A stretch of 64,000 nucleotides of DNA from an uncultured Ruminococcus sp. Its GTDB lineage: Bacteria; Bacillota; Clostridia; Oscillospirales; Ruminococcaceae. Below are positions 1-64,000 of the stretch, piece by piece. Each line of letters opens with the position of its first letter. Position 1 is the stretch's first letter. The position numbers were made by a program, and so were the translations under genes. The stretch lies in NCBI GenBank assembly GCA_947624255.1, contig CANQJO010000005.1, positions 62,001-126,000 of the forward strand. Reading direction: 5' to 3'. Below the pieces are notes generated by a model. It was not told the origin of the DNA. It saw nothing but the letters and a program-made list of their open reading frames with translations, and made no database searches.

Positions 1-186
1 CTTAATAATGTTGCAAATGTTGCCAATCTGATGATAAACTCTCATATGGATATGGACGGCGCATCACCGTATGCCTCTATTGAGACTCTTTCGGAGCTGA
101 CTGCCGGGGACGTTGCCGGCTTCATAAAAAATGAGCTTCTTGAAGAAAGGCTCGTAATGTCCGTGATCGAGGGGAGGCAGAGCTGA
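1..186 (+). CDS. C-terminal end of M16-family zinc peptidase-like protein (partial)
   Basis: Only the last 61 codons are in the window and the 5' part lies before position 1. The reading frame is open from base 1 and ends in TGA at 184-186, sharing its last base with the lgt start (TGATG), so the two are translationally coupled. The tail (…FIKNELLEERLVMSVIEG…) looks like the C terminus of YfmH/YfmF-type M16 peptidase-like proteins, which are often found directly upstream of lgt in Clostridia. No catalytic residues are visible in the fragment, so the family call rests on the tail and the neighbour. Confidence 0.5.
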   Translation, partial: LNNVANVANLMINSHMDMDGASPYASIETLSELTAGDVAGFIKNELLEERLVMSVIEGRQS

Positions 187-1385
187 TGGTTGACAGAATA
201 ACAGATCTCAATACAATTGAGTTTCCCAAACTCGGAATTACCTTTCATATAAACCCTACCGCATTTTCAATAGGAAATTTAACTATACAGTGGTACGGAC
301 TGCTCATCGGTCTGGGACTTGTTCTTGCGTGCCTTTACTGTATGCCGAAAATGAAACGCTTCGGCATTGATCCCGACCGTGCCGTTGATGCCGTTATCGG
401 CGGTCTTTTGGGCGGAATTGTCGGAGCAAGGCTCTATTACGTTATTTTCAACTGGTCGGAATATAAGGACGACATCAAATCAGTATTCTATATCCGTCAG
501 GGAGGACTTGCTATCTACGGCGGTATCCTCGGAGCTGTGCTCGTGGGGCTGATCGTGTGCAAGATACGCAAAGTGAAAATGCTCCCAATGCTTGATATCT
601 CCTGTCTGGGATTTCTCATCGGTCAGGGCATAGGCCGCTGGGGAAATTTCGTCAATCAGGAGGCTTTCGGAACAAGAACAGACAGCTTCCTCGGTATGAC
701 CGGCGGCAGGATACAGGAGTATATCATCGAGAACTCCACCCGTCTGGGGGGGGCGCTCACTCCCGACAGTACGGGACAGCTTGTGGAAAATTTAGAGCTT
801 TACCCCGTTCACCCGTGCTTTCTGTATGAATCGCTGTGGTGTATTCTCGGATTCTTCATTCTTTCGGCATTTTCAAAGCGCAGAAAATTCGACGGACAGA
901 TATTACTTATGTATATGTCATGGTACGGCTTTGAGAGGTTCTTCGTTGAGGGACTGCGCACCGACAGCCTCATGCTCGGAAGTCTGAGAGTCTCTCAGGC
1001 ATTGTCGGCACTGCTGTTTGCGACATCAGTTATAATCCACATAGTGATGCTTTCAAAGATAAAGCGTGATCCCAAAGCGTTCGTGCTGTACTCGCAGACA
1101 AAGGAGTCACGGCTGCTTCTTGAAGAAGGGCGCAGAAGACGCATGGGAATTCCTCCGGAGGATATCTCAATTGATGATGATATTGAAGATGATGACAATT
1201 TGAGCGGCAGTGATATCTTGGACGATGATGAAGAAGACGATACTGTAGAGGAAAACGCTCCCGAAAAGGACAAGCCTGCGGAGGAAAACGCTCCCGAAGA
1301 GGACAAGCCTGCGGAGGAAAACGCTCCCGAAAAGGTTAAGCCTGCGGAGAAAAAATCTTCCCACAAAAATAAAAAAGCTGATTAA
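186..1385 (+). CDS. lgt: Prolipoprotein diacylglyceryl transferase with acidic repeat tail
   Basis: Lgt transfers a diacylglyceryl group from phosphatidylglycerol to the lipobox cysteine of prolipoproteins in the membrane. The protein has several hydrophobic segments and the Lgt signature GRWGNFVNQEAFG near residues 150-162. A conserved C-terminal block (YGFERFFVEGLRTDS) is also present. At 399 residues it is about 100 longer than usual. The extra part is an Asp/Glu-rich stretch (about residues 325-355) followed by three 11-residue Glu-Pro-Lys units, then a basic Lys-rich end. The start overlaps the upstream stop by one base. folD follows 13 bp downstream, so the three genes look like one operon. 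The catalytic core call is firm; the tail has no known function. Confidence 0.96.
   Translation: MVDRITDLNTIEFPKLGITFHINPTAFSIGNLTIQWYGLLIGLGLVLACLYCMPKMKRFGIDPDRAVDAVIGGLLGGIVGARLYYVIFNWSEYKDDIKSVFYIRQGGLAIYGGILGAVLVGLIVCKIRKVKMLPMLDISCLGFLIGQGIGRWGNFVNQEAFGTRTDSFLGMTGGRIQEYIIENSTRLGGALTPDSTGQLVENLELYPVHPCFLYESLWCILGFFILSAFSKRRKFDGQILLMYMSWYGFERFFVEGLRTDSLMLGSLRVSQALSALLFATSVIIHIVMLSKIKRDPKAFVLYSQTKESRLLLEEGRRRRMGIPPEDISIDDDIEDDDNLSGSDILDDDEEDDTVEENAPEKDKPAEENAPEEDKPAEENAPEKVKPAEKKSSHKNKKAD
1248..1346 (+). repeat. Three 33-bp tandem repeats in lgt 3' end
   Basis: Units start at 1248, 1281 and 1314 and encode E-E-N-A-P-E-(K/E)-(D/V)-K-P-A. The copies differ by only a few bases, so the array is probably young and could vary in copy number between strains. 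Confidence 0.9.
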
Positions 1386-1398
1386 GGAGGTCATTATT

Positions 1399-2250
1399 AT
1401 GGCAAAGATCATAGACGGCAAGGCAGTTTCTGCAAGCGTAAAGGAGGAGGTAGCTGCTGAGGCTGCCGTACTTAAAGAGGAAAAGGGTATCAATATCGGT
1501 CTTGCGGTGGTTATCGTGGGAAACGATCCCGCATCGAGAGTTTATGTCAACAACAAGAAAAAAGCCTGCGAGGCTGTGGGCTTCCGGTCTTTTGAGTACG
1601 CCCTTGACGAAAGCACAACTCAGGAGCAGCTCCTTGACCTTATAGATGTGCTCAACCGTGACGACCACGTGAACGGCATACTCGTACAGCTCCCTTTGCC
1701 GGCTCACATTGACGAAAAGACCGTGATAAATGCGATCTCACCCGAAAAGGACGTTGACGCATTCCATCCGGTAAACGTGGGAAAGATCATGATCGGGGAG
1801 TATGCTTTTCTGCCATGCACTCCTGCCGGTGTAATGAAGCTGATCGAGAGCACCGGAACAGAGATATCGGGCAAGCAGTGCGTTGTGATCGGACGGAGCA
1901 ATATCGTGGGTAAGCCTATGGCGATGCTCCTCCTGCACAAGAGCGGCACAGTTACCATATGCCACTCAAAAACGAAAAATCTGAAGGAGATATGTCTCGG
2001 TGCGGATATACTCGTTGCGGCTGTCGGCCGGGCGAATCTCATAACCGGAGATATGATAAAAGAGGGCGCTGTTGTCATTGATGTGGGCATGAACCGTTTG
2101 GAAAACGGCAAGCTCTGCGGCGATGTGGAGTTTGAGTCGGCATCGCAGAAGGCATCATACATAACTCCTGTTCCCGGCGGAGTAGGGCCTATGACTATAG
2201 CCATGCTGATGCGGAATACTCTCACGGCGGCTAAAAATCAGATGAAATGA
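1399..2250 (+). CDS. folD: Bifunctional methylene-THF dehydrogenase / methenyl-THF cyclohydrolase
   Basis: FolD interconverts 5,10-methylene-THF, 5,10-methenyl-THF and 10-formyl-THF in the cytosol. The 283 residues match the family length. Visible signatures are the catalytic Tyr/Lys region (SRVYVNNKKKACEAVG), the QLPLPAH motif, the PCTPAGV motif, the NAD(P)-binding VIGRSNIVGKP, and the C-terminal PVPGGVGPMTIAML. A strong ribosome site (AAGGAGG, 1384-1390) sits 8 bases before the ATG. It follows lgt closely and is probably co-transcribed with it. Confidence 0.98.
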   Translation: MAKIIDGKAVSASVKEEVAAEAAVLKEEKGINIGLAVVIVGNDPASRVYVNNKKKACEAVGFRSFEYALDESTTQEQLLDLIDVLNRDDHVNGILVQLPLPAHIDEKTVINAISPEKDVDAFHPVNVGKIMIGEYAFLPCTPAGVMKLIESTGTEISGKQCVVIGRSNIVGKPMAMLLLHKSGTVTICHSKTKNLKEICLGADILVAAVGRANLITGDMIKEGAVVIDVGMNRLENGKLCGDVEFESASQKASYITPVPGGVGPMTIAMLMRNTLTAAKNQMK

Positions 2251-2256
2251 TCTCTC

Positions 2257-2310
2257 AAAACTCTGTGTCACAGCAAAATGTACAGTTTGCGGCACAGGGT
2301 TTTGTGATAT
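2257..2310 (+). terminator. Possible terminator after folD
   Basis: An 11-bp stem, AAAACTCTGTG (2257-2267) with CACAGGGTTTT (2293-2303, one G-T pair), lies just after folD and is followed by a T-rich stretch. The loop is long (25 bases) and the T-tract is imperfect, so strength is uncertain. Confidence 0.4.
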
Positions 2311-2332
2311 TTTACAAATATTAAAAATTCCC

Positions 2333-2361
2333 TTGACAAATATAAAAGTGTACTATATAAT
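2333..2361 (+). promoter_or_regulatory. Sigma-A promoter for the dockerin-protease operon
   Basis: TTGACA at 2333-2338, 17-bp spacer, TATAAT at 2356-2361: a perfect consensus promoter. It points into the leader ORF at 2406 and the secreted protease gene at 2462. Confidence 0.85.
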
Positions 2362-2405
2362 GTAAGTAGAAAGATTTGAAAATTTTTCCACGGGAGGTGA
2401 TACCA

Positions 2406-2447
2406 ATGGTTCCTTTATCATACGTCAGCCGCTTCACACGTTTTTAA
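2406..2447 (+). CDS. 13-residue leader peptide ORF
   Basis: A 14-codon ORF (MVPLSYVSRFTRF, stop 2445-2447) lies between the promoter and the protease gene. It has its own near-perfect anti-16S site, GGGAGGTGAT at 2392-2401, four bases before the ATG. A second strong site (AGGAGG, 2449-2454) follows its stop for the protease. No known leader family was recognised. It could be a regulatory uORF or a secreted or signalling micropeptide; evidence for translation is only the ribosome site. Confidence 0.4.
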   Translation: MVPLSYVSRFTRF

Positions 2448-2461
2448 AGGAGGAATTTGTT

Positions 2462-3592
2462 ATGAAAAAGAGAATGTTTTCACTTTTGACCGCTATGGTG
2501 GTTGCTGTTATGTCTCTCGTTTCTACGGTAGTTTCGGCAGCCGATAAGGATCCCAACGGTGATGGCAAGATTGACCTTAGCGATGCAGTTTATATCATGC
2601 AATGTCTTGCCGGCGTCTATAAGCCGGCAGATCTTGAGCAACTCGATTTTGACAGCAATAACATAGTAAGTTCTAATGACTGTACGATGATACAGAGGTA
2701 TAATCTTGGACTTGACAGCAACGCCTCTCTGCAGTCGATAAGTACCCGGACTGTAACTGACACATATAATGTGTATAATGCAAAGACAGGTACTTTTCTG
2801 AGAAGTTATGGTTTGAGTTATGAGGAAGAATCCGGTTCCGGTTCTCAGGCACTTTCGCAAACTGAAATGCTGCCAACACCCGGTAAGGGAAATTCGCCAA
2901 ATGATGTGATTGGAACAGATGACAGATTTGAAGATTACTCAAATAAATTTGCCGTTAAAATTATTACAACTACATTTGGTTCAGGATTCGTAGTAGGTCC
3001 ACATACCGTGGCTACTGCTGCCCATTGCGTTTTCAATAAGAATAATAAACAGGCATACAAAATAAGCCAAATGCTTATATTTAATGGCAGTAAAGAGAAT
3101 GTTATTGAATGTACACCGGTAGAAGCTCACGTTCCGTTGGTTTATATTACATCAAGTGATATAAATGACCGTAATGATTATGCATTGATTACTGTTAAAG
3201 AGGACCTTTCACCATATATTGATGCAGAGTTAGGAATGGTTACCGACAGTTCAGCAAAAGACACTCTCACAGTAGGCGTTGTGGGATTTCCGGCAACAGT
3301 AAAAGAAGGCACAGTCGAAAAAACAGTTAATTCATTTACCAAACATAATGAATATTTAGGCTATGGTTCGATAATAGGCATAGACAATGAGGTAATAACA
3401 TACAATGTTGATACAAAAGGTGGAAATAGTGGCGGTGCTGTTTATGCAACCGAGTATTACAATGGAGTAGCTACAAAAGTTATTGTTGGTATCCATGTAA
3501 GAAGGCGTCTCGATGGAAGTGCAAATGAAGCAACAAGAATAACAGCACGTGAGCTTAAATTCTTTAAAAATACATCTAACCAGAATTGGTAA
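2462..3592 (+). CDS. Secreted trypsin-like serine protease with N-terminal dockerin
   Basis: The protein begins with a signal peptide (about residues 1-26, ending VVSA). A type I dockerin pair follows at about 29-83, with Ca-binding repeats starting DPNGDGKIDLSDAV and DFDSNNIVSSND. The rest is a chymotrypsin-fold, V8/glutamyl-endopeptidase-like protease (about 155-376). The catalytic triad is visible as H188 (ATAAHC), D239 (NDYALI) and S323 (GGNSGGAV). The dockerin would dock it onto a cellulosomal cohesin outside the cell. It starts after AGGAGG with good spacing and is followed 12 bp later by another dockerin gene, so the two form an operon. Substrate specificity cannot be read from the sequence. 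Confidence 0.88.
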   Translation: MKKRMFSLLTAMVVAVMSLVSTVVSAADKDPNGDGKIDLSDAVYIMQCLAGVYKPADLEQLDFDSNNIVSSNDCTMIQRYNLGLDSNASLQSISTRTVTDTYNVYNAKTGTFLRSYGLSYEEESGSGSQALSQTEMLPTPGKGNSPNDVIGTDDRFEDYSNKFAVKIITTTFGSGFVVGPHTVATAAHCVFNKNNKQAYKISQMLIFNGSKENVIECTPVEAHVPLVYITSSDINDRNDYALITVKEDLSPYIDAELGMVTDSSAKDTLTVGVVGFPATVKEGTVEKTVNSFTKHNEYLGYGSIIGIDNEVITYNVDTKGGNSGGAVYATEYYNGVATKVIVGIHVRRRLDGSANEATRITARELKFFKNTSNQNW

Positions 3593-3604
3593 GGAGAGAT
3601 TATC

Positions 3605-4621
3605 ATGAAAAAGAAAATAATTTCCATATTAACGGCGTCCTCTGTTCTTGTGGGCATGATCCCTCTTGCGGCTAATGCGATTTATTATGCTCCTAATGAC
3701 GAATTCATGGAATATATCAAGGAAAATTCTGTTGATGCTACAGACATGGATGCCTTCAGAATAGATTGCGGCCATGATGAGCAAGGCGTGAAATATTACT
3801 ATAGCGATGATTACGACATCTACATCACAAGAGACGCCGATTCTCTTGTTCAATATGAATATGTTAAGGATAACGTTTGGTTTTGTATTGATTCGAGCGC
3901 ATATGAGGTGGCACTTTTTGATGAGATCCACTCCTATGATATGGAGGACGGTGTAGAAAATCTTTCTACGGACGATCTGCACGGCATCAGCGATATAAAT
4001 ATCTACGTCAAAAGCTATGCTCCTGACGGTACACAACAGGATCTGACAGAAGCTGAGGCTCGTGATATCTATGAGATCGCAAAAAAGTATAACTGTAAAG
4101 GTTACGATTACTACAAGGATTACTATGAAACTACGATAGGCGGTATCCATCCGTGGGTTTGGAGCGGCTATAGATATGATGGATACTATGATGAGATAGA
4201 AGAGGAGAAAGCTATCGTAAAAGAGTATCTTGAGGAACACAAAATAGATGCTGAGATCACGGACGATGATGAAACCTTGTTGTTCACTCACTCTGATATA
4301 TTGTCACTTGAGGAGCAAATTGCTATAGTTAATGATATCTATTTGGAAACAGGTAAGAGGGTTGTTGATATAATAGTAAATGAATCAGCCGAGGTCGCAA
4401 ATGGCAGCACTATAGACCTTTGCAATGCTGTTGACGGCGATTCCAATGAATCAGGCGATCTTGACCTTGCTGACGCTGTGCTTGTTATGCAGAGCTGTGC
4501 AGATCCGGACGAATATGCTCTCACAGCACAGGGAGCTTTCAACGCCGATATTTACAACACCGGTGACGGTATCACTCTCATGGACGCACGTGAGATACAG
4601 GCGAAACTGCTTGAACAATAA
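3605..4621 (+). CDS. Secreted dockerin-containing protein of unknown function
   Basis: The signal peptide covers about residues 1-25 (MKKKIISILTASS…ANA). The central ~230 residues are rich in Asp, Glu and Tyr and match no enzyme family I recognise. The C-terminal ~70 residues are a type I dockerin-like module, with repeats around GDSNESGDLDLADAVLVMQ and NTGDGITLMDAREIQ. It directly follows the dockerin protease with its own AAGGAG site and ends at a strong terminator. Pairing with the protease suggests a partner such as an inhibitor, propeptide-like protein or substrate-binding module; this is inference only. Confidence 0.7.
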   Translation: MKKKIISILTASSVLVGMIPLAANAIYYAPNDEFMEYIKENSVDATDMDAFRIDCGHDEQGVKYYYSDDYDIYITRDADSLVQYEYVKDNVWFCIDSSAYEVALFDEIHSYDMEDGVENLSTDDLHGISDINIYVKSYAPDGTQQDLTEAEARDIYEIAKKYNCKGYDYYKDYYETTIGGIHPWVWSGYRYDGYYDEIEEEKAIVKEYLEEHKIDAEITDDDETLLFTHSDILSLEEQIAIVNDIYLETGKRVVDIIVNESAEVANGSTIDLCNAVDGDSNESGDLDLADAVLVMQSCADPDEYALTAQGAFNADIYNTGDGITLMDAREIQAKLLEQ

Positions 4622-4627
4622 TATTAT

Positions 4628-4661
4628 CCCCGGAGCGACTTTTCTCTCTCCGGGGATTTTT
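4628..4661 (+). terminator. Rho-independent terminator of the dockerin-protease operon
   Basis: Perfect 8-bp GC-rich stem, CCCCGGAG (4628-4635) with CTCCGGGG (4648-4655), followed by ATTTTT. Confidence 0.9.
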
Positions 4662-4760
4662 CTGCCCTCAAAATGACGGAAAAACAGCTTTTCTGAGATG
4701 GCGTATATGCTCACCGATAGCACAGCACTACAGTTAAAATATTAAAATATTCTCAGATGC

Positions 4761-4789
4761 TTGCATTCAACGCTTGAATATGGTATAAT
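4761..4789 (+). promoter_or_regulatory. Promoter of tRNA-Arg
   Basis: TTGCAT (4761-4766), 17-bp spacer, TATAAT (4784-4789), 17 bases upstream of the mature tRNA 5' end. Confidence 0.75.
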
Positions 4790-4806
4790 CATAGTAATGT
4801 TTGTAT

Positions 4807-4881
4807 GCGCCTGTAGCTCAGCGGATAGAGCATTGGCCTCCGACGCCATGTGCGCAGGTTCGATTCCTGTCAGGCGCACCA
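4807..4881 (+). tRNA. tRNA-Arg(CCG)
   Basis: Acceptor stem GCGCCTG (4807-4813) pairs with CAGGCGC (4871-4877), followed by A and an encoded CCA end. The D arm is GCTC…GAGC, the anticodon loop is CTCCGAC with anticodon CCG, and the T loop is TTCGATT. It reads CGG arginine codons. The outermost anticodon-stem pair is a T-T mismatch, which does not disturb the rest of the cloverleaf. Confidence 0.95.
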
Positions 4882-5252
4882 GCAGCGTGACGCTGCACCC
4901 GGATTCGTGCTGTAGCTTATTTTGTACGGCGAGAAACTCCCACGCATGATATAAGCGATGAGTCTCTCCGCAGACGGTTCACGTGACCATTCACAAGGCT
5001 TGCTAAAGATTATTTTCACACACGAGGCTGAATTTGTTGGTTTTTCACAAGGTTTGAGAAACAGCAAATTCAGTCTTTTGTTTATATATTTACCATTTAA
5101 TAGCAGATAAATACAAGAAACTGTTTACGGATCTGTCCATATTATATAGCAATTATTTTGCACTATTTCAACAAATAACAGCAAAAAAATCCTTCGCTTT
5201 CAGAAATTTTTTGCAAATCTTCAAAATGTCCACTAAATCTGCATTTTGTGGG

Positions 5253-5281
5253 TTGCAAAAGTGTTAATAATTTGTTAATAT
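5253..5281 (+). promoter_or_regulatory. Probable promoter of the GH30 gene
   Basis: TTGCAA (5253-5258), 17-bp spacer, TAATAT (5276-5281). It would give a leader of about 130 bases that contains the hairpin at 5341-5388. Confidence 0.5.
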
Positions 5282-5340
5282 GTAATCTACATAGAATGAA
5301 ATGCACGATATTCAAATATCGCTTAAGGTAAAACACACCG

Positions 5341-5388
5341 GTGGAGTTTTGTAAGGCAATATATGATGCATTGCCTTACTTATTCCAC
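5341..5388 (+). promoter_or_regulatory. Stable hairpin in the GH30 5' leader
   Basis: A perfect 10-bp stem, GTAAGGCAAT (5351-5360) with ATTGCCTTAC (5370-5379), is extended by an outer 5-bp stem, GTGGA (5341-5345) with TCCAC (5384-5388). It ends 19 bases before the AAGGAG ribosome site and has no T-tract, so it resembles a leader stabiliser or regulatory structure more than a terminator. Confidence 0.5.
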
Positions 5389-5420
5389 GAATAATTGTGA
5401 TCCATATAAGGAGAAAATCA

Positions 5421-8021
5421 ATGAAGATCCGGAAAAAAATACTCTCATTTATCACGAGCGGCAGTCTGCTTATGACAATGATCGGCATTAGCCCCTCAGA
5501 TCACGCTGATGCTGCAACATCTATACCAATTTCACCGCTGTCAACATACGAGATAAACGGCGGAAAATTTGAAGGTTGGGGTTCGTCATTATGTTGGTGG
5601 GCAAATCGCCTGGGATATTCCGATACACTCGCTCAGCAGGCGGCTGATGCTTTCTATGGCGATAACGGATTGCGTATGAATATAGCAAGATTCAATATCG
5701 GCGGCGGTGATGATCCGTCACACAACCATATCACCCGTACGGATTCAAATATGCCGGGATATACAAAATTAAACGGCGGTACAGTTTCATACGACCTGAG
5801 TGCCGATGCAAATCAGCGTAATGTACTTCTCCGTGCTATTGAGGCTTGCGGAGATGATATGATCGTTGAAATGTTCTCAAATTCACCGCCATATTATATG
5901 ACAAATTCAGGTTGTACAAGCGGTAATACTGACGGCGGCAAAAATAATCTCAAAGACGATTACTACGATGATTTTGCTGAGTATTTAGCCGAAGTCTGCT
6001 ATCATTACAAGACAGAGTGGGGCGTGGATATCCAAAGTGTAGAGGCTATGAATGAGCCTTATACAAATTTCTGGTATGCAGGAAGTCCGAAACAGGAGGG
6101 CTGTCATTTTGATCAGGGCAGCTCTGAATCGACCATGTTGCTTGAGTTACAGAAATCTATGGAAAAACGCGGCATGGGAGATGTACTTATTGCAGGAACT
6201 GACGAAACCTCAATTGATACACAAATAGATTCATACAATAAGCTTTCAGCCGATGCAAAAAAAGCTGTTGACAGAATAGATACTCACACATACAGTGGAA
6301 GCAAACGTACACAATTACGTGATCTGGCTTTGTCTGAAAATAAAAATCTATGGATGAGCGAAGTAGACGGTGGGGCAACTGCCGGAACAAATGCCGGTGA
6401 AATGGGCGCAGCATTATGGCTTGCGGAACGTATTACAACAGATATGAACGGCTTGAATCCGTCTGCATGGATCTTATGGCAACTTATTGATAACCATATA
6501 TCTTCAGTCGGCTACAACGGCAATAAAGATAAAGGTATGGTGGATACTCAGGGCGGATACTGGGGTTGTGCTGTTGCCGATCATGATAATAATAAGATCA
6601 TTCTGACTAAAAAATATTATGCTTTCGGACAGTATACACGCTATATCCGTCCGGGAATGACCATGCTCAGTACAAGCGGAAATACTCTTGCGGCATTTGA
6701 CGAAAAAACAGGACAGCTTGTAATAGTTTCGTATAATACCTCCGCCAATGAAAGTCAGATGCACTATGATTTGTCAGGCTTTAGTGCAGTGGGAGAAAAA
6801 GCATTGCCGATACGCACAAGCAATACCGAAGAATGGAAGGAATTGAATTCAGTCTCTGTTTCCGGAGGTTCTCTCGATGTTACACTTGCTCCAAATTCCG
6901 TAACAACTTATATTATTGACGGCTGTAAAAACAGTATAAGCCTTGATGACCCTATTCAGCTTACGGAAAAACAGATCTCAGGCTCTGATTCGTGGAAAAA
7001 TAATGCCGATACCGGTTATCGCAACGTATTCGACGGCAATAACAACACATATTTTGACGGTGTCGGTGATGGTTGGGTACAGGCTGATTTAGGCGATATC
7101 TACGATATAAAGGCTATCGGATATTGTCCCCGTCAGGGTTATGAGTACCGTATGACCGATGGTATTTTCTCATTTTCAGAGGACGGAAAAAACTGGCAGA
7201 CAGCGTATGTTGTTTCAGGAAAGCCCGGATTCTCAATGCACTATGTAACGAATTTCAATTGTGGAAGCAAAGCAAGATATGTACGTTTTTCCGTTCCGGA
7301 GGGCGCACCGAAGAATGAATACAATCAGGACAATGTCTATTGCTGTAATATTGCCGAAATTAAAATTTATGGCGATCTGCACCCGACGGCTTTGCTTGAC
7401 AGACTGATACCCGAAAAGGTTACCGGTACGGATCCGTGGCATCAGCAAGCGGAATTTGACTGTACAAAGGCATTTGACGGCGATAATAACACATATTTTG
7501 ACGGCGTTGCGGTAGGTTGGGTACAGGCTGACTTAGGCGGTCAGTATGAACTTGATGCTATTGGATATTGTCCGAGAAAAAGTTATGAGTATCGTATGAC
7601 AGACGGTTATTTTGAGGTTTCAACAGACGGAAAAAATTGGAAAAAAATCCATACGGTAAGCGGCTCACCAAGTTATTTAACGCACTATGTAATGCTTTCG
7701 GAACCACAGATCGTCCGCTATATACGCTATTCTGTACCGGAAGGAACACCGACAGATCCGTATAATAAAGATACCTCATATTGTTGTAATGTTGCTGAAA
7801 TTGAACTTTACGGCAAAGGTGTACCGATTGAAACCGAGGTAAAAAATGACGTGAACGGTGACGGAGAATTTACAATTGCCGATCTTGTTTTGCTTCGGAA
7901 TTGGCTGCTTGCTGTTCCCGGAACATCTCTTGCTGGCGGTGAAGCTGCCGATATGAACAGCGACGAAAAAATAGATGTTTTTGACTTCGTACTAATGAGA
8001 AATAAATTTTTTGATCTATAA
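5421..8021 (+). CDS. Cellulosomal GH30 glycoside hydrolase with two F5/8C domains and dockerin
   Basis: Order: signal peptide (about 1-31), GH30 catalytic domain (about 38-495), two tandem F5/8 type C (discoidin-like) carbohydrate-binding domains (about 515-650 and 660-795), and a C-terminal dockerin (about 810-866). Within GH30, the N-terminal block FEGWGSSLCWWANRLG is typical of the endo-beta-1,6-galactanase-like branch. The likely acid/base is E212 (MNEP) and the nucleophile E314 (MSEVDGG). Activity on arabinogalactan or other beta-linked side chains is therefore likely, but the exact substrate is inference. The ATG at 5421 is chosen because AAGGAG (5408-5413) sits 7 bases before it; the GTG 24 bases upstream would overlap that site. 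Confidence 0.9.
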   Translation: MKIRKKILSFITSGSLLMTMIGISPSDHADAATSIPISPLSTYEINGGKFEGWGSSLCWWANRLGYSDTLAQQAADAFYGDNGLRMNIARFNIGGGDDPSHNHITRTDSNMPGYTKLNGGTVSYDLSADANQRNVLLRAIEACGDDMIVEMFSNSPPYYMTNSGCTSGNTDGGKNNLKDDYYDDFAEYLAEVCYHYKTEWGVDIQSVEAMNEPYTNFWYAGSPKQEGCHFDQGSSESTMLLELQKSMEKRGMGDVLIAGTDETSIDTQIDSYNKLSADAKKAVDRIDTHTYSGSKRTQLRDLALSENKNLWMSEVDGGATAGTNAGEMGAALWLAERITTDMNGLNPSAWILWQLIDNHISSVGYNGNKDKGMVDTQGGYWGCAVADHDNNKIILTKKYYAFGQYTRYIRPGMTMLSTSGNTLAAFDEKTGQLVIVSYNTSANESQMHYDLSGFSAVGEKALPIRTSNTEEWKELNSVSVSGGSLDVTLAPNSVTTYIIDGCKNSISLDDPIQLTEKQISGSDSWKNNADTGYRNVFDGNNNTYFDGVGDGWVQADLGDIYDIKAIGYCPRQGYEYRMTDGIFSFSEDGKNWQTAYVVSGKPGFSMHYVTNFNCGSKARYVRFSVPEGAPKNEYNQDNVYCCNIAEIKIYGDLHPTALLDRLIPEKVTGTDPWHQQAEFDCTKAFDGDNNTYFDGVAVGWVQADLGGQYELDAIGYCPRKSYEYRMTDGYFEVSTDGKNWKKIHTVSGSPSYLTHYVMLSEPQIVRYIRYSVPEGTPTDPYNKDTSYCCNVAEIELYGKGVPIETEVKNDVNGDGEFTIADLVLLRNWLLAVPGTSLAGGEAADMNSDEKIDVFDFVLMRNKFFDL

Positions 8022-8025
8022 AAAC

Positions 8026-8060
8026 AAAAAGCCTTAACATGAAAATGTTAAGGCTTTTTA
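8026..8060. terminator. Bidirectional terminator between GH30 gene and thiC
   Basis: Stem GCCTTAACAT (8031-8040) with ATGTTAAGGC (8045-8054), GAAA tetraloop, flanked by AAAAA on one side and TTTTT on the other. It ends the GH30 transcript and can also stop the thiamine operon from the opposite strand. Confidence 0.92.
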
Positions 8061-8258
8061 TACTGATTTTATGCTAAAAGCCGGGCAGGATCTGCGAATA
8101 GACTGTGCCTGCTACAAGGAAAAGCGGCGAAGCCGTACCGGCGTATGTCGAGTCGCTTTGACGCAGTAACAGCAACAGTAAGATCATCGGATTTTTCAAC
8201 CGCACAGGTGAAATTTTTCAGTGAAATTACGGAGTGCTTCATCGCAAAACAGAGGGGA

Positions 8259-9572
8259 TCACTTTTCAGTGCAGAATTCCACCTTTTCACCGTTAAGGAT
8301 CATGTTGGTCGTCCGTACAGCACACATTTTTCCGCACATAGAGCAGGTATGCCTGTCAGCAGGAGGAGTGCTCTCGAAGTAGTTTCTTGCTTTTTCTCCG
8401 TCAACGGCAATGCTGAACATTTTCTCCCAATCTACCTCATGACGGGCTTCCGCCATAGCATTATCAGCATCTGTGGCATGGGGAACGCCCTTTGCGATGT
8501 CAGCGGCATGAGCTGCGATCCTGCTCGCAATGATACCCTCCTTGACATCATTAAGGTCAGGCAGGCGAAGATGCTCCGCAGGAGTCACATAACAGAGAAA
8601 ATCAGCACCGCTTGCCGCAGCGATAGCCCCTCCGATAGCTGAGGTAATGTGGTCGTATCCGGGGAAAATATCGGTTACAAGAGGCCCGAGCACATAGAAC
8701 GGAGCATTGTGGCATATCCGCTTCTGGAGCTTCATATTTGCGGCGATCTCATTCATTGCCATATGTCCGGGACCCTCGACCATGACCTGAACGTCCTTTG
8801 CCCATGCACGCTCTGTGAGATATCCAAGCTCGATGAGTTCGGAGATCTGTCCGGCATCGGTCGAATCATCAATACAGCCGGGACGAAGCGCATCGCCAAG
8901 ACTAATTGTCACGTCATATTCACGGAGAATGTCAAGCACCTCGTCATAATACTCAAAGAAAGGATTTTCGTTTCCGGTCATCATGACCCATGCAAAAAGA
9001 AGTGAACCACCACGTGATACTATATTCATTTTACGCTTGTCACGCATAAACGCCTCAATTGCACGCTTATTTATTCCTGCGTGTATTGTCATAAAATCAA
9101 CACCGTTTTCAGCGTGTGCCCTTACGACTTTAAGAAAATCATCAGCAGTAATTTCAAGCAGATCCTTTTCAAGATAACCTATTGCATCGTACATAGGTAC
9201 AGTGCCGATCATTGCGGGAGATCTTTCAATAAGACGTGTGCGGAAGGTATTTGTCTTGCCGTAATTGCTGAGATCCATGATAGCCTCTGCGCCAAATTTA
9301 AGTGCCATGTCAACCTTCTGCATTTCCACGTCATAATTGTTGCAGTCACCGGAGATGCCGAGATTCACATTGATCTTAGTGCGCATTTTCGCACCGATGC
9401 CCTCGGGTGAAATTGATTTGTGCCTTATATTGCATGGTATACAAACCTCACCTTTTGCGACAAGCTCACAAAGCTCCTGTTCGCTGATGTACTCTTTTTG
9501 TGCGACAATTTTCATCTCCGGAGTAATTATCCCCTTTTTAGCCGCCTCAATTTGTGTTGCATATTCTCTCAT
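8259..9572 (-). CDS. thiC: Phosphomethylpyrimidine synthase
   Basis: ThiC converts aminoimidazole ribotide to HMP phosphate by radical SAM chemistry. The 437 residues match the short clostridial form without the N-terminal extension. Visible blocks include [27 protein letters not shown] and the substrate-site region [23 protein letters not shown]. The C-terminal cluster motif CSMCGKMC matches the CxxCxxxxC that binds the radical SAM [4Fe-4S]. It is the last gene of the thiamine operon and its start overlaps the thiED stop by four bases (ATGA). Confidence 0.98.
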
Positions 9573-11026
9573 AAAACAGCTCTCTTTCCTATAATGTTTT
9601 CAAAATATTTCTTGTTACCGGAAATATGGTCGAGCATACCTTTTCCCTTGCCTAAATTCAGCCCTGATCCGAGACAATCATTTATAAATTGCTTTGCCTT
9701 ACGAATTGAGACATTCAAAGGATGACCCAGCGCCAGATTTGATGCTATTGCGCTTGACAGCGTACAGCCCGTGCCGTGTGTATTCGGATCATCAATTTTT
9801 TTGCCCTCTGACCATAAATATTTTCCGTCTTTTTGATAAAGCAGATCATCTGCACTGTTTTCAAGATGACCGCCCTTGACAAGCACGTTACAACCGTATT
9901 TTTCGGCAATAATTTTTGCCGATTCCAGCATCCCTGCAAAACCGCCGATTTTTATGCCCGTTATAAGTTCAGCCTCGGGAATATTCGGCGTTACAAGCCT
10001 TGCGATCGGGAAAAGCAGTTCTTTTACTTTTTCGTAAGCCTGTTTGCTGCTCAGCTCCGCTCCGCTTGTCGCCATGGCAACAGGATCAACGACAATATTA
10101 TCAGCTTTCCAATATTTCAGACGGTCGGCAATTATTTCCGCTGTTTCCGCATTTGAGATCATACCGATCTTTACAGCATCAGGACGTATATCGCTGAAGA
10201 TCATGTCGATCTGCTGTGCCGCAAAATCGGGCGGTACATCGTGTATCGCACAAATACCCGTTGTATTCTGCGCCGTAAGTGCTGTTATCACACTCATGGC
10301 ATAAATGCCGTGTGCCTGCATCGTTTTTATATCAGCCTGTATTCCTGCACCGCCCGAGCAGTCACTTCCGGCAATGGTCAGGGCGGTTCTTGTATTACAG
10401 ATTTTATCCCACATCACGGCAAGTTCCTTTGCGGCGGTGTACGGATCATCCGCACCGAAAATTGCCGATACTGCCGCAATTCCCTTATTTCCGCAGCCGC
10501 GCAGTTCCCACAGATTATTTTTCGTGATACCGCCAATTGCTACGGCAGGAATTTTCACGCTTCCGCATATTTCACGCAGATCATCGGGAGTGATTCTCAC
10601 GGCATTTTTCTTTGTAGGCGACGGAAAAACAGCTCCCACGCCGATATAATCCGCACCCTGCCTTTCAGCTTTCTTTGCCTGTTCGGCTGTTTTGGCAGTT
10701 GCGCCTATAATAAAAGACGTATCGGTATTTGCACGTATTTCAGCGACAGATGCATCTTCCGACCCGACATGAACGCCGTCCGCACCGCTCAGCCTTGCGG
10801 CTCTCCAGTCGTCATTTACTATGAGTTTTACGCCGTGTTTACGGCATACCGGAACGAGTTCGGAGGCGATCTCAGCGAGCTTTTCCGTACTGATATTTTT
10901 TTCACGCAGCTGTATCATAGTCGCACCGCCCTGTATAGCGAGTTCAACGTGCAGCTTTATATCCTTGCCCTTCAAGCACTCCCTGTCGGTTATTGCGTAG
11001 ACTTTCAGCTCATCGGGATCTATCAA
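9569..11026 (-). CDS. thiED: ThiE-ThiD fusion: thiamine-phosphate synthase / HMP(-P) kinase
   Basis: The first ~205 residues are a ThiE barrel: [25 protein letters not shown] and the phosphate-binding VAIGGI are visible. It joins THZ-P and HMP-PP. The rest (about 212-485) is a ThiD ribokinase-fold kinase, with [27 protein letters not shown] and [16 protein letters not shown], the last carrying the catalytic loop. ThiD phosphorylates HMP and HMP-P, so the fusion joins two consecutive steps. It overlaps both neighbours by four bases. The order ThiE-ThiD within one chain is less common than separate genes. Confidence 0.95.
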
Positions 11027-11628
11027 ATTTTCTCAGCTCCTCTCCTCAGATCTTTTACAAATCCGGCAGGATCTTCGCAGGTCATAAATCCACTCATCAC
11101 GCAAGCTCCGTCCGCACCCGCCTTTGCGATCCGATCTATATTTTCGGGATCTATTCCGCCTATTGCATATACGGGGATCTCCACCGAATTGCAGACCTGT
11201 TTCAGAAAATCGATCCCACGAGGTGCAAGACCTTTTTTGCAGTCTGTTTCAAAAATATGACCTGCTATAACGTAATCAACGCCCATTTTTTCAGCCTCTA
11301 CAGCCTCATCGACAGAATGAACGGATACACCGGCAAAATGACGGAATTTCATTTCACTCAAAGTAATATGCCGTAACATCGGCATTGTAAAATGTGTATC
11401 ACCTGATAGATCAGGGTAAAAATACCTGCTGCACGGTATGCCGTATCTGTTGCATATTTCAAGGACTTTTGACGCAAACTTGACATATTCCCTGTTACTG
11501 AGATCCTTTTCACGGAATATTATTCTGTCGGGCTTTGCAGATGCTATTTTTTCTATTCTTGTGAGAAGATCCTCTTTGCAGGACTTTCTGTCCGTGACAC
11601 AAATTATCTTAAACATAGAGATAGTCAT
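11023..11628 (-). CDS. TenI/ThiE-like protein, probable thiazole tautomerase
   Basis: A 201-residue TIM-barrel protein of the ThiE/TenI family (IICVTDRKSC, DRIIFREKDL, YAIGGI). It lacks the well-formed ThiE substrate motifs seen in the neighbouring ThiE domain (for example VNDDWRAA). The best fit is therefore TenI, which isomerises the thiazole carboxylate made by ThiG. The gene overlaps the thiH end by 20 bases when started at 11628; a second in-frame ATG at 11616 is equally possible. A second true ThiE cannot be excluded. Confidence 0.75.
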   Translation of the reverse strand: MTISMFKIICVTDRKSCKEDLLTRIEKIASAKPDRIIFREKDLSNREYVKFASKVLEICNRYGIPCSRYFYPDLSGDTHFTMPMLRHITLSEMKFRHFAGVSVHSVDEAVEAEKMGVDYVIAGHIFETDCKKGLAPRGIDFLKQVCNSVEIPVYAIGGIDPENIDRIAKAGADGACVMSGFMTCEDPAGFVKDLRRGAEKI

Positions 11629-12862
11629 TCAGCACAGGCTGAAGCCCCTCGTCCGACATATCCTTATACATTTTATCGAGACTTCTGCCGTCATTTATCT
11701 CGAATTGCTCATCACCCTCAGCTTCGGAATTTTTCTTTCCGCTGTACTTGCTCTCGTGATCTCCGACACCGGTCGAAACGCCTGCGGACACTTTCGTAGC
11801 AGCTATTTTGACAATGCCGTTCCTGAAACTCTCGCTCTCTCTTGAAGAAACCGTTATGCCTGCAAACGGCAAAAAGAGCCGGTATGCACAGAGTATCTGA
11901 CAAAGCTGTTTTTCGTGAACGTCAAGCGGATCAATTTCACCGTTGTTTATTATCGGACGCAGACGAGGACAGGAGAGCGATATCTCCGCATGAGGATATT
12001 TTCTTTGCAGATAATAGGCGTGAAGTCCTGTTGCAAGAGCATCTTTTCTGAAATCAGAAAGACCGAGGAGCGCAGAAAATGCAACGCCTCGCATACCTCC
12101 CATGAGCGCACGCTCCTGTGCCTCAAAGCGATAGGGAAAAACACGCTTGTGTCCCATGAGATGAAGCTGTTCGTAGCGGTCGCTGTCATATGTTTCCTGA
12201 AAAACTGTCACATAATCAACGCCGCACTCGTGGAGATAGCGGTATTCATCGGTGTTCACGGGATATATCTCAACACCTACCATGCGGAAATATTTTCCTG
12301 CGAGCCTGCAAGCCTCACCGATATATTCAAGACTGCTCTTTGCCCGGCTTTCACCTGTGAGGATAAGTATCTCCTCTATACCGCTGTCAGAGATGACTTT
12401 CATTTCGTGTTCGATCTGCTCCATGCTGAGCCTCATGCGCCGGATATCGTTATAACAGTTGAATCCGCAATAGACACAGTAATTTTCGCAGTAATTGGCA
12501 ATATAAACAGGGGTGAATAAATAGACGGTATTGCCGAAATGCTTTTCAGTCTCCCGGCTTGCCTTCCGAGCCATTTTTTCAAGGAACGGCGCAGCGGCAG
12601 GAGAAAGCAATGCCTTGAAGTCATCGACCGTGCAGTTGTCATGGTTCAGAGCAGCATTCACGTCACGTGCTGTGTAGAGTGAAAAATCACACTCATTCAT
12701 CTGCGAAATGACCTTTTCACGTATTTCGGGGTTTATCCTCTCCATGCCCTCCATGTACTCCATATGATCTGTACGCTTTTCGGGACAATTTTCAAGTTCA
12801 TGCTTGCGTTTCAGAGCGGCTTCCGACAGTTTGTCCGAATCCACAAAATAATTGTTATCCAT
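11609..12862 (-). CDS. thiH: 2-iminoacetate synthase
   Basis: ThiH is the radical SAM tyrosine lyase that makes dehydroglycine for the thiazole ring in anaerobes. The 417-residue protein carries the cluster motif CENYCVYC (CxxxCxxC), followed by GFNCYNDIRRMRLS and the ThiH block GVEIYPVNTDEY. It lies directly after thiG with 11 bp between them. Its presence instead of the oxygen-dependent glycine oxidase ThiO fits an anaerobe. Confidence 0.97.
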   Translation of the reverse strand: MDNNYFVDSDKLSEAALKRKHELENCPEKRTDHMEYMEGMERINPEIREKVISQMNECDFSLYTARDVNAALNHDNCTVDDFKALLSPAAAPFLEKMARKASRETEKHFGNTVYLFTPVYIANYCENYCVYCGFNCYNDIRRMRLSMEQIEHEMKVISDSGIEEILILTGESRAKSSLEYIGEACRLAGKYFRMVGVEIYPVNTDEYRYLHECGVDYVTVFQETYDSDRYEQLHLMGHKRVFPYRFEAQERALMGGMRGVAFSALLGLSDFRKDALATGLHAYYLQRKYPHAEISLSCPRLRPIINNGEIDPLDVHEKQLCQILCAYRLFLPFAGITVSSRESESFRNGIVKIAATKVSAGVSTGVGDHESKYSGKKNSEAEGDEQFEINDGRSLDKMYKDMSDEGLQPVLNDYLYV

Positions 12863-12873
12863 GTCTGTTCACC

Positions 12874-13647
12874 TCAGTCATGCAGAAATCCGGTAAGCGG
12901 ATCGGAGGCGGAAGCTCCTCGTGAGATGACACGTCCCGGACCGGCAAGATAGGCTTTTCTTCCGGCTTCCACCGCCTGACGGAATGCTTCTGCCATTACG
13001 GGAATATCTCCTGCTGTAGCAAGCGCAGTGTTGGACATGACCGCAGCAGCACCCATCTCCATAGCCTCACACGCCTGAGAGGGGCGTCCTATTCCTGCAT
13101 CAACAATTATCGGAAGCTCTATCTCATCAATAAGTATCTGAATGAAATCCTTTGTCGCAAGTCCCTTATTTGAGCCGATAGGCGATGCAAGCGGCATTAC
13201 AGAGGCAGCACCGGCATTTACAAGATCTCTTGCAGTATTAAGGTCGGGATACATATAGGGCATGACGATAAATCCCTCTTTTGCGAGTATCTCCGTGGCA
13301 CGGACGGTCTCCTGATTATCGGGGAGCAGATATTTTGAATCACGCATTATCTCGATCTTGACAAAATCACCGCAGCCCAGTTCACGTGCAAGGCGTGCGA
13401 TCCTTACAGCCTCGTCAGCATTTCTTGCTCCGGAAGTATTTGGCAGCAGCGTAACTCCTTTGGGAATATAGTCAAGAATGTTCTCATTTTCCTTGGAATT
13501 TGTCCTGCGGACAGCAAGTGTTATCATCTCAGCGCCCGCATATTTCACAGCAGCCTCAATGAGTTTCAGGGAGTATTTTCCCGAACCGAGGATAAAACGT
13601 GAATTGAATTCGTGTCCTCCCAGAATAAGCTTGTCATTATTTTCCAT
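12874..13647 (-). CDS. thiG: Thiazole synthase
   Basis: ThiG condenses DXP, dehydroglycine and ThiS thiocarboxylate into the thiazole moiety. The 257 residues are of normal length. Visible motifs are the N-terminal [10 protein letters not shown], the Schiff-base lysine region and the C-terminal phosphate-binding loop [27 protein letters not shown] (split here across residues ~170-200). The start has a full AGGAGGT site. thiS lies 68 bp upstream in the same operon. Confidence 0.97.
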
Positions 13648-13715
13648 TTAAGTACCTCCTGATCATTAAAGTTAAGGCAGAAGCCTTTGTCAGCATTTTA
13701 GCGATCGAAAGAAGA

Positions 13716-13910
13716 TCAGCCGCCTCCCACAAACTGTACGACCTCCATGATATCACCGTCCTTGACAGTTACCTCGTCATATCCGGACTTGGGAACGATC
13801 TCCTCGTTGAGTTCAACAGCGATCCGGCTTTTGTTTTCTCCCATCAGCTCAAGGATATCGGAGATAGTTTTTCCGTCATAGCCTAAAGACTTGCCGTTTA
13901 TTTTTACCAT
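13716..13910 (-). CDS. thiS: Sulfur carrier protein ThiS
   Basis: A 64-residue ubiquitin-like protein ending in the obligatory Gly-Gly (VQFVGGG), which is adenylated and thiocarboxylated to donate sulfur to thiazole. It is the first gene of the operon. Its AGGAGGTG site begins directly after the T-run of the riboswitch terminator. No thiF is in this operon, so the adenylating E1 must come from elsewhere. Confidence 0.96.
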   Translation of the reverse strand: MVKINGKSLGYDGKTISDILELMGENKSRIAVELNEEIVPKSGYDEVTVKDGDIMEVVQFVGGG

Positions 13911-13923
13911 AAATACACCTCCT

Positions 13924-13955
13924 AAAAAATAGGGACTGCTTTATGGGCAGCCCCT
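13924..13955 (-). terminator. Riboswitch-controlled attenuator upstream of thiS
   Basis: On the minus strand a stem of AGGGGCTGC-type sequence pairs with GCAGTCCCT and is followed by ATTTTTT, then immediately by the thiS ribosome site. It lies just downstream of the TPP aptamer, as expected for a transcription-terminating switch. Confidence 0.85.
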
Positions 13956-13971
13956 GTATGTTCTGAAAAGG

Positions 13972-14052
13972 CTCCCTACGTTGGAATTATCCAAATCAGG
14001 TCAAAGGGTCGGAGATCATATCTCCCTCTCAGCCTGTAATACAAGCTCCCCT
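13972..14052 (-). promoter_or_regulatory. TPP riboswitch (THI element)
   Basis: The minus strand shows the conserved aptamer parts in order: GGGGAGC, CTGAGAGGGA, ACCCTTTGACCTGAT, TGGATAATTCCA and CGTAGGGA. These are the P1 start, the pyrimidine-sensor CTGAGA core, the P4/P5 junction and the closing strand. It senses thiamine pyrophosphate and should turn off thiSGH-tenI-thiED-thiC when TPP is plentiful. Confidence 0.97.
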
Positions 14053-14160
14053 GTAATTATACGGATCTTTTTTGTAAACCGCACATCGCAGCATATTGAT
14101 AAGTCAGTCGGATATGCGGTGTCAGCATTAAAATTGAGTATAATTTGCAGAAACAATGTA

Positions 14161-14189
14161 ATTATAGCATAAATGGTTTAAAAATGCAA
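14161..14189 (-). promoter_or_regulatory. Promoter of the thiamine operon
   Basis: Read on the minus strand: TTGCAT (14189-14184), 17-bp spacer, TATAAT (14166-14161). It lies about 110 bases before the riboswitch aptamer. A second TATAAT at 14061-14056 has no good -35 and would start inside the aptamer. Confidence 0.75.
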
Positions 14190-14219
14190 TATCCGCAGAG
14201 AATTTTTCCGGCTTTCAAT

Positions 14220-15452
14220 TTATTTTATACCAAAATCTATGGTCATATGCACAGGAATACCATTTTTCATCACCGGCGTGATCTCACCCTGAATGAGCGG
14301 CAGGAAATAATCAAGCGCTTCCGGGAGTACATCATTTCCATCGGGTGATATCCACTCTGTCGGGAAAAGCTTTTCAGAATTTGCCGCTTCAGATGCCGGT
14401 ATCGTTCCGATAGAATATCTGTAAGGCGAATCCGATCCTCTGATAAAAGTCATCATGCAGCCGCTTTTTCCCGAGAGTGCTGCCTCTACCGCCGCTGCTC
14501 CGATCTTTTCAGCCGAAATGATGTCATCGGCAGATGCTATGTGAGAGCTGCAGCGCTGCATGACATTCAGCTCTATTGAGCGTACTTTGCAGCCGATATC
14601 GGAAGCAACGAGCTTCTCAAGAAATTTTCCTATGCCGGAAAGATAACTGTGACCGAATGTGTCCTTTAATCCTGACTGGAATTCCTCAGCAGCGAATTTT
14701 CCTTCGGCAGTCCTGACTCCCTCGGAGACAACAACGATCACTGCCTTGTGCTTTTTCATCTCGTTTTTCACATCTGAAAGGAATCTCTCAATACTGAAAG
14801 CAGTCTCGGGAAGATAGATCAGATGAGGAGCTGTTTCACCGTTTGCTCTTATGCAGCATGAGGACGCTGCCAGCCAGCCTGCATGACGTCCCATTGCTTC
14901 AATGACCGTGACAGACGGAACACTGTAGACATTGCTGTCACGGGTTATCTCCTGCACTGTGGAGCATACATACTTTGCCGCAGAGCCGAATCCCGGAGAG
15001 TGATCTGTTCCGCAAAGATCGTTGTCAATTGTTTTCGGAATGCCGATCACGCTGATATCACTGATGTTCTTTTCATTCAGATAAGCAGAATATTTAGCTA
15101 CCGTATCCATGGAGTCATTTCCGCCGATATAGAAAAAGGTATGTATATCCTTGCGGCGCAGAACATCTGTTATACGATCGTATATTTCACCATTTTCATG
15201 TACGTCCGGCAGCTTTCTTCTGCACGAGCCAAGCACTGCTGACGGAGTTCTCAGCAGAAGTTCTATCGTATTATTATCTTTTATCTTATCGGAAAGATCA
15301 ACGAAACGCTCGTTGATAATGCCCTCGATGCCGTTGAGAGCGCCATAGATCTTGTCTATCTTTTCCGAAATTTTTCCGGCAGAAAAAACTCCCGCAAGTG
15401 AGGCGTTGATAGCACTGGTAGGTCCTCCTGACTGTGCGACTGCAATATTCAT
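14220..15452 (-). CDS. 6-phosphofructokinase, probably pyrophosphate-dependent
   Basis: Phosphorylates fructose 6-phosphate in glycolysis. The N terminus MNIAVAQSGGPTSAINASL and the active-site PKTIDND are typical. The nucleotide-site motif reads GGNDSMDT where ATP-PFKs have GGDGS, and Lys of PKTIDND replaces the Gly typical of ATP users. Both favour pyrophosphate as donor. The ATG at 15452 is chosen because AAAGGA precedes it by 7 bases and the conserved N terminus starts there. An in-frame ATG at 15488 overlaps the upstream stop (ATGA) and is the alternative. It is co-transcribed with the HAD phosphatase upstream. Confidence 0.9.
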   Translation of the reverse strand: MNIAVAQSGGPTSAINASLAGVFSAGKISEKIDKIYGALNGIEGIINERFVDLSDKIKDNNTIELLLRTPSAVLGSCRRKLPDVHENGEIYDRITDVLRRKDIHTFFYIGGNDSMDTVAKYSAYLNEKNISDISVIGIPKTIDNDLCGTDHSPGFGSAAKYVCSTVQEITRDSNVYSVPSVTVIEAMGRHAGWLAASSCCIRANGETAPHLIYLPETAFSIERFLSDVKNEMKKHKAVIVVVSEGVRTAEGKFAAEEFQSGLKDTFGHSYLSGIGKFLEKLVASDIGCKVRSIELNVMQRCSSHIASADDIISAEKIGAAAVEAALSGKSGCMMTFIRGSDSPYRYSIGTIPASEAANSEKLFPTEWISPDGNDVLPEALDYFLPLIQGEITPVMKNGIPVHMTIDFGIK

Positions 15453-15484
15453 AAAATGATCCTTTCCGCCCGAAGTACAGGCTG

Positions 15485-16276
15485 TCATGCAATAAGGTCA
15501 AAGTGTCTGAGGGCGTTTGCAATGCCGTCCTCTTCGATGGGAGTAGTTATATATGAAACATACGGATAGAGCTTTTCGGCTCCTCCCATGGCAGCGCTGT
15601 TCGGAACTGCCTGAAGCATCGGCAGATCATTCATGCTGTCACCAATGGCGTAAGCATTATCCATAGGAATGTTCAGCCTCCGGAGCATCATATCAATGGC
15701 CGTGGCTTTTGAAAATCCCAGCGGAACATTCTCATAAAAGCCGCCGCCTCTGTCGATTACTGAAAAAAACGGACTTATATCCCGGATAAATCTGTCAGTG
15801 TCGCTTTTTTCATTTATCCAGAAGACAAATTTATCAAAGATAAAATCCTCCTCTTCGGTACGCCTGCTCACGTCTATGCCGGAGTCAACAAAAACCTCCG
15901 TAAAATAGCGCAGACCATCCGTCATAGGTGCTTTATCATCAAAGAAGTAACAATCACTGTAATCATATACCGGAGTGACCCGGCATTCTCTTGCAATAGC
16001 CGCTATTCTGCGGCAGAAGCTTTTTTCAAGCGTGTTGTGGAAGATCACTTCACCTGCATACTCTATGTATGTGCCGCAGCCGCATATAAAGCCGTCAAAT
16101 CCGAGAGCTTTTATCCTGCTGCTGATATTGAAGGCTGTCCTGCCCGTGTTGATAAAGGCGAGATTTCCTCTGCTGCGTGTATTTTCAATGGCAGAGACAG
16201 TACTCTCCGGTATGATCGAACGCTCGTCTTCGGTAACAAGCGTTCCGTCAATATCAAAAAAAATAATTCCGGGCAT
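15485..16276 (-). CDS. HAD-superfamily (Cof-type) sugar-phosphate phosphatase
   Basis: A 263-residue Cof/HAD-IIB hydrolase. Motif I is FFDIDGTLV at the very N terminus, motif II is INTGRT, and the C-terminal GDSMNDLPML is motif IV. The cap sits between residues ~85 and ~190. Such enzymes dephosphorylate sugar phosphates or flavin precursors; the substrate is not readable. The ATG at 16276 follows GGAGGT with proper spacing. It overlaps the possible long pfk start by four bases, so the pair may form a small glycolytic/repair operon. Confidence 0.88.
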   Translation of the reverse strand: MPGIIFFDIDGTLVTEDERSIIPESTVSAIENTRSRGNLAFINTGRTAFNISSRIKALGFDGFICGCGTYIEYAGEVIFHNTLEKSFCRRIAAIARECRVTPVYDYSDCYFFDDKAPMTDGLRYFTEVFVDSGIDVSRRTEEEDFIFDKFVFWINEKSDTDRFIRDISPFFSVIDRGGGFYENVPLGFSKATAIDMMLRRLNIPMDNAYAIGDSMNDLPMLQAVPNSAAMGGAEKLYPYVSYITTPIEEDGIANALRHFDLIA

Positions 16277-16321
16277 GAAAGACCTCCGTTCGGTAAAAAG
16301 AACAAATTTTCGTTTTTTCTC

Positions 16322-16350
16322 TTGATAAATGCACACAAATGTGGTATAGT
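16322..16350 (+). promoter_or_regulatory. Promoter of the cobalamin adenosyltransferase gene
   Basis: TTGATA (16322-16327), 17-bp spacer, TATAGT (16345-16350), 22 bases before the start codon. Confidence 0.65.
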
Positions 16351-16372
16351 TATTTTAAGGGGGAATATTTAT

Positions 16373-16888
16373 ATGCTTGAGATATACTGCGGAGACGGCA
16401 AGGGCAAAACTACTGCCGCTGTCGGACTTGCTGTAAGAGCCGCCGGAGCAGGGCTGAGAGTGTTGTTCTGCCAGTTTCTGAAAAACGGCAGTTCTTCGGA
16501 AATAGGCATTCTTGAAAGCATCAGCAGCATCACTTTAAGCTGCTGCAAGGAATGTACCACATTCACATCAAAGCTCACCGAAACAGAAAAACTGAATGTC
16601 ACTGAGCGTCACAACAGTCAACTCGCAGAGGCGCTCGACAGCGCACTTCACGGGAAATATGATGTGATCGTTCTTGACGAATTTCTTGATGCATATAACA
16701 AGAAACTGCTTGACCGAAAGCTTGCCGAAAAGCTCGTCCGGGAGTGCTGCGCCGAATCGGAGATGATTCTCACCGGAAGAGATCCTGCACAGATATTTCT
16801 CGGCTGTGCCGACTACATAAGCGAGATAAAAGCCGTGCGTCACCCGTATTCCAAAGGAATAGCGGCACGCAGAGGTATTGAATTTTGA
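16373..16888 (+). CDS. Cob(I)yrinic acid a,c-diamide adenosyltransferase (CobO/BtuR type)
   Basis: A 171-residue protein with the Walker A motif GDGKGKTTAA at residues 7-16 and the Walker B-like VIVLDEFLDAY. This is the CobA/CobO/BtuR fold that attaches the 5'-deoxyadenosyl group to cob(I)alamin or its precursors. The start is the ATG at 16373 after AAGGGGG; longer in-frame readings run through the neighbour's start region and are not supported. It is a single gene divergent from the HAD-pfk pair, with its own promoter. CobO and BtuR cannot be told apart here, so no symbol is given. Confidence 0.9.
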   Translation: MLEIYCGDGKGKTTAAVGLAVRAAGAGLRVLFCQFLKNGSSSEIGILESISSITLSCCKECTTFTSKLTETEKLNVTERHNSQLAEALDSALHGKYDVIVLDEFLDAYNKKLLDRKLAEKLVRECCAESEMILTGRDPAQIFLGCADYISEIKAVRHPYSKGIAARRGIEF

Positions 16889-17008
16889 TACCGATCTCAC
16901 TCTGAGACCCGAGGAGCTTTGCGAAGATCCCGCACCTTTTACTGCATTTCCATTGTACCATTTTTCTTCTTTTTTGTCAATATTTCTTGTCAGGTGCGAA
17001 GACAGTCT

Positions 17009-18247
17009 CTAAAGTCTCTGCGCCTTTTTTTCTTTTTTCTCGGCGTACATATTCTTGTCAGATTCAGCGAGACAAACGGTGGCGGGTGTGGATCTGTCCG
17101 TCCACATTGCAAGACCGAAACTAATGCTCAGCTTATGATCCTTGATCTGAAACAGTCCTGCCTGTTCACGCATTTGCTGAATGTAACGATCGCCGGATCG
17201 CAGGTCACTTTTCAGCAATAGTATAATAAATTCATCTCCGCCCGTCCGGAATGCATAGCTCTTATCGGGCAGTATCATGCGAAAGAGCATTGCCGCCATA
17301 CGGATATACTGATCGCCTGCTAAATGCCCATAGATATCGTTGACACTTTTTAATCCGTCACAATCGGCAGAAATAATACACACCGGAAAATCACCTTTAT
17401 GCTCTTCCTTTTGTATTCTGCGCAGAAATTCTTCAAAATAGCTTCTGCTGTACAGACCGGTCATTTCATCAGTGTGAAGCTGCTTTTCGAGAGCACGCTT
17501 CATCTGCTCATAGTCAGTCACATTGTTGATGAGTCCTACAATACCGGTTATGATACCATGCTGATTCCGGATAGGATGCTTTATGATCTCAAAATATTCC
17601 TGAATACCGTCTGAATTGATCTCAATTGTATATTGAGCGGGTTTACCGCTTTTCAGCAGATCCAGATCAGCCTGCAATGCGGCTTCTGCATTTTCCTTGT
17701 CCTTGCGTATTTCCACATCGGTTTTTCCACGTATTGTCCAGTCAGGCTCATCCGCATGATGAAGATGATGCCAATAGTGCGTGCAAAAGATATATCGTCC
17801 CTGCACGTCCTTCATGTAAATATTTGAGGGGAGCGCACGCAGAATTGACTCCATTTCCTCATATGTGACAGAATCCTTAAACCGTATCGCATTGTCGATA
17901 CGGTGCATCACAAGTTTTTGCTGAAACGGCATTTGCAGGCAATCCACTGCCCCCATTTCCAGAAATGAAAGCTCCCGTTCCGTAAGATCCTGCCCGGTCA
18001 CAAGCAGCAAAGCCGTCATGGCAAATTTGGCATTATCCCGCAGCATACACATCAATTCCGCAACAGCATCATCCTCCGAGGCAAGCAATATCGCATCCAC
18101 CGGAATTTGTCCGTCATTGAGAAATTGCATAACTGCACGCAGATCGTTGTTTTCTGTAATGTGGTAGTCTTCCTTTAGCATTTCCCGCAGTTCTTCACGG
18201 ATCTTAGGATCTTGTATTACCGACAACAGCATTTTTTTTGCTGACAC
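17009..18247 (-). CDS. Diguanylate cyclase with degenerate receiver and PAS domains
   Basis: The N-terminal ~125 residues resemble a receiver fold but lack a clear phospho-acceptor Asp. A PAS domain follows (about 135-250), and the C-terminal ~160 residues form a GGDEF domain with intact RTGGDEF, so c-di-GMP synthesis is expected. The GTG at 18247 is chosen: AAAGGAGGG lies 7 bases before it, and the promoter at 18294-18322 would put transcription start near 18287. The ATG at 18277 would leave no room for a ribosome site. It is a stand-alone gene on the minus strand. Confidence 0.88.
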   Translation of the reverse strand: MSAKKMLLSVIQDPKIREELREMLKEDYHITENNDLRAVMQFLNDGQIPVDAILLASEDDAVAELMCMLRDNAKFAMTALLLVTGQDLTERELSFLEMGAVDCLQMPFQQKLVMHRIDNAIRFKDSVTYEEMESILRALPSNIYMKDVQGRYIFCTHYWHHLHHADEPDWTIRGKTDVEIRKDKENAEAALQADLDLLKSGKPAQYTIEINSDGIQEYFEIIKHPIRNQHGIITGIVGLINNVTDYEQMKRALEKQLHTDEMTGLYSRSYFEEFLRRIQKEEHKGDFPVCIISADCDGLKSVNDIYGHLAGDQYIRMAAMLFRMILPDKSYAFRTGGDEFIILLLKSDLRSGDRYIQQMREQAGLFQIKDHKLSISFGLAMWTDRSTPATVCLAESDKNMYAEKKEKKAQRL

Positions 18248-18293
18248 TGCTATTCCCTCCTTTGAAATGATCTCCATAGCAGAATATAAGTAT

Positions 18294-18322
18294 ATTATAT
18301 CACAAGATCCCGGTCAAGTCAA
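18294..18322 (-). promoter_or_regulatory. Promoter of the PAS-GGDEF gene
   Basis: Minus strand: TTGACT (18322-18317), 17-bp spacer, TATAAT (18299-18294). Confidence 0.75.
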
Positions 18323-18451
18323 TGACATCAGCATTCATTTTAGTTATTTTTATGTCATTTTATTTTACGACCTTCCGAAAATTTTTTCTCGTCCAAATTT
18401 GTGCAAAATAACGAAATTTGTATTATCCAATCGTATAATATGACAATTCTA

Positions 18452-18480
18452 TTGAAATCATCGGAATTTTATATTATAAT
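18452..18480 (+). promoter_or_regulatory. Promoter of the MATE exporter gene
   Basis: TTGAAA (18452-18457), 17-bp spacer, TATAAT (18475-18480), 24 bases before the ATG with a GAAAGGA site between. Confidence 0.75.
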
Positions 18481-18504
18481 ACATTATGAAAGGAAGTATA
18501 ATAC

Positions 18505-19911
18505 ATGGAAGAAAAAGAAAACGATAATCCTTTAGGAACAGAATCGGTGACGAAGCTCATGGTAAAGTTTGCAGCTCCGAGTATTGTGGGAATGCTTGTG
18601 AGTGCGCTTTACAACATCGTGGATCAGCTTTTCATCGGTCAGAAGATAGGTCAATTGGGAAATGCGGCTACAAATATAGCATTCCCGTTTTCCACCGGCT
18701 GTATCGCTCTTGCATTGCTTTTCGGTATCGGCGGCGCTTCATGTTTCAATCTTGCTCTCGGCATGAATGACAAAAAGCGTGCCGGATATTATGCAGGAAA
18801 CGCCTTTACTATGCTTGTGGTAAGCGGAGTGGTTCTCGGAGCAATAACGCTGACATTCCTTACGCCGCTGCTGAAACTTTTCGGCTCACCGGCAGATGTT
18901 ATGCCGTATGCGCAGGATTATGTGAGTATAACGGCTATCGGATTTCCGTTTCTGATAATATCAACGGGCGGAGGTCATCTTATCCGTGCTGACGGAAGTC
19001 CCGGCATGACAATGATACTCAACCTTGTAGGAGCAGTCGTAAATACGATACTTGATGCGTTATTCGTTCTTGTTTTCAACTGGGGAATGTCCGGTGCGGC
19101 AATAGCAACAGTAATAGGACAGTTTGTTTCAACAGTGCTTGTAGTGATATATGTATTCAGATACAAGACCATAAAATTAGAGAAAAGGCATTTTGTTCCG
19201 AAGAGACATACGATAAGCCGTGTAGCATCTATCGGTATGGCATCATTTTTTAACCAGATCGCAATAGGTATCGTTCAGGTCGTTCTGAACAATTCGCTGA
19301 AGCATTACGGGGCTATGTCCGAATACGGTGATTCTGAGCCTATTGCCTGTGCAGGGATCGTCATGAAGGTAAACATGATAGTGTTCTCTGTAGTGATAGG
19401 ACTTGCTCAGGGAACACAGCCCATTGAGAGCTACAATTACGGGGCACGCCGCTATGACAGAGTAAAACAGGCATATTTGCAGGCTGTGAAAGCGGGAGCT
19501 GCAATATCAGTGCTTGCATTCTTGTTTTTTCAGTTATTTCCCGGACAGATACTCTCGCTTTTCGGAAAAGGCAGCGAGACATATTATGATTTCGGAGAAA
19601 AATTTTTCAGGATATTCCTGTTTTTCACATGGATAAACTGTCTCCAGCCGATCACATCTACTTTTTTCACGTCCATAGGCAAACCGATAAAAGGATTTTT
19701 CCTTTCCCTGACGAGGCAGATACTGTTCTTTGTGCCGATATTACTGATATTGCCGATATTCTTCGGAATAGACGGCATAATATACACAGGTCCCATAGCC
19801 GATCTTCTTTCGGCAGTGGTAGCGATATCACTGGCAGTATATGAGTTCCGGAACATGAAAAAGCTCGCAGGAGAAAGCGGTGCCGCCGCAATATCGGAAA
19901 ACATAACGTAA
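18505..19911 (+). CDS. MATE-family multidrug/cation exporter
   Basis: A 468-residue polytopic membrane protein with about twelve hydrophobic segments. The N-terminal block APSIVGMLVSALYNIVDQLFIG and the repeated second half (VNMIVFSVVIGLAQGTQPIESYNYGARR) are typical of MATE exporters of the MepA-like group. These export drugs or metabolites in exchange for Na+ or H+. It stands alone behind its own promoter. The substrate is unknown. Confidence 0.93.
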   Translation: MEEKENDNPLGTESVTKLMVKFAAPSIVGMLVSALYNIVDQLFIGQKIGQLGNAATNIAFPFSTGCIALALLFGIGGASCFNLALGMNDKKRAGYYAGNAFTMLVVSGVVLGAITLTFLTPLLKLFGSPADVMPYAQDYVSITAIGFPFLIISTGGGHLIRADGSPGMTMILNLVGAVVNTILDALFVLVFNWGMSGAAIATVIGQFVSTVLVVIYVFRYKTIKLEKRHFVPKRHTISRVASIGMASFFNQIAIGIVQVVLNNSLKHYGAMSEYGDSEPIACAGIVMKVNMIVFSVVIGLAQGTQPIESYNYGARRYDRVKQAYLQAVKAGAAISVLAFLFFQLFPGQILSLFGKGSETYYDFGEKFFRIFLFFTWINCLQPITSTFFTSIGKPIKGFFLSLTRQILFFVPILLILPIFFGIDGIIYTGPIADLLSAVVAISLAVYEFRNMKKLAGESGAAAISENIT

Positions 19912-19943
19912 ACTTGTTAAAATAAAAATATTTATTTTTTCTA

Positions 19944-19972
19944 TTGATTTAAACATCAATATTTGATATAAT
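19944..19972 (+). promoter_or_regulatory. Promoter upstream of the candidate RNA and tRNA-Gln
   Basis: TTGATT (19944-19949), 17-bp spacer, TATAAT (19967-19972). Predicted start near 19979. Confidence 0.65.
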
Positions 19973-19978
19973 ATTATA

Positions 19979-20076
19979 TATGATTCTTTAAGCAGACCAA
20001 AATTCGCATACAGAAGACGCTGATTCTTCTGTATGGTCTGCCTGATGCACAGCCGGTCGGGAACGGTCGGCTTTTT
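19979..20076 (+). ncRNA. Candidate ~98-base structured RNA upstream of tRNA-Gln
   Basis: The segment runs from a consensus promoter to a terminator-like hairpin and codes for nothing credible. Stem 1 pairs GCAGAC (19992-19997) with GTCTGC (20036-20041), then CATACAGAAGA (20007-20017) with TCTTCTGTATG (20025-20035), with a 9-base one-sided bulge. Stem 2 (20051-20072) is a 9-bp GC-rich hairpin with GGAA loop, followed by TTTT. It matches no RNA family I recognise. It may be a free small RNA, or the leader of the tRNA-Gln transcript with an attenuator. Confidence 0.45.
20051..20076 (+). terminator. Terminator-like hairpin just before tRNA-Gln
   Basis: AGCCGGTCG (20051-20059) pairs with CGGTCGGCT (20064-20072), including two G-T pairs, with a GGAA loop and then TTTT. 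It lies 16 bases before the tRNA 5' end, too close for a separate tRNA promoter. Confidence 0.6.
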
Positions 20077-20092
20077 AAAAGTACATTCATTC

Positions 20093-20167
20093 TGGGGTAT
20101 AGCCAAGCGGTAAGGCAACAGACTTTGACTCTGTCATTCGCTGGTTCAAATCCAGCTGCTCCAACCA
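20093..20167 (+). tRNA. tRNA-Gln(TTG)
   Basis: Acceptor strands TGGGGTA and TGCTCCA, anticodon loop ACTTTGACT with anticodon TTG, T loop TTCAAAT, encoded CCA at 20165-20167. The T1-A72 start and weak acceptor pairing are typical of tRNA-Gln. Confidence 0.95.
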
Positions 20168-20169
20168 TC

Positions 20170-20229
20170 CGGCAGCATCGCATAGATCGGTGCTGCCGTA
20201 AAAAATGTGAGAGATACTCTCTTTTTTTT
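20170..20229 (+). terminator. Double hairpin terminator after tRNA-Gln
   Basis: CGGCAGCA (20170-20177) pairs with TGCTGCCG (20191-20198), followed by a second short stem, GAGAG (20209-20213) with CTCTC (20217-20221), and eight T. Confidence 0.8.
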
Positions 20230-20423
20230 CGTCTAATGATTATACGGGGATCTTCACGGGAATATCCGGTTCTGCCCGATGATTATCATTTATCCGGAGA
20301 TCTGCGAGCGGCTCAATTGCAAAATACACAACAGATGACGACAATTTTTTCGTACAGAAAGCATAGGTGAGTATATTCGGTTTGCAGCAGATGCCGTGAT
20401 CCTCCGGTGAGAAAGGTGAAGCC

Positions 20424-22802
20424 ATGCAGTCTCTTATTTTTTCAATTCTTATTCCGGTATGCAGCTACATTCTGACGCTTATGCTCATAACAGAGCATCT
20501 TGTTTCTCCTGACAGCGATCCCAAGGCAGCAAAACAAAAAAAAGAGAAAAAAGCTCATGATCCCGGGATGACAAGGGCGACACGCCGAGCGACGGCCGTA
20601 TTTTTCATAGAATTATGTGTATTCGTAATTTTGAGTATAGTATCTCAGCGGCTGATGTACAGTGACGGATACCGGATCCCCGGGGCGGCATTGACTGTTT
20701 CCGGAATACTGCCGTTTGCAGCCGTTATTGCTCCCTACTGCACAAAAAATAAAAGGTTGGCTGCGCTCATAAAGCATACGGCGGTATGTGCTTTTGTACT
20801 GCTTATTGCAGAGGTGATCGTTTTCAACGGTAAGAGTTTAACGACCAAAAATACTAATATGATCTATATTTCCGAAAGTCTCACCTTTGACGGAGATATC
20901 TCTGAAAACGGGACAAGCCTTGTGGTCTCCGGGAACGGTACGATCACGCTGGATAACATTCCGGAAAATACAAATGCGCTGATGCTTGACGTTCATCAAG
21001 AGGAAAATTATGAGGCATACCATGAGAGCCGTCCGTATTATTGCGAGGTCCTTATTAAGGACGAGGCGTGGGCCGACTCATATATGACCGTTCAGAGCAA
21101 ATACCTTATGTCCATTGACAAAAATGCCGATTTCTCGTTTTACCCGTATGGAGATGTGATCTCGCTTCAGCTCAGATTCAGTGATATTGCAGATCCGGTT
21201 ACGATCAGCGGGATACGTGCGGTGAGTGCGATACCGTTCAAATTTTCAAATCTGAGATATTTTGTGCTGCTTTCATTCCTGGTACTGATATTTGCGGCAA
21301 AGGATCTTGAGCTTTACAAGATAACCTTCGATCAGCGCAAAAGATCTCATACGATCGCAGTATGGATCATGGTGGTTCTTTGTACGTCTTCGGCTCTTGT
21401 ATTATTCAAGCCCGGAGAGAAAATGTTCAAATATGAAAGGGATATAAAGCATTTGGAAAGTCCCTATGCCATGACCTTTGACGCTTTCATGCATAAGCAG
21501 GTCAGTCTTGATTACGATGCCGAGCCTGCTCTTGAGGAGCTTAAAAATCCCTATGATCCCGGGGAACGCTACGATTCCGGAGTATTTTATCTCTTTGATT
21601 ACTCCTACCATGACGGAAAATATTACTGCTATTTTGGAGCTACTCCTGTTCTGACGCTGTTTTTCCCGGCATATCTGCTTACCGGTAAGATACCTACCGT
21701 GCCTATGGTGAACGCATTTTTCGGGACACTTGCCATATTCATGTTCTGTATGGCTTTGCTTGCCATGACAAGAGTGATCGCTCCTCGTGCAAATCTGCTG
21801 CTCCTGCTCGGAGCTATGCCTGCGGGAACGGCGTGCATCGGAGTGCTTTATGCTCTCAACTTTGCTGATATGTACTGCGTTCCTCTTGTTTCGGGGTTGA
21901 CGTTCCTGTTCCTTTGCCTGTGGCTTGGATTCGCAGCAATATCAGCGAAGAAAAGCATCAACAGAATGCTGCTTCTTGTGTTCAGTTCTGTCTCTCTTGT
22001 GCTGTGTGTCGGCTCACGTCCGGGAATGGCACTCTGCTCGGCGGTTCTCGTGCCTTTTTTCCTGAGAATACTTTCGGACAAAAAGCAGAAACTCTCGTAC
22101 CGCCTGAAACAGGCTTGCTGCTTTGTAGTGCCGCTCATGATCGGAGCTTTCATCATCATGTGGTACAACGCCGCACGTTTCGGCTCGCCGTTTGATTTCG
22201 GAGCAAAATACCAGCTGACAGTAAGCGATATCCATGCCAATAAGGTAAGATTTGCGGATATTCCGGCAGTGCTGTATCATTATTTCTTCATGCCGCCGAG
22301 AGTAAGGAGTACTTTCCCGTTCTTTGATATGCAGGAGGCCGTACTTGGAAATTACGGTAAACATACCTATGTATTTCATAGGCTGTCAGCCTTTGCAAAT
22401 CCGATGATACTCCTCGGTGTGCTGCTCGTTCCCATGGTAATGAAACACCGTGGAAACACGCTTGCTTTCGGAGCATCAAGGCATAGCAGGAATGCATTCT
22501 ATATTATCTGCATTTTTACGGCATTATTTATTGCATGGCAGGATTTCGGTCTGGGAGGCGTGATACAGCGGTATGTGATCGACATCATGCCGCTTATGAC
22601 TGTCTGCTCGATATTTGTTCTGCTGAGACTGAACGCATTTCCCTCACGGAGAAAATATTTCTACACGATATCATCAGCTTCAATGCTGATGACATTCGCT
22701 ATAAACTGGCTCGTTACTCTGACAAACAGGACGGGCAATATACATCTCAGAAATCCGGAGCTTCTTGAAACTCTTGAGGATCTCGTTATATTCTGGCAAT
22801 AA
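20424..22802 (+). CDS. Large polytopic membrane protein, GT-C glycosyltransferase-like
   Basis: A 792-residue protein with about a dozen hydrophobic segments. A soluble, probably extracytoplasmic stretch (about 135-270) precedes the main transmembrane block. The segment around residues 385-430 ([18 protein letters not shown]) is a pattern seen in GT-C fold lipid-linked sugar transferases of Clostridia. No catalytic residues can be assigned with certainty. The ATG at 20424 follows GAAAGGTG. The next two genes (FAD oxidoreductase and GtrA) overlap or abut, so the trio probably builds or decorates a cell-surface glycan. Confidence 0.6.
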
Positions 22803-22824
22803 AATTCAGAAAGGAATATGTGGA

Positions 22825-24378
22825 ATGAAAAAGGTAATTATCATCGGTGCAGGTCCTGCGGGACTGACAGCAGCATATGAACTGCTCAAAGATAAAACAG
22901 GCGAATACGACGTTGAAATACTTGAAGAGACAGAAGCTATCGGCGGTATCTCCCAAACCGTACGCTATAACGGCAACCGTATGGATATCGGCGGTCACAG
23001 ATTTTTCTCTAAGGACGATCGTGTAATGGAGTGGTGGCAGAACATGATGCCCCGTCAGGGAAAGCCCTCCTTCGATGATATAAAACTGAAACGCCGGAAA
23101 AAGCTCTCACCCGGCGGTCCCGACCCGGAGGTGACGGATCGTGTAATGCTTGTACGTCAGAGAGTTTCACGCATCTACTATAATAAAAAATTCTTTGACT
23201 ATCCCGTTACCATGAAAAAAGAGACCATCCGGAATATGGGATTTGTCACCACGATGAAGGCAGGTTTCAGCTATATGAGATCGGCTGTGGCAAAGCTGCC
23301 GGAGACTTCTCTTGAAAACTTCTATATCAATCGTTTCGGCAGAAAGCTCTACTCCATGTTCTTTGAGGGCTACACCGAGAAGCTCTGGGGCAGACATCCT
23401 CGTGAGATCTCGGCAGACTGGGGATCACAGCGTGTAAAGGGACTCTCTATCCGTGCGGTGCTAAAGGATATGCTTACCAAAAACAAAAAAGATAACAAAA
23501 ATGTCGAGACATCGCTTATCGAGGAATTCTACTATCCCAAATTCGGTCCCGGTCAGCTCTGGGAGACTACTGCTGAGGAGGTAAAGGCTCTGGGAGGAAA
23601 GATCCTCATGAACAGCAAAGTTACAGGCATTACTACAGACGGCAGCGGAAAGATCGTCAGCGTGACGTACGAAAGAGACGGCGCTCCCGTTACCGAGGAG
23701 GCAGATGTGTTCATGTCCTCAATGCCGGTAAAGGATCTTATTGCAGGAATGAACGATGTTCCCGAAGATCTCAGATATATTGCAAACGGACTTCCTTACC
23801 GTGACTTTGTGACAGTAGGACTTCTTGTAAAGAAGCTTGATCTCAAAAACGAGACAGATATCCGGACTCTTGGAAATATTGTTCCCGACTGCTGGATATA
23901 CGTTCAGGATACCGGCGTAAAACTGGGCAGAATACAGATATTCAACAACTGGTCGCCCTATATGGTGAAAGATGCCGAAAATACGGTGTGGATCGGTCTT
24001 GAGTATTTCTGCAACGAGGGCGACGGTTTCTGGAGCATGGACGAAAAATCATGCGTAAAAACGGCAGTGCGTGAGCTTCTGAAAATGGGAGTTATCACAA
24101 AGGCATCGGATGTTCTTGATTATCACAGAGAGAAGATAAAGAAAGCATATCCCGCATATTTTGACACATATTCCGAAATGGACAAGCTCGTTGATTATCT
24201 CAGCGGCTTTGAGAATCTCTACTGTATCGGCAGAAACGGTCAGCACCGTTACAACAATATGGATCACTCCATGGCTACGGCATTCGAGGCTGTTGACAAC
24301 ATAAAGAGCGGCAGAAAAGACAAGCAGAATGTCTGGAGCGTAAATACCGAAAAGGAATACCACGAGGAGAAAAAGTAA
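22825..24378 (+). CDS. FAD-dependent oxidoreductase (amine oxidase / UDP-galactopyranose mutase-like)
   Basis: A 517-residue flavoprotein starting [20 protein letters not shown], the dinucleotide-binding fold. DIGGHRFFS and the C-terminal FAD block [20 protein letters not shown] follow. The family includes UDP-galactopyranose mutase and protoporphyrinogen oxidase relatives. Placement between a GT-C-like membrane protein and gtrA suggests a nucleotide-sugar or lipid-sugar reaction. The ATG at 22825 is used because AAGGA precedes it and the nucleotide-binding fold starts there; 60 extra bases upstream are open but overlap the previous gene. The stop shares bases with the gtrA start (TAATG). Confidence 0.82.
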
Positions 24379-24857
24379 TGGAGAAAACCGATTTTCAGGA
24401 GGTCAGGGAGATCATAGCCTCACGGAAATTCGGGAGGCTTTTCTCGGGAGATACCGAAAATACACTGATACAGTTCTTTCGATATATTTTCGTGGGAGGA
24501 GCTGCCACGGTCGTTGACTGGGGAGCATCGGCACTGCTTTTCTATCTTGTTTTCGGACAAAACCATGCATCTCTTGCAAATGCGATATCCTTTGTTCTCG
24601 GATTGATATTCAACTATGTGCTGAGTACATTCTGGATATTCCGCAGCTCCAAAATAAAATCAAGGCTTATGGAGTTTCTCGGCTTTGCGGCTATCGGTTT
24701 TGTGGGACTGCTCATGACCGTGGGCATAACCTACCTCTTTGAGCTATGGCTGGGCGATGTCACCGACTTGTTTCAGATACTTGCAAAGGTGGTCTCCACG
24801 GCGGCTGCATTTTTCTGGAATTTTTTTGCAAGAAAGATACTGTTGTTCAGTAAATAA
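24378..24857 (+). CDS. GtrA-family membrane protein
   Basis: A 159-residue protein with four transmembrane segments (FRYIFVGGAATVVDWGASALLF is the first) and the motif NYVLSTFWIFR typical of GtrA. These proteins are thought to assist flipping of undecaprenyl-phosphate-linked sugars. The start overlaps the upstream stop by one base. With its two upstream neighbours it forms a compact surface-glycan module. Confidence 0.9.
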   Translation: MEKTDFQEVREIIASRKFGRLFSGDTENTLIQFFRYIFVGGAATVVDWGASALLFYLVFGQNHASLANAISFVLGLIFNYVLSTFWIFRSSKIKSRLMEFLGFAAIGFVGLLMTVGITYLFELWLGDVTDLFQILAKVVSTAAAFFWNFFARKILLFSK

Positions 24858-24883
24858 TTGTACTCCTGATGCAGGGGTATACA

Positions 24884-24914
24884 ACGGCTGCTGCGCCCTG
24901 CGGCAGCCGTTTTT
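24884..24914 (+). terminator. Terminator between gtrA and the response-regulator gene
   Basis: ACGGCTGC (24884-24891) pairs with GCAGCCGT (24903-24910), followed by TTTTT. The response-regulator ribosome site (GGGAG) starts right after the T-run. No promoter is evident between the hairpin and the gene, so read-through may set its basal level. Confidence 0.8.
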
Positions 24915-24926
24915 GGGAGTGTTGAT

Positions 24927-25595
24927 ATGTCAAAAATACTGCTTGTGGAGGACGACAGAGGCATCGTCACCAATTTAACCGAATTTCTCCGCAGAGAGGG
25001 GTTTGAGGTAGAGTCTGCCTCAGGGCAAAAGGACGCTCTTGCTCTTGCGGATTCTGACAGCTTTGACCTTGTGCTGCTGGATATCTCCCTCTCTGACGGT
25101 AACGGATATGCCGTATGTTCAGCAATAAAGCGAGATCACGGCATACCTGTGATCTTCCTTACTGCCTCGGGCGATGAATACAGCACTGTCACGGGATTTG
25201 ATCTGGGAGCTGATGACTACATTTCAAAGCCTTTCCGTCCACGGGAGCTTGTATCACGTATAAAGAATATCCTTCGTCTGACGGGAGGCTCCGGCTCAAT
25301 AGCTCAGCTTGGAGATGTCTCTGTGGATACGGTCAGGGGAGTTGCCATGAAAAACGGCATTGATCTTTATTTATCAGCGTTAGAGTACAGGCTGCTGCTT
25401 GTATTTATCAACAACAGAGGATCGGTGCTGAGCCGTAATCAGCTTCTGCGGTCGATCTGGGATTTCGCCGGCGAATTCGTCAATGATAACACACTGACCG
25501 TATATATAAAGCGTCTCAGAGAAAAAATAGAAGATGATCCGCAGAATCCGACGATAATCAAGACTGTCCGAGGACTCGGCTATAAGGTGGACTGA
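24927..25595 (+). CDS. OmpR-family response regulator
   Basis: A 222-residue protein with an N-terminal receiver (1-115; phospho-acceptor D52 in LLDIS, acidic pair ED 8-10, conserved Lys in YISKPF) and a C-terminal winged-helix DNA-binding domain (about 125-222, ending TVRGLGYKVD). The kinase gene starts two bases after its stop. An ABC exporter follows, the arrangement of peptide-antibiotic resistance modules. It likely binds the repeat at 26622-26638. Confidence 0.94.
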   Translation: MSKILLVEDDRGIVTNLTEFLRREGFEVESASGQKDALALADSDSFDLVLLDISLSDGNGYAVCSAIKRDHGIPVIFLTASGDEYSTVTGFDLGADDYISKPFRPRELVSRIKNILRLTGGSGSIAQLGDVSVDTVRGVAMKNGIDLYLSALEYRLLLVFINNRGSVLSRNQLLRSIWDFAGEFVNDNTLTVYIKRLREKIEDDPQNPTIIKTVRGLGYKVD

Positions 25596-25596
25596 T

Positions 25597-26595
25597 ATGA
25601 AGCTTAAGAAAAACCGTGAGGCAGCAATTTCCTTTGCGATATATTACATAGTGAGCGCTGCTGTGCTGATATATGCGTATTTTTTTCACCGTGATATGCT
25701 TGGAACTGCAGCGGTGATATGTTTTGTATTCACAGCGATCCACTACCTGACTACGTATGTGAGATACAGAGCGATACGCCGCCTTTCAAGCGAGCTCAAC
25801 ATGATACTGCACGGTGGTGCGACATTTTCTCCGAGTAATAAAGAGGGAGAGCTGTCTGTTCTGGAAACGGAGATATATAAAATGACAGTACGTCTGCGTG
25901 AACAGCAGCATTGTCTTAAAAACGAAAAGGTCTACCTTGCCGATTCTCTTGCGGATATATCTCACCAGATAAGAACTCCGCTGACCTCTATAAATATTCT
26001 TGTTGCATTTCTTGATAATCCGGACATCACCTATGAACGCCGACGTGAGCTTATCAATGAGCTGTATGAGCTTTTATCACGGATAGACCGGCTGATAACA
26101 ACACTGCTGAAAATATCAAAGCTCGATGCGGGAACGGTCGAATTTCGCAGGGAGAGGCTCTCTCTTCGTGAACTTGCCGAGCGCTCCTGCAAGCCGCTGC
26201 AAATACCAATGGAGATACGCTGTCAGCATTTGTATATAAGCGGTGAGGGCAGCTTCACCGGAGATATACAGTGGACGTGTGAGGCTATCAGTAATATAGT
26301 GAAAAACTGCATGGAGCACACTCCCGACGGAGGAAAGATCACTATAGAAACGTCCGAAAATGCCCTGTACAGTGAGATCATCATAAGGGATAACGGCAGC
26401 GGCATTTTGCCTGAAGATCTGCCGAGGATCTTCGAGCGGTTCTATAAAGGAAGCGGCTCGGACGAAAAGAGCTTCGGTATAGGACTTGCTCTTGCACGAA
26501 TGATAATCACCGATCAGAACGGCAGCATAAAGGCTGAATCTCCTGCCGGCGGTGGAGCAAAATTCATCATAAAATTCTATAAGGGTGTCATCTGA
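25597..26595 (+). CDS. Intramembrane-sensing sensor histidine kinase
   Basis: A 332-residue kinase with two adjacent transmembrane helices (about 8-29 and 36-56) joined by only a few residues. It has no periplasmic sensor domain, as in BceS-type kinases that sense through their transporter. The phospho-acceptor is H123 in DISHQIRTPLT. The N box (NIVKNCMEH), G1 (DNGSGI) and G2 (GIGLAL) are intact. It partners with the response regulator directly upstream. Confidence 0.93.
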   Translation: MKLKKNREAAISFAIYYIVSAAVLIYAYFFHRDMLGTAAVICFVFTAIHYLTTYVRYRAIRRLSSELNMILHGGATFSPSNKEGELSVLETEIYKMTVRLREQQHCLKNEKVYLADSLADISHQIRTPLTSINILVAFLDNPDITYERRRELINELYELLSRIDRLITTLLKISKLDAGTVEFRRERLSLRELAERSCKPLQIPMEIRCQHLYISGEGSFTGDIQWTCEAISNIVKNCMEHTPDGGKITIETSENALYSEIIIRDNGSGILPEDLPRIFERFYKGSGSDEKSFGIGLALARMIITDQNGSIKAESPAGGGAKFIIKFYKGVI

Positions 26596-26621
26596 GAAAA
26601 GTGACGTTTTTGTTATTTTCA

Positions 26622-26654
26622 AGTCACCGTAGAGTCACAATTGCATGATATAAT
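26622..26654 (+). promoter_or_regulatory. Activator-type promoter with direct repeat for the ABC exporter
   Basis: Two copies of AGTCAC (26622-26627 and 26633-26638) are spaced 11 bp centre to centre, followed by TATAAT at 26649-26654. There is no usable -35 at the right distance; the repeat occupies that place. This is the usual layout for OmpR-type activators. An inverted half-site (GTGAC) lies at 26611-26615. Confidence 0.6.
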
Positions 26655-26710
26655 GTAGTACAGATGATAAATCTATCTGATGTTCAAACAAAAATGAAAG
26701 GAATGACGTT

Positions 26711-27394
26711 ATGGAGATCTTGGAGGTAAAAAATCTTTGCAAAATTTACGGCAAGGGTGAAAATGAAGTACGTGCGCTTGATGACGTATCATTCAAAGTC
26801 AGCAAGGGAGAGTTTGTTGCGATAATCGGTCCCTCCGGTTCGGGAAAATCAACGCTGCTCCACATACTTGGCGGAGTTGATAAACCGACAAGCGGTAAGG
26901 TCTGGATGGACGGCAGCGATATCTACTCATTCAATGATGAGGAGCTTGCGATTTTCAGAAGACGGCAGGTAGGGCTTATCTATCAGTTTTACAATCTGAT
27001 ACCCGTGCTTGATGTTACGGAGAATATCACGCTTCCGGTGCTTATGGACGGTCAGAAAGTGAATCAGGCAAGGCTCAAGGAGCTGCTCGATATCCTCAAG
27101 CTCAACGGGCGTGAGAAGCATCTTCCCAATCAGCTTTCGGGCGGTCAGCAGCAGAGAGTTTCTATAGGGCGTGCTCTGATGAATGCTCCGGCGGTCGTGC
27201 TTGCGGACGAGCCTACAGGAAATCTTGACAGCAAGAACAGTCAGGAGATCGTTGATCTGTTGAAGCTGTCAAATGAAAAATATAACCAGACGCTCATTAT
27301 AATCACTCACGATGAGAAGATCGCTCTACAGGCAGACCGTGCCATTGTCATTGAGGACGGCAGGATCGCACGTGACGAGGTGATCCGCAAATGA
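26711..27394 (+). CDS. ABC transporter ATP-binding protein (MacB/BceA type)
   Basis: A 227-residue ATPase: Walker A GPSGSGKST (about 40-48), Q-loop in LIYQFYNLIP, signature LSGGQQQRV, Walker B VVLADEPTGNLDS, and H-loop ITHD. It belongs to the LolD/BceA subfamily that drives FtsX-type permeases in peptide detoxification or lipid and lipoprotein transport. It overlaps the permease gene by four bases. Confidence 0.95.
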   Translation: MEILEVKNLCKIYGKGENEVRALDDVSFKVSKGEFVAIIGPSGSGKSTLLHILGGVDKPTSGKVWMDGSDIYSFNDEELAIFRRRQVGLIYQFYNLIPVLDVTENITLPVLMDGQKVNQARLKELLDILKLNGREKHLPNQLSGGQQQRVSIGRALMNAPAVVLADEPTGNLDSKNSQEIVDLLKLSNEKYNQTLIIITHDEKIALQADRAIVIEDGRIARDEVIRK

Positions 27395-30102
27395 ATATAC
27401 TTAACAAGGTCACTTTGCAGTCACTTCTGAAAAATAAAACGAGGACGATCGTTACCATTATAGGCATTATGCTCTCGACAGCTCTGGTATGCGCAGTGAC
27501 CACATCGCTCTCCAGTGCGCTGAATTTCGGTAAAGAAAGCATTATTTACTATAACGGCAGCTGGCATGGCTCTGTTCTTGATGCAAATACGGTGATCTGC
27601 GATGAAATAACCTCTTCCGACGAGATAAAAAACAGCACGACTGCGCAGGTTCTGGGATATGCAAAAAAAGATGTTGAAAACATCTATCATCCGTATTTCA
27701 GAATATTCGGCGGCAGCAGCAATTTCGTGAAGATGCTCTCTGTGAACATCACAAGCGGACGTGCTCCCGAAAACACGCAGGAGATCATTCTGCCAAAGTT
27801 CATCAATAAATCTGATGATAGTGAGAAGTATCAGATCGGCGATACTTTCACATTTGAAATAGGCGACAGGTATTTTGATGGTGAAAAACAGGGAGCCGAT
27901 GCGCCTGCAAACCGCTATGAATACGGTGAGCTTGTCCTTGCGGACGAGGAGCTGCGTGTCCGTGAAACAAGGCAATATACCGTTGTGGGATTTTACGAAG
28001 CTGATTCGCTTACCTATGCGGACAGCTCTGCGGATATTGCTTTGACGGTTCAAGATGATGCTCCGACCGGGGAGTATATGTACCGCATATACTATGAGCT
28101 GAAAAAACCCAAACAGACATATGATTTTTCAAAAAAATACATTGACGCAGGTTGGACTGTAGACTACAACAGCGAGCTGCTTCTCTTGTCGGGAGTAACA
28201 CTTTACAAAGGCATTTTCAATATGATATACGCATTATTGGCAGTGCTTATCGGGCTGATAATGTTCGGCTCGGTCGCACTTATCTACAATGCCTTTGCAA
28301 TATCGGTCTCAGAGCGTACAAAGCAGTTCGGACTGCTCTCCTCTATAGGAGCAACGAAGAAACAGCTTCGCAAAATGGTGAGCTTTGAGGCATTTGCTGT
28401 CAGCGTCATAGGTATTCCGCTCGGAATATTCCTCGGAATTGCCGGCATCGGCGTTACGCTCGCCCTGCTGGGGGACAAATTGGCAAGCGTGATGAATATG
28501 CCGTTCAAAATGACATTATCGGTAGCTCCGTGGGCGATAGTGCTTGCCTGCATCGTAGCGATAGTGACAGTACGCATTTCGGTATGGATACCCTCACGCC
28601 GTGCGACAAGATACACAGCTATAGAGGCTATACGTCAGGTAGGAGATATCAAGGCAGAAAAAAAGCCTATAAAAACTCCCAAAATAATTTACAAGCTGTT
28701 CGGGCTTCCGGGAATAATCGCCCATAAGCATTTCAAGCGCAGCAAAAAGAGATACCGTGCAACGATATTCAGCCTGTTTATGAGTATAGTGCTGTTCATA
28801 TCGGCATCGTCCTTTACGGATTATCTTGTGAGAGTTGCCTCTGACGGATTCTATACCGAAAAATACGATGTCAGTGCTTCATATACGACAGATGATCCCG
28901 ATGAGCCTAATGAAATGTTGGAGCAAATTCTTGCTGACAGCAATACAAAAGAGGCAACATATACCATTACTGACTACAATTCCTTTAGCAATATTGATGA
29001 AAAATATTTGACCGATAAGGTGAAAAAATTTCTTAAATATACATCAGAGAGTGAAATAGAAATAGATCTGCTGTTTGAATTTGTACGTGATGAAACGTTC
29101 ATAGATCTGCTCGATGAATATGGTCTCGATCATGATGAGTATTTCAACAAAGAATCACCTCTCGGCATTGTAGTTGAGAATTTTAACCTGATCAATACCG
29201 AAACAGGAAGAATGGAATCTTACGACCTTTTCAAAGGCGATGTAAACGAAATAAAATGTTCTTTTGTAAAGGATAAGGAAGGATATTCGTTTTATGATTA
29301 TCGTGAAGACGGTATGTGCCGATATCTTGATGATGATTATGATGACTCCGACGGATCGCAGAATATATCAGATTATTTCTTAGATGTACCGGCATCGGAG
29401 GCATTGGATTCATATACTGTCCGGTCAGGAAAACGCATAACCGAAAAGCCTTATTTTGTCGGAGATACGACTTTTGCTATGATGATATATCCTCAGAGTA
29501 TGCGTGAGTACGCTATCGGCAAGCAGCTCGCATCACGTGATCCGGAATCGGATAAAGAAGATTATACTTTTTACATCATATCAAAAAATCACAGCCGTTC
29601 AGCCGAAGTTCTCACGGATATACTTCGTGAACGGGGCGGTCATGATTATGTATATGATTATGCAGCCGATGTTGAGGCACAGCGTAATCTTATATTGATC
29701 GTAAAGGTGTTTGCATACGGATTTATCGTGCTGATATCTCTTATCGCAGCAGCAAATGTCTTCAATACAATATCAACGAATATAAGCCTGCGCCGCCGTG
29801 AGTTTGCAATGCTCAGATCGGTTGGAATGTCCTCAAAGGGATTCAACAAGATGATGAATTTTGAGTGCGTATTATACGGCACAAAGGCTCTGCTGCTCGG
29901 ACTTCCCGTATCGGCAGGAGTGTGCTGGCTGATATACAGATCAATAGTTGAGGGCATGGATACAAGATTCTATATCCCGTGGAGTGCCGTTGCAATATCG
30001 GTATTGAGCGTATTTGCTGTCGTTTTCGCAACCATGATGTATGCCATGAGCAAAATAAAGAAGGATAATCCCATAGATGCCCTGAAAAATGAGAATACAT
30101 GA
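27391..30102 (+). CDS. FtsX-family ABC permease with two large extracellular domains
   Basis: A 903-residue permease. A first transmembrane helix (about 18-40) is followed by an extracellular domain (to about 275) and three helices of an FtsX core (about 280-400). The pattern then repeats: a helix near 465, a second extracellular domain (about 490-760) and three C-terminal helices. This duplicated FtsX layout differs from BceB proteins, which have a single large loop. With the upstream kinase and regulator it most likely forms a sensing and detoxification module for a cell-envelope peptide; the ligand is unknown. Confidence 0.88.
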   Translation: MNILNKVTLQSLLKNKTRTIVTIIGIMLSTALVCAVTTSLSSALNFGKESIIYYNGSWHGSVLDANTVICDEITSSDEIKNSTTAQVLGYAKKDVENIYHPYFRIFGGSSNFVKMLSVNITSGRAPENTQEIILPKFINKSDDSEKYQIGDTFTFEIGDRYFDGEKQGADAPANRYEYGELVLADEELRVRETRQYTVVGFYEADSLTYADSSADIALTVQDDAPTGEYMYRIYYELKKPKQTYDFSKKYIDAGWTVDYNSELLLLSGVTLYKGIFNMIYALLAVLIGLIMFGSVALIYNAFAISVSERTKQFGLLSSIGATKKQLRKMVSFEAFAVSVIGIPLGIFLGIAGIGVTLALLGDKLASVMNMPFKMTLSVAPWAIVLACIVAIVTVRISVWIPSRRATRYTAIEAIRQVGDIKAEKKPIKTPKIIYKLFGLPGIIAHKHFKRSKKRYRATIFSLFMSIVLFISASSFTDYLVRVASDGFYTEKYDVSASYTTDDPDEPNEMLEQILADSNTKEATYTITDYNSFSNIDEKYLTDKVKKFLKYTSESEIEIDLLFEFVRDETFIDLLDEYGLDHDEYFNKESPLGIVVENFNLINTETGRMESYDLFKGDVNEIKCSFVKDKEGYSFYDYREDGMCRYLDDDYDDSDGSQNISDYFLDVPASEALDSYTVRSGKRITEKPYFVGDTTFAMMIYPQSMREYAIGKQLASRDPESDKEDYTFYIISKNHSRSAEVLTDILRERGGHDYVYDYAADVEAQRNLILIVKVFAYGFIVLISLIAAANVFNTISTNISLRRREFAMLRSVGMSSKGFNKMMNFECVLYGTKALLLGLPVSAGVCWLIYRSIVEGMDTRFYIPWSAVAISVLSVFAVVFATMMYAMSKIKKDNPIDALKNENT

Positions 30103-30125
30103 TATAGAACAAGGAAATATAATAT

Positions 30126-30157
30126 ATCCGGAACACTGCATCGTGTTCCGGATTTTG
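30126..30157 (+). terminator. Terminator of the ABC exporter operon
   Basis: Perfect 11-bp stem ATCCGGAACAC (30126-30136) with GTGTTCCGGAT (30143-30153), six-base loop, then a short T-run. Confidence 0.88.
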
Positions 30158-30184
30158 TTATAATAAAAAAATAATCTCAGACTA

Positions 30185-30213
30185 TTGACAAAGAGGAAAA
30201 GATATGGTATATT
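30185..30213 (+). promoter_or_regulatory. Promoter of metY
   Basis: TTGACA (30185-30190), 17-bp spacer, TATATT (30208-30213). Confidence 0.75.
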
Positions 30214-30221
30214 ATATTCAT

Positions 30222-30242
30222 AACCTACTTAACAGATAGGAT
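30222..30242 (+). promoter_or_regulatory. Possible Rrf2-type operator at metY
   Basis: An imperfect palindrome with arms CCTA (30224-30227) and TAGG (30237-30240) around an AT-rich centre, starting about ten bases after the -10 box, near the predicted transcript start. CCTA…TAGG arms recall Rrf2-family (CymR/IscR-like) sites in Firmicutes; the regulator is not in the window. Confidence 0.35.
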
Positions 30243-30272
30243 AATTGAATATATAGAAAGGTCATGAAATTT

Positions 30273-31553
30273 ATGAGTTATAAGTTTGAAACTATCCAGA
30301 TCCATGCGGGACAGGAGTCTCCCGATCCTGCCACCGATGCAAGAGCAGTACCGATCTATGCCACGACCTCATATGTTTTTAAGGATTCCGCACAGGCAGC
30401 CGCACGCTTCGGACTAACAGAGAGCGGCAACATCTATACACGTCTGATGAATCCCACATCCGATGTTCTTGAAAAGAGAATAGCGGCTCTTGAGGGCGGT
30501 GCAGCGGCTCTCTCGGTAGCAACAGGCTCGGCAGCCGTTACATATGCCGTACAGAATATCGCACTTGCAGGGGATCATGTTGTCTCTTCGTCAAACCTTT
30601 ACGGCGGTACATATAACCTCTTTGCAAATACGCTGAAAGAACAGGGAATAACTACGACTTTTGTTGATCCCTCCGATCCGGCTAATTTTGAGAACGCCAT
30701 AAAAGAGAATACAAAGCTCCTTTATGCGGAGGTTCTCGGCAACCCGAATTCCGATGTAATTGACATTGAGGCAATTGCTGATGTAGCTCACAGGCACGGT
30801 ATCCCCCTTATCGTGGACAGCACATTTGCTACGCCATACCTTATCAGACCGATCGAGCACGGCGCAGATATCGTTGTTCATTCTGCAACTAAATTTATCG
30901 GCGGACATGGTACGGTAATGGGCGGTCTTATCATAGACGGCGGAAAATTCGACTGGGCACAGAACGATAAATTTCCGGGACTTTCCAAGCCTAATCCCTC
31001 TTATCACGGGATCGTTTTCACTGAGGCTTGCGGCAATATCGCCTATGTTATGAAGATACGCACTACCTTGCTGAGAGATCAGGGAGCTGCGATCTCTCCG
31101 TTCAATTCTTTCCTGCTGCTCCAAGGACTTGAAACGCTCTCACTGAGAGTTGAGCGTCATGTTGAAAATGCGCTGAAAGTTGTGGAGTATCTGAAAAATC
31201 ATCCACAGGTCGCAAAGGTGAATCATCCCTCTCTTGAAACGGGACGGGCAAAAGAACTGTATGACAAATACTTCCCCAACGGAGCAGGCTCTATCTTCAC
31301 ATTTGAGATAAAGGGTGACGGAGAAACTGCGAAAAAGTTTACAGAAAGCCTGAAACTGTTCTCACTTCTTGCCAATGTTGCTGATGTAAAATCTCTTGTA
31401 ATTCATCCGGCATCGACAACACACTCTCAGATGAACGAAGAGGAGCTGGCATCGGCAGGAATAAGTCCGGCGACGGTGAGACTCTCGATCGGAACGGAGC
31501 ATATTGACGATATAATTGCCGATCTTGAGCAGGGCTTTGAAGCTGTCAAATAA
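30273..31553 (+). CDS. metY: O-acetylhomoserine sulfhydrylase / aminocarboxypropyltransferase
   Basis: A PLP enzyme of the Cys/Met metabolism gamma family that makes homocysteine from O-acetylhomoserine and sulfide (or methionine from methanethiol). The N terminus [15 protein letters not shown], the YTRLMNPT motif and the PLP-lysine segment [14 protein letters not shown] are characteristic; about 426 residues is the usual size for MetY, longer than MetB or MetC. The start could also be the ATG at 30264, but that is only two bases after the AGAAAGG site. Single gene with its own promoter. Confidence 0.93.
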
Positions 31554-31563
31554 AAAGCAAAAA

Positions 31564-31615
31564 CGGTATCCTCCCGATGAACTTGAGATTGGGAAGATAC
31601 CGCTTCATTTTATTA
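31564..31615 (+). terminator. Probable terminator of metY
   Basis: CGGTATC (31564-31570) pairs with GATACCG (31596-31602), with further TCCC/GGGA pairing inside, followed by a T-rich stretch. It faces the end of the convergent SCIFF maturase gene. Confidence 0.6.
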
Positions 31616-31655
31616 TGCACTCCGGTCTGTTTCCGGACATTTCATAAGGACAACA

Positions 31656-33038
31656 TTAGCCCTCATCGGTCTGCTCCTGTTCTTTGAAAATGCGTGCAGC
31701 TTTCATCATAATAGCACATTCCAGCCGTTTCTTTTCAAGCTGGCACGAGAGCTTATGAGCTGTTCTGATATCGCCCATATACCGGTAATTATTGGCGTTG
31801 CAGCCGCCGCTGCAATAGAATTTTGCCCAGCACTTTTTGCAGTCCGGCTTTGAGTATACATGAGCCTTGGAGAAATCCTCTTTCATTTCCATGTTGAAAG
31901 TGCCGAGATCAATATTGCCCATTTTATATTCGTCAATACCCACAAACTGGTGACACGGGAATATATCTCCATCGGGAGTTATCGCCACATAGTCGTTTCC
32001 GCAGCCGCAGCCACGGAGTCTCTTTACAGCACAAGGTCCCTGATCAAGATCTATCATAAAGTGGAAAAAGTTGAATTTTCCGCCTTTTTTCTCATTATCG
32101 AGTATTCTCACGGCAAGGCGTTCATACTCTTTGAAAACGGCAGGGAGCTCCTTTTCGGTGAGTGCAAACTCCTCGGAATCACTTACCACTGGTTCGATTG
32201 AGATCTGGTCGAAGCCCTGTTCATAGAGACTGAAAACGTCATCGGAAAAATCAAGGTTGCGGCTTGTAAATGTTCCTCTGACATAATATTCTTTATCGCA
32301 TCTGCCGGAAACGAGTTTCTTGAAAAGGGGCAGTATACGGTCATAACTGCCCGAGCCGTCAGGACGTATTCTCATATAGTCGTTGATCTCTTTTCTGCCG
32401 TCGATAGAGAGCACGACATTTGACATTTCTTTGTTTATGAAGTCGATCTTGTCGTCGTCAAGAAGTATGCCGTTTGTAGTTATGGTAAATCGGAATTTTT
32501 TGCCGTACTCAGCCTCGCAGGAGCGTGCATAATTCACCACCTGCTTTACGACATCAAAGTTCATAAGAGGTTCGCCGCCGAAGAAATCGACTTCAAGAGT
32601 AGTTCTGTCTCCGGAATTTTCGAGCAGGAAATCAATAGCGTGCTTGCCCGTTTCAAATGACATGAGCTTGCGTCCCTTGCCGAAATCTCCCGTTGAGGCA
32701 AAGCAGTATCTGCACCTCAGATTACAGTCATGTGCGATATTCAGACACATTGACTTTATGGGAGAGGCTACGGAGAATTTTGCATATTTTTCGTAGTCAT
32801 CATCAGAGAAGAGTATTTTTTCATTGTAAAGCTCAACGATCTCGTTGTAGCATGATTCGATATCCTCTCTTTCGTACGAACGAGACAGCTTTTCCACGAC
32901 CTTTTGAGGGCAATTTTCCTCGAAGGGAGGTTCAACATTATCCAGCAGGTCGTAAGTAAGCTCGTCTACGATATGGACACCGCCGCTGTTTACATCAAGG
33001 ACGATATTGGATCCGTTGAGTTTATACTTATGTATCAT
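31656..33038 (-). CDS. scfB: SCIFF peptide maturase, radical SAM/SPASM thioether-forming enzyme
   Basis: The N terminus MIHKYKLNGSNIVLDVNSG is the hallmark of the maturase that forms Cys-Thr thioether bridges in the SCIFF ranthipeptide. The radical SAM motif is C105/C109/C112 (CNLRCRYC). The SPASM region carries many cysteines (GCGCGNDY, FPCHQF, CKKCWAKFYCSGGC) for auxiliary Fe-S clusters. At 460 residues it has family length. The ATG at 33038 is used since AAAGGTG precedes it and the conserved N terminus starts there. The precursor gene lies 163 bp upstream. Confidence 0.96.
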   Translation of the reverse strand: MIHKYKLNGSNIVLDVNSGGVHIVDELTYDLLDNVEPPFEENCPQKVVEKLSRSYEREDIESCYNEIVELYNEKILFSDDDYEKYAKFSVASPIKSMCLNIAHDCNLRCRYCFASTGDFGKGRKLMSFETGKHAIDFLLENSGDRTTLEVDFFGGEPLMNFDVVKQVVNYARSCEAEYGKKFRFTITTNGILLDDDKIDFINKEMSNVVLSIDGRKEINDYMRIRPDGSGSYDRILPLFKKLVSGRCDKEYYVRGTFTSRNLDFSDDVFSLYEQGFDQISIEPVVSDSEEFALTEKELPAVFKEYERLAVRILDNEKKGGKFNFFHFMIDLDQGPCAVKRLRGCGCGNDYVAITPDGDIFPCHQFVGIDEYKMGNIDLGTFNMEMKEDFSKAHVYSKPDCKKCWAKFYCSGGCNANNYRYMGDIRTAHKLSCQLEKKRLECAIMMKAARIFKEQEQTDEG

Positions 33039-33057
33039 ATAAAACACCTTTCGCATC

Positions 33058-33117
33058 AAAAAATCTGAGGCAGCACAGAAAACTGCACCACGGCGCAGCT
33101 CCCGGAATACTGCCTCA
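33058..33117 (-). terminator. Attenuator-like hairpin between SCIFF precursor and maturase genes
   Basis: On the minus strand TGAGGCAG (33117-33110) pairs with CTGCCTCA (33073-33066), enclosing a second GC-rich stem, then GATTTTTT. It would leave more transcript of the peptide gene than of the maturase gene. Confidence 0.7.
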
Positions 33118-33201
33118 ATTATTTTTGCCATATGCACATGGCGAGCCGCCGCTGACGGTCAACTTGGATATTACAGAGGTGAGTATAACCACTTTGTTTG
33201 A

Positions 33202-33339
33202 TTATCTCTCACACTTCTGATTGGCAACAGTGCATGATGTTTTGCAGGCAGACTGGCATGATGCCTGACACTTACCGCATCCGCCCTTCTGAGCAGACTC
33301 CTTGAGATTAGCCTTGTTGATAGTCCGGATATGCTTCAT
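33202..33339 (-). CDS. scfA: SCIFF precursor peptide (six cysteines in forty-five residues)
   Basis: A 45-residue gene. The leader starts MKHIRTINKANLKES, and the core holds six cysteines at positions 21, 24, 28, 32, 36 and 43, spaced as CxxCxxxCxxxCxxxC then C. This is the near-universal clostridial SCIFF peptide, matured by the downstream radical SAM enzyme into a ranthipeptide. The ATG at 33339 follows AGGAGGT. Its biological role in Clostridia is unsettled; signalling and metabolic regulation have been proposed. Confidence 0.96.
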   Translation of the reverse strand: MKHIRTINKANLKESAQKGGCGKCQASCQSACKTSCTVANQKCER

Positions 33340-33385
33340 GATCTTGACCTCCTATGGGAAAATACGGTTATCCCGCTACCATAAA

Positions 33386-33414
33386 ATTATATCACATTTA
33401 TGAAATTTTTTCAA
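33386..33414 (-). promoter_or_regulatory. Promoter of the SCIFF operon
   Basis: Minus strand: TTGAAA (33414-33409), 17-bp spacer, TATAAT (33391-33386). Confidence 0.8.
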
Positions 33415-33485
33415 GAGTTTTTTGAAAGAAAAAAGATATTTGCAAAAATTAGGTATTTTTTACAATATTGTTGAATATGATATAT

Positions 33486-34685
33486 CTATTTTGTCTCTTT
33501 CTGCTGAATTTTTTCCTCCTCCTGTTTTACGAAGATATCCTTTTGCACACCGATATCTCCCTCAAGCTTATATGTTACGGCGGCAGTGAGTGCCTCCTCA
33601 TTTTCGGTAAAATTTATATCACGGCTGATGATCCTGACATCGCTGAGAAAGTTTTTTTCATAGAGGTATATTTTCTCCATGATCCTGTCCTCAAGCTCCT
33701 CACGGGAGTATACCGTTTCAGTAAGCTCAGTCTCTGTAAGATGCTTTTTCACCGTTCCCAGAGGCAGCTCCTTTCCGAAGATGCGGAGCCGGCTTTCAGA
33801 GATATCCGTTGAAAAGCTGGTGAATTTGTTCCAACCGCCGGGCAGAGGAATATTTACACTGAACAGATGCAGATATTTCTTGTCGGCAGTCTTACCCGTG
33901 GGAATATATCTCACCGGATCAAACTCCTCTGTAAATGTGATCGTCTCATCGTAGATCCCGGTTATCACCCCCATGGAGTGATGAAGTATTGCGTGACCGT
34001 TTGCATTTTCGCTTACACCGCTGACAAGAAGCGTTCCCTCAGGGACGTAATCTCCTACCTTGTGCATGAGAAAGCCGTCCTGAACTGTCACCGCTGTGAT
34101 CTGAGCGCTTTTCCCTGCCACAAGATTGCAGGGAACACGATCACGAGTCATTTCAGGTCGGGGAACGATCTCTGTTATTTCAACAACAATTCTGTTGCCC
34201 GTATGACGTATTCCTGCCCATGATATGTCCTCAACCATGAGCCGCAGCCGATTTTCACAGTAGTGAAAGTCGATATCACGGATAGAAGCTCCCGGTTTTA
34301 TGTCAAGCTCATTTAGTGCGGCAATTATATCCTCATCGCTGACGCAGGAATTTCCCTGTATGTCAATAGTTACCACCACATTTGAAAAATACAGTGCCAG
34401 TGATACGGCGATCACAATGCCGATGAGAAGTCCTATTCGCTTACGGTATTTCAGCAGTATCATGGAAAGTGTCCTATATTCTGCGCTTTTCAGCTCGACA
34501 TTACATTCTTCTGCCATTTGCTCCACCTTTGGCAGGTCGTGGCGGTAGATCTCGCCGTAAAATATATCCTTTTTACAGTATTGCCCGAAGCAGCAGATCC
34601 TGCCGCTGTGTATCATATTGATAAATCGGTAGATATTTTTCCCCTGAGCGTTTATCCTGACACAGCCGAGAAGCTGATTTTTCAT
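33486..34685 (-). CDS. yqfD: Sporulation protein YqfD
   Basis: A 399-residue protein with one transmembrane helix (about residues 85-105). A short N-terminal domain precedes it and a long, probably extracytoplasmic domain follows, beginning VTIDIQGNSCVSDEDIIAALN (POTRA-like). YqfD is made in the mother cell under sigma-E in spore formers and is needed for normal stage IV sporulation. The ATG at 34685 follows AAAGGAG, and the start overlaps the yqfC stop by four bases. Confidence 0.9.
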   Translation of the reverse strand: MKNQLLGCVRINAQGKNIYRFINMIHSGRICCFGQYCKKDIFYGEIYRHDLPKVEQMAEECNVELKSAEYRTLSMILLKYRKRIGLLIGIVIAVSLALYFSNVVVTIDIQGNSCVSDEDIIAALNELDIKPGASIRDIDFHYCENRLRLMVEDISWAGIRHTGNRIVVEITEIVPRPEMTRDRVPCNLVAGKSAQITAVTVQDGFLMHKVGDYVPEGTLLVSGVSENANGHAILHHSMGVITGIYDETITFTEEFDPVRYIPTGKTADKKYLHLFSVNIPLPGGWNKFTSFSTDISESRLRIFGKELPLGTVKKHLTETELTETVYSREELEDRIMEKIYLYEKNFLSDVRIISRDINFTENEEALTAAVTYKLEGDIGVQKDIFVKQEEEKIQQKETK

Positions 34686-34972
34686 TTGCTGCTGCTCCTT
34701 TCGATGAACTCGACCTGAGAGATCCGTCCCCGTATGATGAGTCCCTTTGTTTTGAAGTCGTAGGCACGAAGACCGCTGCCCCATATTTGAATACAGAGCC
34801 TGCCGGAGATGAGTTTCATGAAGACATCATTGTATTCTTCGATGCGCCGACAATTTTCTATCACAAGCTCACGGTTGCAGTCAAAATGTATCTGCGGAGT
34901 CAGGTAGAACAGGTCTCTTGCTTTGTCTGTAAATTTTTCCGGCAATGTGAACACGCTCCTCGCCCTTATCAC
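34682..34972 (-). CDS. yqfC: YabP/YqfC-family sporulation protein
   Basis: A 96-residue YabP/YqfC family protein: LTPQIHFDCNRELVIENCRR and the C-terminal YDFKTKGLIIRGRISQVEFIE are typical. The ATGA overlap with yqfD gives the usual yqfCD pair. The start is a GTG at 34972 with only a weak upstream ribosome site, so the true start may differ by some codons. Confidence 0.88.
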   Translation of the reverse strand: MIRARSVFTLPEKFTDKARDLFYLTPQIHFDCNRELVIENCRRIEEYNDVFMKLISGRLCIQIWGSGLRAYDFKTKGLIIRGRISQVEFIERSSSK

Positions 34973-35019
34973 GGGAATAATTTTCTACCCTAAATAATAT
35001 GATGTAAAGGGTGATAAAT

Positions 35020-36114
35020 ATGAAAAAACTGAAAGAAACGGTAATTCTTTCTCTGAAAATTGCCGCTGTTACGGGAGCGATCATCTACTGCTTTGTCGGA
35101 GCTTCACAGGTAAGAGAGGCTGTTTCAGCCGGTATCGAGCGGTGCATCTATGTCATAATTCCGTCATTATATGCAATGATGGCTGTATCAATGCTGATGA
35201 TAAGGAGCGGGATCGTAACTTTCGCCGCAGGCTCAATTGACCGTATCGCACATATTATCGGACTTACAGGTGAGGAACTTCTCATTTTTTTATTCAGCAT
35301 AACAGCAGGATATCCTGTAGGCACAAAAATGCTCTGTGCCCGTGGGGAGAATATTTCCCGGAGCAGGACAGAGCTTCTTGCAGGAGTTTGCTTTGGTGCA
35401 GGACCTGCTTTTATTTCAGGATGTATCTCACACAGACTATACGGCTCGGACAGGATAGACAGTCTGCTGATGCTTTCATGCTTCACGGCGAATATTATCC
35501 TCGTTTTGGTCATATCTCCCGTACTTCGCAGATATCCTCCGCCGGAGGCAAAACATCGCCGGATAATGATGAACAGCGATCTTCTTACGGAATGCATACT
35601 CAGCGCAGGACGCTCAATAGGAGAAATATGTTTCATGGTGACGGCATTTGCGATCATCACGTATGCTCTTGAAGCCTGCGGAGCTGTAGATATTGCAGGA
35701 GCACTGCTATCCGCTGTGACCGATCTTGACAAGGAGAGTGCAGGGGCGGTATTACGCTCTTTTCTTGATGTGACTGCCGTGGAGGGCTTCCCTGCCGGAG
35801 ATTACCGTCTGCTGCCATGGATAAGCGCTCTCACATCATTCGGCGGAGTGTGTGTGATGCTCCAGATAGCAGCCGCAGCCTCCGGAAAAATACGTATCGG
35901 TGTTGTAATTCCCATGAGGATATGCGCAGCATTTATCAGCTTTTTTGTATGCCGTCTGCTGATGCCGTTTATGCTGCGCAGAGAATCGGTCTCAGTCTCA
36001 ACATCGGAGGTACATATTATAAATTCGCCGTCGCCGATACCGTCAGTGCTGCTCATAATAATGACGCTTGTGCTTTTTCGGGAGTACGGTATGCTGCGAA
36101 AAAAAGTCTCCTGA
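35020..36114 (+). CDS. YlbJ-like sporulation membrane protein (nucleoside recognition/Gate family)
   Basis: A 364-residue protein with about eight transmembrane segments. ITAGYPVGTKMLCA and LAGVCFGAGPAFISGCI correspond to the conserved Gate-domain blocks of YlbJ. In Bacillus YlbJ (SpoVV) moves dipicolinic acid across the outer forespore membrane, and a spore role fits the divergent yqfCD next door. The ATG at 35020 is used because AAAGGGTG (35006-35013) lies six bases before it. It differs from B. subtilis YlbJ enough that orthology is not certain. Confidence 0.75.
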   Translation: MKKLKETVILSLKIAAVTGAIIYCFVGASQVREAVSAGIERCIYVIIPSLYAMMAVSMLMIRSGIVTFAAGSIDRIAHIIGLTGEELLIFLFSITAGYPVGTKMLCARGENISRSRTELLAGVCFGAGPAFISGCISHRLYGSDRIDSLLMLSCFTANIILVLVISPVLRRYPPPEAKHRRIMMNSDLLTECILSAGRSIGEICFMVTAFAIITYALEACGAVDIAGALLSAVTDLDKESAGAVLRSFLDVTAVEGFPAGDYRLLPWISALTSFGGVCVMLQIAAAASGKIRIGVVIPMRICAAFISFFVCRLLMPFMLRRESVSVSTSEVHIINSPSPIPSVLLIIMTLVLFREYGMLRKKVS

Positions 36115-36128
36115 TCTCTCAGGAGACT
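36099..36128. terminator. Convergent terminator between ylbJ-like and response-regulator genes
   Basis: Perfect 10-bp stem AGTCTCCTGA (36105-36114) with TCAGGAGACT (36119-36128). Seven A precede it, forming a T-run for the minus strand, and TATTTTTC follows shortly on the plus strand. The stem includes the ylbJ-like stop codon. Confidence 0.85.
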
Positions 36129-36131
36129 TCT

Positions 36132-36545
36132 CTATTTTTCATCAGAGCCTGACGTAAGCAGCTTAAAGAGCGCAGAGGGATCTACCGGCTTTGCAAGGTG
36201 AGCATTCATACCTGCTTTCAGTGATATGTCGATATCCTCACTTCCTGAATTTGCAGTCATTGCGATTATGGGAACGCTCTCAGCATCAGAGCGGTCAAGC
36301 TCACGGATAGTCCTTGCCGCAGTAAGACCGTCCATTACCGGCATACTCACGTCCATAAGGACGGCGCTGTAATATCCCGGAGTGCTGTCACTGAAAAGCT
36401 TCACGGCTATCTCACCGTTTGCGGCGATATCGGAAGAAGCACCGTATTCTGCAAGAATAAACCGCATCATTTCGGCGTTGAGCTCCACGTCCTCCGCAAC
36501 AAGGATATTTTGTCCGTCAAGAGGTTTGTTATCATTTGTACTCAT
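36132..36545 (-). CDS. Single-domain response regulator
   Basis: A 137-residue receiver with no output domain: acidic pair at ED 18-19, phospho-acceptor D65 in VLMDVSMPVMDG, Thr in AMTAN and Lys in LAKPV. It closely resembles receivers found in hybrid kinases. It overlaps the Hpt gene by four bases (ATGA). With the Hpt and the REC-EAL protein it looks like the dispersed pieces of a phosphorelay lacking its kinase. Confidence 0.93.
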   Translation of the reverse strand: MSTNDNKPLDGQNILVAEDVELNAEMMRFILAEYGASSDIAANGEIAVKLFSDSTPGYYSAVLMDVSMPVMDGLTAARTIRELDRSDAESVPIIAMTANSGSEDIDISLKAGMNAHLAKPVDPSALFKLLTSGSDEK

Positions 36546-36892
36546 ATCGCCTGTTTACCCAACTCCTCCAGCCGCTGTTTCTGAGCAGCAGCTTCAAGTA
36601 TATACGGCATATAGTCAGTATCAGTCCTGCTGCGGAGAAGCTCTGTCATCTGACTGATCGGCTCATAAATAGGCGTAAGTGAGATATTTCCATACATTCC
36701 CTTTAGTGCATGAGCGATCTCGAAGGCTTTGTCCAGATCTCCGTCAGTGACAGATCTTTCAAGCTGTTCAAGTCTGTTATCGGGGAGTACGGAATTCACC
36801 AGCATAATGTAGAATTCTTCATTGTTCATACATCTGTTCATGCCGGATTCTGTATCCGCACCGAATTCTTTGAGTTTTTCAAGAGTGAGCAT
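36542..36892 (-). CDS. Histidine phosphotransfer (Hpt) domain protein
   Basis: A 116-residue helical Hpt protein. The phospho-acceptor is the first His of AHALKGMYGN (about residue 61). The ATG at 36892 is chosen as GGAGGT lies ten bases before it; the ATG at 36910 would overlap that site. It passes phosphate between receivers and probably serves the REC proteins on both sides. Confidence 0.88.
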   Translation of the reverse strand: MLTLEKLKEFGADTESGMNRCMNNEEFYIMLVNSVLPDNRLEQLERSVTDGDLDKAFEIAHALKGMYGNISLTPIYEPISQMTELLRSRTDTDYMPYILEAAAQKQRLEELGKQAI

Positions 36893-36952
36893 TATTATAT
36901 TGACCTCCATTGCAAATCACGCATATACCGATCTCCGCTGCACTGAATGCTG

Positions 36953-38647
36953 TCAGGACGACAGCTCCTTTTCTATGAATGAGTTGAACTCCTCCGGAGG
37001 AACAGGGCGTGAGAAGTAGTAACCCTGTATCACATCGCAGCTCATTTTCTTCAGAAGATCGCACTGCTCTTTCGTTTCAACGCCCTCAGCAATTACGGGA
37101 ACGTTCAGGAATTCAGCGATCTCTATAATGAGCTTTACCATGCGGCGGTCCTTTTCATTTGTGCATATGTTGCGGACAAATTTCATATCAAGTTTCAGAG
37201 CATCTATAGGCATTTCGGACAGCATATTCAGCGAAGAATAACCCGAACCGAAATCGTCCATTTCAATGTGGAATCCGTGTGACCGCAGTCTTTCGACTGT
37301 TTCTACGATCTGATGAGAATTATTCGTATATGCAGACTCTGTTATTTCAAGATGAAGCTCTTTCGGCGTAAGTCCGACATTTTCCACTATCCCGATCAAC
37401 TCATTTTCAAGATTGGGATCGTAGATATTTATACGTGAGACATTCACCGATACGGGAATAGTCACACCGTAATTTTCTTTCCAGCGTGCGATCTGTGAGG
37501 CAGTCTCCTCCCACACATACCGGTCAAGTTTCTGGATAAGACCGTTCTCCTCAAACAGCGGAATAAACGAGCCGGGACTTATCATGCCGTATTCGGGGTG
37601 TATCCAGCGTATGAGAGCTTCGGCGCTGTACAGATGAGGAGTATCTCCGGTGATATCGTATTTCGGCTGATAGTACACCTTGAACTGTTTTTGTTCGATA
37701 GCAATATACATATCCTCGATGAGCTTTTCAGAGTATATTTCTCTCTCATGAAACTGCATATCATAAAGCACGTAGGCGGTCTTGTAGTTTCCTCGAAGTG
37801 TATTGCAGGCAAGGATAGCTCTGTCAAAACGCTGTTCGATGTCCATCTCCTTGTCAACGTTCTCATACACGCCCATTCTAAGGCTTATTCTGTTGTTGAG
37901 ATTCACGGTCTTCAGACCGTCCATAAATTCATCAAGCAATTCATCATAATTATTGTGATGTGAAAGGTAGATGTAGAACGTATCAGCATCGCATCGGCAG
38001 GCTATGCCGTTTGAGCCCGAAAGCAGCGTGATGATGCTGTCGGCGATGATGCGGAGCACATTGTCGCCGTATGGTCTGCCGTGAAGCTCGTTAAGTATGC
38101 GGAAGTGATTTATATTAAGCACAAGAGCGTCCATCGGCATTTCGGGGCAATATCTGTCGTGCTGCTGGCAGTATTCAAAGAAGAACTGCCGTGTATAAAG
38201 TCCGGTGAGAACGTCATTTTCCGTGGCATGGATAATGACATTATTTTCAGCCAATTCAATTGAGCGTCTTACTCTTGCGAGAATTACCTCCGGCATATCA
38301 TACGGCTTGGTGATGAAGTCTGCCGCCCCCAATTGAAGACTCTGTACCTCAGCCGATTTTTCCGATGTAAGGACTATCACAGGGATACGGCGGAGATTGG
38401 CATCGTCTTTGATGATCTGAAGCAGCTCATAGCCGTCTATCTCAGGCATCAGAAGGTCAAGCAGGACAAGCGAGAGCATTTTTTCATGCCTTTTTATCTG
38501 CTCAAGAGCCTCTCTGCCGTTTTCAGCATATATAACGTCATAATCACGGTTTATGATAAATCCCAGAAGCTGTCTGTTTACGAATTCGTCATCAACAATA
38601 AGAACAAGTCTTCTTCTGTTCATATCGCAAGCGGAAATTCCCTGCAT
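36953..38647 (-). CDS. c-di-GMP phosphodiesterase: REC, degenerate GGDEF, EAL
   Basis: A 564-residue protein. The receiver comprises about 12-135, with the Asp in LVLLDLLMPEIDG. A GGDEF-like domain (about 145-310) has the signature replaced by CDADTF, so it is probably not a cyclase. The EAL domain (about 315-564) has intact SAEALIRW and MDDFGSGYSS, so phosphodiesterase activity is expected. The ATG at 38647 follows AAAGGAGTGAT. The gene has its own promoter and is followed by Hpt and REC genes, suggesting that phosphorelay input sets c-di-GMP breakdown. Confidence 0.92.
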   Translation of the reverse strand: MQGISACDMNRRRLVLIVDDEFVNRQLLGFIINRDYDVIYAENGREALEQIKRHEKMLSLVLLDLLMPEIDGYELLQIIKDDANLRRIPVIVLTSEKSAEVQSLQLGAADFITKPYDMPEVILARVRRSIELAENNVIIHATENDVLTGLYTRQFFFEYCQQHDRYCPEMPMDALVLNINHFRILNELHGRPYGDNVLRIIADSIITLLSGSNGIACRCDADTFYIYLSHHNNYDELLDEFMDGLKTVNLNNRISLRMGVYENVDKEMDIEQRFDRAILACNTLRGNYKTAYVLYDMQFHEREIYSEKLIEDMYIAIEQKQFKVYYQPKYDITGDTPHLYSAEALIRWIHPEYGMISPGSFIPLFEENGLIQKLDRYVWEETASQIARWKENYGVTIPVSVNVSRINIYDPNLENELIGIVENVGLTPKELHLEITESAYTNNSHQIVETVERLRSHGFHIEMDDFGSGYSSLNMLSEMPIDALKLDMKFVRNICTNEKDRRMVKLIIEIAEFLNVPVIAEGVETKEQCDLLKKMSCDVIQGYYFSRPVPPEEFNSFIEKELSS

Positions 38648-38758
38648 ATCAGCGATCACTCCTTTAGTCCGGTCATTACCCCTTGCTGCCTGCCTGCCTG
38701 ATTTTTTTGATCTATTAAAACCGTTTCGGCAGAGCGGCAAAAAGTATGGACTGAATAA

Positions 38759-38787
38759 ATTATATCACTGTTTCGTCAATAAATCAA
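38759..38787 (-). promoter_or_regulatory. Promoter of the REC-EAL / Hpt / REC genes
   Basis: Minus strand: TTGATT (38787-38782), 17-bp spacer, TATAAT (38764-38759). The leader then carries a short CAGG tetranucleotide repeat near 38686-38700. Confidence 0.72.
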
Positions 38788-38858
38788 TAGCTTTTGCATA
38801 TTATTCACAGAAATTTTACTTGATTATACTCATCTTCGGTACAAATTAGTGTAAAGCA

Positions 38859-40682
38859 TCACATTTCCTGAATGATCTTCCAAAGTTCAAGTGCGGTCTC
38901 GGAGTTTAGTGCTGCGGCTTTTGCAAGCTCCTCCGGGGAGGCATTTTTAAGATTCTCCTTAGTCTTAAAGAGTGTCAGGAGCTTTTCAGCCTTTTTTTCA
39001 CCGATGCCCCTGACCTCCGTGAGCCGGGAGGCGTACGTCTTTTTCTTGTGTCTGGTGTGCATGAAACTTACAGAATATCTGTGTACTTCGTCCTGTATCT
39101 GAGTGATGAGGTTAAAAGCAGAACGCAGCTCGTTTATCTGGATCTCATGCCCCTCGGCAGCTATGGCACGTGTGCGGTGGCGGCTGTCCTTGACCATTCC
39201 GAAAAGAGGGATATCAAGATCAAGCTCTTTCAGAATGGGCGCAACTGCGTTTACGTGTCCTTTTCCGCCGTCAAGAAGTATCAGATCGGGTCTGCGCTTG
39301 AAATATTCATCGCCCTCCCGGTTTTTTATATGGAGAAGTCTGCGCCGCAGCACCTCCTGCATACTGCCGTAGTCGTTCTGAAATTGCTGCTCCTTTATTG
39401 TGAAACGCTTATAAGCCTTTTTAAGCGGTCTGCCCTCCGAGAAGACTATCATTCCGGCAACCATTGACTCAGAGGAGAGATTCGATATATCATAGGCCTC
39501 GATATATCCCGGAGGTTTCGGCAATCCGAGGCATTTTCCGAGCTGTTCGAGAGCGATGACCTCCTTGCCTGTGCGGTCATTATTGAGAGCGGCATACTCT
39601 GCACTGTTATTTTTTGCAAGGCGGAGAAGCTCAAGCTGTCTGCCTTTCTGCGGAACGTGCAGCTTCACAGCTCTGCCGGACCGGGAATTCAGCATTTCGG
39701 TTATAAGCTCATATCCGTCGGGAAGACGTTCAAGAATGACAGATCTCGGAATATCACTGCGTCCGTGATAGAACTGCTCCATGAACAGGTCAAGTATATC
39801 TTCATCGTCCTCCGGTTTTTCAAGCTCGAAAACAGCCTTGTCGTAGAGGCGATTCTCCCGGTACATCAGAACAGACACAACGATCTTGCTGCCATATCCG
39901 GCAGTTCCGATAACGTCTGCCGAATCAACGCCGCTGCCGATGATCTTCTGCTTCTCCGAAGCTTTTTTTACGGCAATTATACGGTCACGGAGCATGGCTG
40001 CCCTTTCAAAGTCAAGATTTTCAGCGGCATCATTCATCTCCTGTTCCATGCGCTCAACGGACTGAGCACTGCCGTTCCGGATAAAATCCACAGCCTGCTC
40101 CACAGCGGCGCAATAGCTTTCACGGCTGATCTTCCCACGGCAAAGTCCCATGCAGGTCTTTATATGATAGTTGAGACATGGTCTGCCTTTCCGGAAATCG
40201 TCCGGGAATTTCCTGCGGCAGGTAGGCAGCATGAAGACCTTGTTAGCCTCGTTGACAGCCTCCTTTGTGATGAAACCGCTCGTATACGGTCCGAGGTATT
40301 TTCCCGGCAGGAGCGTATTTTTCTCGTTGGTGATGCGCGGGTACTCTTCATCGGAGATCCGGATATAATGATAGCCCTTGTCGTCCTTCAGCAGAATATT
40401 ATACTTCGGCTGATGCTGCTTTATGAGACTGCACTCCAGCAGAAGTGCCTCATACTCGCTGTCGGTGACAATGAAATCATAATCATACACATTTGAGACC
40501 ATTGCGGCTACTTTCGGCGTATGATCCGGATTTTCCCTGAAATAACTGCTTACACGGTTTTTAAGGTTTTTAGCCTTGCCGATGTATATGATATTGCTGT
40601 CACGGCTGCGCATGATATACACTCCCGGAGATGATGTCAGCTTTGAGGTCTTTTCTCTAAGATATGAGAGTCTGGGATTCAC
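38859..40682 (-). CDS. uvrC: Excinuclease ABC subunit C
   Basis: A 607-residue protein of standard length. It has an N-terminal GIY-YIG nuclease (PGVYIMRS, IIYIGKAKNLKNR), a UVR domain near 200-235, an RNase H-like second nuclease (EAYDISNLSSESMVAGMIVF, LLDGGKGHVNA) and C-terminal helix-hairpin-helix (LTEVRGIGEKKAEKLL). It makes both incisions in nucleotide excision repair with UvrAB. It lies 29 bp behind the BECR-like gene, at the end of the folate gene run. Confidence 0.98.
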   Translation of the reverse strand: MNPRLSYLREKTSKLTSSPGVYIMRSRDSNIIYIGKAKNLKNRVSSYFRENPDHTPKVAAMVSNVYDYDFIVTDSEYEALLLECSLIKQHQPKYNILLKDDKGYHYIRISDEEYPRITNEKNTLLPGKYLGPYTSGFITKEAVNEANKVFMLPTCRRKFPDDFRKGRPCLNYHIKTCMGLCRGKISRESYCAAVEQAVDFIRNGSAQSVERMEQEMNDAAENLDFERAAMLRDRIIAVKKASEKQKIIGSGVDSADVIGTAGYGSKIVVSVLMYRENRLYDKAVFELEKPEDDEDILDLFMEQFYHGRSDIPRSVILERLPDGYELITEMLNSRSGRAVKLHVPQKGRQLELLRLAKNNSAEYAALNNDRTGKEVIALEQLGKCLGLPKPPGYIEAYDISNLSSESMVAGMIVFSEGRPLKKAYKRFTIKEQQFQNDYGSMQEVLRRRLLHIKNREGDEYFKRRPDLILLDGGKGHVNAVAPILKELDLDIPLFGMVKDSRHRTRAIAAEGHEIQINELRSAFNLITQIQDEVHRYSVSFMHTRHKKKTYASRLTEVRGIGEKKAEKLLTLFKTKENLKNASPEELAKAAALNSETALELWKIIQEM

Positions 40683-40711
40683 GTTGCTTGTCCTCCTTGC
40701 ATATGCGGAAA

Positions 40712-41245
40712 CTACTGCCGATCATAATAATCCATACCCGCATCAGGGCGAAAATATGTACGTATATAGCCATCGGTGGAGAGTATGACAAATTCGTTCG
40801 TATCTTCGAGATAATACACATAGTCGCCGTCCTCAGCTTCGGTCTTGCGGAGAGCGTTCGGGTCGTTTATAACATCACTTGCACCCTTTTCGTATTCTTC
40901 GGGGGTGGAGTATCCCATATCGGCAAATTCTCCTCCGTGCTTCTCGAAATGCTGTTTCAGGAGCTTGCTGTTTCTGAAATGATACTCCGCATAGCTGCTT
41001 TCAGTCTCTTTTTCTGACGAAGGCTCGGTCATTTTTTCTGTAGTCTCTGCTGATGTTGTTTCTTCTGCCGTTTCCTCCGACAGAGAGGCTTCCTCAGTTG
41101 TGACGGTCTCTTCCGGAGTCTCCGTAACATAGCTGTCTGACGGAGCGTCCGGAGCTGTTCCGTTCATCAAATTTACTCCTGTTACCGCAAATACCACTGC
41201 TGCGATAATTATTATAGCGGCGGCGATCATCCTTTTATTTTTCAT
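40712..41245 (-). CDS. Membrane-anchored protein with CdiA-C/BECR-type nuclease-like domain
   Basis: A 177-residue protein: N-terminal hydrophobic anchor (about 5-26), a Thr/Glu/Ser-rich linker (about 30-85) and a compact C-terminal domain (about 88-177). The C-terminal pattern (LLKQHFEKHGGEF, GDYVYYLEDTNEFVILS, DGYIRTYFRP) resembles the barnase/EndoU/RelE-like (BECR) RNase domains at the ends of Firmicute polymorphic toxins. No immunity gene is recognisable; neighbours are folA and uvrC. It may be an immobilised RNase or an inactive relative. Domain assignment is from memory of the motif pattern and needs a profile search. Confidence 0.5.
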   Translation of the reverse strand: MKNKRMIAAAIIIIAAVVFAVTGVNLMNGTAPDAPSDSYVTETPEETVTTEEASLSEETAEETTSAETTEKMTEPSSEKETESSYAEYHFRNSKLLKQHFEKHGGEFADMGYSTPEEYEKGASDVINDPNALRKTEAEDGDYVYYLEDTNEFVILSTDGYIRTYFRPDAGMDYYDRQ

Positions 41246-41259
41246 ATCAGATATCTCCT

Positions 41260-41742
41260 TTATCTTTCGTATATTGAGAAACTTATCCCCTTTTGCGGCA
41301 GTCTCCGGTACATCACGAGACGGAACTCTTTGCCAAATTCCGGAAAATAAGAATCTCCCTCAAAGCATTCATTGATATCGGTGAGATATATCCTTTGTGC
41401 AATTGAGAGTCCCTCACGGTATATCCGCTCTCCGCCGCAAAGGAAGATCTCATTGCGGCAGCCTTTATTTTCTATATGCAGCTTAGCGCATCTCACCGCT
41501 GCTTTAAGGTCGGTCGTGGTGATGACATTCTCGCCGGAAAGAGATATGCTGCCGGAGACTATGATATTAAACCTGCCGGGGAGCGGTCTGCCGATCTCCT
41601 CATATGTGTGCCGTCCCATAATGACAGGACAGCCGTATGTAACTTCACGGAAGTGAGCCCTGTCCTCCGGGATATCCCACGGTATCCTGCCTTTGCAGCC
41701 TATAACGCCGTTTTTCGCACGTGCGGCAATAATGCTTATCAT
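41260..41742 (-). CDS. folA: Dihydrofolate reductase
   Basis: A 160-residue DHFR: MISIIAARAKNGVIGCKGRIPWDIPEDRAHF holds the substrate-site Asp/Trp region (split at residue ~20 in family terms), followed by VIMGRHTYEEIGRPLPGR for NADPH. It reduces dihydrofolate to tetrahydrofolate. The start overlaps folBK by four bases, so it belongs to the folate operon. Confidence 0.96.
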   Translation of the reverse strand: MISIIAARAKNGVIGCKGRIPWDIPEDRAHFREVTYGCPVIMGRHTYEEIGRPLPGRFNIIVSGSISLSGENVITTTDLKAAVRCAKLHIENKGCRNEIFLCGGERIYREGLSIAQRIYLTDINECFEGDSYFPEFGKEFRLVMYRRLPQKGISFSIYER

Positions 41743-42554
41743 TCGTCAAGCTCCCTAAGCAGCTCAGCGACCGTTTTTTTCAAAACAGGATGCACATATC
41801 CGGGAACAAGCTGTGCGGCAGGCTCAAGGACGAACCGCCTGTTGTGCATATCCGGATGCGGAACGGTGAGCCTTTCACAGGAGATGATCTCGTCATCATA
41901 GAAAATAAGATCAAGATCGAGAGTTCTGGGTCCCCAATGTATCTCCCGTGTACGTCCCGCTGAATTTTCGATGCTCTGCATAAGGTCAAGAAGACCGATC
42001 GGAGAGAGCATGGTGCTGCAAACAAGCACTCCGTTGAGGAAATCAGGCTGATCGGTGTAGCCGTAGGGTTTTGTGATCATCATGTCCGAGACATGGATAT
42101 CCCAAAAAAATGGGCTGCTTTTTATTTTTTCAACTGCGGAATTTATCAATTCACGGCTGTCTCCGATATTTGAGCCGAGTGCTATCACCGCCGTATGACG
42201 GCTGCGTCCGATCTTCACCGAAACAGAGCGTACCTGTGCATCAATGGGAGCCTCCGGCTTTCGTATCTCTATCTCGACCTCGCTGATAAGACTGCTGCTT
42301 CGGAGAATAGCCGCCGCCGCAGCGTGAGCAGCCGTTTCTATGAGTTTGTACGTGTTTTCCGTCATTGTTTTTTCTATGAGAGCGCAGATCTCCGCATAAT
42401 TCACAGTGAGTGAGAGGTCGTCTTCCGTTCCTGCTTTTTCCGTATCAAGAAAGAGCGTTACATTCACATAGAAATTCTGTCCCTTGATATTTTCGGAGCT
42501 GAACACTCCGTGGTGAGCAAATATTTTCAGGTCGTCAATGTATATCCTGTCCAT
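41739..42554 (-). CDS. folBK: FolB-FolK fusion: dihydroneopterin aldolase / HMDP pyrophosphokinase
   Basis: A 271-residue bifunctional enzyme. The FolB part (about 1-115) starts MDRIYIDDLKIFAHHGVF and carries NVTLFLDT. The FolK part (about 120-271) shows VIALGSNIGDSRELI, GPRTLDLDLIFYDD and PHPDMHNRRFVLEP. The two domains act one after the other in making 6-hydroxymethyl-dihydropterin diphosphate, the substrate of FolP. The start overlaps folP by 20 bases. Confidence 0.96.
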   Translation of the reverse strand: MDRIYIDDLKIFAHHGVFSSENIKGQNFYVNVTLFLDTEKAGTEDDLSLTVNYAEICALIEKTMTENTYKLIETAAHAAAAAILRSSSLISEVEIEIRKPEAPIDAQVRSVSVKIGRSRHTAVIALGSNIGDSRELINSAVEKIKSSPFFWDIHVSDMMITKPYGYTDQPDFLNGVLVCSTMLSPIGLLDLMQSIENSAGRTREIHWGPRTLDLDLIFYDDEIISCERLTVPHPDMHNRRFVLEPAAQLVPGYVHPVLKKTVAELLRELDE

Positions 42555-43368
42555 TTTTCCTGCCTTTCATCACAGCGAGAGCCATTTTCACAGCTCTTGC
42601 ATTTTCCTTCACATCGTGTACTCTGACGAACGATACACCTTTCATAACACCTATGACCGATAATGCTGCCGTTCCCTCAACTCTCTCTTCGGGAGGAAGC
42701 CCCAGCGAAAGACCGATCACTGATTTACGGGACGCTCCCAGAAGCACAGGAGCTCCCAAGCAGGAGAGCTCGTCAAGATTTGCAATGACCTCAAGATTAT
42801 CTTCATAGCTTTTTGCAAAGCCGATCCCGGGGTCAAGTATGATATTTTCACGTGGTATGCCTGCTTTATCTGCAATGCTGAGAGAATCATTCAGATCGCC
42901 GATGATATCCTCCGGCAGGGAGGAATAATTCTCATCGTTCCTGTTGTGCATTAGGCAGCAGGGAAGTCCGCTGTCTGCAATAAGAGCAGCCATTTCGCCG
43001 CTGTCATATTTCAGTCCCCATATGTCGTTGATGAGGTCAGCTCCGGCAGCGATACCTGCCTCTGCGACCTTGTGCTTGTAAGTATCCAGCGATACGGGAA
43101 CATCAAACCGTGCCTTTACAGCCTCTATGATAGGAATTACACGCTCTGTCTCCTCCTCTGCCGTTATACGTGTGTATCCGGGACGTGTGGATTCTCCGCC
43201 GATATCGAGGATATCCATTCCCTCTGAGAGCATTTTTTCCGTCCTCCTCAGTGCATCATCAAGGTGTACGAATTTTCCGCCGTCAGAAAATGAATCGGGA
43301 GTAATATTGAGTATTCCCATTATATAGCAATTATTTTTCGTATCAAACTCTCTGTTTCCTATTTTCAT
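42535..43368 (-). CDS. folP: Dihydropteroate synthase
   Basis: A 277-residue TIM-barrel enzyme joining pterin diphosphate and p-aminobenzoate; the target of sulfonamides. Signatures: MGILNITPDSFSDGG at the N terminus, DIGGESTRPG, LIND, and ILDPGIGFAKS. The start shares one base with the upstream HD gene stop (TGATG). Confidence 0.98.
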   Translation of the reverse strand: MKIGNREFDTKNNCYIMGILNITPDSFSDGGKFVHLDDALRRTEKMLSEGMDILDIGGESTRPGYTRITAEEETERVIPIIEAVKARFDVPVSLDTYKHKVAEAGIAAGADLINDIWGLKYDSGEMAALIADSGLPCCLMHNRNDENYSSLPEDIIGDLNDSLSIADKAGIPRENIILDPGIGFAKSYEDNLEVIANLDELSCLGAPVLLGASRKSVIGLSLGLPPEERVEGTAALSVIGVMKGVSFVRVHDVKENARAVKMALAVMKGRKNGQDIH

Positions 43369-43850
43369 CAGAATGTTACTCCCTTGTTAAGTCTGTCTTT
43401 TTGCCAGTTGCATTCACTCCTTGCCTCACAGCAGAAACACAGCCGTGAGAGCCTGTCTGCGGTGCTGAAAATGCCCTCAAGCGTGTTGTCTCCGCAGTCC
43501 TTATCCCTGTGAGAATTTATCAGCCGGAGTATGATCTGTTTTTCTTCAATGCACCCGATATCGTCAAGAACAGCTTCTGCAAGCTCAGCTCCGGCGGTAT
43601 CATGGGGACTGCCGTTTCTGTACTCCTCCGCTCTGCCGATATCGTGGAGGAGTGCTGCCGCATATATGGTCTCCGCATCAGCAGGAATATTTTTCTCATA
43701 GCAAATCAGCATCGCTATCCTTGCCACATCAAGGCAGTGAGCCATACCGTGTGAACAGAACGGACGCTCTTTCTCCATGGCGGTTATCTCGGACATTTTA
43801 TTTTTATATATTTCGTTTGAAATTATCTTGTTCGCAAGCTCAAGCTTCAT
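43368..43850 (-). CDS. HD-domain phosphohydrolase embedded in the folate operon
   Basis: A 160-residue HD-superfamily protein: metal ligands H34 (SHGMAH), H69-D70 (LLHDIGR) and a later Asp (STADRLSR). The C-terminal part has a cluster of cysteines (CFCCEARSEC). It sits between folC and folP with overlaps on both sides, so it is translated with them. The position suggests it removes phosphate from a pterin intermediate (the dihydroneopterin triphosphate step often lacks an assigned enzyme), but this is inference; general nucleotide phosphatase activity is the alternative. Confidence 0.8.
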   Translation of the reverse strand: MKLELANKIISNEIYKNKMSEITAMEKERPFCSHGMAHCLDVARIAMLICYEKNIPADAETIYAAALLHDIGRAEEYRNGSPHDTAGAELAEAVLDDIGCIEEKQIILRLINSHRDKDCGDNTLEGIFSTADRLSRLCFCCEARSECNWQKDRLNKGVTF

Positions 43851-45123
43851 TATACGCCTCCGGAGCAGATCTTATCATATCAAGTGAATACAGCGAGCCG
43901 GCAGCCACAACAGCGCATTTTTCGTCAGCCATGCGGACAGCGGTATGAACTGCCTCCTCCACAGTGGGAGTGTTCGTCACGGGGATGAATTTTTCAAGAC
44001 ACTGAGCGAGGATCTTTCCGTCAAGTCCCCGGCTGACCGGAGGAGTGAATGTTACCGCCGTATCAGCGCAGCCGGCAAGTATCTCAGCTACTTTGTCATA
44101 CTCCTTGTCGGCGAGCATACCGATCAGGAGGATTATCCTATAGCCGGAGAGATATGATCTTATTGCTGCCGCCAGAGCATTTGCTGCCGGAACATTGTGC
44201 GCTCCGTCAATGATGAACAGAGGCTGACGGCATATACATTCAAATCTGCCATGCCATACAGCCGTGGAAAGTCCCTCACGTATGGTTTCGGAGGTGACGG
44301 GATATCCCATTTTTCCAAGCTCTGTAAGTGAATCTATTGCAGCGGCAGCATTGGCAGTCTGATGCTCTCCGCACAGCCTTATGCGATAGTCTCTGCCTTT
44401 GTAAGTGAAAGTTTGACCGTCAAGTCCCGACTGACGGATATGCCCGGCATTTTCACAGGTGATGAGCCGACAGTTGTTCAGCTCTGCCTGACGTTTTATC
44501 TCAGCCTGTGCGCAGCTCTCTCCTGCGGCAGAGATCACCGTGCAGCCCGGACGGAATATCCCCGATTTATTTGCAGCTATCTCAGTCAGAGTATCGCCTA
44601 AAAAGCTCATATGATCGTATCCCACAGAGGTGATAACGCACAGTATGTTATTATCTATTATGTTGGTGGCATCGTCTCTGCCGCCCATGCCGCACTCCAC
44701 GACAATGATATCGCAGCCGGAGCGCACAAAGCATATGAGGGCGCAGAGCATATCCATTTCAAAAAGTGTAGGAGTATCCGATCCGTTTTTGTCCATTTCC
44801 TCCCAAACATTGATAAGCTCATCCATTACCTCAAGGCACAGAAGCTCGTCTGCGGCTTTGCCGTTTATTGAAGCTGTCGGCTCGTCCGAGAAAACTGCCG
44901 GTGAGAAGAATCTCCCCGTTTTCAGCCCCGAGCGTTCAAGTACGGCTGAGATCATTGCAAGAACCGAGCCTTTGCCGTTTGTCCCTGCAATGTGTACGCA
45001 TGGCAGCTTATTCTGCGGATCGCCGAGAAGGGCGCACATTTCACGCAGGGGAGCAAGTCCCATAACGATACCTTTTTCTGAGAGCCTTTCTCTGAAATCA
45101 CTTATCTCGTTTTTTGTTCTCAT
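43840..45123 (-). CDS. folC: Folylpolyglutamate synthase / dihydrofolate synthase
   Basis: A 427-residue Mur-ligase-like enzyme that adds glutamate to dihydropteroate and folates. The ATP loop is VHIAGTNGKGSV, followed by the DDATNIID and GYDHMSFLGDTL blocks and HNVPAANALA in the C-terminal domain. The ATG at 45123 is used: GGAG lies six bases before it, and the promoter at 45148-45175 would start the transcript near 45141, downstream of the earlier ATG. First gene of the folate run folC-HD-folP-folBK-folA-BECR-uvrC. Confidence 0.95.
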   Translation of the reverse strand: MRTKNEISDFRERLSEKGIVMGLAPLREMCALLGDPQNKLPCVHIAGTNGKGSVLAMISAVLERSGLKTGRFFSPAVFSDEPTASINGKAADELLCLEVMDELINVWEEMDKNGSDTPTLFEMDMLCALICFVRSGCDIIVVECGMGGRDDATNIIDNNILCVITSVGYDHMSFLGDTLTEIAANKSGIFRPGCTVISAAGESCAQAEIKRQAELNNCRLITCENAGHIRQSGLDGQTFTYKGRDYRIRLCGEHQTANAAAAIDSLTELGKMGYPVTSETIREGLSTAVWHGRFECICRQPLFIIDGAHNVPAANALAAAIRSYLSGYRIILLIGMLADKEYDKVAEILAGCADTAVTFTPPVSRGLDGKILAQCLEKFIPVTNTPTVEEAVHTAVRMADEKCAVVAAGSLYSLDMIRSAPEAYNEA

Positions 45124-45147
45124 CACGGACTCCCTCCCTATATACAT

Positions 45148-45175
45148 ATTATACCATTATCGGCAGAGATGTCAA
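45148..45175 (-). promoter_or_regulatory. Promoter of the folate operon
   Basis: Minus strand: TTGACA (45175-45170), 16-bp spacer, TATAAT (45153-45148). Confidence 0.8.
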
Positions 45176-45231
45176 GCATCAATGCGAATGACAGACGACC
45201 TCAGTCAGCACAACATTTTTTTCTCTGATGA

Positions 45232-45260
45232 TTGACAAAAGTGAAAAAATATGTTAAAAT
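45232..45260 (+). promoter_or_regulatory. Promoter of the GH74 gene
   Basis: TTGACA (45232-45237), 17-bp spacer, TAAAAT (45255-45260), 66 bases before the start codon. Confidence 0.75.
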
Positions 45261-45325
45261 ACGTATAACTATACAGGTCGGAGATCACTGCGGACAGTGC
45301 TCTCCGGCAAACAGGAGGAATTCAA

Positions 45326-48019
45326 ATGTATGTCATGAAAAAATCATTGACAGCCCTGATCGCCCTGGGACTATGCTTTACATCCGCTGCATCGGTTTCA
45401 GGCGTTCAGACTGTCAGTATGCCTGTCTCTGCCGCATCAGAGGATATATCTTCTCAGATGTACTGGGATACCCTTAAAATAGGCGGCGGCGGATTTGTCT
45501 CCGGTATTGTAGCCGGACAGAAGGAAATGTATCTGCGCACCGACGTCGGGGGTGCTTACAGGTACGACTACGATCAGGAAAAATGGGTACAGCTCTTCGG
45601 ATTCATCAACGACACCGACAGAGGTCTGCTCAGCGTCAAGGGAATAGCCATAGATCCTACCGACGACAATATTGCATACTTCCTTTGCGGCTGTGCATAT
45701 TTCTCAGACGCAAGAACCGTCATTTTCAAAACTACCGATGGCGGAAAATCATTCACCATGTCCGATGTCACCGATCTTATACAGATCCACGGCAACGGTG
45801 ACGGACGTGAGTGCATAGAACCTATCGCTGTAGATCCCGATGATCCCGACATTATCTATGCCGGAGGAGATGTAACAGCAGGAAGCTCCGCACTCATCAA
45901 ATCCACTGACGGAGGTGCGACATGGACTTCTGTTGAAGGTTATGACGATCTCGGACTGTTCACTACCGAGCTGAAATATCCCATGTGGACCGAGCATATG
46001 GTAAGAGGAACAGAAAATAAGGAATACAACCAGCAGAACGGTATCGCCTGCATCTATATAGAGGGTGGAAAAGTTTATGTCGGCACATCTGTTACAGGAC
46101 AGACAAACATACACGTTGCTGATGTTGATAAAGATGAATTTACGGAACTTTCCGCAGACCTCCCGACGGAAAATTATCCACTGTCAATAACAAGCGATGA
46201 AAACGGCAATATTTTCTTCACGTATATCGCCGGACTTGCATTCACGGGAACAGCAGGCGGTGCATATAAATATAATATTGCTTCCGGTGAAGTTACGAAA
46301 TTGCCATTGCCCTTAGGTCAAAACAACACAGCAGGAAACGGTGCAATAGGCATGATAGAGGCTGACAAGGACGATCCTAACAAGCTGCTTGCCCGTACCT
46401 GCGGCGTATGGTCGGATCAGTGGTACGGCGAAGAGTGGACTGAGGACGATCCTAACACTTTGGAAAATGAAAGCACTATTGCATGGGGAGATCATTTCTT
46501 CCGTTCAACCGATGGCGGAGAAACATGGCAGGATATCACACCCGGAGCCGGTGAAACTATCTATGACGAAAACGGCTCACATAAAGAATTTGTTTCAGAA
46601 CCGATGGATACAAACGGCTACGACTGGATATATGGTAAGGCGTGCCACTGGGGAAGCGGCATCATCTTAGATCCGAGAAACTCAGACAGCATCGTTCTTA
46701 CATCAGGAAACGGCGTGTTCGCCTGTGACAATGTATGGGATGAAAAGGGAGTGCAGTTCTACTTCCGACCCGACGGCGTTGAGGAGGTCGTTGCACTTGA
46801 TATGGTGAGTGTTCCCGGAGGTGCGGCATACTCTGCAATAGGCGACTATGACGGATTCATACACAATGATGCTGTATCCGTTCCTCCGCAGTATAAGCCG
46901 AATATGGGCTCAACATCAGGCATAGCATACTGCCCTGCAAACACGGATGTAATGGCGAGAGTCTCCAATGACAATGCAAAGGGATATTATTCTACAGACG
47001 GAGGAGCTTCATGGACTGATATGAAATTCCCGTACAGCGGCGGAAAACTCTCCATAACCGAACTCAGTGACGGCACATACCGCATAATCGAATCGAGCGG
47101 CAGCGGTTCGGCTGTATCATACACCGATGATTTCGGCGGAACGTGGACAGATGCAAAAGGTATCGACGGCTCAAAGACCACATATACGCTCGTTGACCCG
47201 AATGATCCTTCGATCGTTTACGGCTCGGGAATAAAATATAACGACTACTGGGCTTCCGACATTTCAAAGAAAGAGCCTACGTTTGAGGAATGTCACTACT
47301 CCTTCTATATCAGTACGGACTACGGTGCAACGTTCTCTGAAAATCAGGTGGCAAAATACGATATGTGCGACCATACAGGCGATGTTGCATACATCACCGA
47401 TGATACAGTCGCTATGGCTGTCGGCTGGAACGGACTTTACATCATCACGGATAAGGGCACAAACGCTGAGAAAACGGACGTTTTCTACTGTAAGACCGTT
47501 GGATACGGCGCTCCTGAAAAAGAGGGCGGTGTGAATACGCTTTATATTTACGGTAAGCCGGAGGAATCCGATCCCGAAGGCATCTACCGCTCGACCGATG
47601 CCGGAAAGACTTGGGTATGTATCAACACCGATCACCTCTACGGCGGAACAGGCAACGGAAATTTCCTTGTAGGTGATATGAACGAATTCGGCAAGGTATA
47701 TATGTCAACAGTCGGCTGCGGCATCGTTTACGGACAGCTCTCAGCCTCAAAGCCTCCCGTTACACAGCCCTCCTCCGGTGAAGAGAATATCATCCCGGGA
47801 GATGCAAACTGCGACACTATCGTTGATCTCTCTGATGCTGTGCTTATCATGCAGTACTCCGCAAATCCGGATAAATACGGACTTGGCAAAGCAGACGGCA
47901 TCTCTGAGCAGGGTGCGAAGAATGCAGATGTTGCCGGCGGCAATGACGGCATAACAAATCTCGATGCTCTTGCGATCCAGAAGCTTAAACTGGGACTTAT
48001 TGATAAGCTCCCCGAATAA
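45326..48019 (+). CDS. Cellulosomal GH74 xyloglucanase with dockerin
   Basis: An 897-residue secreted enzyme: signal peptide (about 1-37), twin beta-propeller GH74 catalytic region (about 45-810) and C-terminal type I dockerin (about 825-897). The GH74 signature YLRTDVGGAYR contains D73, a likely catalytic residue. GDYDGFIHND at about 506 carries the second candidate Asp. BNR-like repeats (STDGGATWT, STDAGKTWV) recur along the propellers. The expected substrate is xyloglucan of plant cell walls. The dockerin repeat GDANCDTIVDLSDAVLIMQ matches those of the two dockerin proteins at 2462-4621. ATG chosen after AGGAGG. Confidence 0.93.
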   Translation: MYVMKKSLTALIALGLCFTSAASVSGVQTVSMPVSAASEDISSQMYWDTLKIGGGGFVSGIVAGQKEMYLRTDVGGAYRYDYDQEKWVQLFGFINDTDRGLLSVKGIAIDPTDDNIAYFLCGCAYFSDARTVIFKTTDGGKSFTMSDVTDLIQIHGNGDGRECIEPIAVDPDDPDIIYAGGDVTAGSSALIKSTDGGATWTSVEGYDDLGLFTTELKYPMWTEHMVRGTENKEYNQQNGIACIYIEGGKVYVGTSVTGQTNIHVADVDKDEFTELSADLPTENYPLSITSDENGNIFFTYIAGLAFTGTAGGAYKYNIASGEVTKLPLPLGQNNTAGNGAIGMIEADKDDPNKLLARTCGVWSDQWYGEEWTEDDPNTLENESTIAWGDHFFRSTDGGETWQDITPGAGETIYDENGSHKEFVSEPMDTNGYDWIYGKACHWGSGIILDPRNSDSIVLTSGNGVFACDNVWDEKGVQFYFRPDGVEEVVALDMVSVPGGAAYSAIGDYDGFIHNDAVSVPPQYKPNMGSTSGIAYCPANTDVMARVSNDNAKGYYSTDGGASWTDMKFPYSGGKLSITELSDGTYRIIESSGSGSAVSYTDDFGGTWTDAKGIDGSKTTYTLVDPNDPSIVYGSGIKYNDYWASDISKKEPTFEECHYSFYISTDYGATFSENQVAKYDMCDHTGDVAYITDDTVAMAVGWNGLYIITDKGTNAEKTDVFYCKTVGYGAPEKEGGVNTLYIYGKPEESDPEGIYRSTDAGKTWVCINTDHLYGGTGNGNFLVGDMNEFGKVYMSTVGCGIVYGQLSASKPPVTQPSSGEENIIPGDANCDTIVDLSDAVLIMQYSANPDKYGLGKADGISEQGAKNADVAGGNDGITNLDALAIQKLKLGLIDKLPE

Positions 48020-48027
48020 TAAACACT

Positions 48028-48061
48028 ACAGGCAGAATGTAAAACTTCTGCCTGTTTTTTT
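48028..48061 (+). terminator. Terminator of the GH74 gene
   Basis: Perfect 10-bp stem ACAGGCAGAA (48028-48037) with TTCTGCCTGT (48046-48055), followed by seven T. Confidence 0.93.
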
Positions 48062-48201
48062 GAAGTTTTTTGGACGCAGATCAATTTTACGGAAAAATAT
48101 CTCCGTAATCGTTGCATTTTTAAGTATATTGTGTTATAATAAAAAATGTATATGCATTTCTGCAATTATTGTAAAATCTGTTAGCAAAGGAGCTTCTGTA
48201 A

Positions 48202-50832
48202 TTGAACAAAAATATCCATATCCAAGGTGGTATAACACGATCCTCCGGAGTGACAGGTACTCCTGCAAAATCGGCAGCTCCGAATCACATGATGACAATG
48301 CCGCATGGGCATAATAATGGCCGGGAAAAATACCTCACAGCTTTTATGCTCGGCTTTGCTTGCCTGTTCGTATCACTCCTGCCGATCATAATTGCTGAAA
48401 AAGGATTCTTCATTTATTCCGGAGATTACAACGCTCAGCAGATAACCTTCTACCACACTGTAAATACGGCTGTCCGCAGCGGTCAGTTCGGCTGGCACTG
48501 GTTCACCGATCTTGGCACGGACCTCATGACCTCCTACAGCTTTTATCTTTTCGGAAGTCCGTTCTTCCTGCTCTCAACGATATTGCCTGCCGGTGCGGTC
48601 ACTTATGCTCTGCCCGTGCTTCTTGCCGTAAAGCATGGGATCGCCTCACTGACCTCCTATGCCTACATAAGACGATTTGTCCGCAGTAAAGAGATGTCTC
48701 TTGTCGGAGCGCTTCTGTACTCATTCTCCGGATTTCAGGTATTCAACATCTTTTTCAATCATTTTCAGGATGTCACGGCATTTTTCCCACTGATGCTGAT
48801 CGCTATGGAGGAGAATATCAACAACCGCCGCCGCGGAGTATTTGCTGTTACGGTGGCATTCATGGCTGTGCTGAATTATTATTTCTTTGCAGGTCAGGCG
48901 GTATTTCTGGTATTGTACTATCTTTTCAGAATGAGATGTCCCGACTTCAATACATCGTGGAGGAAATTCTTTGCGCTTGCTGCCGAAGCCGTGATCGGCA
49001 CAATGATCGCAGCGGCAGTGCTTCTGCCCACAGCGATGGACATAATGGGAAACTACCGCATAAACGAGCATCTTTTTGCCAAGGATATGGTCATATACTC
49101 TGACGGAACGCTTATCCCGAGGATAATACAGAGTTTCTTTATGCCGCCCGATCCTCCTGCTTCACCGAATCTGTTCTATTCCGAAAACGAACAATGGGCA
49201 TCTATCGGCGGATATTTCCCTCTGTTCTCAATGGCGGGAGTCATCGCATTCATGAAGGGCAGAAAAAAGCATTGGGCGACACGTTTTTCAATATGCTGCA
49301 TAATATTTGCGATGATCCCGTGGCTCAACAGTCTGTTTCAGGCGATGAACGGCTACTACTATGCAAGATGGTTTTATATGCCGCTGCTGATCTTCGCCAT
49401 GATGACTGCTCAGGCACTCGACGATAAAGACTCCGATCTGATGTTCGGTTGGAAGATATGCGCTGTTATGGTCGCAGCATTCGCCATTATCGGAACGCTT
49501 CCGGAAAAAGGTGAAAACGGAGAGGTATATTTCATGATGATGCCTTTTGATCCCGAATATTTCTGGTTAGTAATGATCATAACGGTGATATTACTTGCTG
49601 TGAGCCGCATCATTTTTATGCGAAGAAAAAGGGGAAAATCATTCAAAAGGCTCAGCGTACTGCTTACTGCCGGAGCTTCCGTGATATGTGTATGCACGAC
49701 TGTCTATTATCTGGCATCAACGGTCAAAACGGCAAATTCATACATTGATGCTGTTATAAGGGAGCGTGATAAGATAGTATGCGAAAAAGTTTCTGAGGAT
49801 AATTTTTTCCGTGTGGATATATCCGAAGGCGATGATAACTATCCCATGTACTGGGAGCTTCCCTCAATAAGATGCTTTCACAGTGTTGTAGATCCTTCGA
49901 TCATGCAGTTCTACAAATCAATAGGAGTTCAGCGTGACGTTGCATCACGTCCCGATCTGAGCCATTATACGATCAGGGGACTGCTGTCGGCAAAATATTA
50001 CTACAGGGAAATAAGAGGCAATAAGACATTCAGTGAGATACAGGAACCTTCGGGCACCTACAGCAGTGATGTTGAAGCGATCGCAAGTGAGCTGAACTTC
50101 GGGATATCGGAGAATAACACTGATATTACCGAGGCTCTTCCCGGATTTGAATACTCTCATGAAAGCTGCGGATTTGAGATCTACGAGAATACACTGTATA
50201 TCCCCATGGGATTTGCCTACGATACATATGTAAGTCAGCAGACTTCCGACGACAAGACTGAGGAGGAGCGTGAAAAGCTGCTGATACGCTCACTTATCCT
50301 CAGTGATGAGCAGATAGCCCGATACTCCGACATTCTGACGGAAAACAGCAGCATTCCCACAAAGGCGCAGTATGAGGAGATCTGCCGTGAAAAACAGCAG
50401 ATGTGCTCAACATCGTTCAGATATGATTCAAAGGGGTTTGTATCAGAGATAACGCTTGAAAAACCGATGCTCGTATTTTTCAGTGTTCCCTACAGTGACG
50501 GCTGGTCGGCAGAGGTCAACGGCAGGGAGGCGCAGGTCGAAAAAGTCTCAAATGGTTTTATGGCGGTGAGAGCCGATGCCGGTGCAAATACGATAACTTT
50601 CCGGTACAGGACTCCCGGCTTGACTGTGGGACTTATCATAAGCGTTACAGGAATAATTCTTCTTGCGGTATATCTCCTTATCTACGGTTTGATCTTCCGC
50701 AGGGAAAAAGCTTCCGTTCATACACATTACTACGATTATTCCTCCTCAGATGAGCCGGATATCGCTGTCATGTACGCAAAAAAGCTGTCAGAGATGACTG
50801 ACAGCCCGAAAGATGATCGGGATAAAAAATGA
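48202..50832 (+). CDS. YfhO-family membrane glycosyltransferase-like protein
   Basis: An 876-residue YfhO-type protein with about a dozen transmembrane segments in the first 490 residues. An extracytoplasmic C-terminal domain (about 515-810; FFSVPYSDGWSAEVNGREA) and a final transmembrane helix follow. YfhO relatives glycosylate teichoic acids or other envelope polymers. The start is probably the TTG at 48202, nine bases after AAAGGAG. The N-terminal ~45 residues are hydrophilic and poorly conserved, so an internal ATG is possible. Confidence 0.85.
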   Translation: MNKNIHIQGGITRSSGVTGTPAKSAAPNHMMTMPHGHNNGREKYLTAFMLGFACLFVSLLPIIIAEKGFFIYSGDYNAQQITFYHTVNTAVRSGQFGWHWFTDLGTDLMTSYSFYLFGSPFFLLSTILPAGAVTYALPVLLAVKHGIASLTSYAYIRRFVRSKEMSLVGALLYSFSGFQVFNIFFNHFQDVTAFFPLMLIAMEENINNRRRGVFAVTVAFMAVLNYYFFAGQAVFLVLYYLFRMRCPDFNTSWRKFFALAAEAVIGTMIAAAVLLPTAMDIMGNYRINEHLFAKDMVIYSDGTLIPRIIQSFFMPPDPPASPNLFYSENEQWASIGGYFPLFSMAGVIAFMKGRKKHWATRFSICCIIFAMIPWLNSLFQAMNGYYYARWFYMPLLIFAMMTAQALDDKDSDLMFGWKICAVMVAAFAIIGTLPEKGENGEVYFMMMPFDPEYFWLVMIITVILLAVSRIIFMRRKRGKSFKRLSVLLTAGASVICVCTTVYYLASTVKTANSYIDAVIRERDKIVCEKVSEDNFFRVDISEGDDNYPMYWELPSIRCFHSVVDPSIMQFYKSIGVQRDVASRPDLSHYTIRGLLSAKYYYREIRGNKTFSEIQEPSGTYSSDVEAIASELNFGISENNTDITEALPGFEYSHESCGFEIYENTLYIPMGFAYDTYVSQQTSDDKTEEEREKLLIRSLILSDEQIARYSDILTENSSIPTKAQYEEICREKQQMCSTSFRYDSKGFVSEITLEKPMLVFFSVPYSDGWSAEVNGREAQVEKVSNGFMAVRADAGANTITFRYRTPGLTVGLIISVTGIILLAVYLLIYGLIFRREKASVHTHYYDYSSSDEPDIAVMYAKKLSEMTDSPKDDRDKK

Positions 50833-50845
50833 AAGGAGAAAACGT

Positions 50846-51382
50846 ATGCATTTGCAGGAAACCACATTAAAAAGCGATGTTGTATACGAAGGTCCGATAT
50901 TCACCATAACTCACGACACTGCTCTGCTGGAGGACGGCACTCAGGCGGTGCGTGATGTACTCCGCCATCATGGGGGAGTATGCGTTATACCGATAACCGA
51001 TAACAACGAGATACTCATGGTGAAGCAGTTCCGCTATCCGTTCCGCACGGTGACAAGAGAAGTCCCTGCCGGAAAGCTCGAAAAGGGCGAGGATCACGCT
51101 CAGTGCGGCAGACGTGAGCTGCTGGAGGAGACCGGCTGCACCTGTACCGAATATATTTACCTCGGCGAGATGCTTCCCACACCGGCGTATAACTCTGAGG
51201 TGACGCATATGTATCTTGCAAGGGGACTTTCGTACTCTGCGCAGAAACTCGACGAGGACGAATTTCTTGACGTTGAGAAGCTCCCACTGTCCGAGGCGGT
51301 GGAGCTTGTCATGCAGGGAAAAATTCGTGACGGCAAGACACAGCTTGTAATACTCAAAGCCGCAAGAATCTTAGGCATATAG
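50846..51382 (+). CDS. Nudix hydrolase, ADP-ribose pyrophosphatase-like
   Basis: A 178-residue protein with the Nudix box GKLEKGEDHAQCGRRELLEETG (positions ~72-93), the metal-binding REx2EE core intact. Size and the preceding REVPAG fit the ADP-ribose pyrophosphatase (NudF/YqkG) branch. The ATG at 50846 follows AAAGGAG by seven bases; this site overlaps the end of the YfhO gene, so the two are coupled. Confidence 0.92.
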   Translation: MHLQETTLKSDVVYEGPIFTITHDTALLEDGTQAVRDVLRHHGGVCVIPITDNNEILMVKQFRYPFRTVTREVPAGKLEKGEDHAQCGRRELLEETGCTCTEYIYLGEMLPTPAYNSEVTHMYLARGLSYSAQKLDEDEFLDVEKLPLSEAVELVMQGKIRDGKTQLVILKAARILGI

Positions 51383-51414
51383 AGCCGATTTCCTCTGTGA
51401 GCATATCTTGCTGC

Positions 51415-51442
51415 AAAAAAAAATGGGGGGATTTTTTCCCCC
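51415..51442 (-). terminator. Terminator of spoVG
   Basis: On the minus strand GGGGG (51442-51438) pairs with CCCCC (within 51430-51425), with an A-rich loop, followed by ATTTTTTTTT. Confidence 0.75.
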
Positions 51443-51466
51443 TGCGTCACAGCATATGGATAAAGA

Positions 51467-51793
51467 TCAAAATATCACAGTGTCAGGCATCTCTCCGGTT
51501 TCGGGAGGCTCTGTAGATGCAGCGGCAGTTTCAGCTAAAATAAGCTGTTCACGATAGGCTTCAAGAATGCTCTCCTCGAACAGTCTTCTTGCTTCGGAAG
51601 AGATCGGATGAACGATATCACGATAGATACCGCCCTCATCTCTGCGGCTGGGCATTGCAACAAAAAGCCTTTCGTCGCCCTGAACTACTTTAATGTCATG
51701 AACGGCAAGCATATCGTCAACAGTAACCGAAACAACTGCTCTGAGTCTTCCGTCCGACATAATTTTCCTGATTCGTACATCTGTGATCTTCAT
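51467..51793 (-). CDS. spoVG: RNA-binding regulator SpoVG
   Basis: A 108-residue SpoVG: MKITDVRIRKI at the N terminus and the hallmark FVAMPSRRDEGGIYRDIVHPI. SpoVG binds nucleic acids and affects septation, sporulation and capsule or virulence genes in Firmicutes. The C-terminal ~25 residues are variable. AAGGAGGA precedes the ATG. A long leader with a strong hairpin runs from the promoter at 52027-52055. Confidence 0.97.
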   Translation of the reverse strand: MKITDVRIRKIMSDGRLRAVVSVTVDDMLAVHDIKVVQGDERLFVAMPSRRDEGGIYRDIVHPISSEARRLFEESILEAYREQLILAETAAASTEPPETGEMPDTVIF

Positions 51794-51963
51794 TGAATTT
51801 TCCTCCTTGCTATGTCTTTTCAGAGATCATAGATCAGAAACAGGCGGAATATTCCCTTATCCTGCTTCTGCTGCCTATGGATATATTTGCCTGAAACGGC
51901 GCAGAATATACACAGACAGTTACTGATCTTCACAGAACCGGAGATCAGCACATCCTGCTCTGT

Positions 51964-52023
51964 TTTGTACGGCTCCCACCGCAGAGCTTGCTCAGCGCTG
52001 ACCGATAAGCTCAGCCGTACAAA
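51964..52023 (-). ncRNA. Strong 5' hairpin in the spoVG leader, or separate small RNA
   Basis: A perfect 11-bp inverted repeat, TTTGTACGGCT at 51964-51974 and AGCCGTACAAA at 52013-52023, encloses a second stem (GAGCTT with AAGCTC). It lies exactly at the predicted transcript start of the spoVG promoter, about 170-220 bases before the spoVG ATG. No known riboswitch or RNA family is recognised. The weak 75-codon ORF overlapping it begins before the promoter and is not credible. Confidence 0.5.
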
Positions 52024-52026
52024 TAT

Positions 52027-52055
52027 ATTATAACTCTTATTTTTCAAAAATGCAA
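52027..52055 (-). promoter_or_regulatory. Promoter of spoVG
   Basis: Minus strand: TTGCAT (52055-52050), 17-bp spacer, TATAAT (52032-52027). Confidence 0.75.
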
Positions 52056-52116
52056 TAATGAATTTATATTTTTTGAAAAAAATTATTGCAAAAATTCAAG
52101 GTTAGGTGATGAATAT

Positions 52117-53529
52117 ATGGATATCAATATACTGAATAAGAAAAAACATATTCATTTTATAGGTATTGGCGGTTCGGGAATGTACCCTCTTGCGCAGATA
52201 CTTCACTCTCAGGGATTTTATCTTACCGGTTCGGATAACAACGAGACGGAGACTCTCGATGCTGTGAAAAAAATGGGAATTCCCGTATACATCGGGCAAA
52301 AAGCCGAAAACATCGCAGGAGCCGATCTCATAGTCCACACAGCCGCTATTATGGAGGATAATCCTGAGCTTATGGCAGCAAGAGCAAGCGGCGTGCCCGT
52401 TCTGGAGCGTGCTGACCTGCTGGGCATCATCACAAGCCGCTACGACAGAGCAGTGTGCGTTTCGGGAACTCACGGAAAGACAACCGCAACCTCCATGATA
52501 ACTCAGATACTCTATACTGCCGGAGTTGATCTTTCAGCTTACATCGGCGGAAAACTGCCATGTATCGGCGGCAGCGGCATCGCCGGAAAAAGCGATATCC
52601 TTGTGTGTGAATCCTGCGAATTTGAAGATCATTACCTTAAACTTTTTCCCGATATTTCGGTAATTCTTAACATTGATGCCGATCATCTTGATTATTTCGG
52701 AGATCTTGACAACATCATCGCTTCATTCCGGAAATTTGCCGGGAACACCTCAAAGCTCCTGATAGTCAACGGCTCGGACGAGAATACCATGAAAGCCGTT
52801 AAGGACATCGCTAAGCCTGTCATGACGTTCGGCACAGACAGCTCATGTGACGCATATCCTGCCAATATACGCCATGAGAACGGTCTGCTCACCGTGTTTG
52901 ACTTCATGAGATCGGGTGAAAGGCTCGGCGAGATAACGCTCCATGTGGCAGGAGCGCATAATGTCCTGAATGCCGTTGCCGCCGCACTTGTCTGCCTTGA
53001 GCTTGGAGTCAGCTTTGATGATATAAAGCGTGGTCTGGAGGAGTTTCGTGGTGCTAAAAGGCGTTTTGAGAAACTCGGCTATGAGAAGGGCATCACCGTT
53101 GTTGATGACTACGCTCACCACCCCACCGAGCTTGAGGCTACGCTCAACGCTGCAATGGAAATGGATTTCAACAGAGTGTGGGCAGTCTTTCAGCCGTTCA
53201 CATTCTCACGGACGAAACTCCTCCTTGACGATTTTGCAAGGGTGCTGCAAATTCCCGATAAAACAGTTCTCACCGATATCATGGGCAGCCGTGAGAAAAA
53301 TACCTACGGCATCTTCACACGCCATCTTGCGGAGAAGATCCCCGGCTGCATATGGTTTCCACAGGACGAGGAGGCAGAGTGGGGCGACAAGCGGAAATAT
53401 TTTAACTTTCAGCAGATATGCGACTATATCTGCGAAAACGCCTCAGACGGAGACCTCGTTATAACTCTTGGCTGCGGCGATGCATACAAGATCGCAAAAA
53501 TGATACTTGATAAATTAAGGAAGTGCTGA
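52117..53529 (+). CDS. murC: UDP-N-acetylmuramate-L-alanine ligase
   Basis: MurC adds the first amino acid of the peptidoglycan stem. The 470-residue protein begins HFIGIGGSGMYPLAQIL (UDP-MurNAc binding). The ATP loop is VSGTHGKTTATSMI, followed by NIDADHLDYFGD and DDYAHHPTELEATL. The ATG at 52117 follows TTAGGTGATG. lexA follows directly; its start is two bases after the murC stop. Confidence 0.97.
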   Translation: MDINILNKKKHIHFIGIGGSGMYPLAQILHSQGFYLTGSDNNETETLDAVKKMGIPVYIGQKAENIAGADLIVHTAAIMEDNPELMAARASGVPVLERADLLGIITSRYDRAVCVSGTHGKTTATSMITQILYTAGVDLSAYIGGKLPCIGGSGIAGKSDILVCESCEFEDHYLKLFPDISVILNIDADHLDYFGDLDNIIASFRKFAGNTSKLLIVNGSDENTMKAVKDIAKPVMTFGTDSSCDAYPANIRHENGLLTVFDFMRSGERLGEITLHVAGAHNVLNAVAAALVCLELGVSFDDIKRGLEEFRGAKRRFEKLGYEKGITVVDDYAHHPTELEATLNAAMEMDFNRVWAVFQPFTFSRTKLLLDDFARVLQIPDKTVLTDIMGSREKNTYGIFTRHLAEKIPGCIWFPQDEEAEWGDKRKYFNFQQICDYICENASDGDLVITLGCGDAYKIAKMILDKLRKC

Positions 53530-53531
53530 TA

Positions 53532-54113
53532 ATGATGAATGAAAAGGAGGCTGCTGTTTTCAGCTTCATAAAAAGCCGTCTCAGCGAGGGAGTGTGTCCC
53601 TCGATACGTGAAATAATGGCAGGCGTCGGCTTTAGATCCACCTCCTCAGCCCATAAATATGTGGAGCTTCTTGTCAGGGACGGTTATCTTGAAAAAACAG
53701 GAAATCTCAACCGCACACTGAGACTTCCCGGCAGCGGTACGGCATCTGTTCCGGTTATCGGAACTGTCACCGCCGGTCAGCCTATCACCGCATTCGAGGA
53801 CATCACGGGATATATAGGCTTTGAAACTGACGGACATGATCCGCAGGAGCTGTTTGCGCTGAAAATACGTGGAGAGAGTATGATAAATGCCGGTATCCTT
53901 GACGGCGATATCGTTATTGTTGAGCGGGGAAGCTATGCGGAAAACGGTGATATTGTAGTTGCTTTTATTGACGGAGAGGATGCCACCGTAAAAAGATTTT
54001 ATAAGGAGAACGGTCACTTCCGCTTACAGCCTGAGAATGACAATATGGAGCCGATAATTCTGGATAATGTTGAGATATTGGGCAAGGTTGTCGGTCTTAA
54101 AAGATACTATTAA
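53532..54113 (+). CDS. lexA: LexA repressor
   Basis: A 193-residue SOS repressor. The N-terminal winged helix (about 1-65) has PSIREIMAGVGFRSTSSAHKYVE (residues ~23-45). The self-cleavage site is Ala81-Gly82 (VTAGQP). The catalytic pair is S116 (GESMINAG) and K154 (ATVKRF), 38 residues apart as in other LexA proteins. The ATG at 53532 follows AAGGAAG inside the end of murC; ATG 53535 is an equal alternative. Co-transcription with murC is unusual but clear from spacing. Confidence 0.97.
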   Translation: MMNEKEAAVFSFIKSRLSEGVCPSIREIMAGVGFRSTSSAHKYVELLVRDGYLEKTGNLNRTLRLPGSGTASVPVIGTVTAGQPITAFEDITGYIGFETDGHDPQELFALKIRGESMINAGILDGDIVIVERGSYAENGDIVVAFIDGEDATVKRFYKENGHFRLQPENDNMEPIILDNVEILGKVVGLKRYY

Positions 54114-54191
54114 GGCAGCACCGCACAAAGCCTGTGCATATCTTTCATCAGATGAATTTTTGAGAGGAGCATATATTTCTGAGGTGATACC

Positions 54192-54935
54192 ATGAATTTA
54201 TTTTTGATATTTGCTTTTCTGTTTTTTATCGGGTCAAGTGTCGGCTGGGTGTTGGAACTGTTCTATCGCCGATTTTTTTCCGATGCGAATCCTGACAGAA
54301 AATGGATCAATCCCGGGATCTGTACAGGACCGTATATTCCGCTTTACGGATTTGGATTGTGTATTCTGTATACAATTGCTGCATTGGAAAAATTTTCAAT
54401 TATTAAAGATCCATTATTGAACAAGCTGTTTCTCTTTTTATTTATGGCATTGTGCATGACCGCAATTGAATATATAGCAGGTCTGATGTCTCTTAAAATT
54501 TGCAAGGTCAGACTTTGGGATTATACCAATGAATGGGCAAATGTTCAAGGGATCATATGTCCGAAATTTTCATTTTATTGGGCAGTGCTTGGTGCGCTTT
54601 ATTATTTTCTTGTTCATCCGCATATTCTGGAGGCGCTTGTGTGGCTTTCGGATAATCCGACATTTTCTTTTGTGATCGGATTATTTTTCGGTGTATTTAT
54701 TGTTGACATTTCCAATTCCGTACATCTTGTGCTGAGGCTGAAAACGCTTGCCGATGAATACGAAATTATTATGAGGTACGAGATGCTGAAGGCAAGGATC
54801 CGACAGACTCATGATGCAGCAAGAACAAAATATCATTTCTTTTCTCCGTTTTCTTCAAGCAAATCGCTCCCCGAACTTGTCAGCGAGTGGAAAGAGTCGT
54901 TTGAAAAGCAAAAATCTCATAAACACCAAAAATAA
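54192..54935 (+). CDS. Putative ABC-transporter-type membrane protein, CmpB family
   Basis: A 247-residue protein with six hydrophobic segments and a charged C-terminal tail. GSSVGWVLELFYRRF near the start, KWINPGICTGPYIPLYGFG and LWDYTNEWANVQGIICPKFS are the conserved blocks of the ABC_trans_CmpB-like membrane proteins of Firmicutes. Their transport function is unproven and no ATPase gene is adjacent. It is the last ordinary gene before the restriction island. Confidence 0.8.
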   Translation: MNLFLIFAFLFFIGSSVGWVLELFYRRFFSDANPDRKWINPGICTGPYIPLYGFGLCILYTIAALEKFSIIKDPLLNKLFLFLFMALCMTAIEYIAGLMSLKICKVRLWDYTNEWANVQGIICPKFSFYWAVLGALYYFLVHPHILEALVWLSDNPTFSFVIGLFFGVFIVDISNSVHLVLRLKTLADEYEIIMRYEMLKARIRQTHDAARTKYHFFSPFSSSKSLPELVSEWKESFEKQKSHKHQK

Positions 54936-55029
54936 CTTCTCGGACAGAATTTTCTCCGCACATATTGCAAATTTCTGATATTATGTGATATGATATATCT
55001 TGAAAAATGTAGTTAAACAGGTGTTGTTT

Positions 55030-55446
55030 ATGGAAAGAAGAACTCCCGAACAAATAAAAAAGAATATGAAAGCTGTCAAAAACAAAGGCTCAAAAATAGA
55101 AGTAATGTTGATGAAGGAACTTTGGTCGAGAGGATTGCGCTACCGAAAGAATGTGACATCTATCTGTGGAAAGCCGGATATTGTGTTCAAGGGAAAAAAG
55201 GTAGCGGTGTTCTGTGACAGTGAATTTTGGCACGGATATAACTGGGAAGAACGAAAGCATGATTTCAAATCTAATCAAGAGTTTTGGATACAGAAAATAG
55301 AGCGTAACATTGAGCGTGACAAAGAAGTCAATGCCGAGTTGAGAGCTGAGGGTTGGATAGTCTTACGCTTTTGGGGCAACGACATAAAAAAGCATCTTGC
55401 AGAATGTGCGGATAAGATCGAACAAGCGGTAAAGGGAAATGAGTAG
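55030..55446 (+). CDS. Very-short-patch-repair endonuclease (Vsr)
   Basis: A 138-residue Vsr nuclease that nicks next to T:G mismatches made by deamination of 5-methylcytosine. Visible: RRTPEQIKKNMKAVKNKGSK (about 3-22), the catalytic Asp in GKPDIVF (D50), and the FWHG motif with H68. Its stop overlaps the ATG of the decayed methyltransferase. Vsr genes commonly travel with cytosine-C5 methyltransferases. The ATG at 55030 follows AGGTG; upstream in-frame TTG is less likely. Confidence 0.93.
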   Translation: MERRTPEQIKKNMKAVKNKGSKIEVMLMKELWSRGLRYRKNVTSICGKPDIVFKGKKVAVFCDSEFWHGYNWEERKHDFKSNQEFWIQKIERNIERDKEVNAELRAEGWIVLRFWGNDIKKHLAECADKIEQAVKGNE

Positions 55447-55715
55447 ACCTGCGGTTATAAGCCTGTTTTCGGGTATAGGCGGAATTTCCGTGCCGGAGCT
55501 TTTCAGTAATGGGTCATCAATGTGGTTTCAAAGATCCGAGGGGTAATTTGTTTTTTCAGATAGCGAGGGTAACTGACGTTATTAAACCGAAAGTATTATT
55601 GATCGAAAACGTTAAAAATTTGATTTACCACGATAACTGCAAGACTTTTATAGCAGCTTTCAGAGATCATGAGCGGAGTGGCAATGCGGAAATACGGTAT
55701 GCGTTTCTGTTGTAA
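55439..55715 (+). pseudogene. Decayed DNA cytosine-C5 methyltransferase
   Basis: The first frame starts at ATG 55439 and reads ISLFSGIGGISVPELFSNG, the SAM-binding motif I of a C5 methyltransferase, then ends in a stop at about 55546. From about 55509 another frame continues the family with DPRGNLFFQIARV and LLIENVKNL (motif IV region). The part between, including the PCQ loop, and everything after the ENV region is lost. It carries both a frameshift and deletions, and its start overlaps vsr. Confidence 0.85.
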
Positions 55716-55765
55716 AACGCATTGCCGATAATATAATTAAAGTTTTATATGAGGAGTAAATTATA

Positions 55766-56899
55766 ATGAGCGGAAAGTACAAAATGATAGATCTGTGTGC
55801 AGGTATTGGAGGAATAAGGCGAGGTTATGAGCTTACAGGCGGATTTGTGAATGTGCTTTCTGCCGAAATTGATAAAAATGCCTGCCTTACATACAAGCAC
55901 CTTTACGGCGAAGACCCTATGAACGACATCACTGCGGACGAGTTTAAGGATTTGGTGGCTAAGACCGAATATGATGTTTTGCTTGCCGGTTTTCCGTGCC
56001 AGCCCTTCAGCAGAGCCGGTAAAGAGGAAGGCTTTAAGGACAAAACGAGAGGAACACTATTTTTTGATATTGCCGAAATAATAAGCCGAACGATCCCAAA
56101 AGCGTTTATGCTTGAAAATGTAGATAATCTCATCACTCATCAAAAAGGAAAAACCTTTGCAACGATAATAGATGTGCTGGTGAATGATCTGGATTATAAA
56201 GTGATCGGGGTCACTAAAGACGATAGAGGAAAACTTATATACGATCCAAAGAGCTTTGTTCGCAATTCACGTAATTTCGGCGTTCCGCAAAACAGACCGA
56301 GAGTTTATATTATGGGATTCAGCAGAAAGCACTTTGGCAATGCTGTTGATGATCTTCCAAACACCTTGCCCACCGAACGTAAAGAAAAAATATATAAGGA
56401 TCTCAACGATCTACTTGAAATGAATGCCGATGACAAGTATTTTCTTTCTGCCGGCTATGTTGCAACGCTTGAAAAGCACAAAGCAAGGCATGAAAGCAAG
56501 GGAAACGGCTTCGGCTACAAGATCGTTAATCTTCCCGAAACAGAATCTCCCGTATCTAATGCACTGCTGGCAACCGGCGGTTCGGGAAAAGAACGCAATC
56601 TCGTAATTGATCCAAAGGAAGGTGTTGCAGGAAAGATATATCCCTCAAAACACACACCTCTCAACGATAAGGGCATCCGTGTTATGACCCCGAGAGAATG
56701 GGGAAAACTGCAAGGATTTATAAATTATGCGTTTGTAGATAAAAAGACCGGTGAGGATAATTTCAGCTTTCCCGAAAAAATGGCAGACGGTCCGAAATAT
56801 AAGCAATTCGGCAATGCCGTAACCATTCCGGCTGTTGAGGAAATGGCTGAGTTTATGAAAATGTGTTTTTTAAAATTGGATAAAAAAAATAATGGCTAG
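55766..56899 (+). CDS. DNA (cytosine-5) methyltransferase, partner of HpaII-type endonuclease
   Basis: A complete 377-residue C5 methyltransferase. Motif I is MIDLCAGIGGIRRGYE, the catalytic loop is GFPCQPFS with C78, the ENV motif is AFMLENVDNL, QNRPRVYIMGF is motif VIII, and YKQFGNAVTIP is motif X. The target-recognition region lies about 195-290. Linkage to an HpaII-family nuclease suggests CCGG as the site methylated, with the inner C modified; this is inference from the neighbour. Preceded by GAGGAG. Confidence 0.94.
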   Translation: MSGKYKMIDLCAGIGGIRRGYELTGGFVNVLSAEIDKNACLTYKHLYGEDPMNDITADEFKDLVAKTEYDVLLAGFPCQPFSRAGKEEGFKDKTRGTLFFDIAEIISRTIPKAFMLENVDNLITHQKGKTFATIIDVLVNDLDYKVIGVTKDDRGKLIYDPKSFVRNSRNFGVPQNRPRVYIMGFSRKHFGNAVDDLPNTLPTERKEKIYKDLNDLLEMNADDKYFLSAGYVATLEKHKARHESKGNGFGYKIVNLPETESPVSNALLATGGSGKERNLVIDPKEGVAGKIYPSKHTPLNDKGIRVMTPREWGKLQGFINYAFVDKKTGEDNFSFPEKMADGPKYKQFGNAVTIPAVEEMAEFMKMCFLKLDKKNNG

Positions 56900-57077
56900 A
56901 TCATCTGATATTGTTTTATTTAAAGAGGAAAAACGTTCTCCTATTGGTATCAGCATAAAGACAAGTTTGCGTGAAAGATATAAGCAAGCTGATCTTAAAG
57001 CGGTTGCACTTAAATATGTTCATCGAAATGCAGAAAACTGCCTTATATCTTTGCAATCAAGTGAAGTTGAAGTGTAA
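56892..57077 (+). CDS. Short fragment ORF within the restriction-modification island
   Basis: A 61-codon ORF overlapping the methyltransferase end by eight bases (start MARSSDIVLFKEEKRSPIG, then RERYKQADLKAVALKYVHR). The composition looks like a real protein start, but the frame ends abruptly and coding-like sequence continues in another frame to about 57150. It has no strong ribosome site of its own. Probably a truncated or frameshifted island gene; function not recognised. Confidence 0.45.
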   Translation: MARSSDIVLFKEEKRSPIGISIKTSLRERYKQADLKAVALKYVHRNAENCLISLQSSEVEV

Positions 57078-57163
57078 AGCAGAAGCCGAAAGATGGTTCT
57101 TTATTGAGATTGAACAGAATAATAGCAGCTGATACCGGAACACTAATAAAATAGGAGAAAGAT

Positions 57164-58243
57164 ATGACAGGTAATATAGGCGAATGGAGCGAGCTCTATA
57201 CAATGTTCAAGCTGTTGGCAGACGGAAAGTTGTATGCTGCCGATGCCGACACAAATAAAATACCCGATATATATTATGACGTTCTGAAAATAATCAGAGG
57301 AACCGGAAACGATAAGTTGGAATACAGGCGCAACGGTGAAGTTAATGTCGTTAATGCAGCTACCGGTGATATCATGTGTTCCGTTCCAATAAGCAGCTTT
57401 GTTGAACAGACTGACAAGCTGCTAAAAAGCATCAAAAAGAAAAAAGATGAAAAGACAAAGGGAGCTTTTGAATTGCCGGAGTCATGGGAATTTGCTCAGT
57501 CATTAAAGTGTAAAACGCTGAAAGCTAAAGCACAGGATAAAGCCGATATTGTTCTTATGGTGCATGATATAATGTGCGGCAGAGATGATACATTCGGATT
57601 CAGTATAAAGTCGCAGCTCGGCAGTCCGTCAACATTGTTTAATGCGTCAAAAGCTACCAATTTTACATATAAGCTGAAAGGACACAAGCTGAATAATGAC
57701 GAAAAAGCAGCCTTTGAAGGCTTTAAGAAGTTTGCCGATAAGTTTGAATTTCTCGATTCACTCGGCACGGACATAGAGTTTGTTGCTGTCGATAACAAAA
57801 CACTTGAATTTAACTTGAAAATGGTAACATCGGAAATGCCGTTAATATTTGCAGCAATGGTTGAGAATTACTATAAAGGCAAGTCGGCTATGCTTTCGGA
57901 ATTGATAGATATTATAGCCGAAGACGGGGTTATCCGTACATTGGATAATAAGGTTTATTTACGACATAAGGTTAAAGAGCTGCTGACAAACATTGCATTG
58001 GGAATGGTTCCTGCCAAATTATGGACAGGCGATTATGAAGCAACAGGCGGATATATCATCGTTAAAGATGACGGTGATGTGGTTTGCTATCATATCTACA
58101 ACCGGAATGCTTTCAGGAACTATATGCTTGCAAATACAAGGTTCGATACGCCGAGTAAGAGTAAACACGGTTTTGGCACGATCTACGAAGAGGACGACAA
58201 GCAGTTTTTGAAGTTGAATGTACAGATCAGGTTTGTGAAGTGA
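57164..58243 (+). CDS. HpaII-family type II restriction endonuclease
   Basis: A 359-residue protein with the pattern of the HpaII restriction endonuclease family: N-terminal GNIGEWSELYTMFKLLADGKLY, a core FGFSIKSQLGSPSTLFNAS that likely holds the nuclease Asp/Lys residues, and the C-terminal YDGD-like VKDDGDVVCYHIYN region. Together with the upstream C5 methyltransferase and Vsr it makes a typical CCGG-type restriction-modification system. It has a good ribosome site (AGGAGAAAG, about 57150-57158) and low GC relative to the window's metabolic genes. Confidence 0.87.
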   Translation: MTGNIGEWSELYTMFKLLADGKLYAADADTNKIPDIYYDVLKIIRGTGNDKLEYRRNGEVNVVNAATGDIMCSVPISSFVEQTDKLLKSIKKKKDEKTKGAFELPESWEFAQSLKCKTLKAKAQDKADIVLMVHDIMCGRDDTFGFSIKSQLGSPSTLFNASKATNFTYKLKGHKLNNDEKAAFEGFKKFADKFEFLDSLGTDIEFVAVDNKTLEFNLKMVTSEMPLIFAAMVENYYKGKSAMLSELIDIIAEDGVIRTLDNKVYLRHKVKELLTNIALGMVPAKLWTGDYEATGGYIIVKDDGDVVCYHIYNRNAFRNYMLANTRFDTPSKSKHGFGTIYEEDDKQFLKLNVQIRFVK

Positions 58244-58258
58244 AAGAAAGTATTTATA

Positions 58259-58500
58259 ATGAGCAACTTATTTTATGACGGTTTTTTTAACTTGCAGTAT
58301 GTTAACTCTGATTACTATCATCAGAATCAGGAACAGATCGCTCAATATGAGCAGAAGCAAAGTGAAGAAATTCAGAACGTGGTGAAAGCAGTTCACGATC
58401 TTTGTAAGGCAGTAAAAAACTTGATCCACAGAATCAGCGGCAGGCATTCGGTGCGGTTCTTGCAGTAATGGCGTTAGAGTTTGAGTGTAAGAACAGATGA
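58259..58500 (+). pseudogene. Small island gene with a frameshift in an A-run
   Basis: The ATG at 58259 opens a hydrophilic small protein (MSNLFYDGFFNLQYVN…VVKAVHDLCKAVKN). At the run of six A near 58410 the frame goes to an early stop at 58468. Shifting by one base continues cleanly as DPQNQRQAFGAVLAVMALEFECKNR to a stop at 58498-58500. The second part reads as a natural protein end. This could be a real lesion, phase variation in the A-run, or a sequencing error. Function unknown. Confidence 0.6.
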
Positions 58501-58534
58501 TCACAAAATAGAAGTGTATCCGTATAATAAAAAT

Positions 58535-58764
58535 CCTCATTCCACAGTAATAGCAATTATTACGACAATAATTTGTAAATTCAATCAGTCCTATGATATA
58601 TACTTCATCGCCATAAATGCTCCGACGCTTTTCATCGGATGCTCTGTAAAGATATTCATCAAATGTATCGCTTTCCGGCAATACCTTAACTCATCATCAG
58701 AAAGATTACGATCACATTTCAGCTATTCAATAATATCCGCCTTTCTGATCGTTACGATCCACAT
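58535..58764 (-). pseudogene. 5' remnant of a hydE-like radical SAM gene
   Basis: On the minus strand an interrupted frame reads MWIVTIRKADIIE, a stop, LKCDRNLSDDELR, then after a one-base shift DTFDEYLYRASDEKRRSIYG, VYIIGLIEFTNYCRNNCYYCGMR, where homology ends near 58535. CRNNCYYC is the CxxxCxxC radical SAM motif; IEFTNYC and the lead-in fit HydE, the [FeFe]-hydrogenase maturase (BioB and PylB are related alternatives). A nonsense codon, a frameshift and loss of the rest make it dead. The loss point abuts the end of the restriction island. Confidence 0.75.
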
Positions 58765-58811
58765 ATGTTGATTTTATTGCTACACCAACTAAACCTTGCC
58801 GTCAATATTAG

Positions 58812-59987
58812 TCAAAAATCGAATTTCTCTGCGTTTTCCTCCTCACCATACGTCAGTATGCTTTCGCCGTCATCCTTGATAAATTTGTTTTTTGACCGCA
58901 TATTTTTGCAATGTTTAATTGGCGGAGCAATATATTTTTCTACATTATCTTTTATATTTTTTATCAAGGCAGTTTCACCGCACACTTTGCAGTTTTTATT
59001 TTTTTTAGGAAATTCAGCGATTCGTGTTTTCATGGATAAACCGTCTATAATAAATATTTTACCTGTAAGCAGTTCGCCAATTCCCAGAATATATTTTATT
59101 GCCTCAAGTGCCTGAATACTTCCGATTATTCCTGCCACAGCACCGATAATTCCGGCCTGACTGCAATTCGGAACATCTTCGGGAATATCCTCAAAAATGC
59201 ACCTGTAACAGGGAAAATTTCCCGGAACATATGTCATTATCTGCCCCTCAAAACGCAAAATTCCTGCATGACAAAACGGTTTTTTCAGCAGTACACAGAC
59301 ATCGTTGATGAGAAACTTGGTTTCAAAATTATCAACTGCATCTATAATAAAATCGTAATCTCTAATTATATTTTCCGCATTTTCGGGAGTAAGATCTTCC
59401 GGATATGCAGTAACTTTAATTTCCGGATTCAGCGCAAAAATATGCTTTTTTGCAGATATTGCCTTATTTTCAGAAATAGTATCGGTCGTATGAATAATTT
59501 GTCGCTGAAGATTGGAGATGCTCACAGTATCAGCGTCCATAATGCCTATATTTCCTATTCCTGCTCCGGCAAGATAAAGAGCCGCCGGAGAACCAAGTCC
59601 ACCTGCCCCGATAATTAAAACCCTTGCATTTTTCAGTTTTCGCTGACCGTCACTGCCTACCTGTGGTAAAATGATCTGCCTGTCATATCTGTTTATTTCT
59701 TGTTCGCTGAGTTTTTCAAAATTTTCTTTAAGCCATGCCGTATAACCGCCCGAAAGACTGTACGCATCATAGCCTTTTTCTCTTAAATTTTCCGCAAGCT
59801 TAATGCTTTCTCTGCCAATTGTACAGTAAATAATAATTGGCTTATCTTTTGGCAATTTATCGGATTTTTCGCTTAATAAAACGGCTTGAGGAATATGTCC
59901 GTTCTGATAAGCAATTTCGCTCCGCATATCTACAAATAAATAAGAATCATCAGGCATAGCTGAAATCTGATGTAACGTTAATTCCAT
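58812..59987 (-). CDS. Rhodanese-ThiF/MoeB/HesA fusion, sulfur-carrier adenylyltransferase-like
   Basis: The N-terminal ~90 residues are a rhodanese domain with an active-site loop YCTIGRES (C55). Residues ~105-345 form an E1-like ThiF/MoeB fold: NRYDRQIILPQVGSDGQ, the ATP loop VLIIGAGGLGSP and IDAVDNFETKFLIND. Zinc ligands are CYRC and, later, CKVC. The last ~45 residues are charged and unassigned. It could adenylate and sulfurate a ThiS/MoaD-like carrier. Here it ends the nitrogenase-like gene run, the slot held by hesA in many nif clusters. Rhodanese usually sits C-terminal in MoeBR fusions; the N-terminal order is unusual. Confidence 0.9.
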   Translation of the reverse strand: MELTLHQISAMPDDSYLFVDMRSEIAYQNGHIPQAVLLSEKSDKLPKDKPIIIYCTIGRESIKLAENLREKGYDAYSLSGGYTAWLKENFEKLSEQEINRYDRQIILPQVGSDGQRKLKNARVLIIGAGGLGSPAALYLAGAGIGNIGIMDADTVSISNLQRQIIHTTDTISENKAISAKKHIFALNPEIKVTAYPEDLTPENAENIIRDYDFIIDAVDNFETKFLINDVCVLLKKPFCHAGILRFEGQIMTYVPGNFPCYRCIFEDIPEDVPNCSQAGIIGAVAGIIGSIQALEAIKYILGIGELLTGKIFIIDGLSMKTRIAEFPKKNKNCKVCGETALIKNIKDNVEKYIAPPIKHCKNMRSKNKFIKDDGESILTYGEEENAEKFDF

Positions 59988-60159
59988 GTTCTATCTCCCT
60001 AATACTATAATTTGTTGTTTACTATTTGACGATATTCACATAGTGAACGTAGTGTGCGAATGTGCAAGGAATTACAGATAGATCTGTTAATAAAAAGCCG
60101 AACAAACGAAGATTTGTGAAATTCAAAAGCCTCCGGATGTCCGGTCAATTATTACTATT

Positions 60160-60564
60160 TTATTTTCTAAGCGATTCGTGATTGTCAATTCTGCTGTAAT
60201 ACGATGTGATTTTCTGCAGCGCTTCATCGACGGAGCAATTCACATCAAATACCGAAATTGCGAGCTTTTCAAGCTGTTTTCTTATGGGGAAACCGATTTT
60301 CGTACAGACAACACATCGGCAGTCAGAAATCAAATCAACTTTTTCGGAATGCTGTCCGCCGTTCCCACAGCCGCTCCCACAACCGGAACCGCACCCTTTT
60401 TCACAATTTTCGAGAGCAATTTTCTCTGATTCACGGAAAATTCTTTTTTCAGCAGAAATAATATTTTCGCCGTTAATTTCATAAATCGTGAACCATTCAG
60501 CAGAGCCGAAAGTGCGGTCAATATTCACGCCGTCCGAAGTCGCCGCAGCTATTTTATAAGGCAT
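60160..60564 (-). CDS. NifX/NifB-C-terminal-like (FeMo-cofactor carrier family) protein with Cys-rich insert
   Basis: A 134-residue protein of the dinitrogenase iron-molybdenum cofactor family: MPYKIAAATSDG at the N terminus, FTIYEI, and a C-terminal CRCVVCTKIG with GFPIRKQLEKLAISVFDV. Between them lies a CEKGCGSGCGSGCGNGG stretch (about residues 54-70), four cysteines separated by Gly/Ser, likely a metal-binding loop. Family members carry Fe-S or FeMo cofactor precursors. It follows the two nitrogenase-like subunits by nine bases. The ATG follows GAGGTGG. Confidence 0.85.
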   Translation of the reverse strand: MPYKIAAATSDGVNIDRTFGSAEWFTIYEINGENIISAEKRIFRESEKIALENCEKGCGSGCGSGCGNGGQHSEKVDLISDCRCVVCTKIGFPIRKQLEKLAISVFDVNCSVDEALQKITSYYSRIDNHESLRK

Positions 60565-60573
60565 ATTTCCACC

Positions 60574-61872
60574 TCAATTCCATCGCTGAACAGCAACGGA
60601 GTAAATATCCTCGATCAGGCGAATTCCACCCGTATAGCCGACATAGAAATCATCAAGAACAACTTTATCCTGCACAGGCCACGAAATAATCAGATAATGA
60701 CCAAATAATTTTTCGGTGATTTCTTTTTCGTAGTAACTGCCCAAAATCAGCGGATAACCGTGATAATCATGCGACTGAATTTCGTTATGAATTTTATAAC
60801 TGTCCGTTTCAAATTCGACTTCTGCCTTAATTCCATAATTCAAGTTTGCAAATTCTGCTTTTATCTGCTCCTGAAAATTTTTCGGAGTATCGTCTGTTAT
60901 AAACTGCTTTGCCGGAACAAGTCCCAGATCGTTTACAAGGAATTTCGTAATTCCCAGCGAATATTGCGCATCTGCAACAACAGAAAATTGCTTCGCCATA
61001 ACACGAGTTTCAAGGAACATATCCGCATAGCGTTCAATGAGATAATAATAATATTTTTCGTGTTCGGTAATTACCTTTTCCACGTTTTCAGACGGAATAC
61101 CCGCAAATTCTCCAACGGCACGCAAAAACTTGCTTGTTTCAAATGCACCTATAGGCAAAGTCGGGTAATGCAGATACGGGATGCCGAGTTTTTTCTCCAT
61201 TTTCTTCATATTTCCGACCGATACCCACGGCGAAACAAGGAGATTAAACTGCGCTTTCGGAATCCTGTCAATATTCTTGATTCCACGTTCATAGCCGAAA
61301 ATCGTGTTCGGCGTAAGTCCGATTTCAGCGATCAATTTTTCAAGTTCACGAATATTTCCAAGCCAGAAAAGATCCTGATACGGAACATCAGCCCAGATAT
61401 TCACAAGCCCTTGTTCTTTTTCGTCCGATTTTTCAAGATACTGCTCAATAATTGCATCAATGACCTGTTCATGACCTTTGTAATTATTGCCTTTAAATCC
61501 TGCTGTAGAGGCGTAAATTACAGGCTTTTCGGCATCTTCAAAACGGCTTACGACTTCACCCGTATCATCGCCGACAATTTCGGGAATACAGCCGCTCAGT
61601 ACCACAAACAAGTCCGCATCAATTACTTTCAGAGCGTTTTCAATTGTGGTTTCCAGCTTTTTCACACCACCGAAAACAACATCTTTTTCATTGATACTCG
61701 TGCAGGGAAAAATATTCGGCGAAAAATAACCGCTGCTGCCAATCGAGTCGGAGAGTTTCTGCGCACAGCCCGGACCTGAATGCAGTATAGGAATTGCCCT
61801 TGAAATTGCCTGAACCGTCTGCATTGCGCCGAGTGCACATTTGTATCTCTGTTTGTCAAGTAATTTCGCCAT
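60574..61872 (-). CDS. Nitrogenase component-1-like protein, NifK/NifN type subunit
   Basis: A 432-residue member of the oxidoreductase nitrogenase component 1 family. Three cysteines occupy the P-cluster-type places: C12 (KCALGAMQ), C36 (HSGPGCAQ) and C95 (LSGCIPEIVGDD). The N terminus is short, as in NifN or MarK-like proteins, without the long NifK extension. It overlaps the partner subunit stop by one base (TAATG), implying a 1:1 complex. Whether it belongs to an enzyme or to a NifEN-like scaffold cannot be decided from this gene alone. Confidence 0.85.
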   Translation of the reverse strand: MAKLLDKQRYKCALGAMQTVQAISRAIPILHSGPGCAQKLSDSIGSSGYFSPNIFPCTSINEKDVVFGGVKKLETTIENALKVIDADLFVVLSGCIPEIVGDDTGEVVSRFEDAEKPVIYASTAGFKGNNYKGHEQVIDAIIEQYLEKSDEKEQGLVNIWADVPYQDLFWLGNIRELEKLIAEIGLTPNTIFGYERGIKNIDRIPKAQFNLLVSPWVSVGNMKKMEKKLGIPYLHYPTLPIGAFETSKFLRAVGEFAGIPSENVEKVITEHEKYYYYLIERYADMFLETRVMAKQFSVVADAQYSLGITKFLVNDLGLVPAKQFITDDTPKNFQEQIKAEFANLNYGIKAEVEFETDSYKIHNEIQSHDYHGYPLILGSYYEKEITEKLFGHYLIISWPVQDKVVLDDFYVGYTGGIRLIEDIYSVAVQRWN

Positions 61873-63335
61873 TATTTTTTCGCCTCCTCAAGAAATTTGT
61901 CAACATTTTGCTGATACCACCAGTCGGTGTACGGCAGTTTCACACGCTTTGCAAGATTCTGCTCAAAACTCCTGTTGTGAATGCTGTCAAGAATTGATTT
62001 TGCAAATTCAAGCGTATGTTTATAGCCGAAAATCATATACTCATCAGCAACATAAACAGCAGGCGTGCCGTTTTTAATTGCCCAGACGGTCGAACCGGGG
62101 TGACGTGAAAGATACAAGTCGGGCTGATATTTATGCAGAATATTCATAACTTCATAATTTTGCTGATCGGCAACACTCGCCTCAAAATCAACATCATTTT
62201 CAAGCAGATATTTCATAGATGGCGGAACATCGCCGTTTTCATACTTCTTGTCATAATGCCAAGCCAACGCCCAGACTACCTCAATTCCAAGCTCATTCAG
62301 CACTCTTGAAACCTCAAAAGTATAGCCCGGTCCCATACCTAAAACGGCACGCAGACCTTTCAATTCTTTTTTGATCTCCTCAATTTGCGGAATATAAATT
62401 TCACGCTGTTCGGCAATATATTTTTCAACTTTTTCGCTCCTGTCGGTCACTTTGCCGATTTCACGCAGCCACGTTTCAAAGCCTGCAATTCCAAGCGGAT
62501 TTATAGTCCTGATGTACGGAACTCCGTATTTTTCTTCAAGTCCGTTGCCGAGATAATTTCCAAGAGTACCGCAGATACAAGTCGTTGCAAGCGATTCCGA
62601 AATATGACTTAATTCCTCGACCGTTGAATTACAGTAGAGGAAAATCGGCTCTAAATCGAAATTCTTGAAAATTTCAATAATTTCAGGTCTTGCGCTTTCG
62701 TAGAAATTCTTGAAATTTATCGTATTTCTTTTCTGCTTCGGCGGCTTGACAATACTGCTCAAAACAGCATGGTCTGAAATATCAAATCCTGTCGCCCATA
62801 TTCTTGACTTGAACCCCTCACAATGCACCGCAACGATCGGCACGTCAATTTCTTCTTTGACCTCATCAACAACGCTGTCAATATCCTCGCCGATAATTCC
62901 CGTTGCGCAGGAACTCGTCACAAAAATCGCTTTCGGAGAATAACGCCTGTTGACTTCAAGAATGATTTTTCGCAGCGACTCAGCAGAGCCGAAAATCGTG
63001 TCTTTTTCGTTCATGTCAGTGCCGACATAGACCATATTATTGGTAACTCCACGCTTTTTTGCCATGACTTTATCAAGGTAATACGCACCTGCGCTTGCCA
63101 CGGAGCAGCCTGCCGGACCGTGATGAATTATTGCAACATCACGAATTGCCGAAAGCTGACCCAATGCGCAGCTTGAAAGACAGGTACTTGACTGCGAAAA
63201 ACAGCGTGAACAGCCTTTCAGCGTGCCGCATTCACTTTGTTTCGCAAGGTCGCCGAGAGTGCCGATATAACCCGTAATTGACCCTATACGGTTCTCTCTT
63301 GTGGCAACGTTGGAATTATTAAGATTTATCGCCAT
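61872..63335 (-). CDS. Nitrogenase component-1-like protein, NifD/NifE type subunit
   Basis: A 487-residue nitrogenase component 1 family protein. P-cluster-type cysteines are C56 (SSCALGQ), C77 (HHGPAGCSV) and C143 (TSSCATGIIGED). Four extra cysteines lie upstream (C36, C42, C45 and C52). A Cys in TTCICGTLGNYLGNG falls near the FeMo-cofactor Cys of NifD. The region matching the NifD cofactor His (HSWDYSGP) reads VADEYMIFG, so that His is absent. This favours a nitrogenase-like reductase or scaffold over true NifD. It starts 11 bases after cysK, in the same operon. Confidence 0.88.
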   Translation of the reverse strand: MAINLNNSNVATRENRIGSITGYIGTLGDLAKQSECGTLKGCSRCFSQSSTCLSSCALGQLSAIRDVAIIHHGPAGCSVASAGAYYLDKVMAKKRGVTNNMVYVGTDMNEKDTIFGSAESLRKIILEVNRRYSPKAIFVTSSCATGIIGEDIDSVVDEVKEEIDVPIVAVHCEGFKSRIWATGFDISDHAVLSSIVKPPKQKRNTINFKNFYESARPEIIEIFKNFDLEPIFLYCNSTVEELSHISESLATTCICGTLGNYLGNGLEEKYGVPYIRTINPLGIAGFETWLREIGKVTDRSEKVEKYIAEQREIYIPQIEEIKKELKGLRAVLGMGPGYTFEVSRVLNELGIEVVWALAWHYDKKYENGDVPPSMKYLLENDVDFEASVADQQNYEVMNILHKYQPDLYLSRHPGSTVWAIKNGTPAVYVADEYMIFGYKHTLEFAKSILDSIHNRSFEQNLAKRVKLPYTDWWYQQNVDKFLEEAKK

Positions 63336-63346
63336 AAAATCGCCCT

Positions 63347-64000
63347 CTATTCTACTTTGAAATCTTCATTGAACATATTTGTTGAAAGATACCGCAGACC
63401 CGTATCCGGCAAAACGGCAACTATGGTTTTTCCCGCATTTTCGGGTTTTTTTGCAAGCTCTAAAGCAACATGAATTGCCGCACCGGATGATGCACCGATC
63501 AAAATTCCGTCTGTCCGTGCCACTTCTCTTGCCGCTGCATATGCCTGATTTGTATGGACTTCGTACCACTCGTCATAAACTTTTCTGTCAAGATTTGCAG
63601 GAATAAAGCGTTCCTCGACATTTTCAAACGGATGAACGCCCGTAATTTCCTCTTGGTCGGGATTTTCGGGAGTCTGGAAAGAATCCGGCGTAGGCTGAAT
63701 TCCGACAACTTTAATATCGGGATTTTTCGATTTCAGGAAATTTCCCGTGCCCGAAAGAGTACCGCCTGTGCCGACATTTGCTACGAGAATATCGACTTTT
63801 CCGTCCGTATCTTCCCAGATTTCCGGACCTGTTGTGTTGAAATGGATTTCGGGATTTGCGGAATTTCTCGTCTGATCTGCAAACCACACTTTCTGCCCCT
63901 GCACAGCTCTTTCAAGAGCCTTTACACACTCAACAAAATCCGCACCGTACTTCTCCATACTTTCCACAATTTCGGGAACTTCCGTAATTTTGACCGTTTC
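63347..64000 (-). CDS. cysK: Cysteine synthase (partial; N terminus beyond the window)
   Basis: The visible 217 residues are the C-terminal two thirds of an O-acetylserine sulfhydrylase. The PLP-phosphate loop is GTGGTLSGTG, followed by VVGIQP, GILIGASSGAA and the C-terminal LPDTGLRYLSTNMF. The frame stays open to base 64000. It makes cysteine from O-acetylserine and sulfide. Placement at the front of the nitrogenase-like genes with only 11 bases between suggests a shared transcript and a sulfur link. Confidence 0.93.
   Translation of the reverse strand, partial: ETVKITEVPEIVESMEKYGADFVECVKALERAVQGQKVWFADQTRNSANPEIHFNTTGPEIWEDTDGKVDILVANVGTGGTLSGTGNFLKSKNPDIKVVGIQPTPDSFQTPENPDQEEITGVHPFENVEERFIPANLDRKVYDEWYEVHTNQAYAAAREVARTDGILIGASSGAAIHVALELAKKPENAGKTIVAVLPDTGLRYLSTNMFNEDFKVE

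Follow-up and report, generated by a model that had tools for sequence, protein, structure and literature searches.

What does a nitrogenase-like gene pair do when it is encoded beside a cysteine synthase-like gene in an uncultured Ruminococcus sp.? To our knowledge, group IV nitrogenase-like enzymes are numerous, and most are without known function. Here, we describe a five-gene run (positions 58812 to 64000, all on the minus strand) at the end of the window, meaning the whole 64,000-nucleotide stretch of DNA that was analyzed; genes were identified by family profile matches (Table 1). With a probability of roughly 70%, the run encodes the catalytic component of a carbon-sulfur-bond reductase that is anaerobic and ATP-driven, has a Mar-type Fe8S9C cluster, and delivers reduced sulfur to cysteine synthase.

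Table 1. Genes of the cluster, and one unlinked sulfur gene, in window numbering
Feature	Positions	Strand	Match or remark
CysK-B, divergent cysteine-synthase-like PLP enzyme	63347..64000	-	PF00291; best PDB match cysteine synthase 9nld, 2.2e-77
D subunit, Mar-like component-1 alpha, 487 aa	61872..63335	-	PF00148, E 8.2e-75
K subunit, Mar-like component-1 beta, 432 aa	60574..61872	-	PF00148, E 5.3e-71
NifX-type protein with Cys/Gly-rich loop	60160..60564	-	PF02579, 5.6e-14
Rhodanese-ThiF/MoeB-like E1 fusion, accessory	58812..59987	-	PF00899, PF00581
Cys/Met-metabolism PLP enzyme (MetY-like)	30264..31553	+	PF01053, 3.7e-137; unlinked to cluster

All five genes named in the original prediction (cysK, NifD/E-like, NifK/N-like, NifX-like, and rhodanese-ThiF, on one strand) were present, with family E values that leave no room for chance matches. 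They are tightly packed (CysK-D gap, 11 bases; D-K overlap, 1 base; K-NifX gap, 9 bases; NifX to rhodanese-ThiF, 172 bases), but CysK is not fused to any of them, contrary to what the prediction's title might suggest. The CysK-B gene crosses the window end, with its 3' two thirds inside, and runs to 64342 (331 aa as a whole). More of the cluster lies past base 64000, namely, nifH and nifB, a nifX-like gene, another cysK, genes for cystathionine enzymes, and an SsuABC-like transporter; MetB- and MalY-like genes lie near. A NifH-like partner had been expected there, and nifH was located 0.4 kb past the window (G000:C5:126382-127191), in the same cluster as nifB. Most of 13 aligned NifX copies had a DCRCVVCKKIGF-like motif and a loop rich in Cys; where the nifB-side NifX has FGHA, the NifX of Table 1 has FGSA, and the latter is probably a cluster carrier.

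In a PDB search, Rhodospirillum rubrum MarDK (methylthio-alkane reductase) was far ahead of every nitrogenase of known structure for both subunits (D, MarD 9fmg at 2.2e-91, next other protein at 1.7e-35; K, MarK 9d9u_C at 1.4e-111, next at 1.1e-25). Three P-cluster-type Cys were kept in each, as predicted, shown for D by a residue map (C52, C77, and C143) and for K by alignment with MarK. The MarD cluster ligands (Cys66, Cys91, Cys158, Cys270, Arg428, and His429 in MarD numbering) were conserved in D, where the cofactor-cluster site is Cys255 and an Arg411-His412 loop; residue roles are those given for MarD, whose Arg428-His429 loop has been named a possible hallmark (PMC12552129). Counterparts of Cys270 and Arg428-His429 were invariant across 26 window-clade rows. 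The NifD cofactor His region had been predicted to be replaced, and a MarD-type Arg-His loop is indeed found there; Trp and Phe align with NifD Gln191 and His195. MarD Gln74, Trp195, Phe199, and His375 are also present, and the pocket is kept in part only (His194 to Ile, Cys73 to Gly, and His376 to Tyr), with His194 replaced in 15/15 window-clade and sister rows displayed. An AlphaFold2 model of D from 26 near-identical rows (mean pLDDT, 55.7) was too poor for a site test and was not used.

In the tree, the clade of D was sister to the clade that contains MarD, with the window clade, Mar, and near kin forming one group (support, 100/100). Union of the window clade with NifD was rejected (p-AU 6.7e-51); a single clade of window rows, sister rows, and Mar was rejected weakly (p-AU 0.0103). 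NifE rows fell with NifD and were separated from the window clade at 100/100 support in this tree. The original prediction had offered a reductase or a cofactor scaffold; the second is unlikely for D-K because both cluster ligands are retained, and a NifEN scaffold was rejected on the tree and these ligands. Subunits inside classical NifEN with nifHDK adjacent, or a genome without NifH, were the outcomes named against that prediction, and neither occurred.

Under our reading, NifH would act as the ATP-driven reductase of D2K2: electrons would enter at the P-cluster and move on to an Fe8S9C cluster that is made by NifB and bound by Cys255 and the Arg411-His412 loop of D. There, reductive cleavage of a C-S bond in a small organosulfur compound imported by the cell would leave reduced sulfur, as sulfide or as a thiol, which the CysK whose gene lies between nifH and D would turn into cysteine (or S-methylcysteine). 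The gene set, the Mar-type cluster ligands, the phylogeny, and the conserved CysK linkage are computational results; we infer the reaction, its substrate, and the flow to CysK from them.

Neighborhoods were counted around the 80 best-matching relatives from named genomes, with testable loci only as denominators. CysK lay within 2 kb 5' of D in 64/71 loci (absent in 7/71), K near D in 73/73, NifH in 60/66, and NifB in 53/60; four of the six loci with room for NifH but none near were from Bacteroidales. A MetB-like enzyme was near in 30/49 and an SsuB-like ATPase in 33/52, but rhodanese-ThiF, stressed in the prediction's title as a sulfur-carrier E1, in just 12/46. Other Mar-like clades also frequently sit near MetB-CysK pairs. 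The best 80 relatives were 82 to 99% identical and came from Firmicutes, Treponema, and Bacteroidales; such near-uniformity across these groups suggests a function that is strongly selected and has spread by transfer. Record titles place many relatives in gut or rumen, in agreement, together with the sulfur genes of the cluster, with the sulfur context and gut or rumen host originally proposed. The same titles name cultured hosts (Ruminiclostridium hungatei, Butyrivibrio hungatei, Lachnobacterium bovis, and Treponema sp. C6A8), which make the proposed function directly testable.

Kinship with methylthio-alkane reductase, also predicted, holds for MarDK in both the PDB matches and the tree, but plain Mar membership was rejected (sister clade, pocket changes, and nitrogenase-type NifH). 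A true methylthio-alkane reductase, supplying methanethiol from methylthio compounds to MetY for methionine, from which cystathionine enzymes then make cysteine, is a rather unlikely reading. The cluster shares with R. rubrum MarBHDK (group IV-C) the MarD cluster ligands, part of the pocket, a NifB-like maturase, and a sulfur role, and the MetY-like gene of the window and the nearby MetB- and MalY-like genes would fit this route. However, D lies outside the MarD group, His194 is replaced, and NifH is not MarH-like (1cp2 at 1.6e-142 versus MarH 9fmg_D at 1e-84). Unlike in MarBHDK, the gene adjoining D, between H and D, is CysK, NifX has a Cys-rich loop, and cysteine is the likely fate of the product. 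The PLP enzyme at 30264, predicted as MetY, is a conceivable consumer of released thiol; the tight linkage is with CysK. Other Mar-like clades also frequently sit near MetB-CysK pairs.

Less probable still is a sulfonate reductase like IsrHDK, with sulfonate imported through the SsuABC-like transporter and sulfite released. IsrBHDK of Rhodobacter capsulatus, likewise a group IV nitrogenase-like enzyme, works together with an SsuABC transporter in obtaining sulfur, and this organism requires SsuCAB together with Isr (PMC11423573). The substrate-binding protein here is of the SsuA family (best PDB match just 1.3e-4), which is suggestive of sulfonates more than of thioethers. Isr needs sulfite assimilation, whereas our genome gave no match to the sulfite reductase profile PF01077, which matched in 11/14 control genomes, and no such sulfite-to-cysteine route was seen. 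IsrD has one P-cluster Cys, no Cys275 counterpart, and no cofactor ligands (PMC11423573), whereas D keeps the full set, and Isr-type membership was rejected; IsrB is BciD-like, whereas the gene here is NifB, and two rows labelled Isr-like by residues branch elsewhere than the window clade.

The genome (99.6% complete) had four PF00148 matches, all in the D-K pair or in one fused D-K protein (913 aa), the only other component-1 gene found, which keeps the Cys ligand and is without the Arg-His loop. The fused gene lay within 9.9 kb 3' in 14/59 testable loci, was present anywhere in the DNA examined in 19/80, and was not found in G139; an obligatory partner was therefore not upheld, and absence from the per-genome survey weighs little, as at most 4 candidates per genome were scored. 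That D-K is an alternative nitrogenase fixing N2, with the fused protein as its NifEN-like scaffold, is very improbable: NifH over the NCBI nifH equivalog cut-off (464.5 versus 394.35 bits), NifB, P-cluster Cys, a Cys275 counterpart, and a fused protein with such ligands as a scaffold might have are nitrogenase-like, but relative to Mo-nitrogenase the NifD residues Gln191 and His195 and the His site on the homocitrate side are replaced, D groups apart from NifD, the fused gene is sporadic, cysteine genes surround the cluster, and nifV had 4 matches, none over the cut-off (best, 68.6 versus 462.9 bits), though 0/14 control genomes passed either.

Related group IV (IV-A) NfaHDK of E. proavitum (relatives in Paenibacillus and Heliophilum) also keeps the NifD Cys and lacks the cofactor His in the available parts of PMC4995403 and PMC9147875, and is compared here by published description. 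Its NfaDK is reported with 15N2 incorporation, which would favor nitrogen fixation, and NfaH is said to group with MarH (available part of PMC9147875), unlike our NifH. Group IV-A MarHDK-like genes near mlp (methyltransferase) clusters, with CysK and MetY in a figure legend, have a proposed role in methionine salvage or sulfur acquisition from methyl sulfides (available part of PMC10418091); by description alone, they too are nitrogenase-like genes beside sulfur genes. A termite-gut spirochete carries group IV nifDK in an operon with cysteine synthase (excerpt of PMC13067680). These two sources, as far as available, are nearest; no description of the window clade was found within open-licence PMC literature.

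Tentatively, the clade may be a distinct, widespread class of gut nitrogenase-like enzymes whose C-S bond cleavage supplies sulfur at the sulfide level directly to cysteine synthesis, and not methanethiol to methionine synthesis. Two component-1 complexes (the separate D-K and the 913-aa fusion) would then share a nitrogenase-type NifH and NifB, and in many lineages a tRNA-Cys-shaped leader RNA without U73 may report cysteine supply. With NifH over the NCBI cut-off, these bacteria would be scored as nitrogen fixers in nifH surveys; since this nitrogenase relative most likely splits carbon-sulfur bonds, its nitrogenase-type gene would be a poor sign of nitrogen fixation. Cluster III nifH of Lachnospira and Butyrivibrio, presented as candidate human-gut diazotrophs by Igai et al. 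in 2016 (available part of PMC4995403), may in part belong to the system described here.

The tRNA-Cys-shaped RNA was found upstream of nifB in 24/59 testable loci, its fold kept by compensatory changes and its GCA anticodon retained. As it is without U73, it may go uncharged and report on cysteine supply; such an RNA, if regulatory, would be an unusual way of sensing cysteine. Rfam gave a tRNA alone in L008-L010, so a known riboswitch or T-box at nifB was rejected, and gave nothing in six loci without the element. A pattern scan around it found no promoter and did not list the hairpin of the element, and nothing on such an element was found within open-licence PMC literature. An ordinary tRNA-Cys was also rejected, since the element is without U73: among 47 RF00005 matches in the genome, ARAGORN called three as tRNA-Cys, namely, the cluster element itself, a canonical tRNA-Cys on C6, and a member of a ten-tRNA array on C34.

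The window spans positions 62001-126000 of contig C5 (G000:C5) in a 2.24-Mb draft genome (99.6% complete, 48 contigs), in which gene calls and family matches bore out the five genes first described at the window end (CysK, D, K, NifX-type, and rhodanese-ThiF). The gene run was interrupted by the window end, and its remainder lay on the same strand of locus L008 (window coordinate = L008 coordinate + 55999). Extension of the contig past position 64000 recovered the NifH-like partner that the original prediction had expected there, with a nifB-type gene on the same strand. The 48-amino-acid (aa) DUF2292 protein is presumably YezD-type. The MalY/PatB-like gene was one open frame of 396 aa in locus L255. 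On the other side of the cluster, a short open reading frame (ORF) with 45 aa near its start matching HydE (1.3e-14), divergent thereafter, looks like a HydE remnant; a cytosine-methylase-like ORF and a 359-aa ORF next to the cluster may form a restriction pair.

Features of the cluster, in order outward from the window end, followed by other loci
Order	Feature	Window numbering	Locus coordinates	Strand
1	CysK-B (PLP enzyme 5' of D), whole gene			minus
2	NifH	64355-65212		minus
3	NifX-type gene, separate from NifB			
4	NifB, radical SAM part only			
5	tRNA-Cys call (ARAGORN)	66475-66547	L008 10476-10548	minus
6	DUF2292 gene, 48 aa; follows CysK-A in reading direction		L008 10613-10759	minus
7	CysK-A			
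8	MalY/PatB-like gene, split over two frames		L008 11899-13075	
9	Cystathionine gamma-lyase/synthase relative			
10	PaaK-like AMP ligase			
11	SsuC/B/A-like transporter genes			
12	LysR gene			
	HydE-matching ORF	58268-58681		minus
	Cytosine-methylase-like ORF, then 359-aa ORF	55766-58243		
	Fused D-K protein, 913 aa		L010 4745-7486 (G000:C41)	
	Ten-tRNA array with third tRNA-Cys		L208 323-1148 (G000:C34)	
	Close relative, D TGA-broken and split, K open		L036 8041-10901 (G027:C52)	

Against all PDB sequences, D matched MarD of the Rhodospirillum rubrum methylthio-alkane reductase (9fmg) at 2.2e-91 (next other protein, 1.7e-35) and K matched MarK at 1.4e-111 (next, 1.1e-25). Both fell within Mar-containing groups, apart from nif rows, in a FastTree phylogeny of 180 D and K rows. 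In a tree of 48 D rows (IQ-TREE), NifD and NifE were separated from the remaining 40 rows (100/100), and the window and sister rows (13; 99/98) adjoined a clade of 17 rows containing MarD (99/97), the two being united at 100/100. On this tree, forcing the window clade with NifD was rejected (p-AU 6.7e-51), and forcing it with Mar alone was rejected less strongly (p-AU 0.0103); tree and tests thus give window D a Mar architecture, yet place it in a sister lineage. Several Mar-like D-K pairs per genome, from at least six clades, occurred in Clostridia (e.g., L159, L162, and L187).

According to PMC12552129, whose MarD numbering is used here, Cys66, Cys91, and Cys158 are the P-cluster residues, and Cys270 and the Arg428-His429 loop are the Fe8S9C ligands. 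All were kept in window D, as were Gln74, Trp195, Phe199, and His375, and three residues were replaced (Cys73 by Gly, His194 by Ile, and His376 by Tyr). Arg411-His412, Cys255, Trp180, Phe184, His360, and Ile179 (window D numbers) were invariant in 26 window-clade rows. Position 194 was His in all 12 Mar-clade rows shown and Ile, Val, or Met in the other shown rows of the 30-row superclade. By these residues, window D has a Mar-type cluster site with a different pocket.

Sulfite reductase (PF01077) had no match in the window genome, the identical search being positive in 11 of 14 control genomes, which counts against a sulfonate-to-sulfite role as in isethionate reductase (PMC11423573). No nifV match exceeded the cut-off in the window genome or in any control genome, which makes the nifV test a weak one. 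Among the two cysteine synthase-like proteins, CysK-A is typical (3rr2 matched at 9.5e-118), and CysK-B is more divergent (best PDB match, 2.2e-77). We conclude that D-K is a predicted C-S bond reductase passing reduced sulfur to cysteine; its substrate would be imported, perhaps via the SsuA-type system.

NifH was nitrogenase-type, scoring 464.5 bits to TIGR01287 (cut-off, 394.35) and matching Clostridium pasteurianum NifH at 1.6e-142 and MarH at 1e-84 in PDB. It grouped with nif-cluster NifH and other clostridial Mar-like-cluster NifH (FastTree, 54 rows, R. rubrum MarH not among them; support, 0.91). A more divergent H in five loci (L156, L162, L172, L188, and L193, with L162 a sister-clade locus) counts against a uniform NifH. 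Out of three NifH matches in the window genome, the cluster NifH was full-length and the other two were short and partial. NifB scored 266.5 bits to TIGR01290, under the cut-off of 343.65 for a model that also covers the NifX part, here a separate gene. The single other PF00148 gene, a fused D-K located behind another SsuABC-like set, was closest to MarDK; it retained the P-cluster Cys and Cys270, was without the Arg-His loop, and had Trp195 changed to Cys and His375 to Thr. Unfused relatives were in L154 and L181; the fused protein perhaps acts as a second enzyme or as a partner in assembly.

One scan of GTDB species genomes gave at least 583 relatives of D among 595 pattern matches listed, the best 80 having 82 to 99% identity across nearly full D. 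These 80 came from Ruminococcus, Lachnospiraceae, Butyrivibrio, Lachnobacterium bovis, Ruminiclostridium hungatei, Treponema, and Bacteroidales, with Bacteroidales represented by metagenome-assembled genomes; gut or rumen stood in many of the titles. Among those with sufficient flank for each gene, K was present in 73/73, CysK within 2 kb 5' of D in 64/71, NifH in 60/66, NifB in 53/60, NifX 3' in 52/66, SsuB-like ATPase in 33/52, MetB-like in 30/49, MalY-like in 28/49, fused D-K in 14/59, and rhodanese-ThiF in 12/46, making CysK core and rhodanese-ThiF accessory. NifH matched above 300 bits in 63/80 loci (89 to 97% identity). The window clade was patchy among sampled genomes: 5/148 in the family (one copy TGA-broken, one fragmented) and 7/391 in the class at ≥77%. 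As many as four Mar-like D genes, from several clades, occurred in some class genomes, frequently near MetB-CysK pairs (for both class counts, no more than four candidates per genome were scored).

Group IV genes adjoining sulfur genes have been published (PMC10418091 and PMC13067680), and in view of Heliophilum and E. proavitum (PMC9147875), some group IV enzymes may fix N2. Igai et al. 2016 (PMC4995403) propose Lachnospira and Butyrivibrio with cluster III nifH as candidate gut diazotrophs, report 15N2 incorporation by faeces, and describe a NifD that lacks the cofactor His for L. multipara, a Ruminococcaceae strain, and P. bryantii, and one that has it for other Clostridiales of that clade. 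We found NifH inside a window-type cluster in Lachnospira (L110) and Butyrivibrio (L113-L115, L118, and L122); some of the nifH genes in their work may belong to the window-type system.

The tRNA-Cys call, between the CysK-A/DUF2292 unit and NifB, differed in sequence from the canonical tRNA-Cys on contig C6; a third tRNA-Cys lay in a ten-tRNA array. The element is kept by compensatory changes: in 25 aligned copies (23 distinct), standard pairs filled 99.3% of 437 pair cells and 10/19 pairs had changed on both sides, and 0/500 shuffles reached either value. In 27 copies (25 of the best 80 loci, including L066, plus the window and genome G143), 26 had a GCA anticodon and L066 had GAA; the discriminator base was G in 19, A in 8, and U in none, A was at position 14 in none, and CCA was encoded in 3. 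With U73 being a major tRNA-Cys identity element (PMC9976931), charging by CysRS is doubtful. The element was upstream of nifB in 24 of 59 loci with at least 150 bases there and lacking in 35. Copies scored 77 to 100 bits to a covariance model (next matches, presumed ordinary tRNAs, up to 61), and the element was rare elsewhere in sampled genomes (above 90 bits in 3/148 family genomes; at E 1e-19 or better in 1/394 order genomes, the window genome). The family scan matched D in 20 genomes, G143 not being one of them, and no nif genes were near the G143 element in the stretch examined, where LysR-MetB-MalY-CysK preceded it. The element reads as an RNA of the cysteine genes, perhaps a leader or processed decoy. 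At the window locus, a U-tract hairpin (-27.8 kcal/mol) lay after the DUF2292 gene and before the element.
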